64,000 nt of DNA from Pinibacter soli (GTDB taxonomy: Bacteria; Bacteroidota; Bacteroidia; Chitinophagales; Chitinophagaceae). Below, one piece after another: positions 1-64,000 of this stretch (position 1 is its first letter; every line of letters begins with the position of its first letter). Below the pieces are notes generated by a model, which was not told the DNA's origin, ran no database searches, and saw nothing but the letters and a program-made list of their open reading frames with translations. The translations under genes were made by a program, and so were the position numbers. The DNA lies in contig NZ_JASBRG010000002.1 in the NCBI RefSeq assembly GCF_029961145.1, positions 62,001 through 126,000 of the forward strand, in the 5' to 3' direction.

Positions 1-450
1 TATGCAGCGAAGAAATTTTTCCGCGATAACAAATTGACCGAATTGCCGATCATGATCAGCGGAACAATTACCGATGCCAGCGGAAGAACTTTGAGCGGAC
101 AAACGCTTGAAGCTTTTTACATTTCTGTTGCGCATGCCAATCCATTGAGCGTTGGTCTTAACTGTGCGTTGGGAGCGAGTGAAATGCGTCCTCACATTGA
201 GGAGCTTTCGCAAATAGCAAGCTGTTATGTATCTGCTTATCCAAATGCGGGTTTACCAAATGCAATGGGTGAGTATGACGAGCAACCGCACGAAACGGCT
301 CACTTCCTTGAAGACTGGGCGAAAGAAGGTTTCGTAAACATTGTTGGCGGCTGCTGTGGCACTACGCCTGATCACATCAAGCACATTGCTGATAATGTGA
401 GGAAGATGAAGCCTAGGGAATTGCCTGTGGTTGAATCAGCGTTAATTTGA
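1..450 (+). CDS. metH: Methionine synthase homocysteine S-methyltransferase module (5' truncated)
   Basis: The reading frame is open from the first base of the window, so only the C-terminal part is visible. It carries the zinc-ligand cysteines of the homocysteine S-methyltransferase barrel: one in [10 protein letters not shown] and the paired cysteines of [11 protein letters not shown] near the C-terminus. This module activates the homocysteine thiol so it can take a methyl group from methylcobalamin. It ends in a stop codon 85 bases before a separate gene for the folate, B12 and SAM modules. Methionine synthase is therefore encoded as two polypeptides here, an arrangement known in Bacteroidota. 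The true start lies upstream of the window. Confidence 0.92.
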
Positions 451-467
451 AAATTTGAAAACTGTAG

Positions 468-486
468 GGGCGAATCGCATTCGCCC
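468..486. repeat. Short GC-rich hairpin element, copy 1
   Basis: An 8-bp perfect stem (GGGCGAAT/ATTCGCCC) closes a 3-base loop. The reverse complement matches the element at 20710-20728 at 18 of 19 positions, so this is a dispersed repeat and not only a local hairpin. It lies between the two methionine synthase genes. Confidence 0.7.
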
Positions 487-500
487 GCTGACCAGTTTAA

Positions 501-530
501 TTATTAATTATTAATTATTAATTATTAATT
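501..530. repeat. Period-7 tandem repeat upstream of metH
   Basis: Four consecutive copies of TTATTAA plus two bases end five bases before the metH start codon. The tract occupies the position where a ribosome binding site would be and contains no purine-rich Shine-Dalgarno. Copy-number slippage here could alter spacing or translation of metH, which is an inference. Confidence 0.75.
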
Positions 531-535
531 ACTCA

Positions 536-3226
536 ATGAGTATCATTAAGCCTTACTTGCGTCTTTCCGGCCTTGAGCCTTTGGTTGTGCGACCTGAAAC
601 CAATTTTGTTAACGTGGGTGAAAGAACCAACGTAACAGGTTCCAAGAAGTTTGCACGTTTGATCAAAGAAGGGAACTATGAAGAGGCGTTAAGCGTTGCC
701 CGCCAGCAAGTGGAGAATGGCGCGCAGGTTTTGGATATCAACATGGATGATGCATTGCTTGACGGTGTACAGGCGATGACAACATACGTCAACCTTGTAC
801 AAAGTGAACCCGATATAGCGAAGATCCCTTTGATGATCGACTCCTCTAAGTTTTCCATTATTGAAGCAGGCTTGAAGTGCGCACAGGGAAGATGTATTGT
901 AAACTCCATTTCCATGAAGGAAGGAGAAGAAAAATTCATTGAACAGGCGTATGTGTGTAAAGACTTTGGTGCTGCTGTGATTGTAATGGCATTCGATGAA
1001 AAAGGCCAGGCAGATACGATGCAGCGCAAAGTAGAAATATCTGAGCGTGCCTATAAAATTCTTACAGAGCAGGTTGGTTTCAAACCAGAAGATATCATTT
1101 TCGATATCAACATTTTTGCCATCGCAACGGGTCTTGAAGAACACAACAACTACGGCGTTGACTTTATCGAAGCAACACGTATCATCAAACAGAAGTTTCC
1201 TTTAGTTAAAATAAGCGGTGGTGTAAGTAACTTGTCATTTTCTTTCAGAGGAAATGAGCCTGTGCGTGAAGCAATGCATGCTGTATTCCTGTACTATGCC
1301 ATTAAAGCAGGTATGGACATGGGTATTGTGAACGCGGGGGCTTTGATGGTATACGACGAAATTGAACCAGAGTTAAGAAATCTTTGCGAAGACGTTATTC
1401 TTAACCGCAATAACGACAACAACGAAGCAACTGATAAACTGATCACATTTGCCGAAACAGTTAAAAGCAAAGGCAAAGAAGAAAAGAAAGATGAAGCATG
1501 GAGAAGCGCACCTGTAGAAGAGCGCCTGAAACATGCACTTGTATTAGGTATCACAGATTACATTGATGCTGACACTGAAGAAGCAAGACAAAAATATCCA
1601 AAACCACTTGATGTAATTGAAGGTCCGCTGATGGCCGGCATGAACGTGGTGGGCGATTTGTTTGGTGCCGGTAAAATGTTCCTGCCGCAAGTCGTAAAGA
1701 GCGCACGTGTAATGAAAAAAAGCGTTGCTGTTCTTACCCCTTACATTGAAGAAGAGAAAAAGAGGAACCCGAAAACAAGCCAAGGCGGTGCCGCAAAAAT
1801 ATTGCTGGCAACGGTAAAAGGCGATGTGCACGATATCGGTAAAAATATTGTGGGTGTTGTGTTGGGTTGTAATGGCTATGACATTGTTGACCTTGGTGTA
1901 ATGGTTCCTACAGATAAAATTCTGGAAACTGCGCAAAAGGAAAACGCGGATATAATTGGTTTGAGTGGTTTGATTACTCCTTCGCTTGATGAAATGGTGC
2001 ACGTAGCAAAAGAGATGAAACGTCGCGGCATGAAGCAGCCTTTGCTCATTGGCGGCGCCACTACCTCACGCACACACACGGCTGTGAAAATCGCCCCTGA
2101 ATACCAGGAAGGTGTTGTGTATGTATTGGATGCTTCAAGAAGTGTAACAGTAGCGGGAAGCTTGCTGAACAGAGACCAGAAAGGAGATTTCCTTAATTCT
2201 ATCAGTAAAGAATATACCAAATTAAGAGACGACTTCGCGAACAAGAAAGTAGTGAAGACTTATCTTCCTTTTGGAGAAGCACAAAAGAATGTAACCAAAA
2301 TTGATTGGGACAACTACACTCCTCTTGCGCCTACTTTCACGGGCACAAAAGTGTTCGACAATTTCGACCTCGGTGAAATAGCTGAATACATTGACTGGGC
2401 ACCGTTCTTCATTGCATGGGAATTGGGCGGTCGCTTCCCGGATATTTTAACGGATGATGTAATCGGTAAAGAAGCAACCAAATTGTACAACGATGCAAAA
2501 GCGTTGTTGCAAAAAGTTATAGATGAGAAATGGCTATCAGCAAAAGGTGTTATTGGTTTCTGGCCGGCAACAAAAACAGCGCCAGATTCAGTGTTGGTTA
2601 CATCTCATACTAACGAACCTGTGAAGCTTGAATTTTTGCGCCAGCAAATTAAGAAAGCAGCTGATCAACCTAACTTCTCATTGGCAGACTATATTAAGCC
2701 TGCAGAGAAAGGCTCTGATTTCATGGGTGCATTCAGTGTGACCATTCAAGGTATCGAGCCACATATCAAGAAGTTTGAAGCCGAGCAGGATGATTATAAT
2801 AAGATCACTTTGCAGGCGCTTGCAGACAGACTTGTTGAGGCTTTTGCAGAGTGCCTGCATGAAAAAGTGCGTAAAGAATATTGGGGTTACGATAAGGGAG
2901 AAACATTAACAAACGAGGAGTTGATCAAGGAAAAATATGTAGGTATACGTCCGGCTCCGGGTTATCCTGCATGTCCTGACCATACCGAAAAATACAAGCT
3001 GTTTGACTTGTTGGGTGGAGAGTCTGTTACCGGCATTCATCTTACAGAATCACTGGCAATGTATCCTGCTGCCTCTGTTTGCGGCTGGTATTTTGCAAAT
3101 CCGGATAGCAAATATTTTGGCGTTGGTAAAATAGAAAAAGACCAGGTGGTTGACTACGCTGCGAGAAAAGGAATGGACCTGGAAGTAATTGAAAGATGGC
3201 TTAGTCCGATCCTCGAATATGCTTAG
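536..3226 (+). CDS. metH: Methionine synthase, folate/B12/SAM-binding modules
   Basis: Transfers the methyl group of 5-methyltetrahydrofolate through cobalamin to homocysteine. The 896-residue protein begins directly with the pterin-binding barrel ([14 protein letters not shown] near residue 26). Next come the helical cap and the cobalamin Rossmann domain with the axial histidine motif GDVHDIGKN around residue 430. The C-terminal reactivation domain has [15 protein letters not shown] around residue 806, which binds S-adenosylmethionine. The N-terminal homocysteine module is absent and is supplied by the gene just upstream, so the two probably form one operon and a two-subunit enzyme. I see no B12 or SAM riboswitch in the short gap. 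Confidence 0.97.
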
Positions 3227-3242
3227 TTCTTTATATTAAATT

Positions 3243-3299
3243 GTACGATGTACGAGATTCGTTGTGGGGTAACCCCCTAATGAAATTCGTACATCGTAC
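3243..3299. repeat. Inverted repeat of the TACGATGTACGA family
   Basis: A 13-bp arm (GTACGATGTACGA) pairs with its reverse complement at 3287-3299. The loop contains a smaller GGGGTAACCCC hairpin. It lies between the convergent metH and AlkD-like genes and may act as a bidirectional terminator. Related sequences occur at 31757-31819 and near 33977. Confidence 0.75.
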
Positions 3300-3362
3300 T
3301 TCTTACAAAATCTTGTTAGTGTAGCTTAGTGCACCTAAGTGCATTAGTGGTGAATATCTCTC

Positions 3363-4037
3363 TTACGCATGTTTCAGCGCTTCGCGCTTTGTTAAATTAG
3401 ATACCTTAGTTTCTTCTACAAACTTCTGTACAGCCTTCATATTGTGACGAGCGTATTGTCTCAATGCCCAGCCCATGCCTTTCTGAATAAAAAATTCTTT
3501 CGAATCAGTCAAAGCCTTGCAGTGCTTAAAGAGGAGATGCTCATCTGTTTTTAATTTGTATTGCAATTGAAAGATCATGCTTACACGCTGCAGCCACATG
3601 TTATTTGACTTGTTCCATCGTGCAGTTACCTTTTGTGTTTGTTTGGGAAATAATACAAAATAATTACCTGCCCATTCGGTAGCAATAGCATCGACCGAGT
3701 CCCACCAGCTTTTTGTTGTAATGCAATGTTCTATTAATTCCAGAAAATCTTCTTTCCATTGCTTTTTCATTTTTGCTGCGAGCTCAATGGCGATGTATTG
3801 CCATTCTCGCTGAGGCTGTTGCCACATCCATTTTATAAGAGCGGGCAACGCTTCGTATGAAGGAAGAGATTGAGCAATAATAAATTCTTTGAAAATCATC
3901 CTTCTCTCCGGGGTTTTCAAACCATAGTAAGAAAACATGTTGCGCATGTAAGCAGACTGGCCCTCTGCGATTGCTTTGTTTGCGTTTTCTTCGAATAACT
4001 CTTGTAACGGCTGGAGGTATGGAGGCGTTTTTTTCAT
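3363..4037 (-). CDS. DNA alkylation repair protein (AlkD-like HEAT-repeat glycosylase)
   Basis: A 224-residue protein of the AlkD family, HEAT-like helical repeats that remove positively charged alkylated bases such as N3-methyladenine and N7-methylguanine. The family signatures are visible: the central KSWWDSVDAIATEWAG segment with the catalytic-type aspartate, and the C-terminal QKGMGWALRQYARHN segment with the tryptophan and arginine that hold the backbone. Length fits the family. It is a single gene flanked by palindromic intergenic repeats on both sides, with no evident operon partner. Assignment to the family is firm; substrate is inferred. Confidence 0.88.
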   Translation of the reverse strand: MKKTPPYLQPLQELFEENANKAIAEGQSAYMRNMFSYYGLKTPERRMIFKEFIIAQSLPSYEALPALIKWMWQQPQREWQYIAIELAAKMKKQWKEDFLELIEHCITTKSWWDSVDAIATEWAGNYFVLFPKQTQKVTARWNKSNNMWLQRVSMIFQLQYKLKTDEHLLFKHCKALTDSKEFFIQKGMGWALRQYARHNMKAVQKFVEETKVSNLTKREALKHA

Positions 4038-4066
4038 GCTTCGGTTTTTAGCAATGCTAAAGTTTT

Positions 4067-4199
4067 TTTAACCGCAAAGCCCACAAAGTTTGCGCAAAGA
4101 AAACGAAGAAAGATCAATAATAAATTTCTTCGTTTTCTTTGCGCCTTACCAATTCACTCTTAATTAGAATTTACCTCCTTTGCGCTCTTTGCGGTTAAA
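4067..4199. repeat. Long inverted repeat of the CGCAAAG word family
   Basis: The inner 20-bp perfect stem is 4092-4111 with 4125-4144. An outer 13-bp stem pairs TTTAACCGCAAAG (4067-4079) with CTTTGCGGTTAAA (4187-4199). A similar element with the same TTTAACCGCAAAG start lies at 37110-37214. It sits upstream of the AlkD-like gene and downstream of the PKD protein gene. Confidence 0.8.
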
Positions 4200-4233
4200 A
4201 TAAATTGCGTTCTTGAGAAACGACGCAGAGCAT

Positions 4234-7200
4234 CTACCGTATAATCACCACAGTTCCTTTTCTTGTAAATATCTCTCCGCTGTCGCACTCTGCTTCTACG
4301 AAGTAAACGTAAGTGCCGGATTCAACAAAGTTGCCATTTACCTTTCCATCCCATGCAGCGTTCAGGTCGCCTATCTGGAAATTGCTTCTCTCAAAAATAA
4401 TATCTCCCCAGCGACTGAAAATTTGGAAATGTTTTATTTGTTTAATGCCCTTTCCTTTCAAATTAAAAAGATCGTTTTTGCCATCATTGTTTGGCGTGAA
4501 GGCGTTTGGAACAAATAATCCTTCTGAGCAAACAAGTTTTATATTGAGTGTATCGGCTGCTTTGCAACCAAACTGTGTTTGACCAACCACTATGTACGTC
4601 ATATTCTCACGCGGTGCCGCGACAGGCGACTCACAATTTGAACAACTCAAATAGGTCGAAGGCAACCATAACCATTTCACAACATCATTGCTTCCTGTTG
4701 CCATCAAATTAACGGTATTGCCTGTAGGCAATTGAATGTCGGCGCCGGCATTTACTGTTGGCAGAGGCTTCACGTCAACGGTTATTTTGCTCTGGCTTGT
4801 AAAACAATGATGCGCATCAGTTCCGGTCACTATGTAAGTTGTAGGAACCAAAGGCGTTACAATCGGATGATTGCTTGTTATGTCATTCAAGCCGTTTCCT
4901 GTCCACACATATGTAGCAGCTCCGCTTACCGGCAATTCAATACTGCTTCCTTTACATACAAATGAATTTGCAGGAACAGTTAAAGTAAATGGCTGCACAA
5001 CAGTTATCAATGTCGAATCAGCACTGGTACAACCAAACGCATTCGTTGTTTTTACTTTGTATAAGGTTGTAGTAAGAGGACTAACATTCGGCGATGCCTG
5101 CCCACTATTGCCTTGTGCTACATCCGGTGTCCAAGCAAACTGGGTTCCATCGTGTGCATTTAATTGAATTGTTTTACCCAAACATATCGTTGAATCCTTT
5201 GGTTGAAGATTTATCTTAGGGCTTGTATGAATGACAATCGTGTGATTGCTTGTATCACTACAACCATCTTTACTTACAATCAATGAAACGCTGTATGAGT
5301 TTGCTACATGATACGAATGCGAAGGATTTTGTACAGCGCTGTCTTTCCCATCTGCAAATGTCCATGCCCATTTTACACCTTGCAGGTCTGCAGATCCTTT
5401 GAACAAAAGATTCGCATCTTCACAACCATAATCAGGTGCATTGATATTTCCTTTTGGCCTATGTACAACAACTACAGTGTCTTTAAACTGCTTTTCACAG
5501 CCATATAATGTTTTTACATCCAGCACCACTGCGTATTTGCCCAGCCTGTTAAAATCAAATTGAGGACTGCTTACTGCAGAAGTATCTTGTGCGACACCTG
5601 TTCCAAAATTCCATTTGTAACTCAACGGTTGTTGCAGCACATCTCCTGAATAACTTTTCACATTTGGCATAAAGCTTACTACTCCGGAATCGCAAATCAC
5701 TACAGGGGATTTGGAAAAACCAGCATTCAAAGAATCGATTATAATTTGCGTATCAATTTCAGAAGTCGAAGCGCAATTGCTTCCATCTTTTAGAAGCAGC
5801 GCCGGCGTGTAAGAACCAACGCTGTTATATGTATGAACAGCAAATGTGTCGGTAGTTTGCACCGTATTACCGTCGCCAAAATCCCAGGTATAAGAAGTCG
5901 AATTTTTTACCACGGCACTTAACGTTATTTTTTGTTGCCTGCATCCGTATGTTATATCTGCTGAAAGTATTGCATAGGGACCTTTTACTTCAATGGTTTG
6001 CACGGATGAGTCCAAGGAATTATTATTTCCGTAAGCATAAAGAATTACGGTATATATACCGGCGTTTTGATAAGTATGTTTCGGATTAGGAAGATTATCA
6101 GCCGTGCTGCCATCGCCAAAGTCCCATGAAATGCTGTTTGCAAATTGCGACTTGTTGCTAAACGTGGCTACAAGCGGCGGGCAGGAATTATTGTTCAGGT
6201 AAGCTGTAGTAAAATCAAATGCAGCGGTAACATATTTTATTCCGATTATTTTCGTAGCCGTGTCCGAGCATCCGGATGTGACGTTTGTGGCAACCAACGT
6301 TACAGTATCCACGCCCACCTTACCATAATACTTCTGAGGATTGTAAGTAAAATTATCAGTAGTGTGATCATAAGTAAATGTCCACTTGAATTTATACCCG
6401 TTTAAGTAAGGGTAGTTAACTATTTTGTTATTGAAACTAACGAAGGTATTTGGTTGAACAACATCAGGATAATAAGAGAAATCAGTTTGCGGGCCGCTTA
6501 CTGTGGCACTTCTATAATAGAGCGGTGTGGAAGCAGAACAGCCTTCAGCATCTGTTACTTTCAGTGAAACAGGATAACTACCTGGCTGCGTGTAAGTATG
6601 AGAGAGATCATCGTTGCTTGTCTGCACAACTGTATTCCCATCACCAAGATCCCACTCCCATTTTGTTATCGCGATATTATCAGATGTTGTGGAAGCGTCT
6701 TCAAAAACAACTGGCGATTTCAAACAGACAAGATCGTTTTTAATAGAGAACGCCGCCGTTGGTCCTTTAATTTTCAGAGGCACATAATTGGTCGTATCTG
6801 TACAACCTAAATTAGCTTCACTTACAATTAAACGTAATCCTTTTTTTGTAACATCAAAGCCGTTGATATCGCCGGTAAATCCTGTTTTCCAGGCATTCGG
6901 ATAAGTGGGATAGTTAGCTGTCACATTTGCAAGAGAACCGTCCAGGTATTCCCAACGGTATAAGTAGTAGTTGTATCCCAAATAATCAGGAGTGGGATTT
7001 TCTTCAAGATTTGCAAGTGTCCCTTTTAAAGTTCCGCTGGCGCAAACTTCGGGCAGTTCTACAGAAAGTTTAGGTTGCTGCTTTAAAAGCACAAAGGTGT
7101 TTACAGAATCTTTTACTGTACAGTTGCCATTCGTTGACGTCAACACAGTGAGATACTTTCCCGTCTTTGTGTACTCGTGTTGTATTTTGGGTTGATCAGC

Positions 7201-9159
7201 TGAAAGATCAATAGCTGGTGAACCATCACCAAAATCCCACGACCATGTAAGTGCCTTCTTTGATGTTTGCGAAAATGTAACCAACCCTCGTGTGCCATCG
7301 CATGTATTTTTTACTCCACTGATTTTGGGAAACGGCGGAGATACTTTTATGTAATCAGTTTTTGTAATGGTGTCACTACACTGCCCGTTGAAGGCGATCA
7401 GCTTTACGGTGAAAGTTTTATCATCATAATATTGATGTCTTGTAGTGAATTCACTTGTAAAGTTTATGGGTGTACCATCACCAAAATCCCAGCGAAAGTT
7501 ATTTGCATAGCCTACTGTGTTATTTGTAAAAGTAACAATGGTGTTTCCGCAAATATCAGTAGGCGCACTAAAATCAGCTTTCGGTTTTTCTCTTACATAA
7601 ACAATTGTATTTGCAGTTCCCGTACACTTCCCTTTCGTAGTATAGGTAAGCACTATATTAAACTGTCCTATTGAATCAAAGACATGTTGAGGCAGCTTAT
7701 CAGTTGATTGCTTACCGTCGCCAAAGTCCCAATTGTATGTCGCAATTTGATCTGCTGCTGAAGTCATGAAATTCACTCTCAATCCGGGGCATCCTTCAAA
7801 CACATCGGAACCAATGCTCACATAGGGCTTAAATAAATTTAGTGTTTTGTTGATCGTACTGCTACAACCATTTGCATTTGTTATCAGAAGCCCTACGGTA
7901 TAGTATCCATCTGTGTTATATGTGTACGATGGTTGCTTCTCTGTTGACGTTGCCCCGTTGGCTCCGAAATACCATTTCCTTGAAACGATGTTGCTGGACG
8001 TGTCATTGAACTGAACAGTAACAGGCGTTCCGCAAACGCCATCTGCATCGAATGTAAAGCCACCAACAGGGCCCGGATTAACTTTAATTTTTTTAGATGC
8101 GGAAGCTGCACACGTTCCATACATATTTATTAATGTTACAATGGCGTCTCCTGCATTTTGGAATTTATAAGTAAAATTCGATCCTGCATTTTCAAACCTC
8201 TGCCCGTCCGCCTCCCAAATCGTTGCTGTACTTCCTGCCGTGCTTATATCTTTGAATGTAGCGTCTGCGAATTGACAGGCAGTCGCCGGTGCATCAAAAT
8301 CGATATTAAAATTTGCAACGTTTACCTGCTGCGTATCGCTGACTGATTTGCAACCATCACTATTAGCAACTTTTAAAACCGCGGGATAAGCACCTTTTTT
8401 TCCGTAAACGTGTGAAGGATCTTTATCATCAGATGACTTACCGTCCCCAAAGTCCCAATTGTAACTTAGCGCTCCGGTACCGCTTGTTTTGTTGGTAAAT
8501 TGTACGTTTTCACTTACATCACAATACACTGCTTTATTTACTGAAAATGAGGCCTTCAACGAAGCCTTTACTTCTACAAGATTTTTTTCCAGGCTCGTAT
8601 AGCAGCCGTAGCTGTTTGTTACCGTAAGCCCAACTGTTGGTTTTTGAGCAAAATTATATGTATGCGTTACCTGCTGATAAGTGCTTCCTTTTTGTACGTT
8701 ACCATCTCCGAAATCCCAGAAATAATCGGAAATAGAACCATCCCCAGCGGAGGAGTTGCTTGTGAACTTTGCGTCAAACGGTGCGCAGCCTTTGACATCA
8801 GGTGTCGTAAAATCAACGGTTGGTTTTTTGTAAACGGTTATTTGTTTGCTGGCCTCAGAAGTCTTGCCCCCATCGGTAACCGTTAGTTTGATTGTATAGG
8901 TTTTTTCAATCCTGTAGATAGCGCTTGCTCCATCAGAATTGGCAGAGATATTTCCATTGCCCAGATTCCAGGAATATGTTGCGTTTGCAGATGCGCCGGT
9001 AGTAGTGTTTATGCAGGCGATCGTAAGAGGAGAACAGCCACCAATTTTGTCAACCGTGAAGTCTGCTTTAAGCTGTGCCCACGACGATTTGCTGAAAAAA
9101 ATCAGAGCAATGGTTACAAAAAAGCATAATGATTTTTTTACTTCAGAGTTTGAAAGCAT
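4234..9159 (-). CDS. Giant PKD-repeat surface protein with T9SS type B sorting domain
   Basis: A 1641-residue secreted protein. It starts with a Sec signal peptide ending near SSWAQ. About fifteen PKD-like beta-sandwich repeats follow, recognisable by WDFGDG-type cores; several are degenerate, for example IWEADG and FKWTFTYD. Three further Ig-like segments (FAWTPD, YVWTGNG, WLWLPSTYL) lead to the C-terminal gliding-motility/T9SS type B domain, seen as VPNAFTPNNDGKNDLF, then FSRWGDIIFE, then a terminal GTVVIIR. Such proteins are exported through the type IX system and displayed on the surface as adhesins or matrix components. There is no enzymatic domain. The ligand is unknown. It is probably monocistronic, flanked by palindromic repeats. 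Confidence 0.93.
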   Translation of the reverse strand: MLSNSEVKKSLCFFVTIALIFFSKSSWAQLKADFTVDKIGGCSPLTIACINTTTGASANATYSWNLGNGNISANSDGASAIYRIEKTYTIKLTVTDGGKTSEASKQITVYKKPTVDFTTPDVKGCAPFDAKFTSNSSAGDGSISDYFWDFGDGNVQKGSTYQQVTHTYNFAQKPTVGLTVTNSYGCYTSLEKNLVEVKASLKASFSVNKAVYCDVSENVQFTNKTSGTGALSYNWDFGDGKSSDDKDPSHVYGKKGAYPAVLKVANSDGCKSVSDTQQVNVANFNIDFDAPATACQFADATFKDISTAGSTATIWEADGQRFENAGSNFTYKFQNAGDAIVTLINMYGTCAASASKKIKVNPGPVGGFTFDADGVCGTPVTVQFNDTSSNIVSRKWYFGANGATSTEKQPSYTYNTDGYYTVGLLITNANGCSSTINKTLNLFKPYVSIGSDVFEGCPGLRVNFMTSAADQIATYNWDFGDGKQSTDKLPQHVFDSIGQFNIVLTYTTKGKCTGTANTIVYVREKPKADFSAPTDICGNTIVTFTNNTVGYANNFRWDFGDGTPINFTSEFTTRHQYYDDKTFTVKLIAFNGQCSDTITKTDYIKVSPPFPKISGVKNTCDGTRGLVTFSQTSKKALTWSWDFGDGSPAIDLSADQPKIQHEYTKTGKYLTVLTSTNGNCTVKDSVNTFVLLKQQPKLSVELPEVCASGTLKGTLANLEENPTPDYLGYNYYLYRWEYLDGSLANVTANYPTYPNAWKTGFTGDINGFDVTKKGLRLIVSEANLGCTDTTNYVPLKIKGPTAAFSIKNDLVCLKSPVVFEDASTTSDNIAITKWEWDLGDGNTVVQTSNDDLSHTYTQPGSYPVSLKVTDAEGCSASTPLYYRSATVSGPQTDFSYYPDVVQPNTFVSFNNKIVNYPYLNGYKFKWTFTYDHTTDNFTYNPQKYYGKVGVDTVTLVATNVTSGCSDTATKIIGIKYVTAAFDFTTAYLNNNSCPPLVATFSNKSQFANSISWDFGDGSTADNLPNPKHTYQNAGIYTVILYAYGNNNSLDSSVQTIEVKGPYAILSADITYGCRQQKITLSAVVKNSTSYTWDFGDGNTVQTTDTFAVHTYNSVGSYTPALLLKDGSNCASTSEIDTQIIIDSLNAGFSKSPVVICDSGVVSFMPNVKSYSGDVLQQPLSYKWNFGTGVAQDTSAVSSPQFDFNRLGKYAVVLDVKTLYGCEKQFKDTVVVVHRPKGNINAPDYGCEDANLLFKGSADLQGVKWAWTFADGKDSAVQNPSHSYHVANSYSVSLIVSKDGCSDTSNHTIVIHTSPKINLQPKDSTICLGKTIQLNAHDGTQFAWTPDVAQGNSGQASPNVSPLTTTLYKVKTTNAFGCTSADSTLITVVQPFTLTVPANSFVCKGSSIELPVSGAATYVWTGNGLNDITSNHPIVTPLVPTTYIVTGTDAHHCFTSQSKITVDVKPLPTVNAGADIQLPTGNTVNLMATGSNDVVKWLWLPSTYLSCSNCESPVAAPRENMTYIVVGQTQFGCKAADTLNIKLVCSEGLFVPNAFTPNNDGKNDLFNLKGKGIKQIKHFQIFSRWGDIIFERSNFQIGDLNAAWDGKVNGNFVESGTYVYFVEAECDSGEIFTRKGTVVIIR

Positions 9160-9279
9160 TGGCCATAAACAGTATGTCGGTTAGCTACTAATTTTAACCT
9201 CTCATCTGTAATTTACTCTTTGCTTTTCAGATTTTCAACGATCGATCGAATAATATGTTTAAAAAAAATAATATCAACA

Positions 9280-9738
9280 TTACCAATTACCCATCTGTTC
9301 AGGCACAATGCGGTCCATATGTTTATCATCAATAGCGTGTTCTTTCCAGAACGGATCATACCTTACAAAGAAAGATAACCACATAGAACGGGATAATCGC
9401 ATAAGGTAAGGTTGCATAATAGCGAGGAGTACGGCATTAAAACCAAGCCACCAGAAAAAGCGTGAGTCGTCCAGAGAGAAGCCTATAAACAGCCACCATA
9501 CAGCAAAAGAGATGCCACAAACCATTAATGCCAGCGCATAACTTACATAGCCTGTTCCATAATAAAACCCTACTTCTATTTCTGTCGGCTGTTTGCAAAC
9601 GGGGCACAATGAGTTCATCTTCATACAGGTTTTTAGTTTGTATGGATTTTTTTCTATGAACATATCACCTTGCCTGCACCGGGGACATTTACAAGTAAGC
9701 GTACTCCACAGGTATCCCGGACTTTTTTGCTGGCTCAT
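9280..9738 (-). CDS. DUF983 family membrane protein
   Basis: I start at the methionine of MSQQKSPGYLWS, giving 152 residues; a longer frame reaching 9861 would run through an intergenic repeat and looks artefactual. The N-terminus has two zinc-ribbon-like cysteine pairs (CKCPRC and CPVC). Two hydrophobic segments follow (around YVSYALALMVCGISFAVWW and FNAVLLAIMQPYLM), matching DUF983. Its function is not established. A TACCTTTG box at 9755-9762 lies 16 bases before the start, suggesting its own promoter. It follows murF on the same strand. Confidence 0.85.
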   Translation of the reverse strand: MSQQKSPGYLWSTLTCKCPRCRQGDMFIEKNPYKLKTCMKMNSLCPVCKQPTEIEVGFYYGTGYVSYALALMVCGISFAVWWLFIGFSLDDSRFFWWLGFNAVLLAIMQPYLMRLSRSMWLSFFVRYDPFWKEHAIDDKHMDRIVPEQMGNW

Positions 9739-9754
9739 ATCGCTCGAATTTTGG

Positions 9755-9762
9755 CAAAGGTA
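9755..9762 (-). promoter_or_regulatory. Candidate -7 box for the DUF983 gene
   Basis: TACCTTTG matches the Bacteroidota TAnnTTTG -7 consensus, 16 bases upstream of the ATG. No clear -33 TTG is visible at the expected spacing. Confidence 0.45.
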
Positions 9763-9826
9763 CGGAATATGGAAGTTGTTCGTTGTTAGTTGATAGTTGT
9801 CAGGGGCGTCTGGAAAAGGCTTTAAT

Positions 9827-9883
9827 AATTGAAAATTGAAAATGAAGCTCGGGAAAACCATTTACAACTTTCAATTTTCAATT
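9827..9883. repeat. Inverted repeat of the AATTGAAAATTG word family
   Basis: AATTGAAAATTGAAA (9827-9841) pairs with TTTCAATTTTCAATT (9869-9883), immediately 3' of the murF stop codon. Similar words flank obg and the Fur-type gene. It probably terminates murF transcripts. Confidence 0.7.
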
Positions 9884-11149
9884 CTACTGCACTACTTTCT
9901 CCATCTGCATGCTCCTCGAACCCTTCAGCAGTAAATGTGTATTGCCGAATTGTTGTTGTTGGAACCAGTCCCTTGCTTCTGCAGCATTTTGAAGTTGGAT
10001 GAAAGGATGTTTTATTTTGAGGAAATCTCCACCTACCAGCACCACATCTTTCCAGGAATATTTTTCTATCAGGTTAACTATGGAATGATGCTCCGCCAGG
10101 CTTTCTGCTCCTAGCTCTGCCATTGCCCCGAGCATAAGCACTTTATCTTTTGCATTCAGCTTCGCAAAATTTTCAATCGCGGCTTTCATGCTGCTTGGAT
10201 TGGCATTGTAGGCATCGAGAATAATATGGTTTGTACCCAATTCCATCATTTGAGAGCGACTGTTAGATGGAACATAGTTTTCGATCGCCGATTTTATTTT
10301 TTCTGCAGGCACTTTAAAAAACTCGCCAATTGCAACAGCGGATAATAAGTTGGGGAAATTATAATCGCCTACGAGGTGGGTTTGTATACGTTCAATGTTT
10401 TTTGTGGTAACGGAGAGGAATGGCTCGTTCTGTACAATACTTCCCCAAATATCTCCCGTTGTACCGTAAGTAAACAAATGAGGAATGCCTTTGCTCATTT
10501 CACGCAGATAATCGTAGTCCCACATTACAAACGCTGTTCCATTATTTACTCTCAGGTAATCATACAATTCACCTTTGCCCTTCTTTACACCCTCTACACC
10601 TCCAAAACCTTCCAGATGCGCCTTTCCTGCATTTGTGATTAGCCCGTGCGTTGGCAATGTATAGGCGCAGTAACCTTCAATTTCCTTTTGGTGGTTGGCG
10701 CCCATTTCTATCACGGCCATTTCAGCATCTTTTCCTACACTTAATAATGTAAGCGGAATGCCTATGTGATTGTTCAGATTGCCTTGAGTAGTATAAGTTT
10801 TGTAAGTTGTTGCAAGAACAGTAGAAACCAATTCCTTGGTGGTTGTTTTTCCATTGCTTCCTGTAATAGCAATGAATGGTATATTGAATTGCTGGCGATG
10901 ATGCCTGGCAAGTTGTTGCAATGCAGTTAAAACATCTTCTACAAGAATTGTCCTTTCATCAATATGGTATGTCGCATCATCTATCACTGCATAAGCGGCT
11001 CCTGTTTTAAGCGCATGCTCGGCAAATGTGTTACCATCAAAGGAAGTTCCTTTAAGCGCAAAGAAAATTGAATTCGGTGTAATCTTCCTTGTATCGGTAG
11101 TAATGGTAGAATGCTGAAGGTATATGTTGTAGAGTTGTTCAATGTTCAT
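9884..11149 (-). CDS. murF: UDP-N-acetylmuramoyl-tripeptide--D-alanyl-D-alanine ligase
   Basis: Adds the D-Ala-D-Ala dipeptide to UDP-MurNAc-tripeptide in the cytoplasmic stage of peptidoglycan synthesis, using ATP. The 421-residue protein has the Mur ligase N-terminal domain, then the ATP loop TGSNGKTTTKE at residues 96-106. The central motif EMGANHQKEIEGYC and the segment TNAGKAHLEGFG follow, then the C-terminal domain containing DAYNANPSSM. It lies downstream of gldJ, the neighbour also seen in Flavobacterium johnsoniae. A gldJ terminator (11265-11292) and a TATATTTG box only four bases from the ATG suggest independent, nearly leaderless transcription. Confidence 0.96.
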   Translation of the reverse strand: MNIEQLYNIYLQHSTITTDTRKITPNSIFFALKGTSFDGNTFAEHALKTGAAYAVIDDATYHIDERTILVEDVLTALQQLARHHRQQFNIPFIAITGSNGKTTTKELVSTVLATTYKTYTTQGNLNNHIGIPLTLLSVGKDAEMAVIEMGANHQKEIEGYCAYTLPTHGLITNAGKAHLEGFGGVEGVKKGKGELYDYLRVNNGTAFVMWDYDYLREMSKGIPHLFTYGTTGDIWGSIVQNEPFLSVTTKNIERIQTHLVGDYNFPNLLSAVAIGEFFKVPAEKIKSAIENYVPSNSRSQMMELGTNHIILDAYNANPSSMKAAIENFAKLNAKDKVLMLGAMAELGAESLAEHHSIVNLIEKYSWKDVVLVGGDFLKIKHPFIQLQNAAEARDWFQQQQFGNTHLLLKGSRSMQMEKVVQ

Positions 11150-11153
11150 GAGC

Positions 11154-11161
11154 CAAATATA
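11154..11161 (-). promoter_or_regulatory. Candidate -7 box for murF
   Basis: TATATTTG is a full match to TAnnTTTG and ends four bases before the murF ATG, so transcription would begin at or near the start codon. Confidence 0.5.
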
Positions 11162-11163
11162 AA

Positions 11164-11258
11164 TAATTGAATAACTGAATAACAGAATAATTGAACTTTA
11201 TAAACAAACGGCGCCGCACAAACTCAGTTATTCAGTTATTCAGTTATTCAGTTATTCG
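11164..11258. repeat. Inverted repeat of the TTCAGTTATTCAG word family
   Basis: A left tract of AATAACTGAATAAC-type words (11164-11193) faces a right tract of four TCAGTTAT words (11223-11258). The loop contains the palindrome GGCGCC. It separates gldJ from murF. Words of the same kind recur near 15040, 42345 and 63300. Confidence 0.7.
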
Positions 11259-11264
11259 CATAAA

Positions 11265-11292
11265 AAAAGCCATCCGTTTCCGGATGACTTTT
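11265..11292 (-). terminator. Rho-independent terminator of gldJ
   Basis: On the minus strand CATCCG and flanking bases form an 11-bp stem with one mismatch around a four-base loop, followed by seven T residues. It lies 20 bases past the gldJ stop codon. Confidence 0.9.
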
Positions 11293-11311
11293 CAAATATT
11301 GTAAACTGAAA

Positions 11312-12880
11312 TTACTTTTTACGATTGTTCTGCTTTCTTTGTTTGTACTCGATACCAGATTTTCTGCCGTTACCAGCTGCGCTACCCACGCGGTCCATTG
11401 CGCAACGGAAACCTACAGTGCTTGCGCTTTGCTCTTCTTCGAGGAAGCGGCGTGTACCAGGACTCAACCAGTAAGCTCTGTCATCCCAGCTACCACCTTT
11501 GATTACTCTTGAGTGATCGCTGATCAAAGTAGTTTTTCCATATCCGTAAGAAACACCAGCAAGGAGAGAGTCACCATCAAGATAGTTGATTACATCACCT
11601 TTTTGATAGTTGCGGCGTTTTTTAGCTTCTTCATCAGTTACATAACGGTATTTAATTCTACCAAGGCTATCTCTTTCAGGTTTACCGGTTGTCATGTCGA
11701 TGGTTTGGAAATGGTTACCGCGGTAAGAAGCCACATCATTTTCGTCAGTTGAAGATAATGGACGATAAACGTCTGCCACCCACTCACTTACGTTGCCAGA
11801 CATATTGTAAAGACCGAAACCGTTTGGATAGAATGAATTAACCGGAGCAGTGTAAACAGCGTTATCGTTCAAACCACCTGCAACACCCATGTTATCACCA
11901 GCACCTCTTTTAAAGTTAGCCAGGAAAGTACCTTGCCAGCTTCCGCGACGAGTATCGCGAAGACCATTTACGTTTTGGCTCCAGGAATAAACTTGTTTAT
12001 TTGTAACCAACTCCTCACCACGCTTCTTGTCATTCTTAGTAGGCATTGGGTTCTGGTTTACATAACCAAGAGCTGCATATTCCCACTCAGCTTCTGTCGG
12101 AAGGCGGTAATTTGGCAAAAGGATACCATCTTCAAAAGTTACGTTAGTACGAGGCGTTCCGTTTGGATTTTTAAGCGGATTGTTTTTAGAACGTGCGCCT
12201 TTACCGGGAGTTGCTTGGAATTCACCTAATAAATAAGATTTGGTGTTGAAGTTTTCCTGGCCAATACCCGAAACGTTTTTGATAGATTTATCGTTAATGA
12301 ATCCTTTTTGGATCAGCGCAAGTTCGTTTACGCGGTCAGTTCTCCAAAGACAGAAATCATTAGCTTGCTTCCAGGTTACACCTACTACAGGGTAATTATT
12401 ATATGCAGGGTGACGGAAATAATACTCAACCATTGGCTCGTTGTAAGCAAGCTCGCTTCTCCACACCAAGGTATCCGGTAAAGCTCCGTTTCTAACTGCC
12501 TGGTATTCGTCACCGTCAAAAACGGTATTGATCCAGTATAAATATTCGCGATAGTGAACGTTAGCCACCTCTGTTTTATCTATATAAAATGAGTTAACTG
12601 TAACACGTCGCGGAATATTGTTCCAATCACTCATCACGTCTTCTTCAGTAGCACCCATTGTAAAAGTACCACCTTGAACGAACACTAATCCGGGACCGCT
12701 TGGTTGTTCTTTCTCTAAAGCAACTTGATAACCGCCTTGGTTTTTATCATTATAGTTCCATCCTGTAACATCTGATTTGGCTTTTTTCTTGCCAAACAGC
12801 TTTCCATCTTTACAGGAACCAAAAAGTGCGGCACAGGATAGGAGTATCGCAAAATTTTTCCAGTTCATTTTGTATGCCAT
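11312..12880 (-). CDS. gldJ: Gliding motility lipoprotein GldJ (FGE-sulfatase fold)
   Basis: A 522-residue outer-membrane lipoprotein. The lipobox LFGSC gives a lipidated cysteine at residue 23, and the rest has the formylglycine-generating-enzyme fold (VFVQGGTFTMGATEEDV early, YRLPTEAEWEYAALG in the middle, VIKGGSWDDRAYWLSP and GFRCAMD at the end). GldJ is needed for gliding and for stability of other T9SS components. GldK has the same fold; I prefer GldJ because the neighbours are porV and murF, as around gldJ in F. johnsoniae, and no gldL/M/N follow. Here porV is divergent and porU is not between them. Confidence 0.85.
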   Translation of the reverse strand: MAYKMNWKNFAILLSCAALFGSCKDGKLFGKKKAKSDVTGWNYNDKNQGGYQVALEKEQPSGPGLVFVQGGTFTMGATEEDVMSDWNNIPRRVTVNSFYIDKTEVANVHYREYLYWINTVFDGDEYQAVRNGALPDTLVWRSELAYNEPMVEYYFRHPAYNNYPVVGVTWKQANDFCLWRTDRVNELALIQKGFINDKSIKNVSGIGQENFNTKSYLLGEFQATPGKGARSKNNPLKNPNGTPRTNVTFEDGILLPNYRLPTEAEWEYAALGYVNQNPMPTKNDKKRGEELVTNKQVYSWSQNVNGLRDTRRGSWQGTFLANFKRGAGDNMGVAGGLNDNAVYTAPVNSFYPNGFGLYNMSGNVSEWVADVYRPLSSTDENDVASYRGNHFQTIDMTTGKPERDSLGRIKYRYVTDEEAKKRRNYQKGDVINYLDGDSLLAGVSYGYGKTTLISDHSRVIKGGSWDDRAYWLSPGTRRFLEEEQSASTVGFRCAMDRVGSAAGNGRKSGIEYKQRKQNNRKK

Positions 12881-13297
12881 TTATGCTGGTTTTAATTTGT
12901 AATAGGTAATAACGCCGTTGATATCTAAATATTGTATCACTGCCAACTATTGTTGCAGAATTGCGAATATAAATACTTTCAACATTTTAACATTATAGTA
13001 ATTGTTCCGTTTTTTGCCTAACAAATCCTCTAATTACAACATCCATGCCCTTTTACAACAAATCTTAGCCTTATTCGTTAATCCTTATAATTCAGCGAGT
13101 ATTATTTTTGTACCCTCAAAAAATTACTTACCGTAAGTAGCTAGTTTTAATGAGAATACTGTTATTTTAGCCGCCGAATCATCCTCGTATTAAAAGCAAT
13201 TAATGAAATAAATTTTTACTTCAAACCCCTGAGGCACGATTTTTTGTATAAAAATGGCTTTGTTTCAGAATTCACTTAAGGAAAATAAAATCTATCA
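12881..13297. other. Divergent intergenic region between gldJ and porV
   Basis: This 417-base AT-rich gap must hold the promoters of both genes. I see an ACTTAC/GTAAGT dyad with a one-base centre (about 13126-13138) and a TATTTTTG box at 13103-13110 directed at porV. No small reading frame, tRNA or long repeat is evident. Confidence 0.6.
13103..13110 (+). promoter_or_regulatory. Candidate -7 box for porV
   Basis: TATTTTTG matches TAnnTTTG but lies 187 bases before the porV ATG and lacks an obvious -33 TTG. If used, the transcript would have a long leader including the ACTTAC/GTAAGT dyad. Confidence 0.3.
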
Positions 13298-14449
13298 ATG
13301 AAAAAAGCATTGAAATTAATTGTTACAGTCGCGACAGTTTTTAGTGTTAGTTATGCAAATGCGCAAACAGAACCAATAAATGTAACCACTACAGCGGTAC
13401 CGTTCCTGCGTATTTCACCGGAGGCAAGAGCAGGAGGGATGGGCGAAACAGGCATCGCGACCGCACCTGAAGCAAATGCTAACTTTTGGAACCTGGCCAA
13501 AACACCGTTTAATGAGAGCAAAACAGGCATTTCGTTAAACTATACACCATGGCTTAAAAAGCTTGGTCTTAACGATGTATATCTCGCTACACTTGGCGGT
13601 TACCACAAGCTTGATGATAACCAGGCACTTACATTCTCTATGAGATATTTTAATCTGGGAAACATTCAGTTTGTAAACGAAAACCAACAGGAACTTGGGA
13701 ACTACAGGCCACGCGAATTCTGTTTTGACGCCGGCTACTCACGCAAACTTTCTGAAAAGATAGGCATGGGCCTTGCTTTGAGATATATCAACTCTAAGCT
13801 TGCAAGCGGCGACGTTTTGGGAAATGGCACCAATTATAAAGCAGCTAGCACAGTTGCAGCGGACCTCTCATTCTACTATAATGGACTTAACGCCGAAACA
13901 GGCGAAGGTTTTACGGCTGGAGCTACCCTTACAAACCTTGGCGGTAAAGTTTCTTATACTAGCGATGCAAATAAAAAAGACTTTATTCCAGCAAATCTCG
14001 GTATAGGCGGTGCCTACACAAAAGTGTTTGACGAAGCCAACAAAATAACTTTCGCACTGGATTACAATAAATTATTGGTTCCATCCTTTCCGCTTGACAG
14101 TGCGGGAAGAGAAGATTATAAAACCACCTCGTCAATCAGTGGCTGGGGAAAATCTTTTGGTGACTGGCCAGGGGCGAGCAATATCTCAGCAGGTATAGAA
14201 TATAGCTACCAGAGCCAGTTCTTTGTGCGTACAGGCTATTTTTACGAAACAAAAGAAGCAGGCGACAGAAAATACTTTACAGTTGGTGCAGGCTTGAAAT
14301 ACAATGTATTTGGACTTAACTTCTCCTACATCATTCCGTCAGGAAGCGGTGTAAACCAAAATCCGTTGTCTAACACACTTCGCTTTGGTCTTACATTTGA
14401 CCTTGATCCGACTACAAACGGAAGCGAGAACGCAAGCACCACTGAATAA
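13298..14449 (+). CDS. porV: Type IX secretion outer-membrane protein PorV (LptO)
   Basis: A 383-residue FadL-like beta-barrel with a signal peptide ending at SYANAQ. The family's N-terminal segment is clear: VPFLRISPEARAGGMGETG followed by NFWNLAKTPF. PorV shuttles folded T9SS cargo from the translocon to the attachment complex, where PorU cleaves the sorting domain. It should therefore serve the PKD, lamin-tail and type A CTD proteins encoded nearby. It stands alone on the plus strand, opposite gldJ; the porU gene that commonly accompanies it is not in this window. A word-repeat palindrome follows before ispF. Confidence 0.93.
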   Translation: MKKALKLIVTVATVFSVSYANAQTEPINVTTTAVPFLRISPEARAGGMGETGIATAPEANANFWNLAKTPFNESKTGISLNYTPWLKKLGLNDVYLATLGGYHKLDDNQALTFSMRYFNLGNIQFVNENQQELGNYRPREFCFDAGYSRKLSEKIGMGLALRYINSKLASGDVLGNGTNYKAASTVAADLSFYYNGLNAETGEGFTAGATLTNLGGKVSYTSDANKKDFIPANLGIGGAYTKVFDEANKITFALDYNKLLVPSFPLDSAGREDYKTTSSISGWGKSFGDWPGASNISAGIEYSYQSQFFVRTGYFYETKEAGDRKYFTVGAGLKYNVFGLNFSYIIPSGSGVNQNPLSNTLRFGLTFDLDPTTNGSENASTTE

Positions 14450-14456
14450 TTTTCTA

Positions 14457-14548
14457 ATTGAGAGTTGACAATGGAGAGTTGAGAGTTAATGGCTCAGCTC
14501 TCCATTTTCTTTTCATACCTTTCAACTCTCAATTCTCAACTCTCAACT
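14457..14548. repeat. Inverted repeat of the GAGAGTTGA word family
   Basis: GAGAGTTGA-type words at 14459-14488 face TCAACTCTC-type words at 14521-14548. The loop holds CTCTCCATT, itself complementary to the left arm. It fills the porV-ispF gap. Confidence 0.75.
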
Positions 14549-14555
14549 AAATTAA

Positions 14556-15038
14556 ATGTCTTACAGAATAGGCTTCGGCATCGACTTTCATCAATTGGTA
14601 GAAGGCAGGGATCTTTGGATCGGTGGGATTAAAATCCCTCACACAAAAGGCGCACTGGGCCACAGTGATGCAGATGTTTTACTACATGCCATCTGCGATG
14701 CTATGCTTGGGGCCTTGAGCCTTGGTGACATCGGCATTCATTTTCCCAACACAGACGAGAAATACAAAAACATCGACAGCAAAATTCTTTTGCAAGAAAC
14801 CTTCAAACTCATTTCCGACAAGGGTTATGAGATTGTAAACATCGATAGCAGCCTTTGCCTGGAAGCTCCCAAAATAAAAAAGTACTCCGGCGAAATGCGC
14901 GAAACCATTGCCCGTATTCTTAATCTTTCCATTGACGATGTATCTATAAAAGCCACTACCACAGAAACAATGGGTTTTGTTGGCAGAGAAGAGGGACTGG
15001 TGGCGTATGCAAATGTGCTTTTAAAGAAAAAAAATTGA
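14556..15038 (+). CDS. ispF: 2-C-methyl-D-erythritol 2,4-cyclodiphosphate synthase
   Basis: Fifth-step enzyme of the non-mevalonate isoprenoid pathway; it cyclises CDP-methylerythritol phosphate and releases CMP. At 160 residues it has the normal length. The metal ligands are D10 and H12 in GFGIDFHQL and H44 in ADVLLHAICDA. The other family motifs are GALGHSDAD and the C-terminal KATTTETMGFVGREEG. It is the first gene of a same-strand run of cell-envelope and nucleotide genes, but a repeat separates it from dut, so co-transcription is uncertain. Confidence 0.97.
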   Translation: MSYRIGFGIDFHQLVEGRDLWIGGIKIPHTKGALGHSDADVLLHAICDAMLGALSLGDIGIHFPNTDEKYKNIDSKILLQETFKLISDKGYEIVNIDSSLCLEAPKIKKYSGEMRETIARILNLSIDDVSIKATTTETMGFVGREEGLVAYANVLLKKKN

Positions 15039-15114
15039 ATAACTGATCATTGAATAATTGCAGTTCTAATGCAGACTTTCCTCAATTATTCAATGATTCA
15101 ATGGTTCAATGATT
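15037..15114. repeat. Inverted repeat of the TTGAATAATTG word family
   Basis: TTGAATAACTGATCATTGAA (15037-15056) faces CAATTATTCAATGATTCAAT (15083-15102). The repeat directly abuts the dut -7 box. Confidence 0.7.
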
Positions 15115-15122
15115 TACTTTTG
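15115..15122 (+). promoter_or_regulatory. Candidate -7 box for dut
   Basis: TACTTTTG fits TAnnTTTG and ends five bases before the dut ATG, implying a leaderless or near-leaderless transcript. Confidence 0.5.
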
Positions 15123-15127
15123 CTCAC

Positions 15128-15568
15128 ATGTCATTACAGGTAAAAATCATCAACCAGTCAACCAATCCCTTGCCGCATTATGCCACTTCCGGCTCTTCAG
15201 GCATGGATATCAGAGCAAATCTAGAGTCGCCAATTACTTTACAACCGCTCGAGCGAACCCTTGTTCCTACTGGTTTGTTTATCGAACTGCTGGAAGGGTT
15301 CGAGGCCCAAATAAGACCAAGAAGCGGGCTTGCCATTAAACAAGGCATCACTTGCCTGAACACTCCGGGAACCATCGACGCAGATTATCGCGGTGAAATA
15401 AAAGTAATCCTCATCAATCTTTCTAAAGAAGAACAATTGATTCAACATGGGGACAGGATTGCCCAAATGGTGATCCAGAAAGTGGAGCAGGTAAGCTGGC
15501 ATGAAGTTGAAGCATTATCTGAGACGGAGAGAAATGCGGGCGGTTTTGGTCACACAGGTAAAATTTAA
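15128..15568 (+). CDS. dut: Deoxyuridine 5'-triphosphate nucleotidohydrolase (dUTPase)
   Basis: Hydrolyses dUTP to dUMP and pyrophosphate, keeping uracil out of DNA and feeding dTMP synthesis. All five trimeric dUTPase motifs are present: SSGMDIRA (23-30), PRSGLA (64-69), [13 protein letters not shown] (78-90), GDRIAQMV (108-115) and the flexible C-terminal arm GGFGHTGKI. The 146-residue length is standard. It is followed after about 65 bases by a DUF4292 lipoprotein gene on the same strand. Confidence 0.97.
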
Positions 15569-15633
15569 TCTGTGTAAAACATCTTGCCATGCACGAACCT
15601 TTTGCAATTACGTCCAACTTTAAAAAGTATCTG

Positions 15634-16452
15634 ATGAAATTTTTTTCGCCTCTATTACTGGCAGCCGGCATTATTACAATCATTAGCTGTCACTCCACCA
15701 GGAAGATCAACACAGCATTGTCAAAAAAAGACACGACACAAATGGTCGTAGTGAAAGACATTCACAACGACTCCCTCGATTTTATAAAACAGACGCTGCA
15801 TGCACTTGACTCCAGCAGAATTAATTTTAGTACATTCTCTGCAAAAGTAAAAGTGGACGTATGGGACAAAGATGGCAAAAAGCCAGACCTTACGGTTTTC
15901 ATCCGAATGAAAAAAGACAGTATTATCTGGCTTTCCGTAAATGCTACTGTTTTCAGCTATGAGGCCTATCGTATAGTGATTACACCCGATAGCGTAAAGA
16001 TGTTGAATAAGCAAGATAAGGTAGTGGAACTACGTTCAGTTAGCTATTTGCAAGAGCTTTCGCATTTGCCGCTGAAATTTTCAACGATGCAGGACCTGCT
16101 TGTTGGCAATCCAATATTTGTTGACTCAAATGTTGTTTCTTACAAAAAGAATCCTGATAACGTTACGATGTTAATTGTTGGATCTCTTTTCAAAAATCTG
16201 CTTACTATCAAAAACAATTTGAACGTTGTAAGCAATAGCAAGATGGATGATGTAGACCCGGCGCGTAATCGCACTTGTAACATTAGTTATGGCAATTATG
16301 AAAAATGGGATTCAAAAAACTTTCCAAAATTCAGAGAAATTTCTGTTGTTGAAAAGTCTAAGATCGACGTCCAGATGGACTTTAAACAATATAGCTTTAA
16401 CGAAATTTTAAGCTACCCTTTCAGCATCCCGAAAAATTATAAGGCGCAATAA
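15634..16452 (+). CDS. DUF4292 family lipoprotein
   Basis: I place the start at the methionine of MKFFSPLLLAAG because a lipoprotein signal with lipobox TIISC follows directly; an upstream ATG at 15589 would add 15 non-signal residues. The 272-residue protein has the DUF4292 core: NFSTFSAKVKVDVWDK, then FIRMKKDSIIWLSVNA, then LVGNPIFVD. The pattern resembles LolA/LolB-type hydrophobic-ligand folds, but that is inference. It sits directly upstream of the EnvC-like genes, so a role in envelope assembly is plausible. Confidence 0.85.
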   Translation: MKFFSPLLLAAGIITIISCHSTRKINTALSKKDTTQMVVVKDIHNDSLDFIKQTLHALDSSRINFSTFSAKVKVDVWDKDGKKPDLTVFIRMKKDSIIWLSVNATVFSYEAYRIVITPDSVKMLNKQDKVVELRSVSYLQELSHLPLKFSTMQDLLVGNPIFVDSNVVSYKKNPDNVTMLIVGSLFKNLLTIKNNLNVVSNSKMDDVDPARNRTCNISYGNYEKWDSKNFPKFREISVVEKSKIDVQMDFKQYSFNEILSYPFSIPKNYKAQ

Positions 16453-16536
16453 GCGTTAAACTTTTATATTTGATCAAATGGGGCAGTAATGCCCTTTTTG
16501 ACCTTATTCAGTGCTAAACCGCCATAAATTCAAAGC

Positions 16537-17937
16537 ATGACTAAACCATATTTTCTTTTAATAGCCATTCTTTTAACGGTCAATTGCATTGCGCAAAATC
16601 CTACCAGTGCAGATCTTAAGAAAAAACAAGCTGATATTCAAAACGAGATCGACGACTTGCGTAAATCTCTTGACGAAACCAAAAAGTATAAAAAAGAAAG
16701 TCTTGGTCAACTCGCTTTAATTCAAAAAAAGTTGCGACTACGTGAGCAACAGGTTGCACTTGTAAACCAACAGATCAATTCCATACAGGGCACCATCAAT
16801 CAAAATTGGAGAGAAATCGTAAAGCTTCGTGGGGAACTTGATACGCTGAAAATTCAATATGAAAAAAGCGTTGTATATGCTTACAAAAACAGAAGCAACT
16901 ACGATTTCCTGAACTTTCTTTTTTCTGCTTCCAGTTTTAATGATGCTCTGAAAAGAGTAGCGTACTTAAAATCGTATCGAGCTTACAGAGAGCAACAAGC
17001 AGAAAACTATCGCACAACGCAGGAACTGTTACAACAGAAAATATCCAACCTCAACGATAACAAAAAACAAAAGAATGAAGCGCTTGAGGAACAAACCAAA
17101 CAAAGGGCTGTTCTTGAAGAAGATAAGAAAGAGCAGGACGTTGTAGTAAACAAGTTAAAGACGAGAGAAAAGGAACTCAACAAAGACATGAACGACAAAC
17201 GCAAGCAGGATATTGCTTTGCGTAATGCTATTAACGCGGCCATTCGTCGCGAAATTGACGCGGCAAGAAAGAAGGCAATGGCCGAAGAAGCAGCAGCAAA
17301 AAAAGCGGCAGAAGCTAAAAGACTCGCGGACGCTGAGGCTGCCAAAAAAGCTGCGGATATTGCAAAAGCCAACAACGCTTCAAAGAATAACGCACCAACT
17401 ACCACGGCAAACCCACCGGCAACAAACAATGCCGCTACAACAGTGCCGGCTACAACAGCACCTGTAAAACCAAAGCCTTCAAATAACTACAACTCTCTTG
17501 ACAGGGAAGAAACAAAAGCAATGTCTGAAAGTTTTGAAAAGAACAAAGGCAATCTTCCATGGCCAATGTCATCCGGCGTAGTGGTTATGCATTTTGGCAA
17601 ACAAAACTATGGCGGTCTCGTTACATATGATAACCCGGGCATTACTATTGAGGCAGGCACAGGAAGTACTGTAAAAGCAGTGTTTGATGGTGAAGTACTG
17701 GCAGTAACGTCAGTTGGGCCGGTTGAGGCGGTAATCATTCAACACGGGAAATATATTACTTCATATAGTAACCTTTCATCCACTTCCGTTTCAAAAGGAC
17801 AAACGATAAAAATGGGACAAGTGATAGGCAAACTTGCAGAGAAAGATGACAATAGAGGCGAACTTGAATTCCTTATCACAAACGTAATCTCAAACGAAAG
17901 ATCTGTGAATCTTGATCCGGAAAAATGGCTGCGATAA
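16537..17937 (+). CDS. EnvC-like murein hydrolase activator, copy 1
   Basis: A 466-residue periplasmic protein: signal peptide ending at NCIAQ, a long charged coiled coil (about 22-260), an Ala/Lys- and Thr/Pro-rich linker (about 255-325) and a C-terminal LytM/M23 domain from about 345. The LytM domain lacks the zinc ligands: the usual HxxxD region reads YDNPGITIEAG and the HLHFE motif reads ELEFLI. It should therefore regulate amidases at division sites, as EnvC does, and not cut peptidoglycan itself. A close paralogue follows immediately downstream. Confidence 0.88.
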   Translation: MTKPYFLLIAILLTVNCIAQNPTSADLKKKQADIQNEIDDLRKSLDETKKYKKESLGQLALIQKKLRLREQQVALVNQQINSIQGTINQNWREIVKLRGELDTLKIQYEKSVVYAYKNRSNYDFLNFLFSASSFNDALKRVAYLKSYRAYREQQAENYRTTQELLQQKISNLNDNKKQKNEALEEQTKQRAVLEEDKKEQDVVVNKLKTREKELNKDMNDKRKQDIALRNAINAAIRREIDAARKKAMAEEAAAKKAAEAKRLADAEAAKKAADIAKANNASKNNAPTTTANPPATNNAATTVPATTAPVKPKPSNNYNSLDREETKAMSESFEKNKGNLPWPMSSGVVVMHFGKQNYGGLVTYDNPGITIEAGTGSTVKAVFDGEVLAVTSVGPVEAVIIQHGKYITSYSNLSSTSVSKGQTIKMGQVIGKLAEKDDNRGELEFLITNVISNERSVNLDPEKWLR

Positions 17938-17938
17938 A

Positions 17939-18021
17939 GTTGATTGTTGTTGGTTGTTAGTTGTTAGACCTCATGTGCATCTTTCCCGCTAACAACTAAC
18001 AACCATCAACCACAACACTAA
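17939..18021. repeat. Inverted repeat of the GTTGTTAG word family
   Basis: GTTGGTTGTTAGTTGTTAG (17949-17967) faces CTAACAACTAACAACCATCAAC (about 17991-18012). It lies between the two EnvC-like paralogues. Confidence 0.7.
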
Positions 18022-18042
18022 TTCCTGCCAACTTACCAGACC

Positions 18043-19371
18043 ATGAACAAAATATTTCTCTTTATCTCCTTTAGCATATTTGCGGTTAACTGTTTGGCGC
18101 AAACGTCACGAAGCGCCGAACTTAAAAAAAAGCGAGCCGCCATTCAGCAGGAGATCGATGCGCTGCGACGATCGATTGACGAAACGAAAAAAGATAAAAG
18201 AGAAAGCCTTGGCCAGCTTGCCTTGATACAAAAGAAGCTCCGCCTGCGACAGGAACAGATTGACATTGTAAACGAACAGATCAGCGATATTCAAGGCGAT
18301 ATTGATATAAATACAAAAGAGGTCGACAAGCTTCGCAATGAACTGGATACACTCAAGCTTCAATATGAAAAAAGCGTAGTCTACGCATATAAGAACCGGA
18401 GCAACTACAATTTCCTCAACTTCCTTTTTTCCTCCACAAGCTTTAACGATGCGTTGAAAAGATTTGCCTACCTGAAAGCATATCGTGCTTACAGGCAACA
18501 GCAAGTAGAGAACTATCTCAATACCCAAACATTACTGCAGCAAAAATTATCCGACTTAAAAGACAGCAGAAAAGAAAGAAACGAGGCCCTTCGCGAGCAA
18601 ACAAAACAGCAGGCAGTTCTGGTAGAAGACAAGAAAGAACAAGACGAAGTAGTTACCAAACTTAAATCACGAGAACAGGATTTAACGAAGAGAATGAATG
18701 AAAAACGCAAGCAGGATATTGCTTTGCGAAACGCGATTAATGCAGCAATACGTCGCGAAATTGCAATCGCAAGGGCGAAAGCGCTGGAGGAAGAAAAAGC
18801 AGCGAGAAAAAAAGCAGAGGCAGAAAAGAAAGCGCTGGCAGCCTCCAATAAAAAGAAAAAAGGCAGCAAAGCAAATAAAGAAAAAACCGATCCCGTTGCC
18901 CACGTTTCTTCAAAACCTGCAAAGGCCGAAGGCCCACTTGACGACAGACCCGAAACACGAGCGATATCGGCAAACTTTGAAAGAAACCGCGGGCACCTGC
19001 CCTGGCCGATGGCATCCGGAAGTGTGATCATGCATTTTGGACCGCAGTTTTACCCCAATAGCAAGGCAAGGTTTGACAACTACGGCATAACAATCGAAAC
19101 CAGAGCCGGCACCAGCGTGAAAGCAGTTTTCAACGGCGAAGTTTCCGCCCTGATGTCGATCGGCCCTACTGAAGCCATAATCATTAAGCACGGAAAATAC
19201 TTTACCACTTATAGCAATCTCGCAGGAGTTACTGTTTCCAAGGGCGACGTTGTAAAGACTGGACAGGTTCTTGGTAAGCTCGACGATAAGGGAGACAACC
19301 TCGGCGAACTTGAGTTCCTCATTTCAAACGACAAAATGGTAAACCTTGACCCCGAGAAATGGTTGAAATAA
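18043..19371 (+). CDS. EnvC-like murein hydrolase activator, copy 2 (tandem paralogue)
   Basis: A 442-residue protein with the same plan as its neighbour: signal peptide ending at NCLAQ, coiled coil, basic linker, degenerate LytM domain. Long stretches of the coiled coil match copy 1 almost residue for residue, for example LGQLALIQKKLRLR and QYEKSVVYAYKNRSNY. The linker differs: Lys-rich here, Thr/Asn/Pro-rich in copy 1. The LytM catalytic residues are again missing (FDNYGITIETRAG, ELEFLIS). The pair arose by tandem duplication; the two may activate different amidases or act at different sites. Confidence 0.88.
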   Translation: MNKIFLFISFSIFAVNCLAQTSRSAELKKKRAAIQQEIDALRRSIDETKKDKRESLGQLALIQKKLRLRQEQIDIVNEQISDIQGDIDINTKEVDKLRNELDTLKLQYEKSVVYAYKNRSNYNFLNFLFSSTSFNDALKRFAYLKAYRAYRQQQVENYLNTQTLLQQKLSDLKDSRKERNEALREQTKQQAVLVEDKKEQDEVVTKLKSREQDLTKRMNEKRKQDIALRNAINAAIRREIAIARAKALEEEKAARKKAEAEKKALAASNKKKKGSKANKEKTDPVAHVSSKPAKAEGPLDDRPETRAISANFERNRGHLPWPMASGSVIMHFGPQFYPNSKARFDNYGITIETRAGTSVKAVFNGEVSALMSIGPTEAIIIKHGKYFTTYSNLAGVTVSKGDVVKTGQVLGKLDDKGDNLGELEFLISNDKMVNLDPEKWLK

Positions 19372-19432
19372 TAATGACTGAATAGAATTTGCAATACTTT
19401 CGTATTTCTATAAAGGAGAAATTTTTTCAATA

Positions 19433-20356
19433 TTGAAAGCAGTAGTTTACAAATCAACGGGTAGCTGGTACAGCGTAAAAACAGAAGATGGCACGCCATA
19501 CAATGCACGTATCAAAGGTGCGTTCAAAATTGAGGGCCTCAAGTCAACAAACCCGGTCGCTGTAGGTGATCTTGTAGACATTGAAGACGGCGATCTTGAA
19601 AACAATGTAATGATCACCAATATTTATGATCGTCACAATTACATCACAAGGACTTCTCCCCACAATAAGAACCAGCACCACATCATAGCATCGAACCTTG
19701 ATCAGTGCGTTTTGGTAGCCACATTGCGTGAACCCAAAACCTCAATGGGTTTCGTAGACAGATTTCTCATCACTGCAGAAGCCTATCATATTCCCGCAAT
19801 TATTGTTTTTAATAAAGCCGACGTTTACCGCAAAAAAGAAATGGAACATTTCGAGCATTTGAAAAATATGTACGAAAGTGTTGGCTACACTGTCATTCTC
19901 ACAAGCACCGTTAGTGGACACGGGGTTGACGAAGTAAAGGAACTGTTGAAGGAAAAAGTCACTCTGATAAGCGGTCATAGCGGCGTGGGGAAATCATCTT
20001 TTATCAATATCATTTTTCCTGAAAAGAATTTAAAAACCAAAGAAGTAAGCGGCTGGAGCGGCAAAGGGATGCATACTACAACGTTTGCAGAAATGTTCGA
20101 CCTTCCTTTTGGCGGAAAAATAATTGATACGCCTGGCATTCGCGAACTGGGTCTTGTAGACATCCCCAAGCAAGAGCTTTCACATTATTATCCGGAAATG
20201 CGGGACACTTTACAAGATTGTCAATTCAATAATTGCCTGCATGTAGAAGAGCCAGGCTGCGCCATTAAAGCTGCTGTAGAATCAGGTAAAATTTATGCGG
20301 ACAGGTACGTGAGTTATTTAAATATTTTGGGAACAATTGAAGAGGATTATAAGTAG
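19433..20356 (+). CDS. rsgA: Ribosome small subunit-dependent GTPase RsgA
   Basis: A circularly permuted GTPase that matures the 30S subunit. Starting at TTG (19433), preceded by a purine-rich AAAGGAGAAA, gives 307 residues with the OB domain first. The permuted order is visible: NKAD (G4) at 127-130, then the P-loop GHSGVGKSS at 181-189, then DTPG (G3) at 232-235. The C-terminal zinc knuckle uses C263, C268, H270 and C276. No ATG alternative would keep the OB fold intact. It ends the same-strand run that begins at ispF. Confidence 0.96.
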   Translation: MKAVVYKSTGSWYSVKTEDGTPYNARIKGAFKIEGLKSTNPVAVGDLVDIEDGDLENNVMITNIYDRHNYITRTSPHNKNQHHIIASNLDQCVLVATLREPKTSMGFVDRFLITAEAYHIPAIIVFNKADVYRKKEMEHFEHLKNMYESVGYTVILTSTVSGHGVDEVKELLKEKVTLISGHSGVGKSSFINIIFPEKNLKTKEVSGWSGKGMHTTTFAEMFDLPFGGKIIDTPGIRELGLVDIPKQELSHYYPEMRDTLQDCQFNNCLHVEEPGCAIKAAVESGKIYADRYVSYLNILGTIEEDYK

Positions 20357-20449
20357 TAAGTTTCAAGTCTTAAGTTACTAGAAGCAAACATTAACACACG
20401 TTTTTTACACTCAAACACTTATAACTTATAACTCACCACCCAAAACTCC

Positions 20450-20620
20450 TTAAGCTTTAAACTTCTTCGCTTTTGGCGCCTTCTCGCCGCTTAGTATGCG
20501 CTCGGCGCCCACGTTTTTACCGTTGCTGGGGCATCCATATTTAGGAGCAAATAAGCTACATGAGCTAAACATGATCAAAACTGAGCACAAAATCATTAAG
20601 CGACTTGCCAAAACTTTCAT
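20450..20620 (-). CDS. Small lipoprotein, 56 residues (conserved-looking GKNVGAERIL motif)
   Basis: A short gene read from the minus strand. Its first residues MKVLASRLMILCSVLIMFSS are a lipoprotein signal leading to lipobox FSSC with cysteine 21. The mature part, about 36 residues, reads YGCPSNGKNVGAERILSG and ends in a basic AKKFKA tail. I recall similar tiny lipoproteins with a YGCP...GKNVGAE motif in Bacteroidota but know no function. It sits in the gap after rsgA, on the opposite strand, with a word repeat beyond its stop codon. Confidence 0.75.
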   Translation of the reverse strand: MKVLASRLMILCSVLIMFSSCSLFAPKYGCPSNGKNVGAERILSGEKAPKAKKFKA

Positions 20621-20709
20621 TGAAAATCAATTTATTAAATAAAAAACCCTCACGAATTTCCAGCTATAAAACGTTTTTTTCGTCGAAATATTATTCAGGT
20701 TGCATTTTA

Positions 20710-20728
20710 GGGCGCATGCGATTCGCCC
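20710..20728. repeat. Short GC-rich hairpin element, copy 2
   Basis: GGGCGCATGCGATTCGCCC differs at one position from the reverse complement of the element at 468-486. It lies between the gamma-carbonic anhydrase stop codon and the small lipoprotein gene. Confidence 0.65.
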
Positions 20729-20755
20729 CTGCCATTTTCCACTTTCAATTTTCCA

Positions 20756-21268
20756 TTATTTGAACCAACTTGAATATTTGACATAATTCTCGGCAATCCT
20801 GTTTATCTCTCCACTTATCAATTCTTCTGAAATGTCTTTTATCTTTTTTGCAGGAACTCCTGCGTATATACTTCCGCTTTCACAAACTGTGCCTTCAAGT
20901 ACCACCGCTCCGGCTGCGATAATGGTGTTGCTGAATATTTCCGCGTTATCCATAACTATGGAGCCCATTCCTATCAATACATTGTCGTGAATGGTACATC
21001 CATGCACCAGGGCATTGTGACCAATGGAAACATTGTTGCCTATAATGACTTTTGATCTTTCAAACGTCGCATGCAAAACGGCACCATCCTGCACATTCAC
21101 TTTATTCCCCATTCTTATACTATTTACATCACCTCTTACAACAGCGTTGAACCAAAAGCTACATTGCGCACCTGCTTCAACGTCTCCCACAATTGTCGCA
21201 TTTGGCGCGATATAACAATCATCTCCAAACTTTGGTGAAACTCCTTTTACTGGCAAAATAACAGGCAT
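20756..21268 (-). CDS. Gamma carbonic anhydrase family protein (hexapeptide repeats)
   Basis: A 170-residue left-handed beta-helix protein. Repeated [I/V]-G-x-x hexapeptides run from about residue 20 to 135, and the histidines of the gamma-carbonic anhydrase metal site are present in VLHAT, SIGHNALVHG and CTIHDN. GVPAKKIKDIS after the helix is typical of the YrdA/PaaY branch. It may hydrate CO2, but many members lack measurable activity, so the reaction is uncertain. It is divergent from the aminotransferase gene, separated by a word repeat. Confidence 0.9.
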   Translation of the reverse strand: MPVILPVKGVSPKFGDDCYIAPNATIVGDVEAGAQCSFWFNAVVRGDVNSIRMGNKVNVQDGAVLHATFERSKVIIGNNVSIGHNALVHGCTIHDNVLIGMGSIVMDNAEIFSNTIIAAGAVVLEGTVCESGSIYAGVPAKKIKDISEELISGEINRIAENYVKYSSWFK

Positions 21269-21287
21269 AAGTCTTTTTTATATTCAA

Positions 21288-21374
21288 AAGTAAAAAGTAA
21301 AAAAGTAAAAAAGACGTATTGCAACCGAGCGACACCATTTTTTTACTTTTTCCTTTTTACTTTTGACTTTTACT
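21288..21374. repeat. Inverted repeat of the AAAAGTAAAAAG word family
   Basis: AAAAGTAAAAAGTAAAAAAG on the left (from about 21289) faces TTTTTACTTTTTCC and TTTTTACTTTTGACTTTTAC on the right. The right arm contains the TACTTTTG box of the aminotransferase gene, so the repeat and the promoter overlap. Confidence 0.7.
21358..21365 (+). promoter_or_regulatory. Candidate -7 box for the aminotransferase gene
   Basis: TACTTTTG fits TAnnTTTG and ends ten bases before the ATG. It is embedded in a repetitive palindrome, so it could also be coincidental. Confidence 0.35.
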
Positions 21375-21375
21375 T

Positions 21376-22557
21376 ATGAACAACAGACAATTATTTCTTC
21401 AGCATGTTGCCCAGACTTCTCCCGCTCCGCTTGCGATTGAAATTGTAAAAGCAAAAGGCACAAAGCTCTGGGACAAACAGGGAAAGGAATATATTGACCT
21501 TATTGCCGGAATTAGTGTTTGCAATGTTGGCCACCGCAATCCTAAAGTGGTAAAGGCGATAAAGAAACAAGCGGACGATTACCTGCATTTGCTCGTATAT
21601 GGAGAGTTTATTGAAACTCCTGAAGTGCAATATGCAAAAATGTTAACGGACCATTTGCCGGCATCTTTGAACAGTGTGTATTTTACCAACTCCGGAGCTG
21701 AAGCAACAGAAGGTGCAATGAAACTTGCCAAACGATTTACTGGTCGACCAAACATCATCGCGTTTAATAAATCTTATCACGGCTCTACCCAAGGCGCATT
21801 AAGCATCATTGGTGATGAATATTTTAGAAATGCCTACAGACCGCTATTGCCGGGCATTAAGCATCTCGAATACAATTCACATGAAGCTATAGACGCAATT
21901 GATGAACAAACGGCTTGCGTAATTCTTGAAACTGTTCAGGCTGAGAAAGGCGTATATGCGCCATCGCTTGAGTGGATGAATTCTCTTCGACAAAAATGTA
22001 CTGAAACGGGCACCCTTCTGATTCTTGATGAAATACAAACCGGATTCGGCAGAACCGGTTCACTGTGGGGATTTGAGCAATATTACATTACACCGGATAT
22101 CGTTTTACTGGGAAAGGCCCTTGGTGGCGGAATGCCTTTAGGTGCTTTTATTGCTGACAAAAAGATAATGAACTCATTTACAGAAAATCCTGTGCTTGGG
22201 CACATTACAACCTTTGGCGGACATCCCGTTTGCTGTGCCGCAGGAATGGCTGCAATGAAGTTTCTTTTAAAAAATAAACTTATTGAATCTGTTAAGGAAA
22301 AAGAGTTTCTTTTCCGCGCTTTATTGAAACATCCAAAAATTCAACACGTCCGTTCCCGTGGCTTATTAATGGCAATCGAGTTCGATAGTTTTGACACCAA
22401 TAAAAAAGTTATTGATGCGTGCATTATGAAAGGCGTCTTAACAGATTGGTTTTTGTTTGGAGCCAATTGTATGCGTATTGCCCCGCCCCTTACAATTTCA
22501 AAAAAAGAAATAGAAAGGGCTTGTGAAATTATAGTTGAGGTGTGTAATAGCTTGTAA
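21376..22557 (+). CDS. Class III PLP-dependent aminotransferase (acetylornithine/4-aminobutyrate type)
   Basis: A 393-residue fold-type I aminotransferase. Family landmarks are YFTNSGAEATEGAMKLAKR, the aromatic stacking segment FNKSYHGSTQGALS, LILDEIQTGFGRTGSLW with the PLP-binding aspartate, and the Schiff-base lysine in LLGKALGGGMPLG near residue 247. It resembles acetylornithine aminotransferases and omega-amino acid transaminases; the substrate cannot be fixed from sequence and no arginine or polyamine genes are adjacent. A 1 kb non-coding gap follows. Confidence 0.92.
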   Translation: MNNRQLFLQHVAQTSPAPLAIEIVKAKGTKLWDKQGKEYIDLIAGISVCNVGHRNPKVVKAIKKQADDYLHLLVYGEFIETPEVQYAKMLTDHLPASLNSVYFTNSGAEATEGAMKLAKRFTGRPNIIAFNKSYHGSTQGALSIIGDEYFRNAYRPLLPGIKHLEYNSHEAIDAIDEQTACVILETVQAEKGVYAPSLEWMNSLRQKCTETGTLLILDEIQTGFGRTGSLWGFEQYYITPDIVLLGKALGGGMPLGAFIADKKIMNSFTENPVLGHITTFGGHPVCCAAGMAAMKFLLKNKLIESVKEKEFLFRALLKHPKIQHVRSRGLLMAIEFDSFDTNKKVIDACIMKGVLTDWFLFGANCMRIAPPLTISKKEIERACEIIVEVCNSL

Positions 22558-22769
22558 AAAGCACTTTCAAAAAAGGACAGAAACAGCATTTTAGCCGTTA
22601 ATTTGTTGACAAAGGCCAAGCGAATTATGAAAAAAGTTTTTTCTACTGGTGCATATATTTTCACCTGTATAACAACGCTTTTTACATGCACAATCTTTTT
22701 CTACATATAAAAGCTCGTCCTTTTTTATAAAACAAAAGGCTAATTTGAAAATTTTTTTAGGCAGATTGA

Positions 22770-22841
22770 GGTGACTTATTTTAGTTTGCAGTATAAAGAA
22801 GCGTTAGCATAACCAAATACAAGTTGTCACAATAAGTCACC
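22770..22841. repeat. 11-bp inverted repeat with 50-base loop
   Basis: GGTGACTTATT (22770-22780) and AATAAGTCACC (22831-22841) are exact reverse complements. The dyad lies just before the degenerate array and could be an operator or RNA stem. Confidence 0.6.
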
Positions 22842-22882
22842 GACCATGACTTTGAATAATTGAATTAAAAGCTTGTATTACT

Positions 22883-23340
22883 CCCATTAGTAACTTTTGA
22901 CCTGTAATGCTTAGAAGGCTTTAACTGCCAAATTACCTATGCCTTTGTTTACCTAAGGCGGTTAAAGAATTCGCAAGTCATTACACCCATTAGTAACCAT
23001 TTGACCAAACCTCCATTCATCCGACCATGATGAATGTGTCAAACAAGTAGTTTTTTTCATAGAATAAGGTTTGACCGTTAGTAACCTGGACCAATACTTT
23101 CCTTTAGTTCGTAACACAAATTCATATTGTTTTGACAGAAACAATTGCTTTGTGACCATTAGTAATCTCTGTGATCAACCTCAGTTTTCATAGAATAATT
23201 TATCCGTTAGTAACCTATGCCAGTACTTACTGTTTTTGATCGAACTCGTTTTTCATAGAATAAGTCCCGTTTGTAATCTGTGCCGATGCTTACCTAATTT
23301 ACAGCATACTCGTTAGTAATCAACAACCAGATACTTGCCT
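22883..23340. repeat. Degenerate direct-repeat array around GTTAGTAAC
   Basis: Seven copies of a [CA]C[GA]TTAGTAA[CT]-type core begin near 22883, 22987, 23074, 23155, 23202, 23267 and 23308. Three copies are preceded by TTTTCATAGAATAA (near 23053, 23186, 23250) and most are followed by a [CT]C[AG]ATACTT-like word. The core GTTAGTAAC is a palindrome with a one-base centre. Spacing is irregular (41-104 bases), so it is neither coding nor CRISPR. Confidence 0.75.
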
Positions 23341-23594
23341 TCCTAGATGTTGATCGTTGTAAAATAGTTGCGCTGAAAAAAAACTATTTTGGCCCAAAAG
23401 GCAAATATGATCTCGCAGTGTTACATATGTTATAATAATGCAAAACCGTTTTATCATAACGGTCAGTAAAGGTTACATTTTAGCAAAGCAGCTATTAATA
23501 ATATTTACAAGCATTGCCGGCAATTATGCTTCACCATTCATTGCATATTCCTATGCAAGATGTTCATCATTATTTAACGCCATAATCTTAAAAC

Positions 23595-24500
23595 ATGAAT
23601 CTCTATTTGAAACAAATTTCAATAGTGGGAGCAATTGCCATTTCCATCATAAGCTGCGAGAGCCGCTATTCTTCAGAAAGTAAATCATTAGATGCAAACG
23701 CTGCAGACTCAACAGCCACCGGCATTCCAGCTTCTTTGGCAAATCAATCATTTCCTGATCAGCGAAAATTTATCAGAACAGCGGTCCTTAAATTCAAAGT
23801 CGATAATGTTGTAACGACCTCATATAAAATCGAAGACATTGTTTGCAAAAACAAGGGTTTTGTGACCTATACCAATCTTACAAACAACATTGCAAATACA
23901 GAAACGGTGCAGGTTACCGCCGATTCTCTTCTTCAAACGGTTCACTACAATATGTCTAACGATATTGAGATAAGAGTGCCGAACCAGGAACTTGACACAA
24001 CATTGAAGTCAATTGCGACACTGATCGGATTCATTGATTACAGAATCATCAAAGCAGAAGATGTTACGCTTAACGAACTAGGTAACACGCTCACACAAAA
24101 AAGAACCACGCAACATTTTTCAAGAATTACCAAAGCGATTGACAACAAGGGCAAAAAATTAAATGATATGCTGGATGCTGAAGACAAGTTGATTGGAAAA
24201 GAACAGGAAGCCGATGATGCATTAGTTGCCAATCTTGACCTGAACGATAAAGTGAAATATAGCACGGTTAAGATTTCTCTATATCAAAATGAAGCGGTGA
24301 AAAGCGAAATGCTTACTGCAGAAAAAAGTATTAGGCCTTATCGGCCTTCGTTCATTAGTCTTTTGGGCGAATCGTTATTGTCTGGCTGGGAAATGCTTAG
24401 AGAGTTGATACTGGCAATTATAAAAGTTTGGCCGGTTATTTTATTATGTGTTGGAGTTTATTTCCTTGTTAGAAATTACAAGAAAATCAGTTTGAAATAA
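23595..24500 (+). CDS. DUF4349 family lipoprotein with C-terminal membrane segment
   Basis: A 301-residue envelope protein. The signal ends in a lipobox (ISIISC, cysteine 20). The DUF4349 core includes FIRTAVLKFKVDNVVTTSYK, IEIRVPNQELDTTLKSI and a charged helical middle rich in Lys/Asp (about 155-215). A hydrophobic segment near the C-terminus (VWPVILLCVGVYFLVRN) should be a transmembrane helix. The function of DUF4349 is not established. The gene follows the repeat array, which may act on its expression. Confidence 0.85.
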   Translation: MNLYLKQISIVGAIAISIISCESRYSSESKSLDANAADSTATGIPASLANQSFPDQRKFIRTAVLKFKVDNVVTTSYKIEDIVCKNKGFVTYTNLTNNIANTETVQVTADSLLQTVHYNMSNDIEIRVPNQELDTTLKSIATLIGFIDYRIIKAEDVTLNELGNTLTQKRTTQHFSRITKAIDNKGKKLNDMLDAEDKLIGKEQEADDALVANLDLNDKVKYSTVKISLYQNEAVKSEMLTAEKSIRPYRPSFISLLGESLLSGWEMLRELILAIIKVWPVILLCVGVYFLVRNYKKISLK

Positions 24501-24524
24501 CAGGACACTACGTAAATAAAAAGA

Positions 24525-24548
24525 GAGACGCATTTTCATGCGTCTCTA
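24525..24548. terminator. Bidirectional terminator between DUF4349 gene and asd
   Basis: AGAGACGCA and TGCGTCTCT form a perfect 9-bp stem around TTTTCA in the convergent gap. The flanking A-run suits termination from the asd side. Confidence 0.75.
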
Positions 24549-24584
24549 CACTAACCCTTCATAAAAAAACAATGAAACTATTTA

Positions 24585-25583
24585 TTACAACAATCCTTTG
24601 CCGTTAAGGTACTCAGCTATTTGAACAGCGTTGGTAGCAGCACCTTTGCGAAGGTTATCACTTACGATCCACATGTTTAATGTGTTTGGCTGAGATTCAT
24701 CTCTACGCAATCTTCCTACAAATACATCATCTTTTTCGTGTGCATCTTTAGGCATTGGATATTGTGCGTTTGCAGGATCATCTACTACCACAACACCGGG
24801 TGCTTTCGACAACAACTCTTTTACTTCAGCTAGATCGAAATCTTTTTCAAACTCTACGTTCACCGCTTCACTGTGGCCGCCCATTACAGGAATACGAACA
24901 GTTGTAGATGTTACGCGGATGCTATCATCACGCATGATTTTTTTAGTCTCATTCACCATTTTCATTTCCTCTTTAGTATAACCGTTTTCTAGGAACACAT
25001 CAATTTGAGGAATCACGTTGAGATCAATTGGATATTTGTAAGCCATCTCGCCCTGGATACCTTTTCTTTCATTTTCCAACTGAGTAACCGCTTTAACACC
25101 AGTACCGGTAACACTTTGGTACGTGCTTACCACAAGTCTTTTGATTTTGTATTTAGCATGCAATGGATTCAACGCTACTACCATTTGAATGGTTGAGCAG
25201 TTTGGATTTGCAATGATCTTTGTATCTGCATTCAAAATATCTGCATTGATCTCAGGAACTACCAACGCTTTTGTTGGGTCCATTCTCCATGCTGAAGAGT
25301 TATCAATTACAGTGATGCCGGCTTCTGCAAATTTTGGAGCCCACTCAAGAGACGTGCTACCACCCGCAGAAAATATTGCAACATTTGGCTTTGCTGCAAT
25401 TGCATCTGCAGCGCTAACCACTTTATATTTTTTTCCTTTGAATTCAACTTCTTTACCGACAGACTTTTCAGACGCTACAGGAATGATTTCAGCAACAGGA
25501 AAATTTCTTTCTGCCAAAACCTGCAGCATTTTCGTACCCACCAATCCAGTAGCACCAACAACAGCAACTTTTAAATCTTTCAT
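24585..25583 (-). CDS. asd: Aspartate-semialdehyde dehydrogenase
   Basis: Reduces aspartyl phosphate to aspartate semialdehyde, the branch point to lysine/diaminopimelate, threonine, isoleucine and methionine. The 332-residue protein has the NADP-binding GATGLVGTKML at its start, the catalytic cysteine 129 in IANPNCST, and the substrate-side VRIPVMGGHSEAVNVEF. An untranslated leader of about 180 bases precedes it. That leader contains a 21-codon open frame rich in Ile, Thr, Asn and Lys, then a terminator hairpin and a second hairpin, which indicates attenuation control by aspartate-family amino acids. Confidence 0.97.
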   Translation of the reverse strand: MKDLKVAVVGATGLVGTKMLQVLAERNFPVAEIIPVASEKSVGKEVEFKGKKYKVVSAADAIAAKPNVAIFSAGGSTSLEWAPKFAEAGITVIDNSSAWRMDPTKALVVPEINADILNADTKIIANPNCSTIQMVVALNPLHAKYKIKRLVVSTYQSVTGTGVKAVTQLENERKGIQGEMAYKYPIDLNVIPQIDVFLENGYTKEEMKMVNETKKIMRDDSIRVTSTTVRIPVMGGHSEAVNVEFEKDFDLAEVKELLSKAPGVVVVDDPANAQYPMPKDAHEKDDVFVGRLRRDESQPNTLNMWIVSDNLRKGAATNAVQIAEYLNGKGLL

Positions 25584-25598
25584 AATCGTTGATTTTGT

Positions 25599-25619
25599 GA
25601 ACCGGTGAGAGGCCGGTTC
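25599..25619 (-). promoter_or_regulatory. Hairpin in the asd 5' leader, near the start codon
   Basis: GAACCGG and CCGGTTC pair perfectly over a seven-base loop, 15 bases upstream of the asd ATG and downstream of the attenuator terminator. It may modulate translation or mRNA stability. Confidence 0.55.
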
Positions 25620-25643
25620 GTTTTAGTTTGTTTTATAAATGAA

Positions 25644-25673
25644 TAAAAAAAGCCTCCCCATTTCAGGAAGGCT
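25644..25673 (-). terminator. Attenuator terminator in the asd leader
   Basis: On the minus strand AGCCTTCC pairs with GGGGAGGCT (one G-T pair) and is followed by a run of seven T residues. It lies 25 bases after the leader-peptide stop codon and about 60 bases before asd, so it is not the end of any upstream gene on that strand. Its CCTTCC left arm is also complementary to GGAAGG at the end of the leader peptide frame. Confidence 0.85.
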
Positions 25674-25697
25674 CAGTTATGTTGATACACAAGTAGA

Positions 25698-25763
25698 CTA
25701 AACACCTTCCCCGTTTGAGATGTGCTTCTTAATCTTCTTGGTATTTGTAATAATAAAATTCAT
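25698..25763 (-). CDS. Candidate leader peptide controlling asd (21 residues)
   Basis: An ATG-initiated frame of 21 codons ending in TAG encodes MNFIITNTKKIKKHISNGEGV. Four Ile, two Thr, three Asn and four Lys codons make up most of it; these are products of the aspartate pathway that asd feeds. Bases of the Asn-Thr codons (AAATACC) can pair with GGTGTTT at the frame's end. The adjoining GGAAGG can instead pair with the terminator's CCTTCC. This is the classic set of mutually exclusive stems of ribosome-mediated attenuation. No Shine-Dalgarno is visible, as usual in this phylum. The peptide is not expected to act itself. Confidence 0.7.
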   Translation of the reverse strand: MNFIITNTKKIKKHISNGEGV

Positions 25764-25890
25764 AATCGAGTCGCAAAAATAAGCTGCGGGATATTTGCAT
25801 CCAAATAAGTTTTTAAAATATTTATAACTTGCCTCCTCCATTTTCTCCCGTTTACCTCGGCCAACTGCTTGAAAAGCCTGCTTTTACACC

Positions 25891-27594
25891 ATGAAATTCT
25901 TTTTTACAGCCGTAGCAATGCTGTTTCTTAACTATGCTTCATATGCCCAGGCAAAAAGATTCGACATACTGATTACCGAAATCATGCCTATTCCCTCGCC
26001 CGTGGTGGGCTTGCCTCCGGCAAAATATGTGGAAATTAAAAATGCTTCGCCGACTGTCATCAATCTTAAAAACTGGAAGCTTTGCTCTGCAAATTCAGCA
26101 GCTGCAATCAGTCAAAGTGTTTTATTGAAACCAGACAGCTTTCTGTTGATCTGCACCAGCAGTAATCTCGCGGCATTGTCCACCATTGCACCGACCATTT
26201 CCGTTACCAATTTTCCGACGCTGTATGCAGATGGTGACGAAATCTTCCTTCTTTCTCCCGAGGGCAAAACCATTCACAGCGTGAGTTACAGTCGCAGTTG
26301 GTTTAACGACATCAAAAGCAAGGGCGGCTGGAGTCTCGAAATGATCGATACACAAAATCCTTGTGGTGGCGCATCTAATTGGACGGCAAGCATAAATGAC
26401 AAAGGCGGTACACCTGGAAAAGAGAACTCGGTAAAAGCCGTAAACATTGATAATACCGCACCACAATTATTGAAAGCTTTTGCCAGCGACGAAAAACACA
26501 TCACGCTGGTCTTTAACGAACCTGTTGACAGTATACAGGCTTCTGTCAAGACCAACTATATGCTTAACGATAACGCAATAGCCTCGGTTGTCGTCAAACA
26601 GCCCTCATTTACAAATGTCATTCTTGAGTTCACCAACAGTTTAACAGTAAATAGACCTTATGATTTTTCTCTAAGCAACATTGAAGATTGCAGCGGAAAT
26701 ACTATGGATAACATGGTTATCAAAACAGGTCTTCCTTCAGCCACAGACAGCTTCGACATTGCGATAAACGAAATACTTTTCAACCCAACTCCTACCGGCG
26801 TTGATTATGTGGAACTATACAACCGCAGCAATAAAATACTTGATGTAAAAGAACTCTACATTGCTAATCGTTCATCATCGGGCGAACTTAACTCCATCAA
26901 ACAACTTACAACAGAAAGCCGGTTACTCTTTCCAAATGATTACCTGGTGATAAGCGAAAACTCAATGGCAGTGCGGAAAGAATACCTCGTAAAAAATCCT
27001 GAAATGATGATTGAACTTTCGTCAATGCCGTCATTCCCCAATGAAAATGGCTCTTGTATAATTTTAAACAAGCAGGGAAGAATCATTGACGACTTGCGAT
27101 ATGACAGCAAATGGCATTTCGCATTAATTGAAAATCCCAAAGGCGTTGCTCTTGAAAGAACCGATTTTGATGCTCCCACCCAAAACCAAAGCAACTGGCA
27201 CTCCGCCGCAGCTAGTGCGGGTTATGGCACGCCTACATATCAAAATTCCCAATTCAAAACAAGCGAACAGCCGCAAGGGATGATTGATATTTCGCCGAAA
27301 GTTTTTTCTCCCGACAATGACGGCTTCGATGATTTTGCTACGATCAACTATCAATTTTCTGAGCGAGGTTATGTTTGCAACATTTACATTTTTGATGCCA
27401 AAGGAAGTCCGGTAAGAAATCTCGTAAAGAACGGGTTATGCAGCCAGAGCGGCTATTTCAGATGGGATGGCGTGGACGAGCAAGGCAAGCCGTTGCCCAT
27501 TGGAAACTATATTGTCGTTACAGAAATTTTCAACCTGCAGGGAAAGTCGCAGCTATTTAAGAATGTGGTGGTATTGGCGCGGAGACTACGGTAA
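25891..27594 (+). CDS. Lamin-tail-domain secreted protein with T9SS C-terminal domain
   Basis: A 567-residue secreted protein with a signal peptide ending at SYAQA. Two lamin-tail domains are visible: one starts at FDILITEIMPIPS (about residue 24), the other at FDIAINEILFNPTPTGVDY (about 289). An Ig-like segment (DNTAPQLLKAFASDEKHITL) separates them. The C-terminal 90 residues form an FlgD-like sorting domain (KVFSPDNDGFDDFATINY to FKNVVVLARRLR), so export through the T9SS is likely. The role of lamin-tail proteins outside the cell is unknown. It is divergent from asd. Confidence 0.88.
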   Translation: MKFFFTAVAMLFLNYASYAQAKRFDILITEIMPIPSPVVGLPPAKYVEIKNASPTVINLKNWKLCSANSAAAISQSVLLKPDSFLLICTSSNLAALSTIAPTISVTNFPTLYADGDEIFLLSPEGKTIHSVSYSRSWFNDIKSKGGWSLEMIDTQNPCGGASNWTASINDKGGTPGKENSVKAVNIDNTAPQLLKAFASDEKHITLVFNEPVDSIQASVKTNYMLNDNAIASVVVKQPSFTNVILEFTNSLTVNRPYDFSLSNIEDCSGNTMDNMVIKTGLPSATDSFDIAINEILFNPTPTGVDYVELYNRSNKILDVKELYIANRSSSGELNSIKQLTTESRLLFPNDYLVISENSMAVRKEYLVKNPEMMIELSSMPSFPNENGSCIILNKQGRIIDDLRYDSKWHFALIENPKGVALERTDFDAPTQNQSNWHSAAASAGYGTPTYQNSQFKTSEQPQGMIDISPKVFSPDNDGFDDFATINYQFSERGYVCNIYIFDAKGSPVRNLVKNGLCSQSGYFRWDGVDEQGKPLPIGNYIVVTEIFNLQGKSQLFKNVVVLARRLR

Positions 27595-27607
27595 TGTTTT
27601 TTTGTTG

Positions 27608-27766
27608 ATAGGTAGACCGGCCGCCAGTTACCAGTAACCGGACTTTTAGTACCGTCATTTAAAAAAAATAGAAACTGCATGTGTATGCAGCTTCTATTTT
27701 CTATTAAAACGTCGTAGTGAATGTACTGGCTACTTGTAACCGGCTACCGGCCACTGTTACCAATAG
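27608..27766. repeat. Inverted repeat of the CCGGnnACCGGCCAC word family flanking a terminator
   Basis: ACCGGCCGCCAGTTACCAGT and a right arm of GGCTACTTGTAACCGGCTAC and ACCGGCCACTGTTACC type words bracket the central hairpin at 27665-27700. The lamin-tail and PfkB genes converge here. Confidence 0.6.
27665..27700. terminator. Bidirectional terminator between lamin-tail gene and PfkB kinase gene
   Basis: A 16-bp stem with one internal mismatch (AAAATAGAA, CTGCAT / ATGCAG, TTCTATTTT) closes a GTGT loop. A and T runs on both sides allow use from either strand. Confidence 0.85.
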
Positions 27767-27767
27767 C

Positions 27768-28691
27768 TTAACCCAACTTAATATCAAAATTCACCAGGTC
27801 AACAAATTGCTGAATACGTGCATCGATTTGTTCTTTGGTGATTTCTTTTAAACGTGTAGGACCGAATTTTTCTACGCAGAAAGAAGCCAACGCAGAACCC
27901 ATGATAATCGCTGTTTTCATATTCTCAAAAGAAATGTCTTTTGTTTTAGCGATGTGGCCCATAAAGCCTCCGGCAAATGTATCGCCAGCTCCTGTAGGAT
28001 CAAATACATCTTCAAGCGGCAATGCAGGCGCAAAGAACACCTCATTTTCATGGAACAATAAAGCACCATGTTCACCTTTCTTAATGATCAGGTATTTAGG
28101 TCCCATTTTCATGATTTGTTTTGCAGCTTTCACCAAAGAAAACTGACCGCTGAGTTGTCTTGCTTCGCTATCGTTTACCATCAATACATCAACCAGTTTC
28201 AATGTTTCCTCGAGCTCAGGCATTGCTATTTCCATCCAGAAATTCATCGTGTCCATAACTATCAGCTTCGGACGCTTTTTCATTTGCAGAATAACACTTT
28301 TCTGAATCGCAGGAGCCAGGTTACCAAGCATCAGGAACTCTGCATCCTGATAGCTTTCAGGAATAACCGGATTGAAGTCTGCCAATACGTTCAGGTCCGT
28401 AACCAACGTATCACGGCTGTTCATATCCAGGTGATAACGGCCACTCCAGAAAAATGATTTTTTGTCTTTAACAACTTCTACGCCTTCCAGTTCTACGCCA
28501 CGTTTTTTCAAATCGTTCATTTCTTCTTCAGGAAAATCATAACCTACGATTGACACTTGTTTAATGGGTTGCACAAAATTGCTGGCTGCATAAGCCACAT
28601 AAGTTGCAGAGCCACCAATGATACGGTCTGTTTTTCCAAAAGGGGTTTCAATGGCATCGAAAGCCATTGTTCCTACAGCTATTAAAGACAT
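27768..28691 (-). CDS. PfkB-family carbohydrate/nucleoside kinase
   Basis: A 307-residue ribokinase-fold enzyme that transfers phosphate from ATP to a sugar or nucleoside. The N-terminal GGSATYVAYAASNF glycine motif and the C-terminal signature DPTGAGDTFAGGFMGH, with the catalytic aspartate, are intact. MVNDSEARQLSG in the middle also fits the family. It groups loosely with ribokinase, adenosine kinase-like and fructokinase members; the substrate cannot be decided. No transporter or pathway genes are adjacent. Confidence 0.92.
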   Translation of the reverse strand: MSLIAVGTMAFDAIETPFGKTDRIIGGSATYVAYAASNFVQPIKQVSIVGYDFPEEEMNDLKKRGVELEGVEVVKDKKSFFWSGRYHLDMNSRDTLVTDLNVLADFNPVIPESYQDAEFLMLGNLAPAIQKSVILQMKKRPKLIVMDTMNFWMEIAMPELEETLKLVDVLMVNDSEARQLSGQFSLVKAAKQIMKMGPKYLIIKKGEHGALLFHENEVFFAPALPLEDVFDPTGAGDTFAGGFMGHIAKTKDISFENMKTAIIMGSALASFCVEKFGPTRLKEITKEQIDARIQQFVDLVNFDIKLG

Positions 28692-28710
28692 ATTTAATTT
28701 TTAAGTTGCG

Positions 28711-28718
28711 CAAATATA
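28711..28718 (-). promoter_or_regulatory. Candidate -7 box for the PfkB kinase gene
   Basis: TATATTTG, a full TAnnTTTG match, ends 19 bases before the ATG. Confidence 0.45.
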
Positions 28719-28719
28719 A

Positions 28720-28838
28720 TTTGAAAATTAGGATAATTTGAAAATTTGAAAATTGGGCGTACCGTAAATGTAGCATTGATAACGATTGCTTAATTCCATT
28801 TTCAAATTTTCAAATTCACACATTTTCAAATTACCCCT
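28720..28838. repeat. Inverted repeat of the AATTTGAAAATTTG word family
   Basis: AATTTGAAAATTTGAAAATT (28736-28755) faces ATTTTCAAATTTTCAAATTC (28799-28818) between the divergent PfkB and TetR genes. The same words recur near 50930 and 53815. Confidence 0.75.
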
Positions 28839-28859
28839 CCTAACAACCGTTAGTTTTAT

Positions 28860-28867
28860 TAACTTTG
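28860..28867 (+). promoter_or_regulatory. Candidate -7 box for the TetR-family gene
   Basis: TAACTTTG fits TAnnTTTG and ends seven bases before the ATG. Confidence 0.45.
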
Positions 28868-28874
28868 CCGTTTT

Positions 28875-29465
28875 ATGGCAAAGATCAAAAGCTCTAAGAA
28901 CGCGACCAAGAAGGAAACCATTGTTGAAAAAGCATCTAAACTTTTCTTTGAGAAGGGATTTAGTGCCAGCAGCATGCGCGACCTTGCGGAACGCGTGGGT
29001 GTAGAAGCTGCCAGCCTGTATAATCACATTCGCTCCAAGGAGGAACTTCTCCAGGAGATATGCTTTAAGGCAGCCCAGCATTACACGGAAAACATTGATG
29101 CCATTGAAAAAGAAGATACCCCTTTTATTCAGAAAATTGAAAAAATCTTACGCTTTCACATTGATCAAATGATCAATAATTATGAAGTGGTGCAAGTAGT
29201 TGACCGGGACTGGAAACACTTGTCTGAACCGCATCTCACCAACTATCATAATGAAAGAAGAGCTTACCGCAAACGCATTACTGCCATTGTAGAAGAAGGA
29301 ATCAGACGCAAAGAGGTAAAGGATATTGATGCACCAACCGCTGTGCTTATCATGCTGCATGCCGTTAGTGGAATTGAATCCTGGCACCGCAGCGTTCAAA
29401 AAATTTCAGCCAAAGACCTTGAGGAAAATATTTTGTTGATATTGCTCAAAGGACTAGGTAAATAA
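28875..29465 (+). CDS. TetR-family transcriptional regulator
   Basis: A 196-residue regulator. The N-terminal helix-turn-helix is typical: IVEKASKLFFEKGFSASSMR then DLAERVGVEAASLYNHIRSK (about residues 16-55). The C-terminal ligand-binding half is helical, resembling regulators of fatty-acid or acyl-CoA metabolism such as KstR2/FadR-like members, though this is weak. The divergent neighbour is the PfkB kinase and the downstream gene is obg. There is no obvious operator beyond the AATTTG word repeats, so the target is unknown. Confidence 0.9.
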   Translation: MAKIKSSKNATKKETIVEKASKLFFEKGFSASSMRDLAERVGVEAASLYNHIRSKEELLQEICFKAAQHYTENIDAIEKEDTPFIQKIEKILRFHIDQMINNYEVVQVVDRDWKHLSEPHLTNYHNERRAYRKRITAIVEEGIRRKEVKDIDAPTAVLIMLHAVSGIESWHRSVQKISAKDLEENILLILLKGLGK

Positions 29466-29620
29466 TTGAAAGTGGAAAATTGAAAATGAATGGAACTCTG
29501 GTTGCCGTGACCGTGATGATTTATTATGATTTTGAATAGATCATAATAATCATGAAAGTCATGATAATCTGCGTTCTTTCTTCGCTCATTTTCAACTTTC
29601 AATTTTCCATTTTCAATTAA
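29464..29620. repeat. Inverted repeat of the GAAAGTGGAAAATTGAAAATG word family
   Basis: AAAGTGGAAAATTGAAAATG (about 29469-29488) faces TTTTCAACTTTCAATTTTCC (about 29589-29608). The interior contains ATCATGAAAGTCATGAT-like dyads. It abuts the obg -7 box. Confidence 0.7.
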
Positions 29621-29622
29621 AC

Positions 29623-29630
29623 TATCTTTG
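29623..29630 (+). promoter_or_regulatory. Candidate -7 box for obg
   Basis: TATCTTTG fits TAnnTTTG and ends eight bases before the obg ATG. Confidence 0.5.
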
Positions 29631-29638
29631 CCACTCGA

Positions 29639-30643
29639 ATGGAAAAGACAAACTTTATAGATTATATCCGCATTTTCTGCCGAAGCGGACACGGAGGAGC
29701 TGGCAGCAAGCACTTTTTGCGCACAAAATTCAACGCAATGGCCGGTCCTGACGGGGGCGACGGCGGACGCGGTGGTCATATTATTTTACGTGGAAACAAG
29801 AACCTGTGGACCTTGCTTCACTTGCGCTATTACAAAAACGTATTGGCCGAAAATGGCGAGGCTGGCAGTGGTACAAACTGTACCGGCCGCAGCGGAAAAG
29901 ATATTTATATAGATGTTCCGCTGGGAACCATTGCAAAGGATGAAGAAAGTGGTTTGCAGGAAGTGGAAATTCTGGAAGATGGCCAGGAGGTGATCTGGAT
30001 GTACGGCGGCCGCGGTGGTTTAGGTAATTCAAATTTCGCAACACCTACCAACCAGGCGCCAGAACATGCTCAGCCGGGAGAACCTGGGACCGAAGGATAT
30101 AAATATCTTGAGCTGAAAGTATTGGCAGATGTAGGTTTGGTAGGCTTTCCCAATGCCGGCAAATCGACGCTGCTGAGCGTTATGACTGCTGCGAAACCTA
30201 AAATTGCAGACTACGCTTTTACAACATTGACTCCTCAACTTGGAATGGTAGAATATCGTGACGGCAAGTCTTTCTGTATTGCCGATCTTCCGGGAATTAT
30301 TGAGGGGGCAGCCGAAGGAAAAGGTTTAGGACATCGTTTCCTGCGTCATATTGAGCGAAACTCTATTTTGCTTTTTTTGATTCCTGCCGATAGTGCCGAT
30401 CATAAAAAAGAGTTTGATATTCTGCATAAAGAGCTTGAAGAATATAATCCGGAAATGCTGCAAAAAGATTTTGTAATAGCTGTCAGCAAAAGCGATATGC
30501 TGGATGATGAGTTAAAAGAAGCTATTGCAAAGGATCTACCGACAAACGTTCCGCACGTATTTATTTCGTCCGTTACGCAACAAGGCTTGAGAGAGCTGAA
30601 GGATATGTTGTGGGCGAGTTTGAATGAAAGCCAACAATCATAG
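29639..30643 (+). CDS. obg: Obg/CgtA GTPase
   Basis: Essential GTPase of 50S ribosome assembly and stress control. The 334-residue protein has the glycine-rich Obg fold at the N-terminus ([12 protein letters not shown] at 35-46 and [18 protein letters not shown] near 125-141). The G domain follows with P-loop GFPNAGKST at 169-177, G2/G3 [12 protein letters not shown] and [17 protein letters not shown]. It ends after the G domain, lacking the variable C-terminal extension seen in some species. The usual NKxD motif reads SKSD. Confidence 0.97.
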
Positions 30644-30647
30644 ATCA

Positions 30648-30728
30648 AATTCAAAAATAAAAAGTCAAAAGTCAAAAAGGGCAACCCAAAGCGGAGACCT
30701 TCTTTTTTGACTTTTGACTTTTATTTTT
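30648..30728. repeat. Inverted repeat of the AAAAGTCAAAAGTC word family
   Basis: AAAAAGTCAAAAGTCAAAAA (30658-30677) faces TTTTTTGACTTTTGACTTTT (30702-30721), followed outward by TTCAAAAATA/TATTTTTGAA. The obg and T9SS genes converge here, so it can serve as a two-way terminator. Confidence 0.8.
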
Positions 30729-30739
30729 GAATTCTTTAC

Positions 30740-31444
30740 TTACTCTTTAATTAGCTGCAAAGTCATTCTCTCATAGCTATTCACGATCACTTCCAGGAAA
30801 TAGTTTCCTTTAGGCAAATCTTTTGTTCCTTCTATTTCAAATGAATTTTGACCGGTTGTTCCTTTTACTGATTTGCGGATCACTTCTGAGCCGTCTGTTT
30901 TATTAACTTTCATCGCCACCATCGCATCGTCGTTTAGCTCCACACTCACTCTGATGTTATTCAAAACCGGGTTAGGTGTGATGCTCATTACTTTCAGCGC
31001 TTTGGTACCGAAAACACGTACCAGCAATAGCTTTGAATAAACTGATTTGCCATCTTTATTAACTTGCTTAACACGATAATAGATGTCGTTCTTTAGCGTG
31101 TTGATAGCTCTTACATTATCTGAATAGGCGTATAACACGTTCATATCTGATGCACCTGAGCTGGGCACATCTCCTGTTTGTTGAAAATGCACACCATCCG
31201 TACTACGTTCAATTACAAAATGATCGTCAGCTTCTTCCTTGGGGGCAGTCCAGTTAAGAATCACACTATTTTTTCTGTATAGTGCCAGAAAATCCGTCAG
31301 CTGCAAGCTTGCAGAATCCGCCGGAGAACTAACTGAATTGTTTTTGCTAACATTGAATTGATCGCTGTTGCTTTGAGCAGAATATGCCTGATCATAAGAA
31401 AGACCGGCAACCAGCATACTGAGGAGAATGATACAAGTTTTCAT
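30740..31444 (-). CDS. Small secreted protein with T9SS type A sorting domain
   Basis: A 234-residue protein with a signal peptide ending near AYSAQ. A fibronectin-III-like segment follows (LYRKNSVILNWTAPKEEADDHFVIERSTDGVHFQ, described in parts, about 55-150). The C-terminal type A sorting domain starts at SITPNPVLNNIRVSVE and ends KGNYFLEVIVNSYERMTLQL. Apart from the carrier fold there is no catalytic domain. The upstream gap of 382 bases holds its promoter. Confidence 0.87.
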   Translation of the reverse strand: MKTCIILLSMLVAGLSYDQAYSAQSNSDQFNVSKNNSVSSPADSASLQLTDFLALYRKNSVILNWTAPKEEADDHFVIERSTDGVHFQQTGDVPSSGASDMNVLYAYSDNVRAINTLKNDIYYRVKQVNKDGKSVYSKLLLVRVFGTKALKVMSITPNPVLNNIRVSVELNDDAMVAMKVNKTDGSEVIRKSVKGTTGQNSFEIEGTKDLPKGNYFLEVIVNSYERMTLQLIKE

Positions 31445-31826
31445 TTCGGGTAAAATCTTTAATTAATACGATTTGTTTAACGGTATTTCTTCAGGAAAAC
31501 TTAGTTTGGATCAGTACCTGGTTTTAAATAGGAATAGAGAATTGAATATATAATTATCCGCCAAAACGGACTATATGACTAATGGTAGATTGGAGTATTG
31601 GTGCAGAGGGTTTGTTGCAGAAGAATGGATTTTCGAGACCTTATCTAACCCAAATGTATAATGGAAATCTGTTTCCTGCAAGAGAATGTGAAAAAAACGG
31701 AAAAACGGAAGTTAACACATTGAAAATCAGAACTTATATGACAATGTACGAAATACGATGTATGGTGTATGAAAGTCATTAGGGAGCAGCTCCTAATGAC
31801 TTTCATACACCGTACATCGCACATCA
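31445..31826. other. Intergenic region between T9SS protein gene and OPT transporter gene
   Basis: This 382-base gap is AT-rich. Its right end holds the 28-bp stem at 31757-31819; the left part must contain the minus-strand promoter of the T9SS protein gene, but I see no clear TAnnTTTG box. A 66-codon open frame at 31582-31782 shows no family features and overlaps the stem. Confidence 0.55.
31757..31819. terminator. 28-bp stem-loop of the TACGATGTACGA family, downstream of the OPT gene
   Basis: The core arms are 31764-31783 and 31792-31811 (20 bp perfect, GGTGTATGAAAGTCATTAGG on the left). A T-G pair and CGATGTA/TACATCG extend the stem outward. It lies eight bases past the OPT transporter stop codon. 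It is related in sequence to 3243-3299. Confidence 0.8.
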
Positions 31827-33851
31827 CTACACCTTTGTGTCTTCTTTTTTATTGCCAACAATAAAGAGCATCAACGCCATCGCGGCAAAGAAAGCAACTG
31901 CTAAAAGTGAATATCCTGTATTGCCCAATGCGCTTTCGACGGCATCACCGAGGCTGATCTTTTTCATACCGTTTTCAAAAAATACATTCAAAATAGCTAC
32001 AATTACCCCGGCCAAAGCGCCTCCCGCAACAAGACCCGTAGCAAATAGGTTTCCTTTTCTCAAATCTTCTTTTCCATCTTCTTCAACGCCTTTCTTTTTT
32101 AATCGAATATCAACGATGCCTCTAACGGCACTCCCGATAAATATTGGCAAAGTGGTTGACAGTGGCAAATATGCTCCCACCGCGAAACTTAATGCGTTAA
32201 TACCGCACAATTCTACTACCACTGCAATAAATACACCTACCAATACAAATTGCCAATCGAGGTTAAATGATAAAATGCCCTTGTCAAGAGTGGCCATTAA
32301 TGTAGCTTGTGGAGCAGGATAAATTTCGCCGATTGCGTGCTTCACACCTCTTGCAGCGAGTTCTGCAGTGGGGGTATCCAAAATTTTCACCGTCCAGCCG
32401 ATAACGATAGAGGAAACAATTGCTCCTATGAATAACGCTATTTGCTGATTTCTTGGTGTAGCCCCTATAAGAAATCCCGTTTTTAAATCCTGTGAAGTGG
32501 CGCCTGCGTTAGCCGCTGCAATACAGATAATACCACCTACAACAAGTGCCATTGGTTCGAAAACTTTTCCGCTGGATCCAAAACCTATAAACACAAGACA
32601 GGTAGCCATAACCGTTGCAATGGTCATTCCGGAAATAGGACTATTTGAAGACCCGATCAATCCCACAATCCGGGAAGCAACCGTTACGAAGAAGGCTCCG
32701 AAAATGATTACCAACACTCCAATCAAAAGTCTGTTGGCAAAGCTTCCACCTGGTATTATTGACAATAAAGACATCAATAAAATCAATCCGATACTTCCAA
32801 ACAACACCACTTTTATATTTAGATCGCGATCTGTTCGTGCAATACTTTTTTCGCCTTTTTCTTTAACTGCGCCGAGGCTTTCTTTGAATGATGAAATGAT
32901 TGTAGGAATCGTTTTTATCAATGTCATAAAACCACCGGCCGCTACTGCTCCGGCACCTATCTGACGAACATATGCACGGTAGATTGCTTCAGTTGTATCT
33001 GCAAAAGTTTGAGATTGTGGATCCCAGCCAAATTTATCAGGGCTTATCCCCAGCTTGTTTAATTGTTCAAAAATCAAATGGCCCGGTACAAGTGTTGCCA
33101 GTAAAGGAATTAAAACGAATGTACTCAGCACACTTCCCGCCACCAACACACCACCAATGCGAGGGCCAATAATATATCCAACGCCTAAATACTCCGGCGT
33201 AATTTCGCCATCAAGTCTTGCTGCCGGGAAATATTTATTTTTTAAACTTGTAACGAAGGTGGGCACATCAGCAATCACATGTAATACTTTTTGCAGAAAC
33301 GCGTACACCGCGGCTACGCCCAATCCCCAGAAAGCTGTCTTGGCAAAATCACCGCCTTTCTCTCCTGCCTCCAAAACGGCTGCACAAGCAGCACCTTCAG
33401 GATAGGGAAGCGTTCCATGTTCTTTTACAATGAGTGAACGTCTTAAAGGAATCATCATCAGTGTACCCAGCATGCCTCCGAAAATTGCCAGCGTCGTGAT
33501 GGTGATGTAATTGAAAAATTCGCCGCTAGCGGGATCACTTAAAAAAAGAAAACCCGGTAAAGTAAACACAACGCCTGAAGCGATGCTCTCACCGGCGCTT
33601 CCGGCAGTTTGTATGATGTTATTTTCAAGAATGGTTGTTTTGAAGAGAACTCGGCCAAGCGTTATCGCAAGCACCGCGATGGGAATTGAAGCCGATACTG
33701 TAAGCCCCGCTTTCAGGGCGAGGTAAACGTTCGCCGCTCCAAACAGAATCCCGAAAAATGATCCAAGGAGTACGGACTTTATCGTAAACTCTTTAATGTT
33801 GGCTTCTGACGGTATAAAAGGCTGAAAGGCTTTCTTATCGCTCATTCTCAT
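31827..33851 (-). CDS. OPT-family oligopeptide transporter
   Basis: A 674-residue polytopic membrane protein of the oligopeptide transporter superfamily. The N-terminal family segment is visible (TIKSVLLGSFFGILFGAANVYLALKAG in parts), and about a dozen or more hydrophobic helices follow. Between them lie GEITPEYLGVGYIIGPRIGG and NAGATSQDLKTGFLIGATPR. OPT members import peptides or metal chelates by proton coupling; the substrate is not decided. Starts at codons 1 and 3 (both Met) are equally possible. It is flanked by repeats and is probably monocistronic. Confidence 0.93.
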   Translation of the reverse strand: MRMSDKKAFQPFIPSEANIKEFTIKSVLLGSFFGILFGAANVYLALKAGLTVSASIPIAVLAITLGRVLFKTTILENNIIQTAGSAGESIASGVVFTLPGFLFLSDPASGEFFNYITITTLAIFGGMLGTLMMIPLRRSLIVKEHGTLPYPEGAACAAVLEAGEKGGDFAKTAFWGLGVAAVYAFLQKVLHVIADVPTFVTSLKNKYFPAARLDGEITPEYLGVGYIIGPRIGGVLVAGSVLSTFVLIPLLATLVPGHLIFEQLNKLGISPDKFGWDPQSQTFADTTEAIYRAYVRQIGAGAVAAGGFMTLIKTIPTIISSFKESLGAVKEKGEKSIARTDRDLNIKVVLFGSIGLILLMSLLSIIPGGSFANRLLIGVLVIIFGAFFVTVASRIVGLIGSSNSPISGMTIATVMATCLVFIGFGSSGKVFEPMALVVGGIICIAAANAGATSQDLKTGFLIGATPRNQQIALFIGAIVSSIVIGWTVKILDTPTAELAARGVKHAIGEIYPAPQATLMATLDKGILSFNLDWQFVLVGVFIAVVVELCGINALSFAVGAYLPLSTTLPIFIGSAVRGIVDIRLKKKGVEEDGKEDLRKGNLFATGLVAGGALAGVIVAILNVFFENGMKKISLGDAVESALGNTGYSLLAVAFFAAMALMLFIVGNKKEDTKV

Positions 33852-33885
33852 CGTTTTTTAAGAGCCGTCAAGATACGGAGAAAGT

Positions 33886-34137
33886 TATAAGTTATGAGTA
33901 GTAAGTAATGAGTTTTGGGTGGTGGAATTTGAGAGATTTACCATTATGGCGCTGGAATGTACAAAGCAAGGCTTACGATGTACGAAAGTCTGTCGAGTGT
34001 TACTCTTCTGCTTAAAACTTAAGGCCTAATGCCAAACGCACTGCTTTTGCTTAGACATTACCTTACGCCTAGCTAGAATTTCACTCTTCATTTCCGTTTC
34101 TACACAGAAAAATTCCTAATTCTTAATTCTTAATTGG
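33886..34137. repeat. Mosaic of dispersed intergenic words upstream of the OPT gene
   Basis: The stretch contains AGTTATAAGTTATGAG and GAGTTTTGGGTGGTGG (33886-33928), whose reverse complements occur near 20417-20446 in a different order. It also contains TACGATGTACGAAAGTC (about 33977-33993) of the 3243/31757 family and a TTCTTAATTCTTAATT tandem near 34118. No gene is evident. Confidence 0.6.
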
Positions 34138-35145
34138 CTACTTCGGTTTATACTTCGATCCCTCAAAAATCGCCTTGGCACTTGTTTGCATTACCTGCTG
34201 AGGAGTAAGTGAAGAATTCTTAGCCACATAAGCCTTTACAATTTGCCAGCCGATCCATTGGCCGATATTGCCGGGGCTATCTTCCGGAAAGCCTTGGGTA
34301 GATGGGCCTTCGCCAACATATAATTCTATAAAAGAATGATCCGTTGTAAAAATATCTGTTTGCTGAAGCATATAGTTCCACACATTTCCTTCGTTCGCTT
34401 TTGCCCAGTCAAGTTGCTTTTTTGTGAATCCTGTTTTCAAACTATCATCCGCTTTCGGAACAAACTTGTCAAGCAAATACCATCTTTTTCCTTTTTCTAC
34501 CATTTGCTCAACCAATGACAAAGCGCCGCTTTGATCGGGAAACAGATCTTCCACAACGCCTTTCATACAATTCACTGTGATATATTTTTTCTCAAAACGA
34601 CGGGAGATATACGATGGAAAAATCTCCTGCCCCTGATCGCTCATATAAAAAGGATAGTTTCTTCCCGCATAGGATTGCAACCCTATCGCCAATCCGCTTG
34701 GCGTAAGCGCCACACCTGGCGCATCGAATGGCCCGATGAATGTTATAATTCTCGGCGTTTTATATTTTGGGAAATAATATTCCACATGCTGAAATGCATC
34801 TTTCAGCTCGGGCTTCAGCCAGGAAAGATCGCTATATTGCTTTTGTAGAAAATCATTCACCGCTAAGTAACTGCTGATGAAATGTTTTGCGGCTACAGGC
34901 AAAACTTTGTTCGTATCGTTTATTGGCCCCGCGCCGAGAATGTTTTCAGTAAAATCGTTTGCAAAACCCGGAAACTGTTTTTCAATTGCTTTCAAACCAG
35001 GCATAGCATTATTACTGTCTATCTTAAAGAACGGCTGCTCAAAGCGGTCAATTTGAATATCGACGGGCACTTTGCTTACATCGGGGCCAGCGTTACCACA
35101 TGAAAATAAAAAAAAAGCGAGTGAACCGTATATCAGTTTTTTCAT
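34138..35145 (-). CDS. gldB: Gliding motility lipoprotein GldB
   Basis: A 335-residue lipoprotein with lipobox LFSC (cysteine 16). GldB-family features include VPVDIQIDRFEQPFFK after the signal, PRIITFIGPFDAPGVALTPSGLAIGLQ in the middle (in parts) and the C-terminal GEGPSTQGFPEDSPGNIGQWIGWQIV. GldB is required for gliding in F. johnsoniae; its biochemical activity is unknown. It is divergent from nadE, a neighbour pair also found in other Bacteroidota. gldC, which often follows gldB, is not downstream here. Confidence 0.92.
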   Translation of the reverse strand: MKKLIYGSLAFFLFSCGNAGPDVSKVPVDIQIDRFEQPFFKIDSNNAMPGLKAIEKQFPGFANDFTENILGAGPINDTNKVLPVAAKHFISSYLAVNDFLQKQYSDLSWLKPELKDAFQHVEYYFPKYKTPRIITFIGPFDAPGVALTPSGLAIGLQSYAGRNYPFYMSDQGQEIFPSYISRRFEKKYITVNCMKGVVEDLFPDQSGALSLVEQMVEKGKRWYLLDKFVPKADDSLKTGFTKKQLDWAKANEGNVWNYMLQQTDIFTTDHSFIELYVGEGPSTQGFPEDSPGNIGQWIGWQIVKAYVAKNSSLTPQQVMQTSAKAIFEGSKYKPK

Positions 35146-35416
35146 TGTCAGTCATATTTGTTCCAGCGCTCCCAGAACGCCGTCGTTTTCAAAACAGTAA
35201 TGAAACGTTGCGGGTATTATTTTATTACTGAAATTTGCTATTACAACAAAACGTTGTGAAATGAGCTGGCGCAAATTAAGCACAAGATTTGATTAATTTT
35301 CTTCCAGCAATAAACAAGATTATCAGATGAAATGAGCATGCTTACCATTTTACCTCCCGAATGCATGATACATTTATGCGAATTCCATCTGACCAAAATA
35401 AATTCAAAAATTACAG

Positions 35417-37105
35417 ATGAAAATAGCTTTAGCACAACAGAATTATCATATAGGAAACTTTGAAAGCAATACCGCCAAGATCATTGATGGCATTAAGAAG
35501 GCGAAATCAGAGGGGGCAGATCTGGTGGTCTTTTCAGAGTTATCCATCTGTGGCTACCCTCCGCGGGACTTTCTTGAATTTGACGACTTTATCAATAAAT
35601 GTTACGCAGCTGTTGACGAAATCAAAGTACATACAGATACGATCGGCGTAATTGTAGGCGGGCCGCAGCGAAATAAAACTCCTGAAGGCAAAGATCTTTT
35701 TAATGCCGCCTGGTTTTTATATGAAAGAGAAATCAAGCAAGTAGTTCATAAAACATTGTTGCCAACTTATGACGTGTTTGATGAGTACCGTTATTTTGAA
35801 CCGGCCTACGACTGGCACGTTGTTCCATTCAAAGGCAAAAAGATTGCGCTAACTATTTGCGAAGACATCTGGAACCTTACTGATGCTCCACTATACAGAG
35901 TTTCACCGCTGGATAAATTGATCCTCCAACAACCAGATTTGATGATCAATATTTCTGCTTCACCCTTTGATTACAACCAGGAAGTGAGCAGAAAAAACAT
36001 TGTGCGTGAAAACGTGCTGAAGTACAATTTGCCAATGCTGTATTGCAATTGTGTTGGCTCACAAACGGAGATTGTGTTTGATGGCGGCAGCGTTGTATAC
36101 GATGCAAAAGGCAATCTTGTACAAGAGCTTAAATATTTCGAGGAAGATTTTACAGTTGTTGAAATAAATGAAAATTTTGGCAAAAGCAGTACTGGCCCTG
36201 CTATTGATCCATCCGTTAAAATAGAAGACGCAGCTGCAACGATCGATCATTTGATTGACACAAAAGCGATCAATAAAATTCATGATGCTTTAATACTGGG
36301 TATTCGTGATTATTTCAGCAAAATGGGTTTTAAAAAAGCAATTCTCGGTAGCAGCGGCGGCATTGATAGCGCTGTGGTGCTGGCTTTGGCTTGCGAAGCT
36401 CTGGGCGCAGAAAATGTGAGAGCTATTTTAATGCCTTCACAATATTCAAGTGATCACTCTGTAAGTGATGCAGAACAGCTCAGCAAAAATCTTGGCAATC
36501 CATACGACATTGTTCCAATCAAAAACATCTATGATGCTTTTCTTACGGAACTCAAACCTATTTTCAAGGACCTTCCTTTCAGTGTAGCAGAAGAAAATAC
36601 ACAAAGTCGCACCAGAGGAAATTTGCTAATGTCTATCTCCAATAAGTTTGGATATATTCTGTTAAACACTTCCAATAAAAGCGAATTATCTACAGGTTAC
36701 GGAACGTTGTATGGCGATATGGCCGGAGGACTCAGTGTTTTAGGTGACACCTATAAAGTACAAGTATATGCGCTGGCGAAATACATTAACCGGGAAAAAG
36801 AAATCATTCCTGATAATATTATTACCAAAGCACCGTCTGCGGAATTGCGCCCCGGACAAAAAGACACAGACAGCCTTCCCGAATACGATGTGCTGGATAA
36901 AGTATTGTATCAATACATAGAACGCAGACAAGGACCGAAAGAGATCATCGCAATGGGCGTTGATGAAGCGCTTGTAAAAAGAATTTTAAAGCTGGTAAAC
37001 ACAAATGAGTATAAACGCAATCAGTTTTGTCCCATTATTCGAGTAAGCAGCAAGGCTTTTGGTGTGGGAAGAAGAATGCCGATTGTGGGGAAATATCTTA
37101 GTTAA
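35417..37105 (+). CDS. nadE: Glutamine-dependent NAD+ synthetase
   Basis: Last step of NAD synthesis: amidates nicotinate adenine dinucleotide using ammonia from glutamine. The N-terminal nitrilase-type glutaminase has E41 (FSELSICGYPPRD), K112 (HKTLLPTYDVF) and C148 (LTICEDIW). The synthetase domain begins near 290 with the ATP-pyrophosphatase loop GSSGGIDSA (311-319). The 562 residues match two-domain bacterial enzymes. A CGCAAAG-type repeat follows the stop codon. Confidence 0.97.
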   Translation: MKIALAQQNYHIGNFESNTAKIIDGIKKAKSEGADLVVFSELSICGYPPRDFLEFDDFINKCYAAVDEIKVHTDTIGVIVGGPQRNKTPEGKDLFNAAWFLYEREIKQVVHKTLLPTYDVFDEYRYFEPAYDWHVVPFKGKKIALTICEDIWNLTDAPLYRVSPLDKLILQQPDLMINISASPFDYNQEVSRKNIVRENVLKYNLPMLYCNCVGSQTEIVFDGGSVVYDAKGNLVQELKYFEEDFTVVEINENFGKSSTGPAIDPSVKIEDAAATIDHLIDTKAINKIHDALILGIRDYFSKMGFKKAILGSSGGIDSAVVLALACEALGAENVRAILMPSQYSSDHSVSDAEQLSKNLGNPYDIVPIKNIYDAFLTELKPIFKDLPFSVAEENTQSRTRGNLLMSISNKFGYILLNTSNKSELSTGYGTLYGDMAGGLSVLGDTYKVQVYALAKYINREKEIIPDNIITKAPSAELRPGQKDTDSLPEYDVLDKVLYQYIERRQGPKEIIAMGVDEALVKRILKLVNTNEYKRNQFCPIIRVSSKAFGVGRRMPIVGKYLS

Positions 37106-37109
37106 GCTT

Positions 37110-37214
37110 TTTAACCGCAAAGATCTCAAAGGCTGTGCAAAGAGAGCAAAGGAGGATAAATTTAAACCTCGTCTTTGTTTCCTTTGCGCAACCTTTTAGA
37201 TCTCTGCTGTTAAA
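37110..37214. repeat. Inverted repeat of the CGCAAAG word family, copy 2
   Basis: TTTAACCGCAAAGATCT on the left pairs imperfectly with AGATCTCTGCTGTTAAA on the right, with CAAAGG/CCTTTG words inside. It resembles the element at 4067-4199 and lies between convergent genes. Confidence 0.7.
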
Positions 37215-37224
37215 TCATTTGCAG

Positions 37225-37461
37225 TTAATATTTTCCGTTTTTCAGAGGTCGCAACAAATCCTCCAAACCGTTCAATCTAATCTCATACATCGTTTGCAGA
37301 AGCATGCCCAGCTTGCCTTGTGGAAACCCTTTTGACTTGAACCAAACAAGATAAGATTCAGGAAGATTACAAATCAACTGATCCTTGTATTTGCCGAAAG
37401 GCATTTTCATTCTTACTAATTCCAGCAAAAGTTCGCCGTTCGGTTGCGGGTTTTCGTTCAT
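37225..37461 (-). CDS. DUF3820 family small protein
   Basis: Starting at the methionine of MNENPQPNGELL gives 78 residues; a longer frame to 37530 reads through low-complexity intergenic words. The DUF3820 core MPFGKYKDQLICNLPESYLVWF and the following GFPQGKLGMLLQTMYEI are intact. The family is small and its function is not established; some members sit in larger proteins with exonuclease-like domains. It converges with nadE. Confidence 0.85.
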   Translation of the reverse strand: MNENPQPNGELLLELVRMKMPFGKYKDQLICNLPESYLVWFKSKGFPQGKLGMLLQTMYEIRLNGLEDLLRPLKNGKY

Positions 37462-37550
37462 GCGGCTAAGATAGTTGTTCGTTCCTGCTCCACAAAAGTC
37501 ATTCAGGCCCGAACAACCAACAACCATCAAATAACAACTTCAAATACAAA

Positions 37551-37576
37551 AGCCACCATTAAGAATAATGGCGGCT
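37551..37576 (-). terminator. Terminator of the lipocalin-like lipoprotein gene
   Basis: On the minus strand AGCC, one mismatch and CCATTA-type bases form a stem around a four-base loop, followed by TTTTGTATTT. It lies 45 bases past the stop codon. Confidence 0.8.
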
Positions 37577-37620
37577 GACTGTTTATGAAATCCAAAATTA
37601 AAACGGTAACTAGTTTGATG

Positions 37621-38070
37621 CTAGTGTTTAAATGTTATTATTACTCTGGTCGGAGGATTAGGTAAGCCCGCAATAGTGGTGTCTTTCCATAATACCATCG
37701 ATATAGATGTTATTGAATTTAACGTTACCGTCCCTACTGGTAAAGTTGGGATGTTAGCAGTAAGCGAACTTCCTTGCAACGTCCATGTAAAAGGAACCTG
37801 CGCAGGATAAGGCGCACCACATACTACTCCTGCATCAGCAACTATACCTGTACCACCTTTGCTAAAAGTGTACGTGTTGTCAAGCTGACAAGCCGGTAAA
37901 GATTGTGGCAAGGCAGTTTCTGCTGTACCATTTCTGTCAAGATCTAACCCTAGTGCATCTAACTTCCAACTGGATTGTACAAGTAAATCTGTGTTTGAAG
38001 GAGAATCATCTTTTTTACAACTAACAAAACCAACAACGCACACTGCCATGATTAAAAGAAAGTTTTTCAT
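37621..38070 (-). CDS. Lipocalin-like lipoprotein
   Basis: A 149-residue lipoprotein with lipobox GFVSC (cysteine 19) and the common KKDD sequence just after it, an outer-surface retention signal type in Bacteroidota. The mature part resembles lipocalin-like domain proteins: SSWKLDALGLDLDRNGT at the start, then NTYTFSKGGTG and FTWTLQGSSLTANI. The cysteines at CQLDN and VVCGAP could form a disulfide. The ligand is unknown. It is divergent from the MoxR operon. Confidence 0.75.
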   Translation of the reverse strand: MKNFLLIMAVCVVGFVSCKKDDSPSNTDLLVQSSWKLDALGLDLDRNGTAETALPQSLPACQLDNTYTFSKGGTGIVADAGVVCGAPYPAQVPFTWTLQGSSLTANIPTLPVGTVTLNSITSISMVLWKDTTIAGLPNPPTRVIITFKH

Positions 38071-38292
38071 GAAGCCGTAGAATTTATAGATTATTAAACT
38101 GATTTGAGAGAAGATTATTGTTCTAAAGATAATTTTTTTTCGCCCGAATAAGAAATAACCCTTAGAAAATCATTGAGTTTTGCGAAAATTCTTTCAAACT
38201 ATAATCCTAAATTTTAAGAGTGGCAAAAGAATTGCAAACTGATTATTCTTATTTTGCGTAATCATCTATTTTATAGTTAACAGGTTTATATT

Positions 38293-39294
38293 ATGCTACA
38301 AACTGCGGAAGATATAAGACAGCTAAACGAAAAAATACAATACCAGGGAATTTTTATCGATCGCCTTCGTGACGAAGTGGGTAGAGTGATAGTAGGACAG
38401 CAATATATGCTCGACAGGTTATTGATAGGTTTGCTTAGTAACGGCCACGTATTGCTGGAAGGCGTGCCAGGTCTGGCAAAAACCCTTACCATCAAGTCGC
38501 TCGCACAGGCCATTCAGGCAAAGTTCAGCCGTATACAGTTTACGCCCGATCTTTTGCCTGCGGACGTGATCGGAACAATGATTTATAACCAGCAGCGAAA
38601 TGACTTTATCGTAAGAAAAGGCCCCATTTTCGCCAACTTCATACTTGCAGATGAAATTAACCGTGCCCCGGCAAAAGTGCAAAGTGCCCTGCTGGAGGCA
38701 ATGCAGGAGCGTCAGGTAACCATTGGAGACAATACGCACAAACTGGAGGAACCTTTTCTTGTACTGGCTACGCAAAACCCACTGGAGCAAGAAGGTACTT
38801 ACCCGCTTCCGGAAGCGCAGGTAGATCGCTTTATAATGAAGGTTATTGTTGGCTATCCCACAAAAGATGAAGAGCAACTGATCATTCGTCAAAATGTGCA
38901 GGGATTGAACTTTGAGAAAGTGCAGCCCGTAGTAACCATCAACGAAATCCTTCAGGCGCGTGACCTTACCCGTCAGGTATATATGGACGAAAAAGTAGAG
39001 CATTACATTTTAGATATTGTTTTTGCAACGCGTTATCCAGAGAGATACAATTTGAGCAAATTAAAATCGCTTATTAGTTATGGTGGTTCGCCAAGGGCCA
39101 GCATAAACCTTGCTTTGGCTGCAAAAGCAAATGCATTCCTTAATAAACGCGGTTATGTAATTCCGGAAGACGTTCGTGCCATTGCAAAAGACGTTTTGCG
39201 TCATCGTATCGGTCTTACCTACGAAGCGGAAGCAGAAGAGATCAACGTAGAACTTTTGATTGATGATATTTTGAAAGCGATTCAGGTGCCTTAG
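38293..39294 (+). CDS. MoxR-family AAA+ ATPase
   Basis: A 333-residue chaperone-like ATPase. The Walker A is EGVPGLAKTLTIKSLA; Walker B and sensor follow as LADEINRAPAKVQSALLEAMQERQ (in parts). The NPLEQEGTYPLPEAQVDRF segment is diagnostic of the MoxR branch. It heads an operon with DUF58, BatD-like and BatA-type genes, the standard partner set for MoxR in Bacteroidota, thought to assist assembly of vWA proteins at the envelope. The intergenic gap to DUF58 is 75 bases. Confidence 0.95.
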   Translation: MLQTAEDIRQLNEKIQYQGIFIDRLRDEVGRVIVGQQYMLDRLLIGLLSNGHVLLEGVPGLAKTLTIKSLAQAIQAKFSRIQFTPDLLPADVIGTMIYNQQRNDFIVRKGPIFANFILADEINRAPAKVQSALLEAMQERQVTIGDNTHKLEEPFLVLATQNPLEQEGTYPLPEAQVDRFIMKVIVGYPTKDEEQLIIRQNVQGLNFEKVQPVVTINEILQARDLTRQVYMDEKVEHYILDIVFATRYPERYNLSKLKSLISYGGSPRASINLALAAKANAFLNKRGYVIPEDVRAIAKDVLRHRIGLTYEAEAEEINVELLIDDILKAIQVP

Positions 39295-39369
39295 TAAGGA
39301 ATTAGGAACTAAGAATTCTTTAGGTACATCAGGCGTTAAGCGTTAGGCATTCAGCGTTAAACTTTAGTC

Positions 39370-40239
39370 ATGCTTACAACAGCGGAAATATTAAAAAAAG
39401 TAAAAGAGCTTGAAATAAAAAGCAAGAAGCTCACCCAGCATTTATTCACGGGTGAGTATCACTCTGCTTTTAAGGGCCGCGGTATGAGCTTTCGTGAAGT
39501 GCGTGAGTATGCAGCGGGTGATGACATCCGTTTTATCGATTGGAATGTGAGTGCCCGGTTCAATCACCCTTTCAGTAAACTTTTTGAAGAAGAACGTGAG
39601 CTTTCTGTTTTACTGCTTGTCGACGACAGCGCCAGTTCTGCGTTCGGAACCGTTCATGGACGTAAAAAAGATATGGTAACGGAAATCGGCGCTGTGCTTG
39701 CCTTTTCTGCCATTAATAATAACGATAAAGTAGGCGTTGTTTTCTTTAGCGATATCATTGAAAAATACATTCCACCTAAAAAAGGAAAACAACACGCATT
39801 ATATATCGTGCGCCATTTGCTGAGTTTTGCGGCAAAAAGAAAACGCACAAGCCTTGCTACCGCCCTGCGTTATCTCAACAGCAGTACAAGGCAAAGAAGC
39901 ATTGTATTTATTTTAAGCGATTTTATAGATACCGGTTTTGAAGATGCATTAAAAGTAGCGGGTAAGAAACATGACGTGATCGGTATTAAGATATATGATA
40001 AAATGGATATGCAGCTGCCGCCGATTGGCCTGATGCAAGTGCAGGACTCTGAAACCGGTGCTACCAAATGGATCGACTCATCAGATTACTTAACGCGTCA
40101 GCAGTACGAGCAGGCTTTTTTTGAACACACGGAAGTTTGCAAAAATATTTTCACTAAAGCCGGCAGCGACTTGCTGCATATTCGTACAGACGAGGATTAC
40201 GTGAAAGTGTTGCAGAAATTTTTTATCGGAAGAAGTTAA
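39370..40239 (+). CDS. DUF58 domain protein (vWA-like)
   Basis: A 289-residue protein that typically pairs with MoxR ATPases. It contains the DUF58 signature EYAAGDDIRFIDWNVSAR at about residues 47-64 followed by SVLLLVDDSASSAFG, the metal-ion-dependent adhesion-site part of a vWA-like fold. There is no membrane segment, so a cytoplasmic or membrane-peripheral location is expected. The role, by context, is in the MoxR-Bat system of stress tolerance or envelope assembly. Confidence 0.93.
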   Translation: MLTTAEILKKVKELEIKSKKLTQHLFTGEYHSAFKGRGMSFREVREYAAGDDIRFIDWNVSARFNHPFSKLFEEERELSVLLLVDDSASSAFGTVHGRKKDMVTEIGAVLAFSAINNNDKVGVVFFSDIIEKYIPPKKGKQHALYIVRHLLSFAAKRKRTSLATALRYLNSSTRQRSIVFILSDFIDTGFEDALKVAGKKHDVIGIKIYDKMDMQLPPIGLMQVQDSETGATKWIDSSDYLTRQQYEQAFFEHTEVCKNIFTKAGSDLLHIRTDEDYVKVLQKFFIGRS

Positions 40240-40391
40240 TTAATTGAAAGTGGAAAACTGAAAATGATTTTTGGGGTAATGGCTTTTGCTTGAACAAACA
40301 CATGTATTCTCTGCTTTTTAATTTTGACTTTTTACTTTTGACTTAAGATAGTATAGAATTAAACATTATAGTTTTAATCGTAAATAACTAA

Positions 40392-41324
40392 ATGACAAAC
40401 GGATTGATGACTAAAAAGGCGAATTATATTGTTTCACTGATAATAATGACCTTATCTTTTCAATTTGCGACTGCGCAATCCGTTTCAGTAAAGGCGAGTA
40501 TAGACAGCTCTTACATTCTAATCGGTCAGCCAATACAATTAGTGCTGGAAGCCAATGTTCCGTTGGGTGTTAACGTAGATTGGTTTCCGTTAGACAGCCT
40601 TCCGCATTTTGAATTTATCGACAAAGGGAAAATTGATACCATTACAAATCAGGATGGAAAAGCGTTTCGTCAACTGATTACGATTACAAGCTTTGACTCT
40701 GGTAGATGGAGCATTCCGCCATTGCCTTTAAAAGTTGAGAACAGAGAAATATTGACCGATTCCATTTCAGTAAATGTTGACTATTCAGCCTTTGATCCTA
40801 AGCAGGACTATCACGATATCAAAGACATTATCGTAGTTGACAATGCCTATTTAAAATACATTAACTGGTTTATTGCGGGCATCGCGTTGATCGCATTGGT
40901 GCTTTCCATTTATTTCTTGCGCAAAAAAGTAAAGAAGTTCAAGCCTTCACCAAATACATTCTCCGATTCGAAGCTTTCACCATTGCAGGAAGCTCTGGAA
41001 GCCTTGCAGCGACTGCAAAAACAGCCATTGCAAAGCGGTGTCGATGTCAAGAATTATTATACTGTACTTAATGATATTGTTCGCCAATTCTGGTGGAGAA
41101 AAACGAACTGGGCAGCACGCAAGAAAACAAATGATGAGCTTGTGCAACAATTGTCAGGCACAGATTTACCGCAAAATGAAAAGCTGAACTTCGCACAACA
41201 GTTGCGCATGACAGATGCGGTGAAATTTGCCAAATACATTCCTTCATTTGAGGAAAACAATGTGGCGTTTGAAACAACTAAAAAAAGCCTTCAATCGCTT
41301 GATGGCATTTTAAAAAATAATTAA
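40392..41324 (+). CDS. BatD-like membrane protein of the MoxR operon
   Basis: A 310-residue protein with a signal peptide ending at FATAQ, a periplasmic beta-rich domain (SVSVKASIDSSYILIGQPIQL and onwards to about residue 150), one transmembrane segment (WFIAGIALIALVLSIYFL, about 158-175) and a cytoplasmic tail that is helical. The order fits BatD-like proteins in Bacteroidota Bat operons, although the sequence is short for canonical BatD. It lies between DUF58 and the vWA gene. Codon 6 is an alternative start. Confidence 0.75.
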   Translation: MTNGLMTKKANYIVSLIIMTLSFQFATAQSVSVKASIDSSYILIGQPIQLVLEANVPLGVNVDWFPLDSLPHFEFIDKGKIDTITNQDGKAFRQLITITSFDSGRWSIPPLPLKVENREILTDSISVNVDYSAFDPKQDYHDIKDIIVVDNAYLKYINWFIAGIALIALVLSIYFLRKKVKKFKPSPNTFSDSKLSPLQEALEALQRLQKQPLQSGVDVKNYYTVLNDIVRQFWWRKTNWAARKKTNDELVQQLSGTDLPQNEKLNFAQQLRMTDAVKFAKYIPSFEENNVAFETTKKSLQSLDGILKNN

Positions 41325-41334
41325 ACAGCAGGTT

Positions 41335-42342
41335 TTGGTTTTAAACTATTTCGAAAATATCGTTTTTGCATATCCGTTTGTGTTGCCGGCGCTTCTCATG
41401 GTACCATTTCTTGTTTTTTGGTACATAAAAAGAAACGCAGCAATTCAAAGCAGCATGCCGGTTTCCTCCTTGCGACAGTTAAAAGGAGCTCAAAGCTGGA
41501 AAACAACTTTGCGCCATGTTCCTTTTGCCTTGCGCTGTTTGGCCCTTAGCTGTTTAATCCTTGCTTTGGCAAGGCCTCAAACACACAATGACGAGTCCCG
41601 CGTAACAGGCGACGGTGTTGATATTGTTCTGGCCATCGATGTGAGTGGAAGTATGCTTGCGCAAGATTTTACACCAAACAGATTGGAAGCGGCTAAGACA
41701 GTGGCTGCAGACTTTATCGACAGCAGACAGACGGATCGGATCGGGATCGTGATTTTTTCAGGTGAAAGCTTTACGGTATGCCCACTCACTACAGATGCAG
41801 GCGTATTGAAATCGCAACTGTACAATATCAGCAGCGGCATATTGGAAGATGGAACCGCGATTGGCTCGGGACTTGCCACGAGTGTAGACAGATTAAGAGC
41901 AGCGACTTCCAAAAGTAAAGTCGTGATATTGCTTACCGACGGCGAAAACAATGGCGGTCAAATTCCACCTCTTACTGCAAAAGAAATTGCGAAGTCCTTA
42001 GGTGTACGTGTATATACAATTGGCGTGGGCACGGAAGGTTATGCACCTGTACCAATGCAAACAATGTCTGGCGAGGTAGTTACACAAAAAGAGAAAGTAA
42101 ACATCGATGAAAAATTGCTGCAACAAATAGCAACTGAAACCGGGGGACAATATTTCAGAGCAAAAGACAATGAGAGTCTGAAAAATATTTATGGCGAAAT
42201 TGATAAACTGGAAAAATCAAAAATAGAAGTAACAGCCATCCATCGCTACACCGAAAAGTTCTACCCGCTGGCAATCGCAGCAGCAGTTTTTTTGCTACTT
42301 GAGCTGATCTTACGATATACAATTCTGAGAAAGTTTCCTTAG
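41335..42342 (+). CDS. batA: BatA-like vWA membrane protein
   Basis: A 335-residue protein with two N-terminal membrane segments (AYPFVLPALLMVPFLVFWY and the one around LRCLALSCLILALA), a vWA domain with an intact adhesion site (VLAIDVSGSMLAQDF and VILLTDGENNGG) and a C-terminal membrane segment. The start is TTG at 41335, ten bases after the previous stop; the next ATG at 41398 would remove the first membrane segment. The operon ends here, without batB, batC or full batD. Confidence 0.85.
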   Translation: MVLNYFENIVFAYPFVLPALLMVPFLVFWYIKRNAAIQSSMPVSSLRQLKGAQSWKTTLRHVPFALRCLALSCLILALARPQTHNDESRVTGDGVDIVLAIDVSGSMLAQDFTPNRLEAAKTVAADFIDSRQTDRIGIVIFSGESFTVCPLTTDAGVLKSQLYNISSGILEDGTAIGSGLATSVDRLRAATSKSKVVILLTDGENNGGQIPPLTAKEIAKSLGVRVYTIGVGTEGYAPVPMQTMSGEVVTQKEKVNIDEKLLQQIATETGGQYFRAKDNESLKNIYGEIDKLEKSKIEVTAIHRYTEKFYPLAIAAAVFLLLELILRYTILRKFP

Positions 42343-42390
42343 GCAAATATTGAATAACTGAATAACTGAACCTCTATTAGCTGACTCCAA

Positions 42391-42436
42391 TAATTAATAG
42401 AGCCGCATTCAACAACGAATGCGGCTCTATTAATTA
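42391..42436. terminator. 20-bp bidirectional terminator between batA and the beta-barrel gene
   Basis: Arms 42391-42410 and 42417-42436 are perfect complements around AACAAC. The stem core is AGAGCCGCATTC. Both flanks are T/A-rich, which suits the convergent genes. Confidence 0.9.
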
Positions 42437-42462
42437 CTCTTTATTAATTATTAATTGCTGTT

Positions 42463-43713
42463 CTAGTCGTACTTCCTACCACCTCTCATCATGATCGTGC
42501 TTAAGGATACGTTCAGGCAGAATTGAATGTAATTCTCTTTTACCAAAGGATAAACACCTTGTCCTCTTGTACCGATCTTAATACCAGCGCTATAACCGTA
42601 GTAGTTATAACCGGCACCTGCAGGTACCGAAAATCCAAGTGTAATAGAATTAGATTGTATTTTTTGACCTTGAATAATTAAATATGAAAGTTCATTAATG
42701 TAGCCTGCATATAATGACAATCCGGGTCTGTCACCCCATTTAGTGTGGCGCGTAAGGGACCAGCTACCACCCAGTGCCAGGCTCTGTGCGTTTGTTGATT
42801 CAAATCCGTTTCCACTGTATCCCGTAGCTTTCCAGTTATGTTGAATGTAATCGGCCCCTAGTTTCAGCTTAGTGTTCTGAACTGATATACCGCCGCCATA
42901 AATAGAAGGGAACTTAAAGCGACCGTCAATAGTCTTATCTGCTACGATCGTAACATCGTTAGGTCCGGTCACATATTGATCAGCCAACGTTTTAAGATTT
43001 ATTTCCGGTTGATAGAATGCACCAAGCGTCCACAGCAATTTTTTAGTGTTGAACTGGTATTGAAGACCACCGTTCACTGTAAAGTTGTTATAGTACGTAT
43101 TATTTACAAAATTGAATATAGCAGAAGTCGTCGCTGCAGTTTGTTTCTGATTTACAGATCCAAACAAATAGCCTGCTGTTATACCCAAAGAAAGATGCTT
43201 CTTGATCAAAACGCTGTTACCAAAATAGAATTGGTTCAGGCCCCCTGTTCCTTCGATGTTTATAGGTATCGTTGCCGTTGACCCTTCAATTGTTTTTGAA
43301 CCAACTGTCAGATAATTCACATCTGTGTAGCGTCTTAAACCAATAACCGTTCCCACATTATTGACGAGATTCAAACCAAGAGCGGCTCTTCTAAAAGTAA
43401 AGTCACCGGCAGTATGGCGCTCCCTCTCATTGATATATTGAACAGAACTTCCGCCAAAAGACACGTCAAACATCAAACGGCCGGCCTGAATAGAACTGTA
43501 AGAAGCAGGGTTAACGTCATTAATTGTTTTGTCAGATTTCATTGCTACCCCAAGCTGGCCCATGCCATAGTAAGCGTTGTTATCTCTTATATAGTAATCT
43601 CCCAGCCCATATGCAGAATAGATGGAGTTAATCCCCTTTTGAGCTTCACTCACATGCACAGTCGTAAGCATTATAACAGAGGCAGATATTAATTTAATAG
43701 TTCTCCTTTTCAT
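42463..43713 (-). CDS. Outer-membrane beta-barrel protein
   Basis: Starting at MKRRTIKLISAS (codon 9 of the longer frame) gives 416 residues with a signal peptide ending at HVSEAQ. The mature protein has alternating beta-strand character and FadL/PorV-like features near its start: IYSAYGLGDYYIRDNNAYYGMGQLGVA, described in parts, then INDVNPASYSSIQAG. It lies 29 bases downstream of a DUF4270 lipoprotein gene and is probably co-transcribed with it. Function and cargo are unknown; it is not homologous enough to call PorV. Confidence 0.8.
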   Translation of the reverse strand: MKRRTIKLISASVIMLTTVHVSEAQKGINSIYSAYGLGDYYIRDNNAYYGMGQLGVAMKSDKTINDVNPASYSSIQAGRLMFDVSFGGSSVQYINERERHTAGDFTFRRAALGLNLVNNVGTVIGLRRYTDVNYLTVGSKTIEGSTATIPINIEGTGGLNQFYFGNSVLIKKHLSLGITAGYLFGSVNQKQTAATTSAIFNFVNNTYYNNFTVNGGLQYQFNTKKLLWTLGAFYQPEINLKTLADQYVTGPNDVTIVADKTIDGRFKFPSIYGGGISVQNTKLKLGADYIQHNWKATGYSGNGFESTNAQSLALGGSWSLTRHTKWGDRPGLSLYAGYINELSYLIIQGQKIQSNSITLGFSVPAGAGYNYYGYSAGIKIGTRGQGVYPLVKENYIQFCLNVSLSTIMMRGGRKYD

Positions 43714-43742
43714 GTAACTTTTTATAATGATTGACAAACTGT

Positions 43743-45101
43743 TTATTTCTGGTTATAAATTAGCAATTGCAAAATAAGGGGAGATTTTTGTCTATTTTGA
43801 TTTAGTGTTCCGTCAGCTCCTATCATTCTGTTAAAAGAAAGATCTCCCGGCGTATTACCTGCCCACGGCAAAAGTTTTCGGGTCGTCAGCTGAGTGGCAA
43901 GCTGCTCCGACACAACATAATTTGTCACATCGTAAGTATATCTCGTATTTGTCTGATTTTCCCTGTCTATGATAAGACTTCCTGTCTGAGTTCCCGATCC
44001 GCTGCTATTGCTAAGCGGAATGGAAAACGAAAGATCAATATTTTGCAAAAACATATACAGAGCAGGGAACAACGGATATTTTACGTCATCGTAGCTGTAT
44101 AACAAAGGACGCAGTTCGAGATTCGCCGCCACTACTTTTACAAAAGAACTTAGTTTCTCAATATTTTTCACTGATGGGAAGCTGATCTTCGTTCTTATTC
44201 CCATGAATGAATTGATATAAAAGTTGTGGTTAAGTTTGTCTGAAGTTACTGTTGTACCCGGCGTAAGGTTTTTCAAATATGTGCTGGTCGAGGTGTTCCC
44301 GTAAATGCTGTTAAATTGATAGGGCGAAGGAGAAACAGTGAAATCAACAGATTTTGCCACTTTTTGACCATTATCATCGTGATAGTAAAAGCGCATTACG
44401 GCAGTTGTAGATCCAAAACCGTACAAAACATTGGTCGTCGCACTATCCGAAGATAACTTGATGCCTTTAAACCAAGCCTGGAAGTAATCGTTATTGGTAA
44501 TTTCCGGAGCATTTGTTTTATAAAAATTAAAAAGCTGTTGCCCCAGCGCATCACTAAGTTTAATCCGTATAGAATCGGAAGTATTGGGTCTTAAAGTTTG
44601 CGTTACGCTTCCAAGAGAGCCCGACTCTGTAGCAAATTTATCCTTGTTGTAAAAAACAAGTGCTTCGTTGGTGCTCACCAATGATTTGGTAATATCTTCC
44701 GAAACTCTTTGAACGTTAATGTTTATTAATCCTGTAGTATCTCCGTAATGACCGCGGTTTGGTTTGAGGATTAAAAACAGGGAATCGTAGCCCTGTGTAA
44801 TTGTTCCTATAGTTCCCGCCGCGACACTTGGCATGTTGAGTCTGAAATAAGAAGCACTGCTTATTGTTCCAAAAGCAGTATCTTTATTATAACCAATAAT
44901 TAACTGATTTGAGCCGGAAGTTTCAAAAGAATCAACCCTCTCAATTTCATATTGTGCGGTGAATGTATCGATTTGGGCCAGGTACGGATTGTCGAATGGG
45001 GAAACAGTTTGTATATACTGCGGCTCTTTAGTACACCCAAAAGCAACAAAAATAACTGCCAAAATAACCATGCAGCTAAATCCTTTAACGCGATAAGCCA
45101 T
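43743..45101 (-). CDS. DUF4270 family lipoprotein
   Basis: I start at MAYRVKGFSCMVIL because a lipoprotein signal with lipobox VAFGC follows; a longer frame begins at 45194. The roughly 452-residue protein carries the DUF4270 pattern: NPYLAQIDTFTAQYEIERVDSF near the N-terminus, DTAFGTISSASYFRLNMPS, and repeated beta-strand segments. The family is common in Bacteroidota and its role is not established; members often accompany a beta-barrel, as here. The downstream gene is the outer-membrane barrel. Confidence 0.85.
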   Translation of the reverse strand: MAYRVKGFSCMVILAVIFVAFGCTKEPQYIQTVSPFDNPYLAQIDTFTAQYEIERVDSFETSGSNQLIIGYNKDTAFGTISSASYFRLNMPSVAAGTIGTITQGYDSLFLILKPNRGHYGDTTGLININVQRVSEDITKSLVSTNEALVFYNKDKFATESGSLGSVTQTLRPNTSDSIRIKLSDALGQQLFNFYKTNAPEITNNDYFQAWFKGIKLSSDSATTNVLYGFGSTTAVMRFYYHDDNGQKVAKSVDFTVSPSPYQFNSIYGNTSTSTYLKNLTPGTTVTSDKLNHNFYINSFMGIRTKISFPSVKNIEKLSSFVKVVAANLELRPLLYSYDDVKYPLFPALYMFLQNIDLSFSIPLSNSSGSGTQTGSLIIDRENQTNTRYTYDVTNYVVSEQLATQLTTRKLLPWAGNTPGDLSFNRMIGADGTLNQNRQKSPLILQLLIYNQK

Positions 45102-45361
45102 TCTTTTTTCGCCAAACTTAGTCCACGCATACATTGTAAGTTGGCAGATGCTACAAAAGGGAGGTTTTAATAGACAAAGACGGCATTTATCCAAATAAGG
45201 AGCAAAAATTTGTCTTAAAAATCATCTTAAAGCTTTGTTAACGCGTATTGTAAAATGCCCGTGCTGTAGCTACATAACTCATATTCATATACGGAAACAA
45301 ATATTTCGTCGCAATGAACCTGCGGCAGCGCCTAAAGTGGTTAGAATTGCAAAAAAAATTC

Positions 45362-46375
45362 ATGTTGAAAAGTTTTTCTTTTTTAGGGTTGGCAATTGTG
45401 TGTGCTTCGACGTTTGTCTCCTGTACAAAATCCTCGACCTCTACAGATAAAGTTGGTAACTGGATAAGAAGGGGCGACTTTTCTGGCGTTCCAAGAAGTG
45501 GAGCTGTTTGCGCGGTAACTAATGATAGTGCTTACGTGGGTCTTGGCTTTGATGGTATTAACCGTTTAAGCGATTTTTACGTATTTGATATTGGCAAAGG
45601 TATCTGGTTCCAAAGAGCGTCTATGCCAGGACCAGCAAGAAACCTGGGTATTTCATTCAGTATTAATGGAAAAGTTTACGCGGGCTTCGGATATGACGGG
45701 GGTACTACTTACTACAACGATTTTTACATGTTTGATCCAGCTACGAATAAATGGACCACATTAAAAAATTTCCCTAGCACCGGTCGTTATGCAGCATTGG
45801 GCTTCAGCATAAATGGCAAAGGCTACATTTGCTCAGGTAACAATGGTAATGCATTACAGGAACTTTGGGAATACAATCCGGCAAATGATTCCTGGACTCA
45901 AAAATCTGGTATCCCTGGTTACAAACGTATGGGAGCAGTTTCATTCGTGATCAACAACATTGGCTATGTAGTAACCGGCAGCAATAACGGCGTTTACAAC
46001 AATGACATGTGGGCTTACGATCCAACAACTGACACATGGACGGAAAAGAAAAAAATCACAAACGTAAGCGATCAGAGCTACGACGACACTTATACTACAA
46101 TCACAAGAGCTTATGCATCTGTTTTTGTACTTAATGGAAAAGCTGAGCTTGCTACAGGTAGTAATGGTGGTTACAATTCTAAAACATGGGAATACGATCC
46201 GGGAGCTGATCAGTGGACTGAAAAAACTCCTTTCGAAGGAACGGCTCGTGAACAAGCGGTTGGTTTCACTTTGAAAAACAGAGGTTTCATTGCAACAGGT
46301 AAAAACTCTACTATCCAATTGGATGACGTAAGAGAATTCAAACCAAACGATACAGACGACACTACAGACGATTAA
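45362..46375 (+). CDS. Kelch-repeat lipoprotein
   Basis: Starting at MLKSFSFLGLAI gives about 337 residues with lipobox FVSC. Five to six Kelch repeats form a beta-propeller, visible as NKWTTLKNFPSTGRYA, DSWTQKSGIPGYKRMG, DTWTEKKKI and DQWTEKTPFEGTAREQ spaced about 48-60 residues apart. The tail is acidic (NDTDDTTDD). Kelch propellers bind glycans or proteins; the ligand is unknown. It is divergent from the DUF4270 gene and may belong to the same surface unit. Confidence 0.88.
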   Translation: MLKSFSFLGLAIVCASTFVSCTKSSTSTDKVGNWIRRGDFSGVPRSGAVCAVTNDSAYVGLGFDGINRLSDFYVFDIGKGIWFQRASMPGPARNLGISFSINGKVYAGFGYDGGTTYYNDFYMFDPATNKWTTLKNFPSTGRYAALGFSINGKGYICSGNNGNALQELWEYNPANDSWTQKSGIPGYKRMGAVSFVINNIGYVVTGSNNGVYNNDMWAYDPTTDTWTEKKKITNVSDQSYDDTYTTITRAYASVFVLNGKAELATGSNGGYNSKTWEYDPGADQWTEKTPFEGTAREQAVGFTLKNRGFIATGKNSTIQLDDVREFKPNDTDDTTDD

Positions 46376-46383
46376 TCGCTGTA

Positions 46384-46443
46384 AACTTTATAAACCAAGA
46401 AGGGGTGGCTTTCATAAGTCACCCCTTCTTGGTTTATAAAGTT
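46384..46443 (+). terminator. 24-bp perfect stem terminator of the Kelch gene
   Basis: Arms 46384-46407 and 46420-46443 are exact reverse complements around a 12-base loop. The stem core is ACCAAGAAGGGGTG. The A-rich left foot and TTTATAAAGTT right foot provide weak U-tracts. Confidence 0.88.
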
Positions 46444-46593
46444 GTGAGTATCGAGTTATGAATGCATTATTATCGTAAACCTGAACAGGCTTTCAAAAGT
46501 TTACGGACCATCATAAAAGCCAAGCTCACTCAAAACTCAGAACTTATTACTCAAAACTTCTTATTTTACACAACTGATAAAATTCTACTCACG

Positions 46594-47136
46594 ATGCTTC
46601 CTGTTAATCTCAAGGACTTTGATAAAAAAGTCACGGAAAATAAAAGCAAGCTGCGCCGCTTTCTCACGAAGGTTGAGAAAAACCCACCAAGGCATTTGGA
46701 TAAAATTGCTGATCAGATCAACACTGAGGTTTGGCAGGAAGTAGACTGCCTGTCTTGCGCAAACTGCTGTAAAAAAATGTCACCCACTTTTACCAGCAAA
46801 GACCTGAAGCGCATTTCAGCGCACCTTAACATGACTGAGGAAGAGTTTCGCGATAAGTGGTTGGAATATGACAAGAAAGACAAGGATTGGATGAACAAAA
46901 CGCAGCCCTGCCAGTTCCTCGACCTTAAAACAAACATGTGTTCAATTTATGAGGTTCGCCCGGCAGACTGTTCTGGCTTTCCGCATCTAAATAAAAAGAA
47001 AATGGTGGACTACATACATGTTCACAAACAGAATATTCAATACTGCCCGGCAACTTATAAAATGGTGGAAAAGCTTTCAGAACGTGCAGCTGCGGGTGCA
47101 AAAGCGAGTCGCGAGAGGAAAGAACGTGAGGCGTGA
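46594..47136 (+). CDS. YkgJ-family cysteine cluster protein
   Basis: Starting at MLPVNLKDFDKK gives 180 residues; an upstream ATG at 46462 would extend through repeat words. The cysteine pattern CLSCANCCKKMSP followed by CQFLDLKTNMCSIYEVRPADCSGFP is that of the YkgJ/CxxCxxCC zinc- or iron-binding family (UPF0153). The activity is unknown; members are proposed metal-binding proteins. A terminator and the NifU gene follow on the opposite strand. Confidence 0.88.
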   Translation: MLPVNLKDFDKKVTENKSKLRRFLTKVEKNPPRHLDKIADQINTEVWQEVDCLSCANCCKKMSPTFTSKDLKRISAHLNMTEEEFRDKWLEYDKKDKDWMNKTQPCQFLDLKTNMCSIYEVRPADCSGFPHLNKKKMVDYIHVHKQNIQYCPATYKMVEKLSERAAAGAKASRERKEREA

Positions 47137-47191
47137 ATAGTGAATCGTCAGTCGTGAATCGTGTCCTAATTTCACTTCTTTGTGTACATAA

Positions 47192-47220
47192 AAAAGGCTT
47201 CGAATTGTTCGAAGCCTTTT
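47192..47220. terminator. Bidirectional terminator between YkgJ-type and NifU-type genes
   Basis: AAAAGGCTTCGAA and TTCGAAGCCTTTT form a perfect 13-bp stem around TTG. Outside it the words GAATCGTCAGTCGTGAATCG and CGATTCATCATTGACCATTC make a second, imperfect arm pair. Confidence 0.9.
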
Positions 47221-47280
47221 AAAATATTTTACAATATCGCAGAAACGATATTCACGATTCATCATTGACCATTCACCTCA

Positions 47281-47877
47281 TTATTCTGCCTCAGCAACCA
47301 CTTCTTTAACTTCAGGAATCATTCTCTTCATCATTCCTTCGATACCTGCTTTCAGAGTGATCATGCTGGAAGGGCAACCACTGCAGCTTCCCTGCAACAT
47401 AAGGTTTACAACACCTTCGTTATAGCTTCTGAACTGAATCGCGCCGCCGTCCATTTCCACAGCTGGTTTTACGTAGTTCTCCAACAATTCTTTAATGCGT
47501 TTTACAACATCGTCATCATCAGCAGAAACAACATTGCTTGACTCTGGTTTTACAGTAACCAATTCTTCTTCGTTAACAACCGGTTTATTTTCTTCCAGGT
47601 ATTCTTTCAAAAACTGGCGAATAGAAGGAATTACATCATCCCAATCAGTTTCGGATGTTTTTGTAAGCGTAACAAAGTTACTTGCTATAAAAACGGCTTT
47701 AATAAAAGGAAAGCCGAAAAGTTCTGTTGCGAGAGGAGAAGGTTTAGCACTTTCCACATCAGGGAAATCTACACTTCTGCCGGGATATAAAAGCTTGTTA
47801 GCAACAAACTTCATAGTTTCCGGATTAGGTGTCATCTCTGTATAAATGCTAATAACGGGATTTCCTGTTTTTATCAT
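47281..47877 (-). CDS. NifU-like Fe-S scaffold/carrier protein (Nfu type)
   Basis: A 198-residue protein with an Nfu N-terminal domain (EMTPNPETMKFVANKLLYPG at about 14-33) and a C-terminal NifU domain. The latter has VEMDGGAIQFRSY and the cluster-binding CxxC motif in GSCSGCPSSMITLK. Nfu proteins deliver iron-sulfur clusters to target enzymes. The neighbours handle metals and redox (Fur-type, SCO, MerC). A TATTTTTG box lies about 20 bases upstream. Confidence 0.94.
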   Translation of the reverse strand: MIKTGNPVISIYTEMTPNPETMKFVANKLLYPGRSVDFPDVESAKPSPLATELFGFPFIKAVFIASNFVTLTKTSETDWDDVIPSIRQFLKEYLEENKPVVNEEELVTVKPESSNVVSADDDDVVKRIKELLENYVKPAVEMDGGAIQFRSYNEGVVNLMLQGSCSGCPSSMITLKAGIEGMMKRMIPEVKEVVAEAE

Positions 47878-47897
47878 AACTCACAGTATTTAGTTGA

Positions 47898-47905
47898 CAA
47901 AAATA
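47898..47905 (-). promoter_or_regulatory. Candidate -7 box for the NifU-type gene
   Basis: TATTTTTG fits TAnnTTTG, 20 bases before the ATG. A TTTG lies 15 bases further upstream, shorter than the usual spacing. Confidence 0.4.
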
Positions 47906-47956
47906 CGAAAAGCTTTGGGTCAAACATTTCGATAACCAAAAATTATAAAGTTTTAC

Positions 47957-48349
47957 TCAATGATTACAATCCGTTGCGTGACAATGGTTGGCTTTCTGGC
48001 AATTTCTATAATTCAGCCAATGCGCGGTAACAATCAAAATAACGGCTGGAACAAGGAGCAAGATATGCCATGTGCTAAATATTTGTTTTGCAAAAAGAAA
48101 GCAAACTCCGGTCACAAAAAGCACGATGGGTAATAAACTATGATGGTGTTTCTTATATCCGTGATATAAGGCGTAAATGCCTACAACCATAGCCAGAAAG
48201 ATCATAAAAAACTCAAACTTCACGTTTTCAACGATATTAATACCGAAAATGGGCAAACTGGCTACCAACAATGGCAAAATTGCGCAGTGAATTGCGCAGG
48301 CTACGGAAGTAAATATTCCCATTGCATCCCAATTTGGTTTCAAATTCAT
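47957..48349 (-). CDS. MerC-domain membrane protein
   Basis: Starting at MNLKPNWDAMGI gives 130 residues. The MerC motif FTSVACAIHCAILPLL in the first helix, with its paired cysteines, is clear, and three more hydrophobic segments follow (around VENVKFEFFMIFLAMVVGIY, SLLPIVLFVTGVCFLF and HILLLVPAVILIVTAHW). MerC domains transport or sense mercury, but in Bacteroidota the metal is uncertain. The C-terminal CQKANHCHATDCNH could bind metal. It is divergent from SCO and followed by the NifU-type gene on the same strand. Confidence 0.88.
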   Translation of the reverse strand: MNLKPNWDAMGIFTSVACAIHCAILPLLVASLPIFGINIVENVKFEFFMIFLAMVVGIYALYHGYKKHHHSLLPIVLFVTGVCFLFAKQIFSTWHILLLVPAVILIVTAHWLNYRNCQKANHCHATDCNH

Positions 48350-48442
48350 CAAGTAGACAGCAAAGGTATACAAAACTTGCAACTCTGTTGCAAGTTCTTA
48401 TTAAGTATTTTACTTTTTAACAAATAACACTACCACATAGCT

Positions 48443-48450
48443 TAATTTTG
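48443..48450 (+). promoter_or_regulatory. Candidate -7 box for the SCO-type gene
   Basis: TAATTTTG fits TAnnTTTG and ends 18 bases before the ATG. Confidence 0.45.
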
Positions 48451-48468
48451 CATTCTCAAAAGGTACTT

Positions 48469-49125
48469 ATGAAGAAAAAGATCCTGATCTATTCGCTTTT
48501 TTTCATTTTGTTGTTCGTAGGTTTTGTTTTCGCCCTTACCCGCTTCATACCTGGTTTTGGCGAGGTTAAACTGCCGGTTCTAAGTTATGTGCAGCCTTTT
48601 TCTTTTACAAATCAGGATGGCAAAGTGATTACACAGCAAAACGTGATGGGTAAAGTTTATGTGGCAGAATATTTTTTCACGACCTGTAAGAGCATTTGTC
48701 CTAAAATGAACACCAACATGAAGGACGTCTACAATACATTGAAGAATGAGCCTGATTTTCTCATTTTATCCCATACCGTCGACCCTGAGACCGATACCGT
48801 TGGCAGAATGAAAGTCTACGCAGATTCTTTGGGAGCCAACCCTTCAAAATGGCTTTTTCTCACTGGCGCCAAAGACAGTTTATATTATGCAGCCCGTGTC
48901 AGCTATTTGCTGGACGACCCAAAAAATAACAATCAAAATATTGCAGATCAGTTTATTCATACGCAGTTTTTTGCTCTGGTGGATAAATCTGGACGCGTTA
49001 GAAAAATTTATGATGGCTTGAAAAAGAATGAACTGTCGGAGATGGAACAAGATGTAAAAAATCTTTTGAAAGAAAGCGATGGTGGCCGTTTTGCAAATGG
49101 TTTGTTTAACAATAACCCCGGTTAA
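48469..49125 (+). CDS. SCO-family copper chaperone/thioredoxin-like protein
   Basis: Starting at MKKKILIYSLFFIL gives 218 residues anchored by one N-terminal membrane segment. The SCO fold has the CxxxC copper site in TTCKSICPKMNTNM and the distal histidine in FIHTQFFALVDKSG. SCO proteins insert copper into cytochrome oxidase subunit II or act as thiol-disulfide reductases. It is followed after 20 bases by a Fur-type regulator gene, suggesting metal-dependent control of the pair. Confidence 0.93.
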   Translation: MKKKILIYSLFFILLFVGFVFALTRFIPGFGEVKLPVLSYVQPFSFTNQDGKVITQQNVMGKVYVAEYFFTTCKSICPKMNTNMKDVYNTLKNEPDFLILSHTVDPETDTVGRMKVYADSLGANPSKWLFLTGAKDSLYYAARVSYLLDDPKNNNQNIADQFIHTQFFALVDKSGRVRKIYDGLKKNELSEMEQDVKNLLKESDGGRFANGLFNNNPG

Positions 49126-49132
49126 AATTTCG

Positions 49133-49140
49133 TAAATTTG
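49133..49140 (+). promoter_or_regulatory. Candidate -7 box for the Fur-type gene
   Basis: TAAATTTG fits TAnnTTTG and ends five bases before the ATG; it lies between the SCO stop and the Fur-type start. Confidence 0.4.
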
Positions 49141-49145
49141 CTGGC

Positions 49146-49562
49146 ATGGAAGAGCAAATTCAAAAAATATTAAAGCATAACCAGCTGAGTGTTACAGGCG
49201 GAAGAACTAAAATTCTTGAGCTTTTTCTTGCTCAGGATGATGCGCTTGCTCATGCTGATATAGAAAGAAAAACCGGCGAAAAATTTGACCGGGTAACGGT
49301 ATACCGTACGTTGCAAACATTCCTTGAAAAAGGTATCATTCACAGCATCCCTACTGCCGACAACTCGGTAAAATACGCATTGTGTAAAGACAACTGTTCA
49401 GAAGGTCATCACCATGATCACCACGTGCATTTCATGTGCAGCGTGTGTGGCAAAACGCTGTGTATAGACGAAGTCTCCGTGCCGGTTGTTAATCTGCCCG
49501 CAGGATACAAAGTGGAGCAAATTCAAATGATCGTGACGGGTGTATGCAAGGATTGCGCTTAA
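49146..49562 (+). CDS. Fur-family metalloregulator
   Basis: A 138-residue regulator with the winged helix DRVTVYRTLQTFLEKGIIH at about 48-66 and the dimerisation domain containing EGHHHDHHVHFMCSVCGKTLC. CxxC pairs (CSVC and CKDC) supply the structural zinc site. The sequence is compatible with Fur, Zur or PerR; the histidine-rich HHHDHH and strong CxxC pair lean to zinc or iron, not peroxide, but this is weak. The flanking SCO and MerC genes suggest a metal-homeostasis regulon. Confidence 0.92.
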   Translation: MEEQIQKILKHNQLSVTGGRTKILELFLAQDDALAHADIERKTGEKFDRVTVYRTLQTFLEKGIIHSIPTADNSVKYALCKDNCSEGHHHDHHVHFMCSVCGKTLCIDEVSVPVVNLPAGYKVEQIQMIVTGVCKDCA

Positions 49563-49665
49563 TTAATGGAGAATGGAAAGTTGAAAATGATTTTCAACTT
49601 TATAAAATCTTTCTTTAGCCAAGTCCCTTCATTTTCAACTTTCAATTTTCCATTTTCAATTAATT
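49563..49665. repeat. Inverted repeat of the AAAGTTGAAAATG word family
   Basis: GGAAAGTTGAAAATGATTTT (49574-49593) faces TTCATTTTCAACTTTCAATT (49629-49648). The Fur-type and pdxH genes converge here. Close relatives lie at 29464 and 40238. Confidence 0.75.
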
Positions 49666-50308
49666 ACGGCGCTAATCTTTTTATCACCCAAAAGTTCGCG
49701 CCATCGATCTGGTATTGAATGCGGTCGTGTAGGCGACTTGATCTTCCCTGCCAGAATTCAATGCTCACGGGCATTACGCGGAAACCTCCCCAATGTGAAG
49801 GACGAGCAATTTCATGGCCCTCAAACTTTTTCTCCATCTGCATTTCGCGGGCCTCAAGCCACTCACGATTTTCGATAATGGAACTTTGAGGTGATGTCCA
49901 TGCACCAATGCGGCTGCCTCTCGGGCGGCTGTTAAAATATTCGTCGCTTTCCTCAGCACTTACTTTTTCAACTGTGCCGGAAATAATTACTTGTCGTTGA
50001 AGTTCTTTCCAGAAAAACACCAGCGTGGCTTTTGGATTCTCCAGCAATTGTTGCCCCTTATGGCTCTCGTAGTTCGTAAAAAACACGAACCCTTTATGAT
50101 CATAACCTTTCAGTAAAACAGTTCTTGCCGCGGGTGTACCATCCGCAGAGGAGGTTGCCAATGTCATTGCATTTACTTCATCCAGATTGCTCTTTATCGC
50201 TTCGTTCCACCACTTTTCAAACTGATCGAACGGGTTACCCATTACATCCTTCTCTGATAATGATTGCAATTGATAGTCTTTTCTGATATCCGCAATTGAT
50301 GGTTGCAT
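49664..50308 (-). CDS. pdxH: Pyridoxamine 5'-phosphate oxidase
   Basis: FMN enzyme that makes pyridoxal phosphate from pyridoxamine or pyridoxine phosphate. The 214-residue protein has AMTLATSSADGTPAARTVLLKGYDHKGFVFFTNYESHKGQQL (in parts) and SRIGAWTSPQSSII; the C-terminus RLSDRIQY-type motif reads SRLHDRIQYQID. Its start is six bases after the stop codon of the upstream DUF3109 gene on the same strand, so the two are co-transcribed. Confidence 0.97.
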   Translation of the reverse strand: MQPSIADIRKDYQLQSLSEKDVMGNPFDQFEKWWNEAIKSNLDEVNAMTLATSSADGTPAARTVLLKGYDHKGFVFFTNYESHKGQQLLENPKATLVFFWKELQRQVIISGTVEKVSAEESDEYFNSRPRGSRIGAWTSPQSSIIENREWLEAREMQMEKKFEGHEIARPSHWGGFRVMPVSIEFWQGRSSRLHDRIQYQIDGANFWVIKRLAP

Positions 50309-50314
50309 ATTCGT

Positions 50315-50899
50315 CTATTTACTTTTATCCAGGTAATACTCATGAGCGATCTGATCCAATGCCGCATAAAAATCTTCGCCGTATTTTCTGATGAGTGCTT
50401 CTTTCAAAAATGCATATACCGGCACTTTTAGCTTTTGCCCTAATACACAGGCTGGACTGCACATGCCTTCTCTTGGCTCGTAATTCAATAGTTCTGCAGT
50501 CTTTGTTTTGGTAACTTTTATGGGATATAGATGGCAGCTGATAGGTTTTTTCCACGCAATTTTACCGTCATAATAAGCTTGCTCAAAAGCGCATTTGATC
50601 ACGCCCTCTTTATCTCTGAATCCGTAGGCACACATTTTACCGCCGATCGTTGGTGTGACCCAACCAAACTCGTCGATATATTCGTATTTGCCTATTTTTC
50701 TAATTGCTTCAAGGCCTTCCTCTGTGAGATAAGGTTTCACAATTTCAAATACCTCGTCCACAATTTTCTTCTCCTCTTTTGTAAGCGGAGCACCTGCGTC
50801 ACCATCTTCACAACAACCACCCTTGCATTTTGTAAGATCACATACAAACTGCTCTTCTACCACCTGGTCGCTCAACATTACATTGTCAATTGCTATCAC
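50315..50899 (-). CDS. DUF3109 family cysteine-rich protein
   Basis: A 194-residue protein with a GTG start at 50899. The conserved CDLTKCKGGCCEDGDAGAPL near residue 20, then KMCAYGF, IKCAFEQAYYDG, ISCHLYPIKV and CSPACVLGQ give eight or more cysteines spaced for metal or iron-sulfur binding. Its function is unknown. It forms a two-gene unit with pdxH; the link to cofactor metabolism is by context only. Confidence 0.88.
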   Translation of the reverse strand: MIAIDNVMLSDQVVEEQFVCDLTKCKGGCCEDGDAGAPLTKEEKKIVDEVFEIVKPYLTEEGLEAIRKIGKYEYIDEFGWVTPTIGGKMCAYGFRDKEGVIKCAFEQAYYDGKIAWKKPISCHLYPIKVTKTKTAELLNYEPREGMCSPACVLGQKLKVPVYAFLKEALIRKYGEDFYAALDQIAHEYYLDKSK

Positions 50900-50913
50900 T
50901 TGTCAATTTTTCG

Positions 50914-50921
50914 CAAAGGTA
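50914..50921 (-). promoter_or_regulatory. Candidate -7 box for the DUF3109-pdxH unit
   Basis: TACCTTTG fits TAnnTTTG and ends 14 bases before the GTG start. Confidence 0.45.
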
Positions 50922-50929
50922 CAAAGCAC

Positions 50930-51073
50930 AATTTGAAAATGTGCTGATTTTAAAATTTGAAAATTGACGAGTGCGGTCTTTGTATATGATTTATAACACT
51001 TTCAAAGTCAGATGTGAGCCAAGCTCTTGCGATCCCATTTTCAAATCTTCAAATTTTCAAATTATCAAATTAT
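50930..51073. repeat. Inverted repeat of the AATTTGAAAATTTG word family, copy 2
   Basis: AATTTGAAAATG and ATTTTAAAATTTGAAAATTG on the left face CATTTTCAAATCTTCAAATT and TTCAAATTATCAAATTA on the right. It separates gldD from the DUF3109 gene; the same words occur near 28720 and 53808. Confidence 0.7.
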
Positions 51074-51077
51074 ACTC

Positions 51078-51740
51078 TTATCTCCACTTCAGCGTGTTAA
51101 TCAGATGCCTTACATCTTCTTGTAAAAATTGATTTACAGTTGCGAGAGAATCTTCGTTTGGTGGCGCATCAAAATACAAGGCGCCGCGGAGGAAATGTTT
51201 AACGGAATCCGAAACGAGGAACTGGCTGGCCGTTGCAGCATTACCTCCTATCTTGAACCAGATGCCATTCACACCGTTGGGTGTTACAAACACGCTGTCA
51301 TCAATTGAGGTAGCTTTCAGGCTGTGTTTAAATGTGAGCTTATACGAACCTTCCATAAGATCTACGAACTTGTTTAGTCCAATAGAGTCAACGTATTTGC
51401 CATCTTTGGTTCTTACTTTATACCGCGCCTTACCACCTATTTCGTTGTAGCTGATGTAAACCTTAGCATTGAATTGGGGCACATCAACATTTATCCAGTA
51501 AGGGTTTTCGGGCTGCTCCTCAAAATAAGTACTGTCCTGAACGACGTTCGCATATACGGGATATTCAAATGTATAAGGATAACCGGGGCGATCAAACTTT
51601 TGGTAAGCATGTTTAGGAAAATCTATCTTAAAATATCCTTTCTTTTTGGGCGTGTATACGCTGTTGCAGGAAACTATTAATAACAGAGACAACGCAATAC
51701 CGATGAAAAAGAATGTATGCTTAAATTTAATCGTAGTCAT
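51078..51740 (-). CDS. gldD: Gliding motility lipoprotein GldD
   Basis: A 220-residue lipoprotein with lipobox LLIVSC. The GldD pattern is clear: YTPKKKGYFKIDFPKHAYQKF directly after the signal (shown in parts), YTFEYPVYANV, then FDAPPNEDSLATVNQFLQEDVRHLINTL at the C-terminus (in parts). GldD is needed for gliding and T9SS function in F. johnsoniae; its mechanism is unknown. It starts 39 bases after gldE on the same strand and ends the mutY-ssb-gldE-gldD block. Confidence 0.95.
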   Translation of the reverse strand: MTTIKFKHTFFFIGIALSLLLIVSCNSVYTPKKKGYFKIDFPKHAYQKFDRPGYPYTFEYPVYANVVQDSTYFEEQPENPYWINVDVPQFNAKVYISYNEIGGKARYKVRTKDGKYVDSIGLNKFVDLMEGSYKLTFKHSLKATSIDDSVFVTPNGVNGIWFKIGGNAATASQFLVSDSVKHFLRGALYFDAPPNEDSLATVNQFLQEDVRHLINTLKWR

Positions 51741-51779
51741 AAATAATTTGAGAAAGAGAAATTATACAAACATGCAAGG

Positions 51780-53099
51780 TTACTGTACAATGGTAACTTT
51801 TACTTTGAGAATTCGATTCTTGTCAGCTTCCAAAATAGTGAAATGAAAATCCCCTGCTTTGATCACTTCATTTTGCGGAGGAATATATCCCGCGAGTTCA
51901 AGAATCAAACCACCAAGTGAATCACTGTCACCACGAACAGAATCAAATGTTTGAACAGGAAGATGCATAGCTTTGCAAACGTCATTGATCATTGTTTTTC
52001 CTTCGAACATATAGTTAAAGTCATCTATTTTACCATTGCCCGATTCTTCGTCATCAAACTCATCTTTAATATCTCCAATTATTTCTTCCATAATATCCTC
52101 AAGTGTTACAATGCCACTGGTTCCACCAAACTCATCCACCACTACAGCGAAGTGAACATGCTTTGCCTGGAACTCTGTCAAAAGATCTTCGATCAATTTA
52201 TGCTGATGTACAAAATAAGGCGGACGTATCAATGGGTGCCAGTCATAGGCATCGCTTTCATCCAAATGCGGAACAAGATCCTTCGTTTGAATCATTCCCA
52301 CAACATCATCAAGGCTTCCTCTATAAACAGGCAGACGCGAGTAGTGCTGCTCTTCAACGCGTTTTATAAGTTCTTTAAAAGAGAGGCTATTATCAACACC
52401 GGTTACATCAAGCCTGGTTCGCATAATTTGCTTTACAGTTATGTTTCCAAACTTGGCAATTCCTTTTAAAATATTTTTTTCTTCTTCAGTAGAGCTGCTG
52501 TCGTTTTCCAGTTCATCCAGATCGTAAGAGCGACTTTTTCTTCCGATTGAATTTTCCACGCCATCTGCGAAACCCGCCATTGCCATCCCGGTTCTTCTAA
52601 ATAGCAAATAAACAATTTCAACTAAAAAAGAGGCATCCCTTGCAAAGCGTAAATTGTTTTGACTCGCATATACTTTGGGTAAAATTTCGCCAAACAAAAC
52701 AAGAAAAAATGTGACGATCAGTATCTTTACAAGAAAGTCAACAAACCACCAACTATTGTTTACAGTTAAAAGCTGATTGATCAAAAAGTTTGAAAGAATA
52801 ATGATCGCAACGTTTACTGTAAGATTGGCAATACGTAATGAAGCATGAAGAACCTTGGGTTCACGAAGCAACGTGACAATTCTTTTCCAACCCTCTCCCT
52901 GCTTGGTTTTCAGCACATTGACGTCTTTATCTGTTAAAGAAAAAAATGCAACTAAAGAGCCCGCAAGAAAGTAAGAAATGACAAGCAGAAAAATAATGAT
53001 CGCAACGAGAAATGTAATGCCCTGCACATTCACGGTTGTTTGCAGCAAAAGCGGCGACAAGATTGTTTCTATTGAATTATAACCCGAATGAAAATCCAA
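51780..53099 (-). CDS. gldE: GldE, CNNM/HlyC-type membrane protein
   Basis: A 439-residue protein with an N-terminal DUF21 membrane domain (four hydrophobic segments in about 20-190), a CBS pair (ITVKQIMRTRLDVTGVD to VVVDEFGGTSGIVTLEDIMEEIIG, described in parts) and a C-terminal CorC/HlyC domain. GldE acts in gliding and shares its fold with CNNM magnesium transporters, so a transport role is possible. It lies between ssb and gldD, as in F. johnsoniae. Confidence 0.94.
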   Translation of the reverse strand: MDFHSGYNSIETILSPLLLQTTVNVQGITFLVAIIIFLLVISYFLAGSLVAFFSLTDKDVNVLKTKQGEGWKRIVTLLREPKVLHASLRIANLTVNVAIIILSNFLINQLLTVNNSWWFVDFLVKILIVTFFLVLFGEILPKVYASQNNLRFARDASFLVEIVYLLFRRTGMAMAGFADGVENSIGRKSRSYDLDELENDSSSTEEEKNILKGIAKFGNITVKQIMRTRLDVTGVDNSLSFKELIKRVEEQHYSRLPVYRGSLDDVVGMIQTKDLVPHLDESDAYDWHPLIRPPYFVHQHKLIEDLLTEFQAKHVHFAVVVDEFGGTSGIVTLEDIMEEIIGDIKDEFDDEESGNGKIDDFNYMFEGKTMINDVCKAMHLPVQTFDSVRGDSDSLGGLILELAGYIPPQNEVIKAGDFHFTILEADKNRILKVKVTIVQ

Positions 53100-53142
53100 A
53101 ATATCTGGTTTTGGTGAATGTTTAGTTTAATACAAAGGCAGA

Positions 53143-53192
53143 TTTTGAGGCCCGTCCGACCGGGTCTTCCGGGCGTACCTGCCAACTGCCTT
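53143..53192 (-). other. GC-rich hairpin in the ssb-gldE gap
   Basis: The GC-rich stretch (GGCCCGTCCGACCGGGTC and CTTCCGGGCGTACC) can form a GCCCG/CGGGC stem with ACCGGGT inside. It stands out in an AT-rich gap and may partly terminate ssb transcripts or stabilise the gldE end. Confidence 0.45.
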
Positions 53193-53231
53193 TACATACA
53201 ATGGCACAAATTTGCAATAAATATGTGTAAA

Positions 53232-53663
53232 TTAAAAAGGTAAATCTCCTGTAGGCTCCGGTGGAATGTCCGCAGGATTTAAGCCTTCCAATCCCTCCGT
53301 AGGATAAGACTGCAATCCCGGAGTTCCGTCCGTTCTTTTGTCCAGCATAATCAGGTTATCACCGACTACTTCTGTGGCAAATTTTTTATTCCCCTCTTTG
53401 TCTTCCCAACTTCTTGTGCGTAAACGCCCTTCTATATAAACCAGGCTGCCTTTATGCAGGTATTTTTGAGCAAGCTCGGCAAGTCCTCGCCATAAAACTA
53501 CAGTGTGCCACTCTGTTTGAGATATCAGTTTACCGGCCCTATCCTTGTAGGTTTCGGTGGTGGCTAAAGAAAATTTTGCTACTGCTATATTGCCTTCCAG
53601 ATGCTGAACATCTGGGTCTTTTCCTAAATTACCAATTAACATCACCCGGTTTACTCCTCTCAT
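53232..53663 (-). CDS. ssb: Single-stranded DNA-binding protein
   Basis: Starting at MRGVNRVMLIGNLG gives 143 residues; a longer frame to 53903 contains only repeat words. OB-fold landmarks are VMLIGNLGKDPDVQHLEG, FSLATTETYKDRAGK, TEWHTVVLWRGLAELAQKYL and VYIEGRLRTRSWED. The acidic tip PPEPTGDLPF ends in the DLPF form of the protein-recruiting C-terminus. It binds single-stranded DNA during replication and repair. It lies between mutY and gldE on the same strand. Confidence 0.97.
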   Translation of the reverse strand: MRGVNRVMLIGNLGKDPDVQHLEGNIAVAKFSLATTETYKDRAGKLISQTEWHTVVLWRGLAELAQKYLHKGSLVYIEGRLRTRSWEDKEGNKKFATEVVGDNLIMLDKRTDGTPGLQSYPTEGLEGLNPADIPPEPTGDLPF

Positions 53664-53965
53664 GATAATGAATTTGAGTTTACAAATTTTCCTGTGCTGA
53701 CGAAATCTCTCTAAAATTAATTTTTTTAAACCAAAATCAAATAGATTTTTTTGCATTTTTAAATGCGTAAAAGCAACAAGATTAAGGGATAAAATAAATT
53801 CTGGATGGAATTTGAAAATTTGAAAATTTGGGAATTTGAAAATTCTTTCAGCGCCATTTTCATTTTTCAAACTAACTCTCCAAATATCTGGAGAAAGACA
53901 CATCTAAAACATTTTCAAATTTCAAATCCTCAAATTTTCAAATTCATCTATCCATGATTGTTAGA
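53664..53965. other. Gap between mutY and ssb
   Basis: The 302 bases hold an AT-rich ssb leader and the word repeat at 53808-53946. I see no gene on either strand. Confidence 0.6.
53808..53946. repeat. Inverted repeat of the AATTTGAAAATTTG word family, copy 3
   Basis: AATTTGAAAATTTGAAAATT (53813-53832) with GGGAATTTGAAAATTC faces CATTTTCAAATTTCAAATCC and CTCAAATTTTCAAATTCATC near 53912-53947. A CTCCAAATATCTGGAG hairpin sits inside. Confidence 0.75.
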
Positions 53966-55024
53966 TTAAAATAATGTAACCTCCTGCTGCATGAGGGTAT
54001 TGATAAATTTGGGGAAAGCCAGTTTCTTAATATCTTTTTCCGTTAAAAGCTCATAGCCCGGAATATCGATGGATGTTTGAACTGTAATTTTAATAAGCTG
54101 GCCAATAATCAATTGATGGGTTAGCTGCTGTTTGACAATGGTAGAAATTCCCTGGAGTTGGAAAGGCGTATCTATAAAAGATTTTATAGCCTCCTTTATA
54201 TTCTTTTTCGTCCAGTCAATTGGTTCATCGTGTTCGTGCAACACAAACTCGTACAGGTTTTGCCAAATATCTTTTGCCTCTCTTTTCTTTACAAATGTTT
54301 TTCCATCAACGCTTATTACAAAGTAATACATGTAGCGTGTCTTCTTTTTCAACACCTTTTCTTTTACAGGCAAATCATTTACCCACGCGTGCTGAAACGC
54401 CCTGCAATCGCTCTTTTGCGGACATATGCTGCATAAAGGGTTTTGTGGCTTGCAAACAACTGCGCCAAAATCCATTATAGCCTGGTTATAAATTCCGGGG
54501 CTCTCTTTGTCCAGAAGGCTGTCGGCTAACTGATTGTATAATTTTTTTCCATGTGTGGAATCGACAGGTGTAGACATACCGAAATAACGAGAAAGCACGC
54601 GTAACACGTTCCCGTCCACCACAGCATGGGGCAAATTGAAGGCGAATGAAGCTATTGCTGCCGCTGTATAAGGGCCGATTCCTTTTAGCGCAAGGATGTG
54701 TTCGTATGTGCTGGGAAACCTGCCTTTATAATCCCCATCGATGATTTTTGCAGTAGCGATAAGATTTTTGCAGCGGCTATAATAGCCCAACCCCTCCCAA
54801 AGCTTAAAAACCTTTTCCTCCGGAGCTTTCGCCAGCTTTTTAACTGTGGGAAAAGTTTCGACAAACTTATTATAATACGCAAGCCCTTGTTCTACACGTG
54901 TTTGCTGCAAAATAATCTCGCTGAGCCAGATTTTGTACGGATCTTTTTCCCCTTTCCAGGGCATGGAACGATTGTTTTCTGCGCTGTTCCATTCCATTAA
55001 TTTTCGGGTAAAATCAAAATTCAT
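53966..55024 (-). CDS. mutY: Adenine DNA glycosylase MutY
   Basis: Removes adenine opposite 8-oxoguanine. In the 352-residue protein the catalytic Glu lies in LSEIILQQTRVEQG, the helix-hairpin-helix is LKGIGPYTAAAIASFAFN, the Asp is in VVDGNVLRVLSRYFG, and the 4Fe-4S cluster uses the C-X6-C-X2-C-X5-C pattern beginning CKPQNPLCSICPQKSDC. A NUDIX-like C-terminal domain follows from about 230. It heads the mutY-ssb-gldE-gldD block and is divergent from the HU gene. Confidence 0.96.
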   Translation of the reverse strand: MNFDFTRKLMEWNSAENNRSMPWKGEKDPYKIWLSEIILQQTRVEQGLAYYNKFVETFPTVKKLAKAPEEKVFKLWEGLGYYSRCKNLIATAKIIDGDYKGRFPSTYEHILALKGIGPYTAAAIASFAFNLPHAVVDGNVLRVLSRYFGMSTPVDSTHGKKLYNQLADSLLDKESPGIYNQAIMDFGAVVCKPQNPLCSICPQKSDCRAFQHAWVNDLPVKEKVLKKKTRYMYYFVISVDGKTFVKKREAKDIWQNLYEFVLHEHDEPIDWTKKNIKEAIKSFIDTPFQLQGISTIVKQQLTHQLIIGQLIKITVQTSIDIPGYELLTEKDIKKLAFPKFINTLMQQEVTLF

Positions 55025-55185
55025 TGTATAAAGTAAAAATCAACTATTTATATGTAAAAGAAAAAATGTACTATTTTTAAGAAATATTCAAAATCAATAA
55101 CTTGCATGAATAAAAAGATTCTCTTATTTTTCAGATGAAAACAATTGGATCTTATTTTATTACCGGATACAAAAATATTTAAGTA

Positions 55186-55506
55186 ATGAGAAAAGCCGAC
55201 CTAATCAATCAAATTTCAGAAAAGACGGGTATCCCCAAAGTAGATGTATTGGTTACGCTGGAGGCCATGTTCAAGGAAGTAAAGGACACGCTCTCGGAAG
55301 GCGAAAATATCTATATCAGGGGCTTTGGGAGTTTTATTACCAAGAAACGTGCTGCGAAAATTGGCCGTAACATTAAGAAAAATGTAGCGGTTGAAATTCC
55401 TGAGCATTACATCCCAGCTTTTAAACCTGCAAAAGAATTTGTGCAGGAAGTAAAAAAACTAAAAACAGTTAAAGAAGAACAACCAGGTGCCGATGAAGAG
55501 ATGTAA
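55186..55506 (+). CDS. HU-family DNA-binding protein
   Basis: A 106-residue nucleoid protein with the HU fold: KADLINQISEKTGIPKVDV at the start, GENIYIRGFGSFITKKRAAK in the middle, and the DNA-intercalating arm IPEHYIPAFKPAKEF. It exceeds the common 90-residue HU because of a basic then acidic tail (KTVKEEQPGADEEM). Bends and compacts DNA. It is located between mutY and rng, as in other Bacteroidota. Confidence 0.95.
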   Translation: MRKADLINQISEKTGIPKVDVLVTLEAMFKEVKDTLSEGENIYIRGFGSFITKKRAAKIGRNIKKNVAVEIPEHYIPAFKPAKEFVQEVKKLKTVKEEQPGADEEM

Positions 55507-55538
55507 TGACGTAAATTTGCGGTCTTAAAACGTTTTTC

Positions 55539-56399
55539 GTGAAAAGACAGCAGATTATTCTTATTGCCGGTGGCGTGGCTGCACTGTTGTGTATTTATTT
55601 TCTGGGGCAAACGGTTCCTGCGAAAAAGGGCACCTTAGCTTCTCAGAATGAAGCACATACAGATTCAGCTGCAACAATTAATACCGAGGCATTGCTCAGC
55701 GCAGCGAAGAAAAAATTAACTTCTTCACAACAGGCCTATATAACTAGTCTTGAAGCTTCAGTAGTGCGTGGCGATGTAAAAACGCAGCAAATACGCACTT
55801 ATAATCAGCTGGCTACGTTCTGGAAAGATTCTGCCAGAATGTTCGAACCGTACGCTTATTATACTGCCGAAGTAGCTAAGTTGGAAAATTCTGAAAAAAG
55901 TCTCACCTTTGCAGCCCGATTATTTTTAAATAATCTGCGTGGCGTTGATGAACCTTCGCTGAAAAGCTGGGAGGCAAGTCAGGCCAAAGAGTTATTTGAG
56001 AAGGCTTTAGCGTTGAATCCTGCTAATGATTCTACTAAAATCGGATTAGGAAGTTGCTACATTTTTGGAAGCACCGCCGCTAATCCAACAGAGATCATGC
56101 AGGGGATTCAACAAATACTGGAAGTTGCACGAAGAGATTCCACCAACATGTATGCTCAGTTAATGCTGGGAATCGGAGGTGTAGTTTCGGGACAACTTGA
56201 TAAAGCAGTAGAGCGACTTGAAAAAGTTGTAAAAGCTGAGCCGCATAATATGGAAGCTGTTTTCATGCTTGCTGAAGCCAACGAAAGAAAGGGTGATAAA
56301 GCAAATGCAATAAAATGGTATGAGATCGGGAAAAGACACGTTCCAAATAAAGAGGTTGTGAAGGAAATAGAGGAACGAATTGAAACGCTGAAGAAATAA
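55539..56399 (+). CDS. TPR-repeat envelope protein
   Basis: A 286-residue protein with a GTG start, an N-terminal membrane anchor (IILIAGGVAALLCIYFLG) and C-terminal tetratricopeptide repeats, most clearly VERLEKVVKAEPHNMEAVFMLAEANERKGD and AIKWYEIGKRH (described in parts). It probably faces the periplasm and acts as an adaptor; the partners are unknown. It follows the HU gene after 32 bases on the same strand. Confidence 0.8.
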   Translation: MKRQQIILIAGGVAALLCIYFLGQTVPAKKGTLASQNEAHTDSAATINTEALLSAAKKKLTSSQQAYITSLEASVVRGDVKTQQIRTYNQLATFWKDSARMFEPYAYYTAEVAKLENSEKSLTFAARLFLNNLRGVDEPSLKSWEASQAKELFEKALALNPANDSTKIGLGSCYIFGSTAANPTEIMQGIQQILEVARRDSTNMYAQLMLGIGGVVSGQLDKAVERLEKVVKAEPHNMEAVFMLAEANERKGDKANAIKWYEIGKRHVPNKEVVKEIEERIETLKK

Positions 56400-56429
56400 A
56401 TCGATATACAAATTTAAAATTGTTGAAAG

Positions 56430-56525
56430 ATGCCTTGTGGTAAAAAAAGAAAACGTCATAAAATAGCGACGCATAAACGTAAAAAAAGACTAAGAAAGAA
56501 TCGTCATAAGAAAGGTAAAAAATAG
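56430..56525 (+). CDS. 31-residue highly basic protein (AURKAIP1/COX24-like small ribosomal type)
   Basis: A short ATG gene encoding MPCGKKRKRHKIATHKRKKR and 11 more residues, with nearly two thirds Lys, Arg or His. Similar proteins of about 30 residues (MPSGKKRKRHKxATHKRKKR-like) occur next to rng in Bacteroidota as I recall, and resemble the COX24/AURKAIP1 domain found in small ribosomal proteins such as bS22. A role at the ribosome is inference. It is followed by a terminator at 56555-56588, so it is probably a transcription unit's last gene. Confidence 0.8.
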   Translation: MPCGKKRKRHKIATHKRKKRLRKNRHKKGKK

Positions 56526-56554
56526 TTTTACACTTCTTTGTAATTCATTCCTCT

Positions 56555-56588
56555 ATGCCGGAGCATGTCATGTGTCCGGCATATTTTA
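56555..56588 (+). terminator. Terminator after the 31-residue protein gene
   Basis: ATGCCGGA (56555-56562) and TCCGGCAT (56575-56582) form a perfect 8-bp stem followed by ATTTTACT. Confidence 0.75.
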
Positions 56589-56720
56589 CTTGGCTGAACT
56601 ATTTTTATTTCAATAGTATACACATTATTTCATATCATTGTATACTATGCTTAATGCAAATAGCATTCTCAGCGATTTTCCTTTTGGTGATGGTTGGTTA
56701 GTTTGTAAATGTGAATACGC

Positions 56721-58271
56721 TTGAACAAGGAATTAATAATTAATGCTGCTCCCCAAGGTGTTGAAATAGCACTTCTTGAAGACAAAAAACTGGTTGAACT
56801 GCATAATGAAAAAGCAGATGCCAGCTTTGCCGTGGGCGATCTTTACCTGGGTAAGGTTAAAAAACTTATTCCGGGATTAAATGCCGCTTTCGTTGATGTA
56901 GGCTTCGAGAAAGACGCGTTTCTCCATTACACCGATTTAAGTCCATACGCAAAATCCTTATTAAAATTCACTCAACAGGCTATTGGAGACAATACGCCGG
57001 GTGGTTTTGATTTTGGTAATTTTTTGGTGGAACCTGAAATCATTAAAACGGGAAAAATAAACGAGGTACTTAGCGGCAAACCAAACATCCTCGTACAGAT
57101 ATTAAAAGAACCTATTGCTGCAAAAGGCCCACGCCTTAGCTGTGAAATTTCTTTGCCCGGAAGATTCGTAGTTATTACGCCATTCAATGATATTGTGGCC
57201 GTTTCCCGTAAGATCCATTCTTCGGAAGAAAGGAAGCGCCTGCAAAAAATTATTGAGTCAATAAAGCCAAAGAATTTTGGCGTTATTGTGCGTACAGCGG
57301 CTGAAGGCAAGAACACAGCAGAGCTTCACGAAGATTTGTCTGCACTGGTTGACACCTGGAAACAAATTCAAGGGAACTTGAAGGGTGCAGTTGCACCTGC
57401 AAAGATCCTGAGTGAACAGGCAAAAACCACCAGCATGCTGCGCGATCTATTAAATGAAGATTTTAACCGCATAGTAGTAAATGATAAAAACATTTTCAAC
57501 GATGCGAAGAATTACATTCAAAAGATTGCTCCGGATAAAGCAGACATCGTAACGTTCTTCCACAACGGTTCTCCTATTTTTGATCAATACGGTATTACAA
57601 AGCAGGTTAAAGCTGCTTTTGGTAAAACAGTAAACCTTCCAAGTGGTGCATACCTGATCATTGAGCACACAGAAGCTTTGCACGTGATCGACGTGAACAG
57701 CGGATATAAAAGTGTGAGCAATAACCAGGAGCAAAATGCCTTGGAAACCAATATGGAAGCGGCAGAAGAAATTGCACGTCAGCTTCGCCTGCGCGACCTT
57801 GGTGGTATTATTGTGGTTGACTTTATTGATATGAAACTTCCTGAGAATAAAAAGAAACTCATGGAAGCGATGGAAGAATATATGAAGCCGGACAGGGCAA
57901 AACACGCGGTTCTTCCTATTTCTAAATTCGGCCTGATGCAGATTACGCGCCAGCGTATGAAGCCTGAAGTAACGATTAACACGCAGGAAATTTGCCCTAG
58001 CTGTAATGGTACCGGAAAAATCTCTTCCACTCTTGTACTGGAAGATGAAATAGAAAAAAATCTGAACTATCTCATTACACACAAACACAGCAATCTTACT
58101 TTGATGGTGCATCCTATCATGCATGCATATTTAACTAAAGGCTGGCTGTGGTCCAAATGCTGGAAATGGAGAAGAAAGTTCAAACAAAAGATTAACGTTG
58201 TTGCCAATACAAATTATCACCTTACTGAGTTCCACTTCTTCGATCATCATGATGAAGAAATAAAATTATAG
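56721..58271 (+). CDS. rng: Ribonuclease E/G family protein
   Basis: A 516-residue endoribonuclease acting in rRNA and mRNA processing. The start is TTG at 56721 (MNKELIINAAPQGVEIALLE). S1 domain is around FAVGDLYLGKVKKLIPGLNAAFVDVGFEKDAFLHYTDL (in parts). The catalytic core has VIDVNSGY and IIVVDFIDMKL with the metal-binding aspartates, and the zinc-link CPSCNGTGKI near the C-terminus. It lacks the long scaffold tail of RNase E. A terminator follows immediately. Confidence 0.95.
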   Translation: MNKELIINAAPQGVEIALLEDKKLVELHNEKADASFAVGDLYLGKVKKLIPGLNAAFVDVGFEKDAFLHYTDLSPYAKSLLKFTQQAIGDNTPGGFDFGNFLVEPEIIKTGKINEVLSGKPNILVQILKEPIAAKGPRLSCEISLPGRFVVITPFNDIVAVSRKIHSSEERKRLQKIIESIKPKNFGVIVRTAAEGKNTAELHEDLSALVDTWKQIQGNLKGAVAPAKILSEQAKTTSMLRDLLNEDFNRIVVNDKNIFNDAKNYIQKIAPDKADIVTFFHNGSPIFDQYGITKQVKAAFGKTVNLPSGAYLIIEHTEALHVIDVNSGYKSVSNNQEQNALETNMEAAEEIARQLRLRDLGGIIVVDFIDMKLPENKKKLMEAMEEYMKPDRAKHAVLPISKFGLMQITRQRMKPEVTINTQEICPSCNGTGKISSTLVLEDEIEKNLNYLITHKHSNLTLMVHPIMHAYLTKGWLWSKCWKWRRKFKQKINVVANTNYHLTEFHFFDHHDEEIKL

Positions 58272-58341
58272 AGAAGCCCCAACGCAGAAATGTTTATACC
58301 AAACAAATAATTCCTGTGTTAGACACCTTTATCTTACTTTC

Positions 58342-58371
58342 AGCCTGGAAATAAACTTCCAGGCTTTTTTT
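58342..58371 (+). terminator. Terminator of rng
   Basis: AGCCTGGAA and TTCCAGGCT form a 9-bp perfect stem followed by a T-run that overlaps the yoeB stop codon. Confidence 0.92.
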
Positions 58372-58645
58372 ATATATCATAATGGAAGCGACATTGAAGT
58401 ACATAGCACTTCTGATCTTTCCCTTTCTTTCCGTCAACCTTATAGACAAGCCTATGCTCTCCTGTTATACGTCTTGACCAAAAACCCTTTAGATCGTGCT
58501 TAAGTGGCTCTGGCTTGCCTAGACCATGAAATGGACTTTTGCGAATATCATTAAGTAGCTCTTTTATTTTTAATACAACTGACTCATCTGACTCTATCCA
58601 ATAACTAAAATCCTCCCAACCGTTTTCTGTAAATTCAAAACTCAT
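58370..58645 (-). CDS. yoeB: Txe/YoeB-family mRNA interferase toxin
   Basis: A 91-residue RelE-superfamily toxin that cleaves mRNA in the ribosome. The YoeB catalytic residues are preserved: Glu46 in GLGKPEPLKHD, Arg65 in GEHRLVYKV, and the terminal His-Tyr pair in CRFHYDI. It lies 57 bases downstream of its antitoxin gene on the same strand, the standard order. An insertion before the last strand makes it slightly longer than E. coli YoeB. Confidence 0.94.
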   Translation of the reverse strand: MSFEFTENGWEDFSYWIESDESVVLKIKELLNDIRKSPFHGLGKPEPLKHDLKGFWSRRITGEHRLVYKVDGKKGKDQKCYVLQCRFHYDI

Positions 58646-58702
58646 GATCTGGTATCAACTTAAAAATTCTTAATGTTGGTAAAAGCAATTGGTCATTATT
58701 AC

Positions 58703-58954
58703 TTAGTCCAACTTGAATTTTCTTGTCTTCTTTTCCTGAAGTTGCTGGATAGACTCCTTTAATCTTGCTCTATTTGCTGCCGTTGACAAAAGATGCCCTG
58801 TTTCTGTGAGTGAATTATATTCCTTTATGGACATTATCACTACCGCGTCGTCCTCGTTAGTTCTTGGAACAACAATAACATCAAGAGATTTAGCCACATC
58901 ATCCAGGTATTTCTTGATATTGCTTCTCAACTGAGAGATTGATATTGCCTGCAT
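58703..58954 (-). CDS. yefM: YefM-family antitoxin (Phd/YefM)
   Basis: Starting at [15 protein letters not shown] gives 83 residues. The Phd/YefM N-terminal DNA-binding domain is visible ([23 protein letters not shown], in parts, and [11 protein letters not shown]), and the C-terminal half, which wraps the toxin, is charged ([17 protein letters not shown]). It should neutralise YoeB and repress the operon through the palindromes at 58964-58994, which contain the known YefM-type TGTAC core. Confidence 0.93.
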
Positions 58955-58963
58955 ATGTCCAGT

Positions 58964-58994
58964 TTTGTACGTACAAATGTACAAATTTTTGTAC
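58964..58994 (-). promoter_or_regulatory. yefM: YefM-type operator: two adjacent palindromes
   Basis: TTTGTACGTACAAA (58964-58977) is a perfect 14-bp palindrome. GTACAAA (58979-58985) and TTTGTAC (58988-58994) form a second dyad with two-base centre. Four half-sites of TTTGTAC/GTACAAA thus lie just upstream of the antitoxin start, between it and the recQ stop. Confidence 0.85.
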
Positions 58995-59001
58995 TAAAAA
59001 A

Positions 59002-60921
59002 TTAAACTTTACGAACAACCCCCTCTTTATCACTAGCTATCTTGCGCTCACTTTGCAAGAAATCAATCACCTTCCAGGCTTTTTCTTTTGATATGCCGGA
59101 TAGCTTTGCAATCAGGTTTTTGATGTCCACTTCTTCGGCGGCAATAATGTCAAAAATTTTGCTCTTAATTTTTTCAAACTCTTCTTCGGATAAAGTGCCA
59201 CGTTTTTTCTTCAGGCAATTATCGCAGACACCGCATTCGCTAATGTTTTCGTCACCGAAATATCTTCCTACGATTTGACTACGACAAGCATTTGGCTCGA
59301 GAACGTAATCGATAAAATGCTTTAATCTTTTTTCGTATTCTTGTTTGCGAAAATCATAACGTTTTTGATCAATGACAACAGACTGCACGGCTACTCTTTC
59401 GTAAATAAAATACAACTGCGGCGAATCTTTTTGAATGTCATATTCAATAACCCTGTAGCGATCAAGCTGGACAAAAGCTTCCTTTACTTCCTCAATCGTT
59501 TTCTTCAAAATAAATGCTACGGACCTTTCATATACAGAAACGGGATAATCAAAAACACCTTCGTAATTGCGCAGCAAGGCTTTTATGAAAGGCTCAAGCG
59601 CCGGATAATTACTTTCAAATTCATACAGTGTGTCTTTATTGCAAATGAATTGAATTTTCGAAGGCACGAAAACCTGTTCATTAAAAGACACATAACCTTC
59701 TTGCTCCAACACTTTCAAACTATTAATGGCAAGAATAAGATCGAGTTGAAATTTTTTTGCGAAATCTATTATTTCAAAAGAATAGTAAGCACCTTCACCA
59801 ATACCTGTTGGTATTTGAAGGTAATTCGCCACTGCCTGGTATACCCCTCTGATAGTTTCAAGGTCAGGAAATTTCAGTAGTGCAGCTTCTTTCAAATCTT
59901 CAATATCCTTTTGCTGGTAAAGCATTACCGTGTAAGACTTCTGCCCATCTCTTCCCGCACGGCCGGCCTCCTGATAATAGTTTTCGAGACAATCAGGTAA
60001 ATCATAATGCACAACGGTTCTCACGTCGGGTTTGTCGATACCCATCCCAAACGCGTTGGTGCAAACAATACAGCGAACTTTGTTTTGTATCCATGCCTGT
60101 TGTCTTTGTTGACGCGCTTCCTGCGTTAATCCTGCATGATAATGATCAGCGGAAATACCGTATGATAACAACAGATCAGCTACATCCTTTGTTCTCTTCC
60201 TGCTTCTGCAATACACAATGCTTGTGCCTTGCACATTGTTCAAAATTTCTACGAGCTTGTTGATCTTTACGGGAGCATTAAAGACACTATATGAAAGATT
60301 AGGTCGCTCAAATGATTTTCTAAAAACAGTATAGTTTGTAAAAACCAGTTTCTCACAAATATCTTTTTGTACAGCAGGTGTCGCAGATGCTGTTAAAGCA
60401 AGAATTGGCACACTTGGTATCTCTTCTCTCAAATTGGCAATACGCAGGTAAGGCGGCCTAAAGTCGTACCCCCATTGTGAAATACAATGCGCTTCGTCTA
60501 CAGCAATTAGATTGATTGGAAGTGAAGGCAAATATTCCAGAAAAAGATTTGTTTCCAAACGCTCGGGAGAAACGTATAAAAATTTGCAATTGCTATTTGA
60601 AGCCAACTCCAAAGTATGAATCACTTCTTTTCTATTCATACCAGAGTAAATGGAAAATGCCGTGATGCCTTTCTTTCGAAGATTATCGACCTGGTCTTTC
60701 ATCAACGCAATAAGCGGACTGATCACCAGGCACAATCCATCTTTTGCCATTGCAGGCACCTGGAAGCAAACGGATTTACCGCCGCCTGTGGGAAGTATTG
60801 CCAGTGTATCTTTTCCTTCAAGTACATTAAGGATTATTTCCTCTTGCTTTTCACGAAAAGATGAATAGCCCCAATATTGCTTGAGAATTTGATGAATGCT
60901 CATGTTTTGCGAAGGCGACAT
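59002..60921 (-). CDS. recQ: ATP-dependent DNA helicase RecQ
   Basis: A 639-residue superfamily 2 helicase. Motif I is ILPTGGGKSVCFQVPA, motif II DEAHCISQWGYDFRP, and motif VI QEAGRAGRDGQ. The RecQ C-terminal zinc motif is CRSQIVGRYFGDENISECGVCDNC (described in parts) followed by a winged helix. A separate HRDC domain is not apparent, so it is a shorter form. Unwinds replication and recombination intermediates. The two Met in MSPSQNMS are both possible starts. Confidence 0.95.
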   Translation of the reverse strand: MSPSQNMSIHQILKQYWGYSSFREKQEEIILNVLEGKDTLAILPTGGGKSVCFQVPAMAKDGLCLVISPLIALMKDQVDNLRKKGITAFSIYSGMNRKEVIHTLELASNSNCKFLYVSPERLETNLFLEYLPSLPINLIAVDEAHCISQWGYDFRPPYLRIANLREEIPSVPILALTASATPAVQKDICEKLVFTNYTVFRKSFERPNLSYSVFNAPVKINKLVEILNNVQGTSIVYCRSRKRTKDVADLLLSYGISADHYHAGLTQEARQQRQQAWIQNKVRCIVCTNAFGMGIDKPDVRTVVHYDLPDCLENYYQEAGRAGRDGQKSYTVMLYQQKDIEDLKEAALLKFPDLETIRGVYQAVANYLQIPTGIGEGAYYSFEIIDFAKKFQLDLILAINSLKVLEQEGYVSFNEQVFVPSKIQFICNKDTLYEFESNYPALEPFIKALLRNYEGVFDYPVSVYERSVAFILKKTIEEVKEAFVQLDRYRVIEYDIQKDSPQLYFIYERVAVQSVVIDQKRYDFRKQEYEKRLKHFIDYVLEPNACRSQIVGRYFGDENISECGVCDNCLKKKRGTLSEEEFEKIKSKIFDIIAAEEVDIKNLIAKLSGISKEKAWKVIDFLQSERKIASDKEGVVRKV

Positions 60922-60961
60922 TTAGTAAATATAGGTTAAAGCGGTGTTGCACGATACCTTG

Positions 60962-61016
60962 AAAACAGGAATGCAGCATTCAGTATCAAAAAAGCTAAAT
61001 GCTGCATTCCTGTTTT
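60962..61016. terminator. 19-bp stem-loop between copper ATPase and recQ genes
   Basis: AAAACAGGAATGCAGCATT (60962-60980) pairs exactly with 60998-61016. It lies 11 bases past the ATPase stop codon and carries a T-run on either strand. Confidence 0.88.
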
Positions 61017-61027
61017 TGAAAGATAAA

Positions 61028-63160
61028 CTACTCGACGTTTTTTACAAACAACCTCACAGAATTCACTGCAAGCACCACATCACTTAATCCCATTACTAAT
61101 GCACCGAATGTTGGCGTGAGCAAACCAAATGCAGCTACTGGGATCGCGATAATATTATAGATAAATGCCCAGAACAAATTTTGTTTAATGGTTAGGAATG
61201 TGTGCTTGCCCAATCCTAAAGCAAGCGGAAGATTCTTTAAACCATCACCCATTAATACCACATCTGCTGTTTGCACAGCTACTTGCGAAGCTTCACTTAA
61301 AGAGATGCCAACGGTTGCTTTTGCAAGAGCAGGAGCATCATTTATACCATCACCCACCATCGCAGTTGGCGCTTGATTGTTCAACTCTTCAATCTTTTGA
61401 AGTTTCTGCTCTGGCGTTTGTTCAGCTATGACAATGTCTATATGAAGCTGAGCGGCTATTTGCTCGCACTTGTATCGCCTATCGCCGCTAAGCAGAATAG
61501 ATTTAATCTTTTTTGAATGCAGATAGCTGATCACTTTTGTTGCTTCTGGTCTTATCTCGTCCTGCACATCGAGCCAGCCGACAAGCGCATCATTCTTTAC
61601 GATATATACGTTGTGATCGCTGTCTTTAGTAAGTGTTTCTGCCACCTTATATGAACCTGCCCAATATTCGTTTCCTTCATTATCAAAAGCATGCATGCCT
61701 TTTCCTTTTATCTCTTCTACTTTTTTCCAACGCATTATATCAGTACGTTTCCAGGACGTTGTGATGCTGTCGGCTATAGGATGATTCGAGAATTTTTCCA
61801 GTGAATACACCAATCTTTTAAACTCATCCTCATTCATGGATGCATCCTCGATGTGTAATTTGCTGATCGCAAATTTCCCCGTTGTAAGAGTGCCAGTTTT
61901 ATCAAACACAACTTGCGTAATATTCTTGAACGCTTCAAGGCTTTTTGCATTTCTAAACAACACACCATTTTTGGCTGCCCGTCCCAAACCCACAGCTATT
62001 GCGGCAGGTGTTGCCAGCCCCATGGCACATGGACACGCTATCACCAGCACAGCGATGCTGCGCATAAGTGCAGGTGTGAAATCTTTTAGAAAAATATAAT
62101 TGAGGACGAAAGTCAGTACAGCAATTCCCAAAACCAACGGTACAAAAATGGCGCTGATCTTATCTGCCAGCAACTGAGCCGGGGGTTTATCCCCTTGTGC
62201 TTTTTTAACAAGGTTTATAATGTTTGACAGAACCGAATCCTTAGCCTCCGCAGTCACAATAGCTTTTACAGTACCATCCGCGATAACACTGCCCCCAACA
62301 AGTTTGTCTTTCGCATGTTTTTCCAGTGGCAGGCTTTCTCCTGTAATGATAGCCTCGTCCACACTTGCATCGCCCCACAGTATCTTACAATCTGCAGGAA
62401 CCTGTTCTCCGGATTTTATTAAAACAAGATCGCCATTTTTAAGCTGAGTATTTTCTACCGGAAGGATGACTTCTTTATGGTCGCCGTCGAAGGCGATCAT
62501 ATTTGCCATTACCTTTTGCGATTTCGCCAGCTTATTCAACGCACGTTGCGTGGTTTGCACAGATGCATCTTCGAGGTAGTTACCAAAAAATACAAGTGTT
62601 ATAATTGTTGCTGTCGTTTCAAAGAAAAGATATTCATGTCCCCATCCTGCCAGCACACCGATAAGGCTATAAACAAAAGCCGCTGTTGAACCCAGTGCCA
62701 CCAAAACATTCATATTCGGGTAACCACTTCTCAGGCTTTTAAATGCACTTTTTCCAAAGAAACTCATACCTGTTATGTACACCGGTAAACACAACGCCAA
62801 CTGCACCCATCCATTCATTAACCAATGTATATGCACCCATTTGTCGATCATATGTAGCACAAGCACCAATGTAAATGGCAAACAGATGAGCACATATCTC
62901 AACTGCTTATTCATGCCTTCACCGCTATGATCGTGGTCGTGTGCATGGCCTTCATGGTGGTGAACCACCTTATATCCGAGGTCTTCAATGCCCGTTTGCA
63001 AATGTGAAGCATCGGAGCCCTCAACAATTTCAAATGCAACATCTCCATCGATAGGACTCACCTTAACATTTTTCGCGCCCTGTTTTTCCAGATATTTTGA
63101 TATCGTGAGCGCACAATTTGCGCAATCCATCCCTTCTACTTTCCAGTTTTTTGTTTCCAT
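61028..63160 (-). CDS. copA: Heavy-metal (copper-type) P1B ATPase
   Basis: Starting at METKNWKVEGMDC gives 710 residues; a longer frame to 63376 overlaps repeats. N-terminal HMA domain with GMDCANC, then a His-rich linker (HHHEGHAHDHDH), then eight-helix architecture with CPCAMGLATP, DKTGTLTTG, the SNHPIADSI HP motif and VGDGINDAPALA. The CPC motif indicates Cu+/Ag+ export. The last helix reads MGLSD where Cu+ pumps usually have MxxSS, so specificity may differ. Confidence 0.9.
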   Translation of the reverse strand: METKNWKVEGMDCANCALTISKYLEKQGAKNVKVSPIDGDVAFEIVEGSDASHLQTGIEDLGYKVVHHHEGHAHDHDHSGEGMNKQLRYVLICLPFTLVLVLHMIDKWVHIHWLMNGWVQLALCLPVYITGMSFFGKSAFKSLRSGYPNMNVLVALGSTAAFVYSLIGVLAGWGHEYLFFETTATIITLVFFGNYLEDASVQTTQRALNKLAKSQKVMANMIAFDGDHKEVILPVENTQLKNGDLVLIKSGEQVPADCKILWGDASVDEAIITGESLPLEKHAKDKLVGGSVIADGTVKAIVTAEAKDSVLSNIINLVKKAQGDKPPAQLLADKISAIFVPLVLGIAVLTFVLNYIFLKDFTPALMRSIAVLVIACPCAMGLATPAAIAVGLGRAAKNGVLFRNAKSLEAFKNITQVVFDKTGTLTTGKFAISKLHIEDASMNEDEFKRLVYSLEKFSNHPIADSITTSWKRTDIMRWKKVEEIKGKGMHAFDNEGNEYWAGSYKVAETLTKDSDHNVYIVKNDALVGWLDVQDEIRPEATKVISYLHSKKIKSILLSGDRRYKCEQIAAQLHIDIVIAEQTPEQKLQKIEELNNQAPTAMVGDGINDAPALAKATVGISLSEASQVAVQTADVVLMGDGLKNLPLALGLGKHTFLTIKQNLFWAFIYNIIAIPVAAFGLLTPTFGALVMGLSDVVLAVNSVRLFVKNVE

Positions 63161-63257
63161 AATTCGTCCTTTTTTGTCACGTCTGCAATTTACAACGGCT
63201 TTAAAGAAACTATCATGACGAGAAGCAACTCTTATAGAAACGATGTTGCAAAAGGGG

Positions 63258-63422
63258 CGAAATATGGCACGCAGATGACGCAGATTAAACTGATTTACAT
63301 TGATTTTCAAAACTGAATAACCGAGTAACTGAATAACTGAATGTTTATGTTCATCAGCGTCTTTAACTCGCAACACTCAGTTATTCAGTAATTCAGTAAT
63401 TTCTGCCAATCAGCTTCATCTG
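63258..63422. repeat. Inverted repeat of the GCAGATGACGCAGATT and TTCAGTTATTCAG word families
   Basis: Outer arms GCACGCAGATGACGCAGATT (about 63270-63289) and AATCAGCTTCATCTGCGTGC (about 63409-63428) pair imperfectly. Inside, AACTGAATAACCGAGTAACT and GAATAACTGAAT face ACTCAGTTATTCAGTAATTC. It separates copA from tsaE (divergent). Confidence 0.75.
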
Positions 63423-63435
63423 CGTGCTCACTGCC

Positions 63436-63443
63436 TATCTTTG
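63436..63443 (+). promoter_or_regulatory. Candidate -7 box for tsaE
   Basis: TATCTTTG fits TAnnTTTG and ends four bases before the tsaE ATG, implying a leaderless message. Confidence 0.5.
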
Positions 63444-63447
63444 TACC

Positions 63448-63855
63448 ATGCAGCTGACATTTACATTGGATGAACTACCTGCAGTCGCAGAAAAATTCTG
63501 GCAGGAAAATGAGGGGAAAAAAGTCTTTTCCTTTCATGGCAACATGGGTGCAGGAAAAACAACTTTTATAATGGCACTGGCAAAGGCCAAAAAAGTAAAA
63601 AACACCATTAGCAGTCCTACCTATTCTATTATTAACGAGTATGGATACGACAGTGGGAAAATATACCACATGGACCTTTACCGGCTGAAAGACACTGAGG
63701 AAGCTATACAGGCAGGAGTGGAAGATGCCCTTTACAGCGGAAACATTTGCCTGGTAGAATGGCCGGAAAGAGCTGTGGAATTATTTCCGGACGACAATGT
63801 AAATGTTTACCTGGAAGTCGTTAACGGCTCAACACGTAATATTTCAATAAAATAG
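63448..63855 (+). CDS. tsaE: tRNA threonylcarbamoyladenosine biosynthesis ATPase TsaE
   Basis: Starting at MQLTFTLDELPAV gives 135 residues. The P-loop is GNMGAGKTTF, followed by SSPTYSIINEY, the Walker B-like IYHMDLYRLKD and the family's EWPERAVELFP. TsaE is an ATPase that assists TsaB/TsaD in making t6A37 on ANN-reading tRNAs. A TATCTTTG box lies directly upstream. Confidence 0.95.
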   Translation: MQLTFTLDELPAVAEKFWQENEGKKVFSFHGNMGAGKTTFIMALAKAKKVKNTISSPTYSIINEYGYDSGKIYHMDLYRLKDTEEAIQAGVEDALYSGNICLVEWPERAVELFPDDNVNVYLEVVNGSTRNISIK

Positions 63856-63956
63856 ATTAGTTATTTTTGGAGTCGGGATAAATAAATACCCTGCATTCAG
63901 GAAGAAACTTTATGTTTGACTTCCCGTTTTTTTGAAAAATAAATGATTCTTGCCTC

Positions 63957-64000
63957 ATGGCGCAACAAAGACCACTTATAAGCACTTCTTTCAGCTACGA
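63957..64000 (+). CDS. Start of next gene (partial, unidentified)
   Basis: From ATG at 63957 the frame reads MAQQRPLISTSFSY and runs off the window without a stop. In many Bacteroidota tsaE is followed by an alanine dehydrogenase gene, but 14 residues are not enough to test this. Confidence 0.4.
   Translation, partial: MAQQRPLISTSFSY

Follow-up and report, generated by a model that had tools for sequence, protein, structure and literature searches.

A probable ribosome-mediated attenuator with a lysine-rich leader peptide upstream of asd in Pinibacter soli and other Chitinophagaceae

The window, by which we mean the whole 64 kb stretch of Pinibacter soli DNA analysed here, carries a short leader ORF and an intrinsic terminator in front of asd, and comparison of homologues together with folding calculations makes it highly likely that this leader is a ribosome-mediated transcription attenuator of asd, as in classic attenuation. 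Expression of asd would very probably be switched on only when the amino acids derived from its product run short. A first-pass annotation, made from the letters alone, had proposed attenuation, and this is the best reading, with covariation, the position of the leader stop and folding in agreement. Sequence comparison supports the ORF and its frame, the distance from promoter box to ATG, the place of the stop codon and the stems A:C, B:D and D:E; the predicted terminator, the antiterminator that shares an arm with it and the A:C stem over the control codons are the features by which an attenuator is recognised.

The asd leader in the window

The identity of asd is secure (NCBIfam TIGR01296, 431.8 bits against a cut-off of 324.2), and the ORF at 25763-25698 of the minus strand does read as the 21-residue leader peptide originally described (Table 1). 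Before it, on the same strand, TTTG and TATTTTTG form a promoter-like pair of the Bacteroidota type, the TTTG being what we take to be the -33 element. The TAnnTTTG box is placed at -12 to -5 in the part of PMC9723704 that deals with it, which puts the predicted +1 near 25769 and leaves a predicted 5' UTR of about 6 nt. Beyond the leader, the neighbouring ORF (25891-27594, plus strand) is divergent and gives no read-through into asd. We also observed a GAACCGG/CCGGTTC hairpin at 25597-25621, 3' of the terminator and 13 nt before the asd start codon, which is likewise present at two loci of the same genus (L002 and L003).

Table 1. Coordinates of the features of the asd leader region in the window, in order of transcription.
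Feature	Position	Strand	Basis or remark
TTTG upstream promoter element	25802..25805	(-)	sequence; 20 nt before the -7 box
Promoter -7 box TATTTTTG, consensus TAnnTTTG	25774..25781	(-)	sequence and relaxed box in homologues
Leader peptide ORF MNFIITNTKKIKKHISNGEGV, 21 codons, stop TAG	25698..25763	(-)	sequence, homologue comparison
Control codons 5-14 (ITNTKKIKKH)	25722..25751	(-)	folding model
Segment A, 5' arm of protecting stem	25727..25745	(-)	pairing with C, with covariation across 134 homologues
Segment B (GGGAAGG), 5' arm of antiterminator, adjoins stop codon	25705..25711	(-)	pairing, folding
Segment C, 3' arm of protecting stem, from last codons/stop codon onward	25684..25702	(-)	pairing, folding
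Small hairpin TTGTGT-ATCA-ACATAA	25677..25692	(-)	alternative to A:C, inside antiterminator; modest support
Segment D GAGCCTTCCTG, common to antiterminator and terminator	25664..25674	(-)	pairing, alignment
Segment E TGGGGAGGCTT, 3' arm of terminator	25650..25660	(-)	pairing, alignment
Intrinsic terminator hairpin stem	25674-25650	(-)	sequence
T run of intrinsic terminator, seven T	25645..25651	(-)	sequence
asd, aspartate-semialdehyde dehydrogenase, 332 aa; regulated gene in the model	24585..25583	(-)	NCBIfam TIGR01296

Distribution of the element upstream of asd

A gene for asd was present in 185 of 195 Chitinophagaceae genomes, and upstream DNA was taken from 148 of these 185 (30 + 118 loci), alongside a set of 80 asd loci from named genomes; one locus (L198), in which the asd start was not found, was excluded, and another (L053) comprised 46 nt of upstream DNA only. 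Our detector required a terminator together with a complementary arm upstream of it and an ORF whose end lies close to this arm, and its score counted K and T when picking among candidate ORFs. It found the layout in 144 of 227 asd upstreams, or 140 once four chance detections (L074, L091, L223 and L225) were removed, and setting aside six identical copies left 134 distinct homologues for the tests below. The family is taken as Chitinophagaceae on the ground of loci identical to named ones, such as L019 to L033 (Chitinophagaceae bacterium DXS) and L125 to L037 (Limnovirga soli). The element thus precedes asd at 117 of 147 Chitinophagaceae loci, the window counted, a proportion weighted towards nearer relatives since the genomes left out are mostly those with the least similar asd genes, and at 23 of the 80 named loci; Niastella yeongjuensis (L040) and Limnovirga soli (L037) are cultivated carriers. 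The peptide and stems are conserved in relatives, as the proposal of attenuation demanded, and the stems covary. The detector was negative in the other 30 of 147 family loci, and it does miss true cases: G065 has a covariance model match just upstream of asd while L132 is detector-negative, and G149, with a match somewhere in its genome, may be another, L113 being detector-negative.

The covariance model was built from 77 diverse cases (rows of alignment A1 picked at <80% identity). It recovers the same 23 of the 80 named loci as the detector (E <= 2.7e-8), and up to E 0.01 it has no match at the named loci from Mucilaginibacter, Pedobacter, Sphingobacterium, Flavobacterium, Hymenobacter or Saprospiraceae; the six weaker matches are confined to five of the 23 positives and to L075 (Chitinophaga), at a distance from the asd start. 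Across whole genomes, searched with strict filters by which weak matches are lost, the model at E <= 1e-7 matched 229 of 394 family genomes, belonging to 68 of 101 genera, and had no match in the other 165, and at 1e-5 it matched 6 of 247 phylum genomes, five of them Chitinophagaceae and only one, G526, from outside the family. Six places with weaker matches at the order level were inspected, of which one is the hisG leader of G087 and the other five have no recognisable leader. Weak matches within the window were found at 58248, 56459 and 11258 (E 0.025-0.049) and at 25615-25683 of the plus strand, which is the opposite strand of the leader element itself; another, at 47185-47255 (minus strand), was rejected as an ordinary terminator after a different gene.

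The leader ORF: frame, spacing and codon content

The frame, start spacing and stop position of the short leader ORF under the predicted asd promoter box are all conserved. A relaxed box lies 4-14 nt (mostly 7-8 nt) before the leader ATG in 126 of the 134 homologues, and in 120 of these 126 the predicted start precedes the ATG by 1-6 nt. The conserved box speaks against a transcription start downstream of 25698, which would leave the leader untranscribed and had been named as grounds for rejecting it. We used as a strict test set the 73 of 134 homologues with a TAnnTTTG box and an ATG just after it, the other 61 failing the strict box. In 72 of these 73 the first in-frame stop lies -6 to +12 nt from the start of the GGAAGG copy, as against 2 and 4 of 73 for the first stops of the other two frames. 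In a separate count, the two other frames contain 192 and 116 stops in 2128 codons, frame 0 being stop-free by construction. Pairwise differences at codon positions 1, 2 and 3 are 0.23, 0.40 and 0.51.

Relative to a base-composition null, the peptides of the 134 homologues are enriched in M (3.2x), H (1.9x), K (1.7x), F (1.6x), G (1.5x), T (1.3x) and I (1.3x) and depleted in N (0.6x) and D (0.1x), values that are biased because the detector score counted K and T in ORF choice. Repeating the count with only the strict box used to choose the ORFs (73 in all), which is free of this bias in sequences that are still detector-found, gave M 2.8, H 2.0, F 1.8, K 1.8, G 1.5, T 1.4, I 1.3 and N 0.7, and each of the 73 has at least three Lys. 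Lys and Thr make up 36% (286/803) and 22% (175/803) of codons -13 to -8, and 17% (115/670) and 5% (31/670) of the last five leader codons. Lys, Thr, Met and Ile derive from aspartate semialdehyde, whereas His, Phe and Gly do not. Control codons of the aspartate family, as first suggested, hence hold for Lys, Thr and Ile, to which Met can be added, but not for Asn, which is depleted; the enrichment of His, Phe and Gly, non-products of asd, counts against the attenuator model, although that of Gly may reflect the GG of segment B. Overall, the codon signal fits the products downstream of aspartate semialdehyde, Lys above all. Codons and segment A share bases, so that conservation of the one supports the other only in part.

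The peptide could instead act through its own chemistry, a basic nascent chain (KHTKR.KK) arresting the ribosome and sensing something other than tRNA charging, with the same RNA switch. His and Arg do recur at fixed places beside Lys in many members, and the roughly 1.9x excess of His, an amino acid outside the aspartate family, would suit arrest. The residues drift, however, from MNFIITNTKKIKK in the window to MNTIIIIKSKKMIS in L216 and MINFTNTTIKTIK in L054, the fixed bases are explicable also by the A:C stem, and a similar leader before hisG carries His runs instead, as codon counting predicts. We accordingly consider nascent-chain arrest improbable, and ribosome stalling at codons of scarce amino acids remains the preferred reading.

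RNA stems predicted to exclude one another

Segment C appears to be misaligned by about two columns in part of the rows of the MAFFT alignment (77 rows, not fitted to structure), and A:C was therefore examined by an alignment-free test, in which segment A of each of the 134 distinct homologues was paired with its own C and with the C of the others (1000 permutations). Own pairs are more stable than cross pairs (-12.3 versus -9.7 kcal/mol; z -13.3, 0/1000 permutations as good), and A:C pairing had played no part in finding the sequences. In divergent members the stem is kept with changed bases, as in L199 (CTATACCAAA with TTTGTGTATAG). By the same test B:D gave z -9.0 and D:E z -24.8, both biased because their arms were chosen by complementarity, and controls with a segment downstream of the terminator gave 0.0 for A, 0.6 for B and -1.6 for C.

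These results correct one of the proposed stems and uphold the others. AAATACC (25746-25740) and GGTGTTT (25706-25700), put forward as the protecting stem, are complementary in the window, but their z is only -2.0 with 22/1000 permutations as good, and comparison and folding point instead to A:C, 25745-25727 with 25702-25684, as the protecting stem. The pairing of GGAAGG (25710-25705), which lies within the last leader codons and overlaps GGTGTTT by two bases, with CCTTCC (25671-25666) corresponds to B:D and stands: in the alignment 90.3% of 462 cells are paired, 9 of them are double-change cells, and 0/500 shuffles reach as high. B:D is mostly invariant, with about 90% of cells paired in its own register as against 42-73% in slid registers; its covariation score of 0.144 compares with 0.156 in the register slid by +1, and its 9 double-change cells with 9 and 16 at +2 and +3. 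CCTTCC was rightly assigned to the left arm of a terminator with a seven-T run, and 8 of the 9 pairs of its stem show double changes; the terminator was also the sole structure that RNAalifold predicted from the MAFFT alignment. The hairpin within C has modest support (z -3.4 for its 5' and 3' halves, C5:C3; mean fold z -0.84, below -1 in 43% of the 134). A second protector stem, formed by the 15 nt before B with B, was considered and set aside, its effect being small (-5.7 versus -5.3 kcal/mol, z -3.7, 0/1000).

A promoter, an ORF and a terminator alone would look alike if the leader were a small RNA or a short gene in its own right, terminated separately and exerting no ribosome-mediated control of asd, and the window has sub-threshold Rfam sRNA matches, the best with 24.8 bits against a cut-off of 60. 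Such a gene would predict neither the covariation of A:C, nor a stop held beside B, nor the presence of the element before dapA (see below). A further TAnnTTTG box between terminator and asd is absent from the window and occurs in 1 of 134 homologues, which carries little weight because about 3 (3.0 in shuffled sequences) are expected by chance. Taken together, we regard an independent gene as very unlikely, and less likely than arrest by the nascent chain.

Alternative stems with a terminator are also common to riboswitches, which raises a metabolite- or protein-binding RNA element in which the ORF is accidental. The lysine riboswitch controls lysine genes and the Rfam asd RNA motif precedes asd, but neither has a match in the window at its covariance model cut-off, and none of the seven sub-threshold matches is to the asd motif. 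Nowhere in the 64 kb does an Rfam family attain its gathering score; this includes the amino-acid leader families (thr, his, leu, trp and phe), the Phe_leader match at 25644-25706 lying below cut-off at 19.6 versus 55 bits. With the start, frame and stop of the ORF conserved and its responsive codons rich in amino acids of the pathway, a binding element of this kind is the least credible of the three alternatives to tRNA-sensing attenuation.

Folding and proposed mechanism

Transcripts were folded up to the end of D, and the footprint of the ribosome was assumed to reach 13 nt beyond the point where the A-site codon begins. For the window, the computed probability of B:D is only 0.03 in ribosome-free RNA, rises to 0.94-0.98 when any of codons 5-14 occupies the A site and falls to 0 once the ribosome is at the stop; the means over the 134 family sequences are 0.97 for codons -10 to -8, 0.06 for codon -1 and 0.007 for the stop codon. 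In ribosome-free RNA the mean for the family is 0.51, which implies that the outcome without translation would differ between species, and the probability exceeds 0.5 in 52% of the 134, so that the protecting stem would not be decisive everywhere. For the window, the antiterminator is thus predicted to form only while a ribosome waits on the Ile, Thr, Asn, Lys or His codons.

In the attenuation that we propose, transcription would begin about 6 nt before the leader ATG. With charged tRNAs for lysine (and threonine, methionine and isoleucine) plentiful, the ribosome would reach the stop codon and cover B, leaving D to pair with E and termination to occur before asd. When these tRNAs are uncharged, a ribosome would wait on the Lys, Thr and Ile codons and keep A out of A:C, B would be free, and the B:D stem would form and block the terminator, allowing asd to be made. 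If the leader is not translated, A:C would form and termination would be favoured, as the window's own sequence suggests.

Relation to known attenuators

The thr, his, leu and trp operon attenuators of Proteobacteria are the classic cases of ribosome-mediated attenuation, and the asd leader resembles them in having an ORF with control codons and a protecting stem, antiterminator and intrinsic terminator that are predicted to be mutually exclusive. It differs in that Lys predominates among the control codons, accompanied by Thr, Met and Ile, the target is asd (dapA in some genomes), the ATG lies almost at the predicted RNA start and the antiterminator arm is at the stop codon. Specificity for the lysine branch is known to be covered elsewhere in bacteria by riboswitches or regulator proteins, and our impression is that gene control in Chitinophagaceae has been little studied; Lyubetsky, Seliverstov and Lopatovskaya reportedly described attenuation in many phyla, possibly with predictions for Bacteroidetes.

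Attenuation by leader peptides upstream of amino-acid operons has been described in general terms for Flavobacterium psychrophilum, with hisG and pheA among the conserved 5' elements (PMC9723704), in the same phylum and with the same general mechanism as the asd leader, while asd, dapA and lysine go unnamed in the section of that paper on leaders. In Bacteroides thetaiotaomicron, also of this phylum, sORFs in long 5' UTRs are called reminiscent of transcription attenuation leader peptides, and the relevant part of that paper names BT_4401, not asd, and gives no control codons (PMC7366714). The mechanism as such is already in print for Bacteroidota in those general terms; we found no attenuator of asd or dapA, or with lysine codons, of this kind in the open-licence PubMed Central literature, and the asd/lysine specificity looks new. 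On balance, we favour the view that the lysine branch in Chitinophagaceae is governed by a lysine-codon attenuator with its ORF almost at the RNA 5' end, placed before asd and, in some genera, before dapA as well. This offers a concrete candidate for an RNA switch where the routes to lysine, threonine, methionine and isoleucine diverge, and the near-absent predicted 5' UTR would tie the switch to translation start in these bacteria. If lysine is the signal, one more amino acid would be known to be sensed by leader peptides.

Related leaders before dapA, hisG and thrA

The asd-type element also precedes dapA in seven family genomes. Two model matches occur in 18 of the 229 positive genomes, and in the seven whose second match was opened this lies before dapA in six (G029, with a strong match, G085, G175, G344, G398 and G423) and before another asd-like gene in G452; the dapA leader of G002 was read directly (L338). 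Translation of six dapA leaders gave MQLIKKHTKQVKKHSMYGEG and alike. Reading 190 nt upstream of dapA by eye at the 19 best loci in 20 genomes revealed the element in L338 only, and none was seen before dapA of P. soli itself (L334). Because dapA is devoted to the synthesis of lysine and diaminopimelate, lysine is the best candidate for a signal common to both genes, and we consider it the likeliest main signal of the asd leader as well. In 200 nt upstream of monofunctional hom, no leader was recognised by eye at 11 loci. The two asd-like genes of G452 (L319 and L320) are on different contigs, each with its own leader of the asd type.

A pattern search upstream of hisG picked out a short ORF rich in His codons at 22 of 24 family loci (L259-L282), or 21 after removal of a false case (L271), with P. 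soli included; a relaxed promoter box is present at 16 of these leaders, and the P. soli leader (L260) has the His run MKINIHIHHHHFISNG. Like the asd leader, that of hisG has a short ORF near a promoter box and an arm with complementarity to the terminator, within or next to which the stop codon falls; it differs in its run of His codons and in the arm itself, the stop lying inside GGGTAAGCC, which by eye pairs with GGCTTACC and is complementary to the GGCTTAC arm of the terminator. This suggests that one design, with the ORF at the promoter, the stop on the antiterminator arm and a terminator, is reused with differing codons before asd, dapA and hisG.

Before thrA, encoding a bifunctional aspartokinase/homoserine dehydrogenase, a Thr/Ile-rich leader was seen by eye in 15 of 20 loci (L283-L302), including that of P. 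soli (L296, C9:335174-335974; peptide MAQLNLHITSSALTATAAATTIAIIATR). As in the asd leader, there are codons of the aspartate family, and the gene that follows belongs to the same pathway and genome; unlike in the asd leader, its stop codon lies inside a CAACCC-gttaa-GGGTTG hairpin, and no T-run terminator was recognised by eye at the 20 loci. G526, from another family of the class, has a Thr/Ile leader before an aspartokinase-type gene (L355), with GGAGGAA at the stop codon and a CCTTCC terminator.
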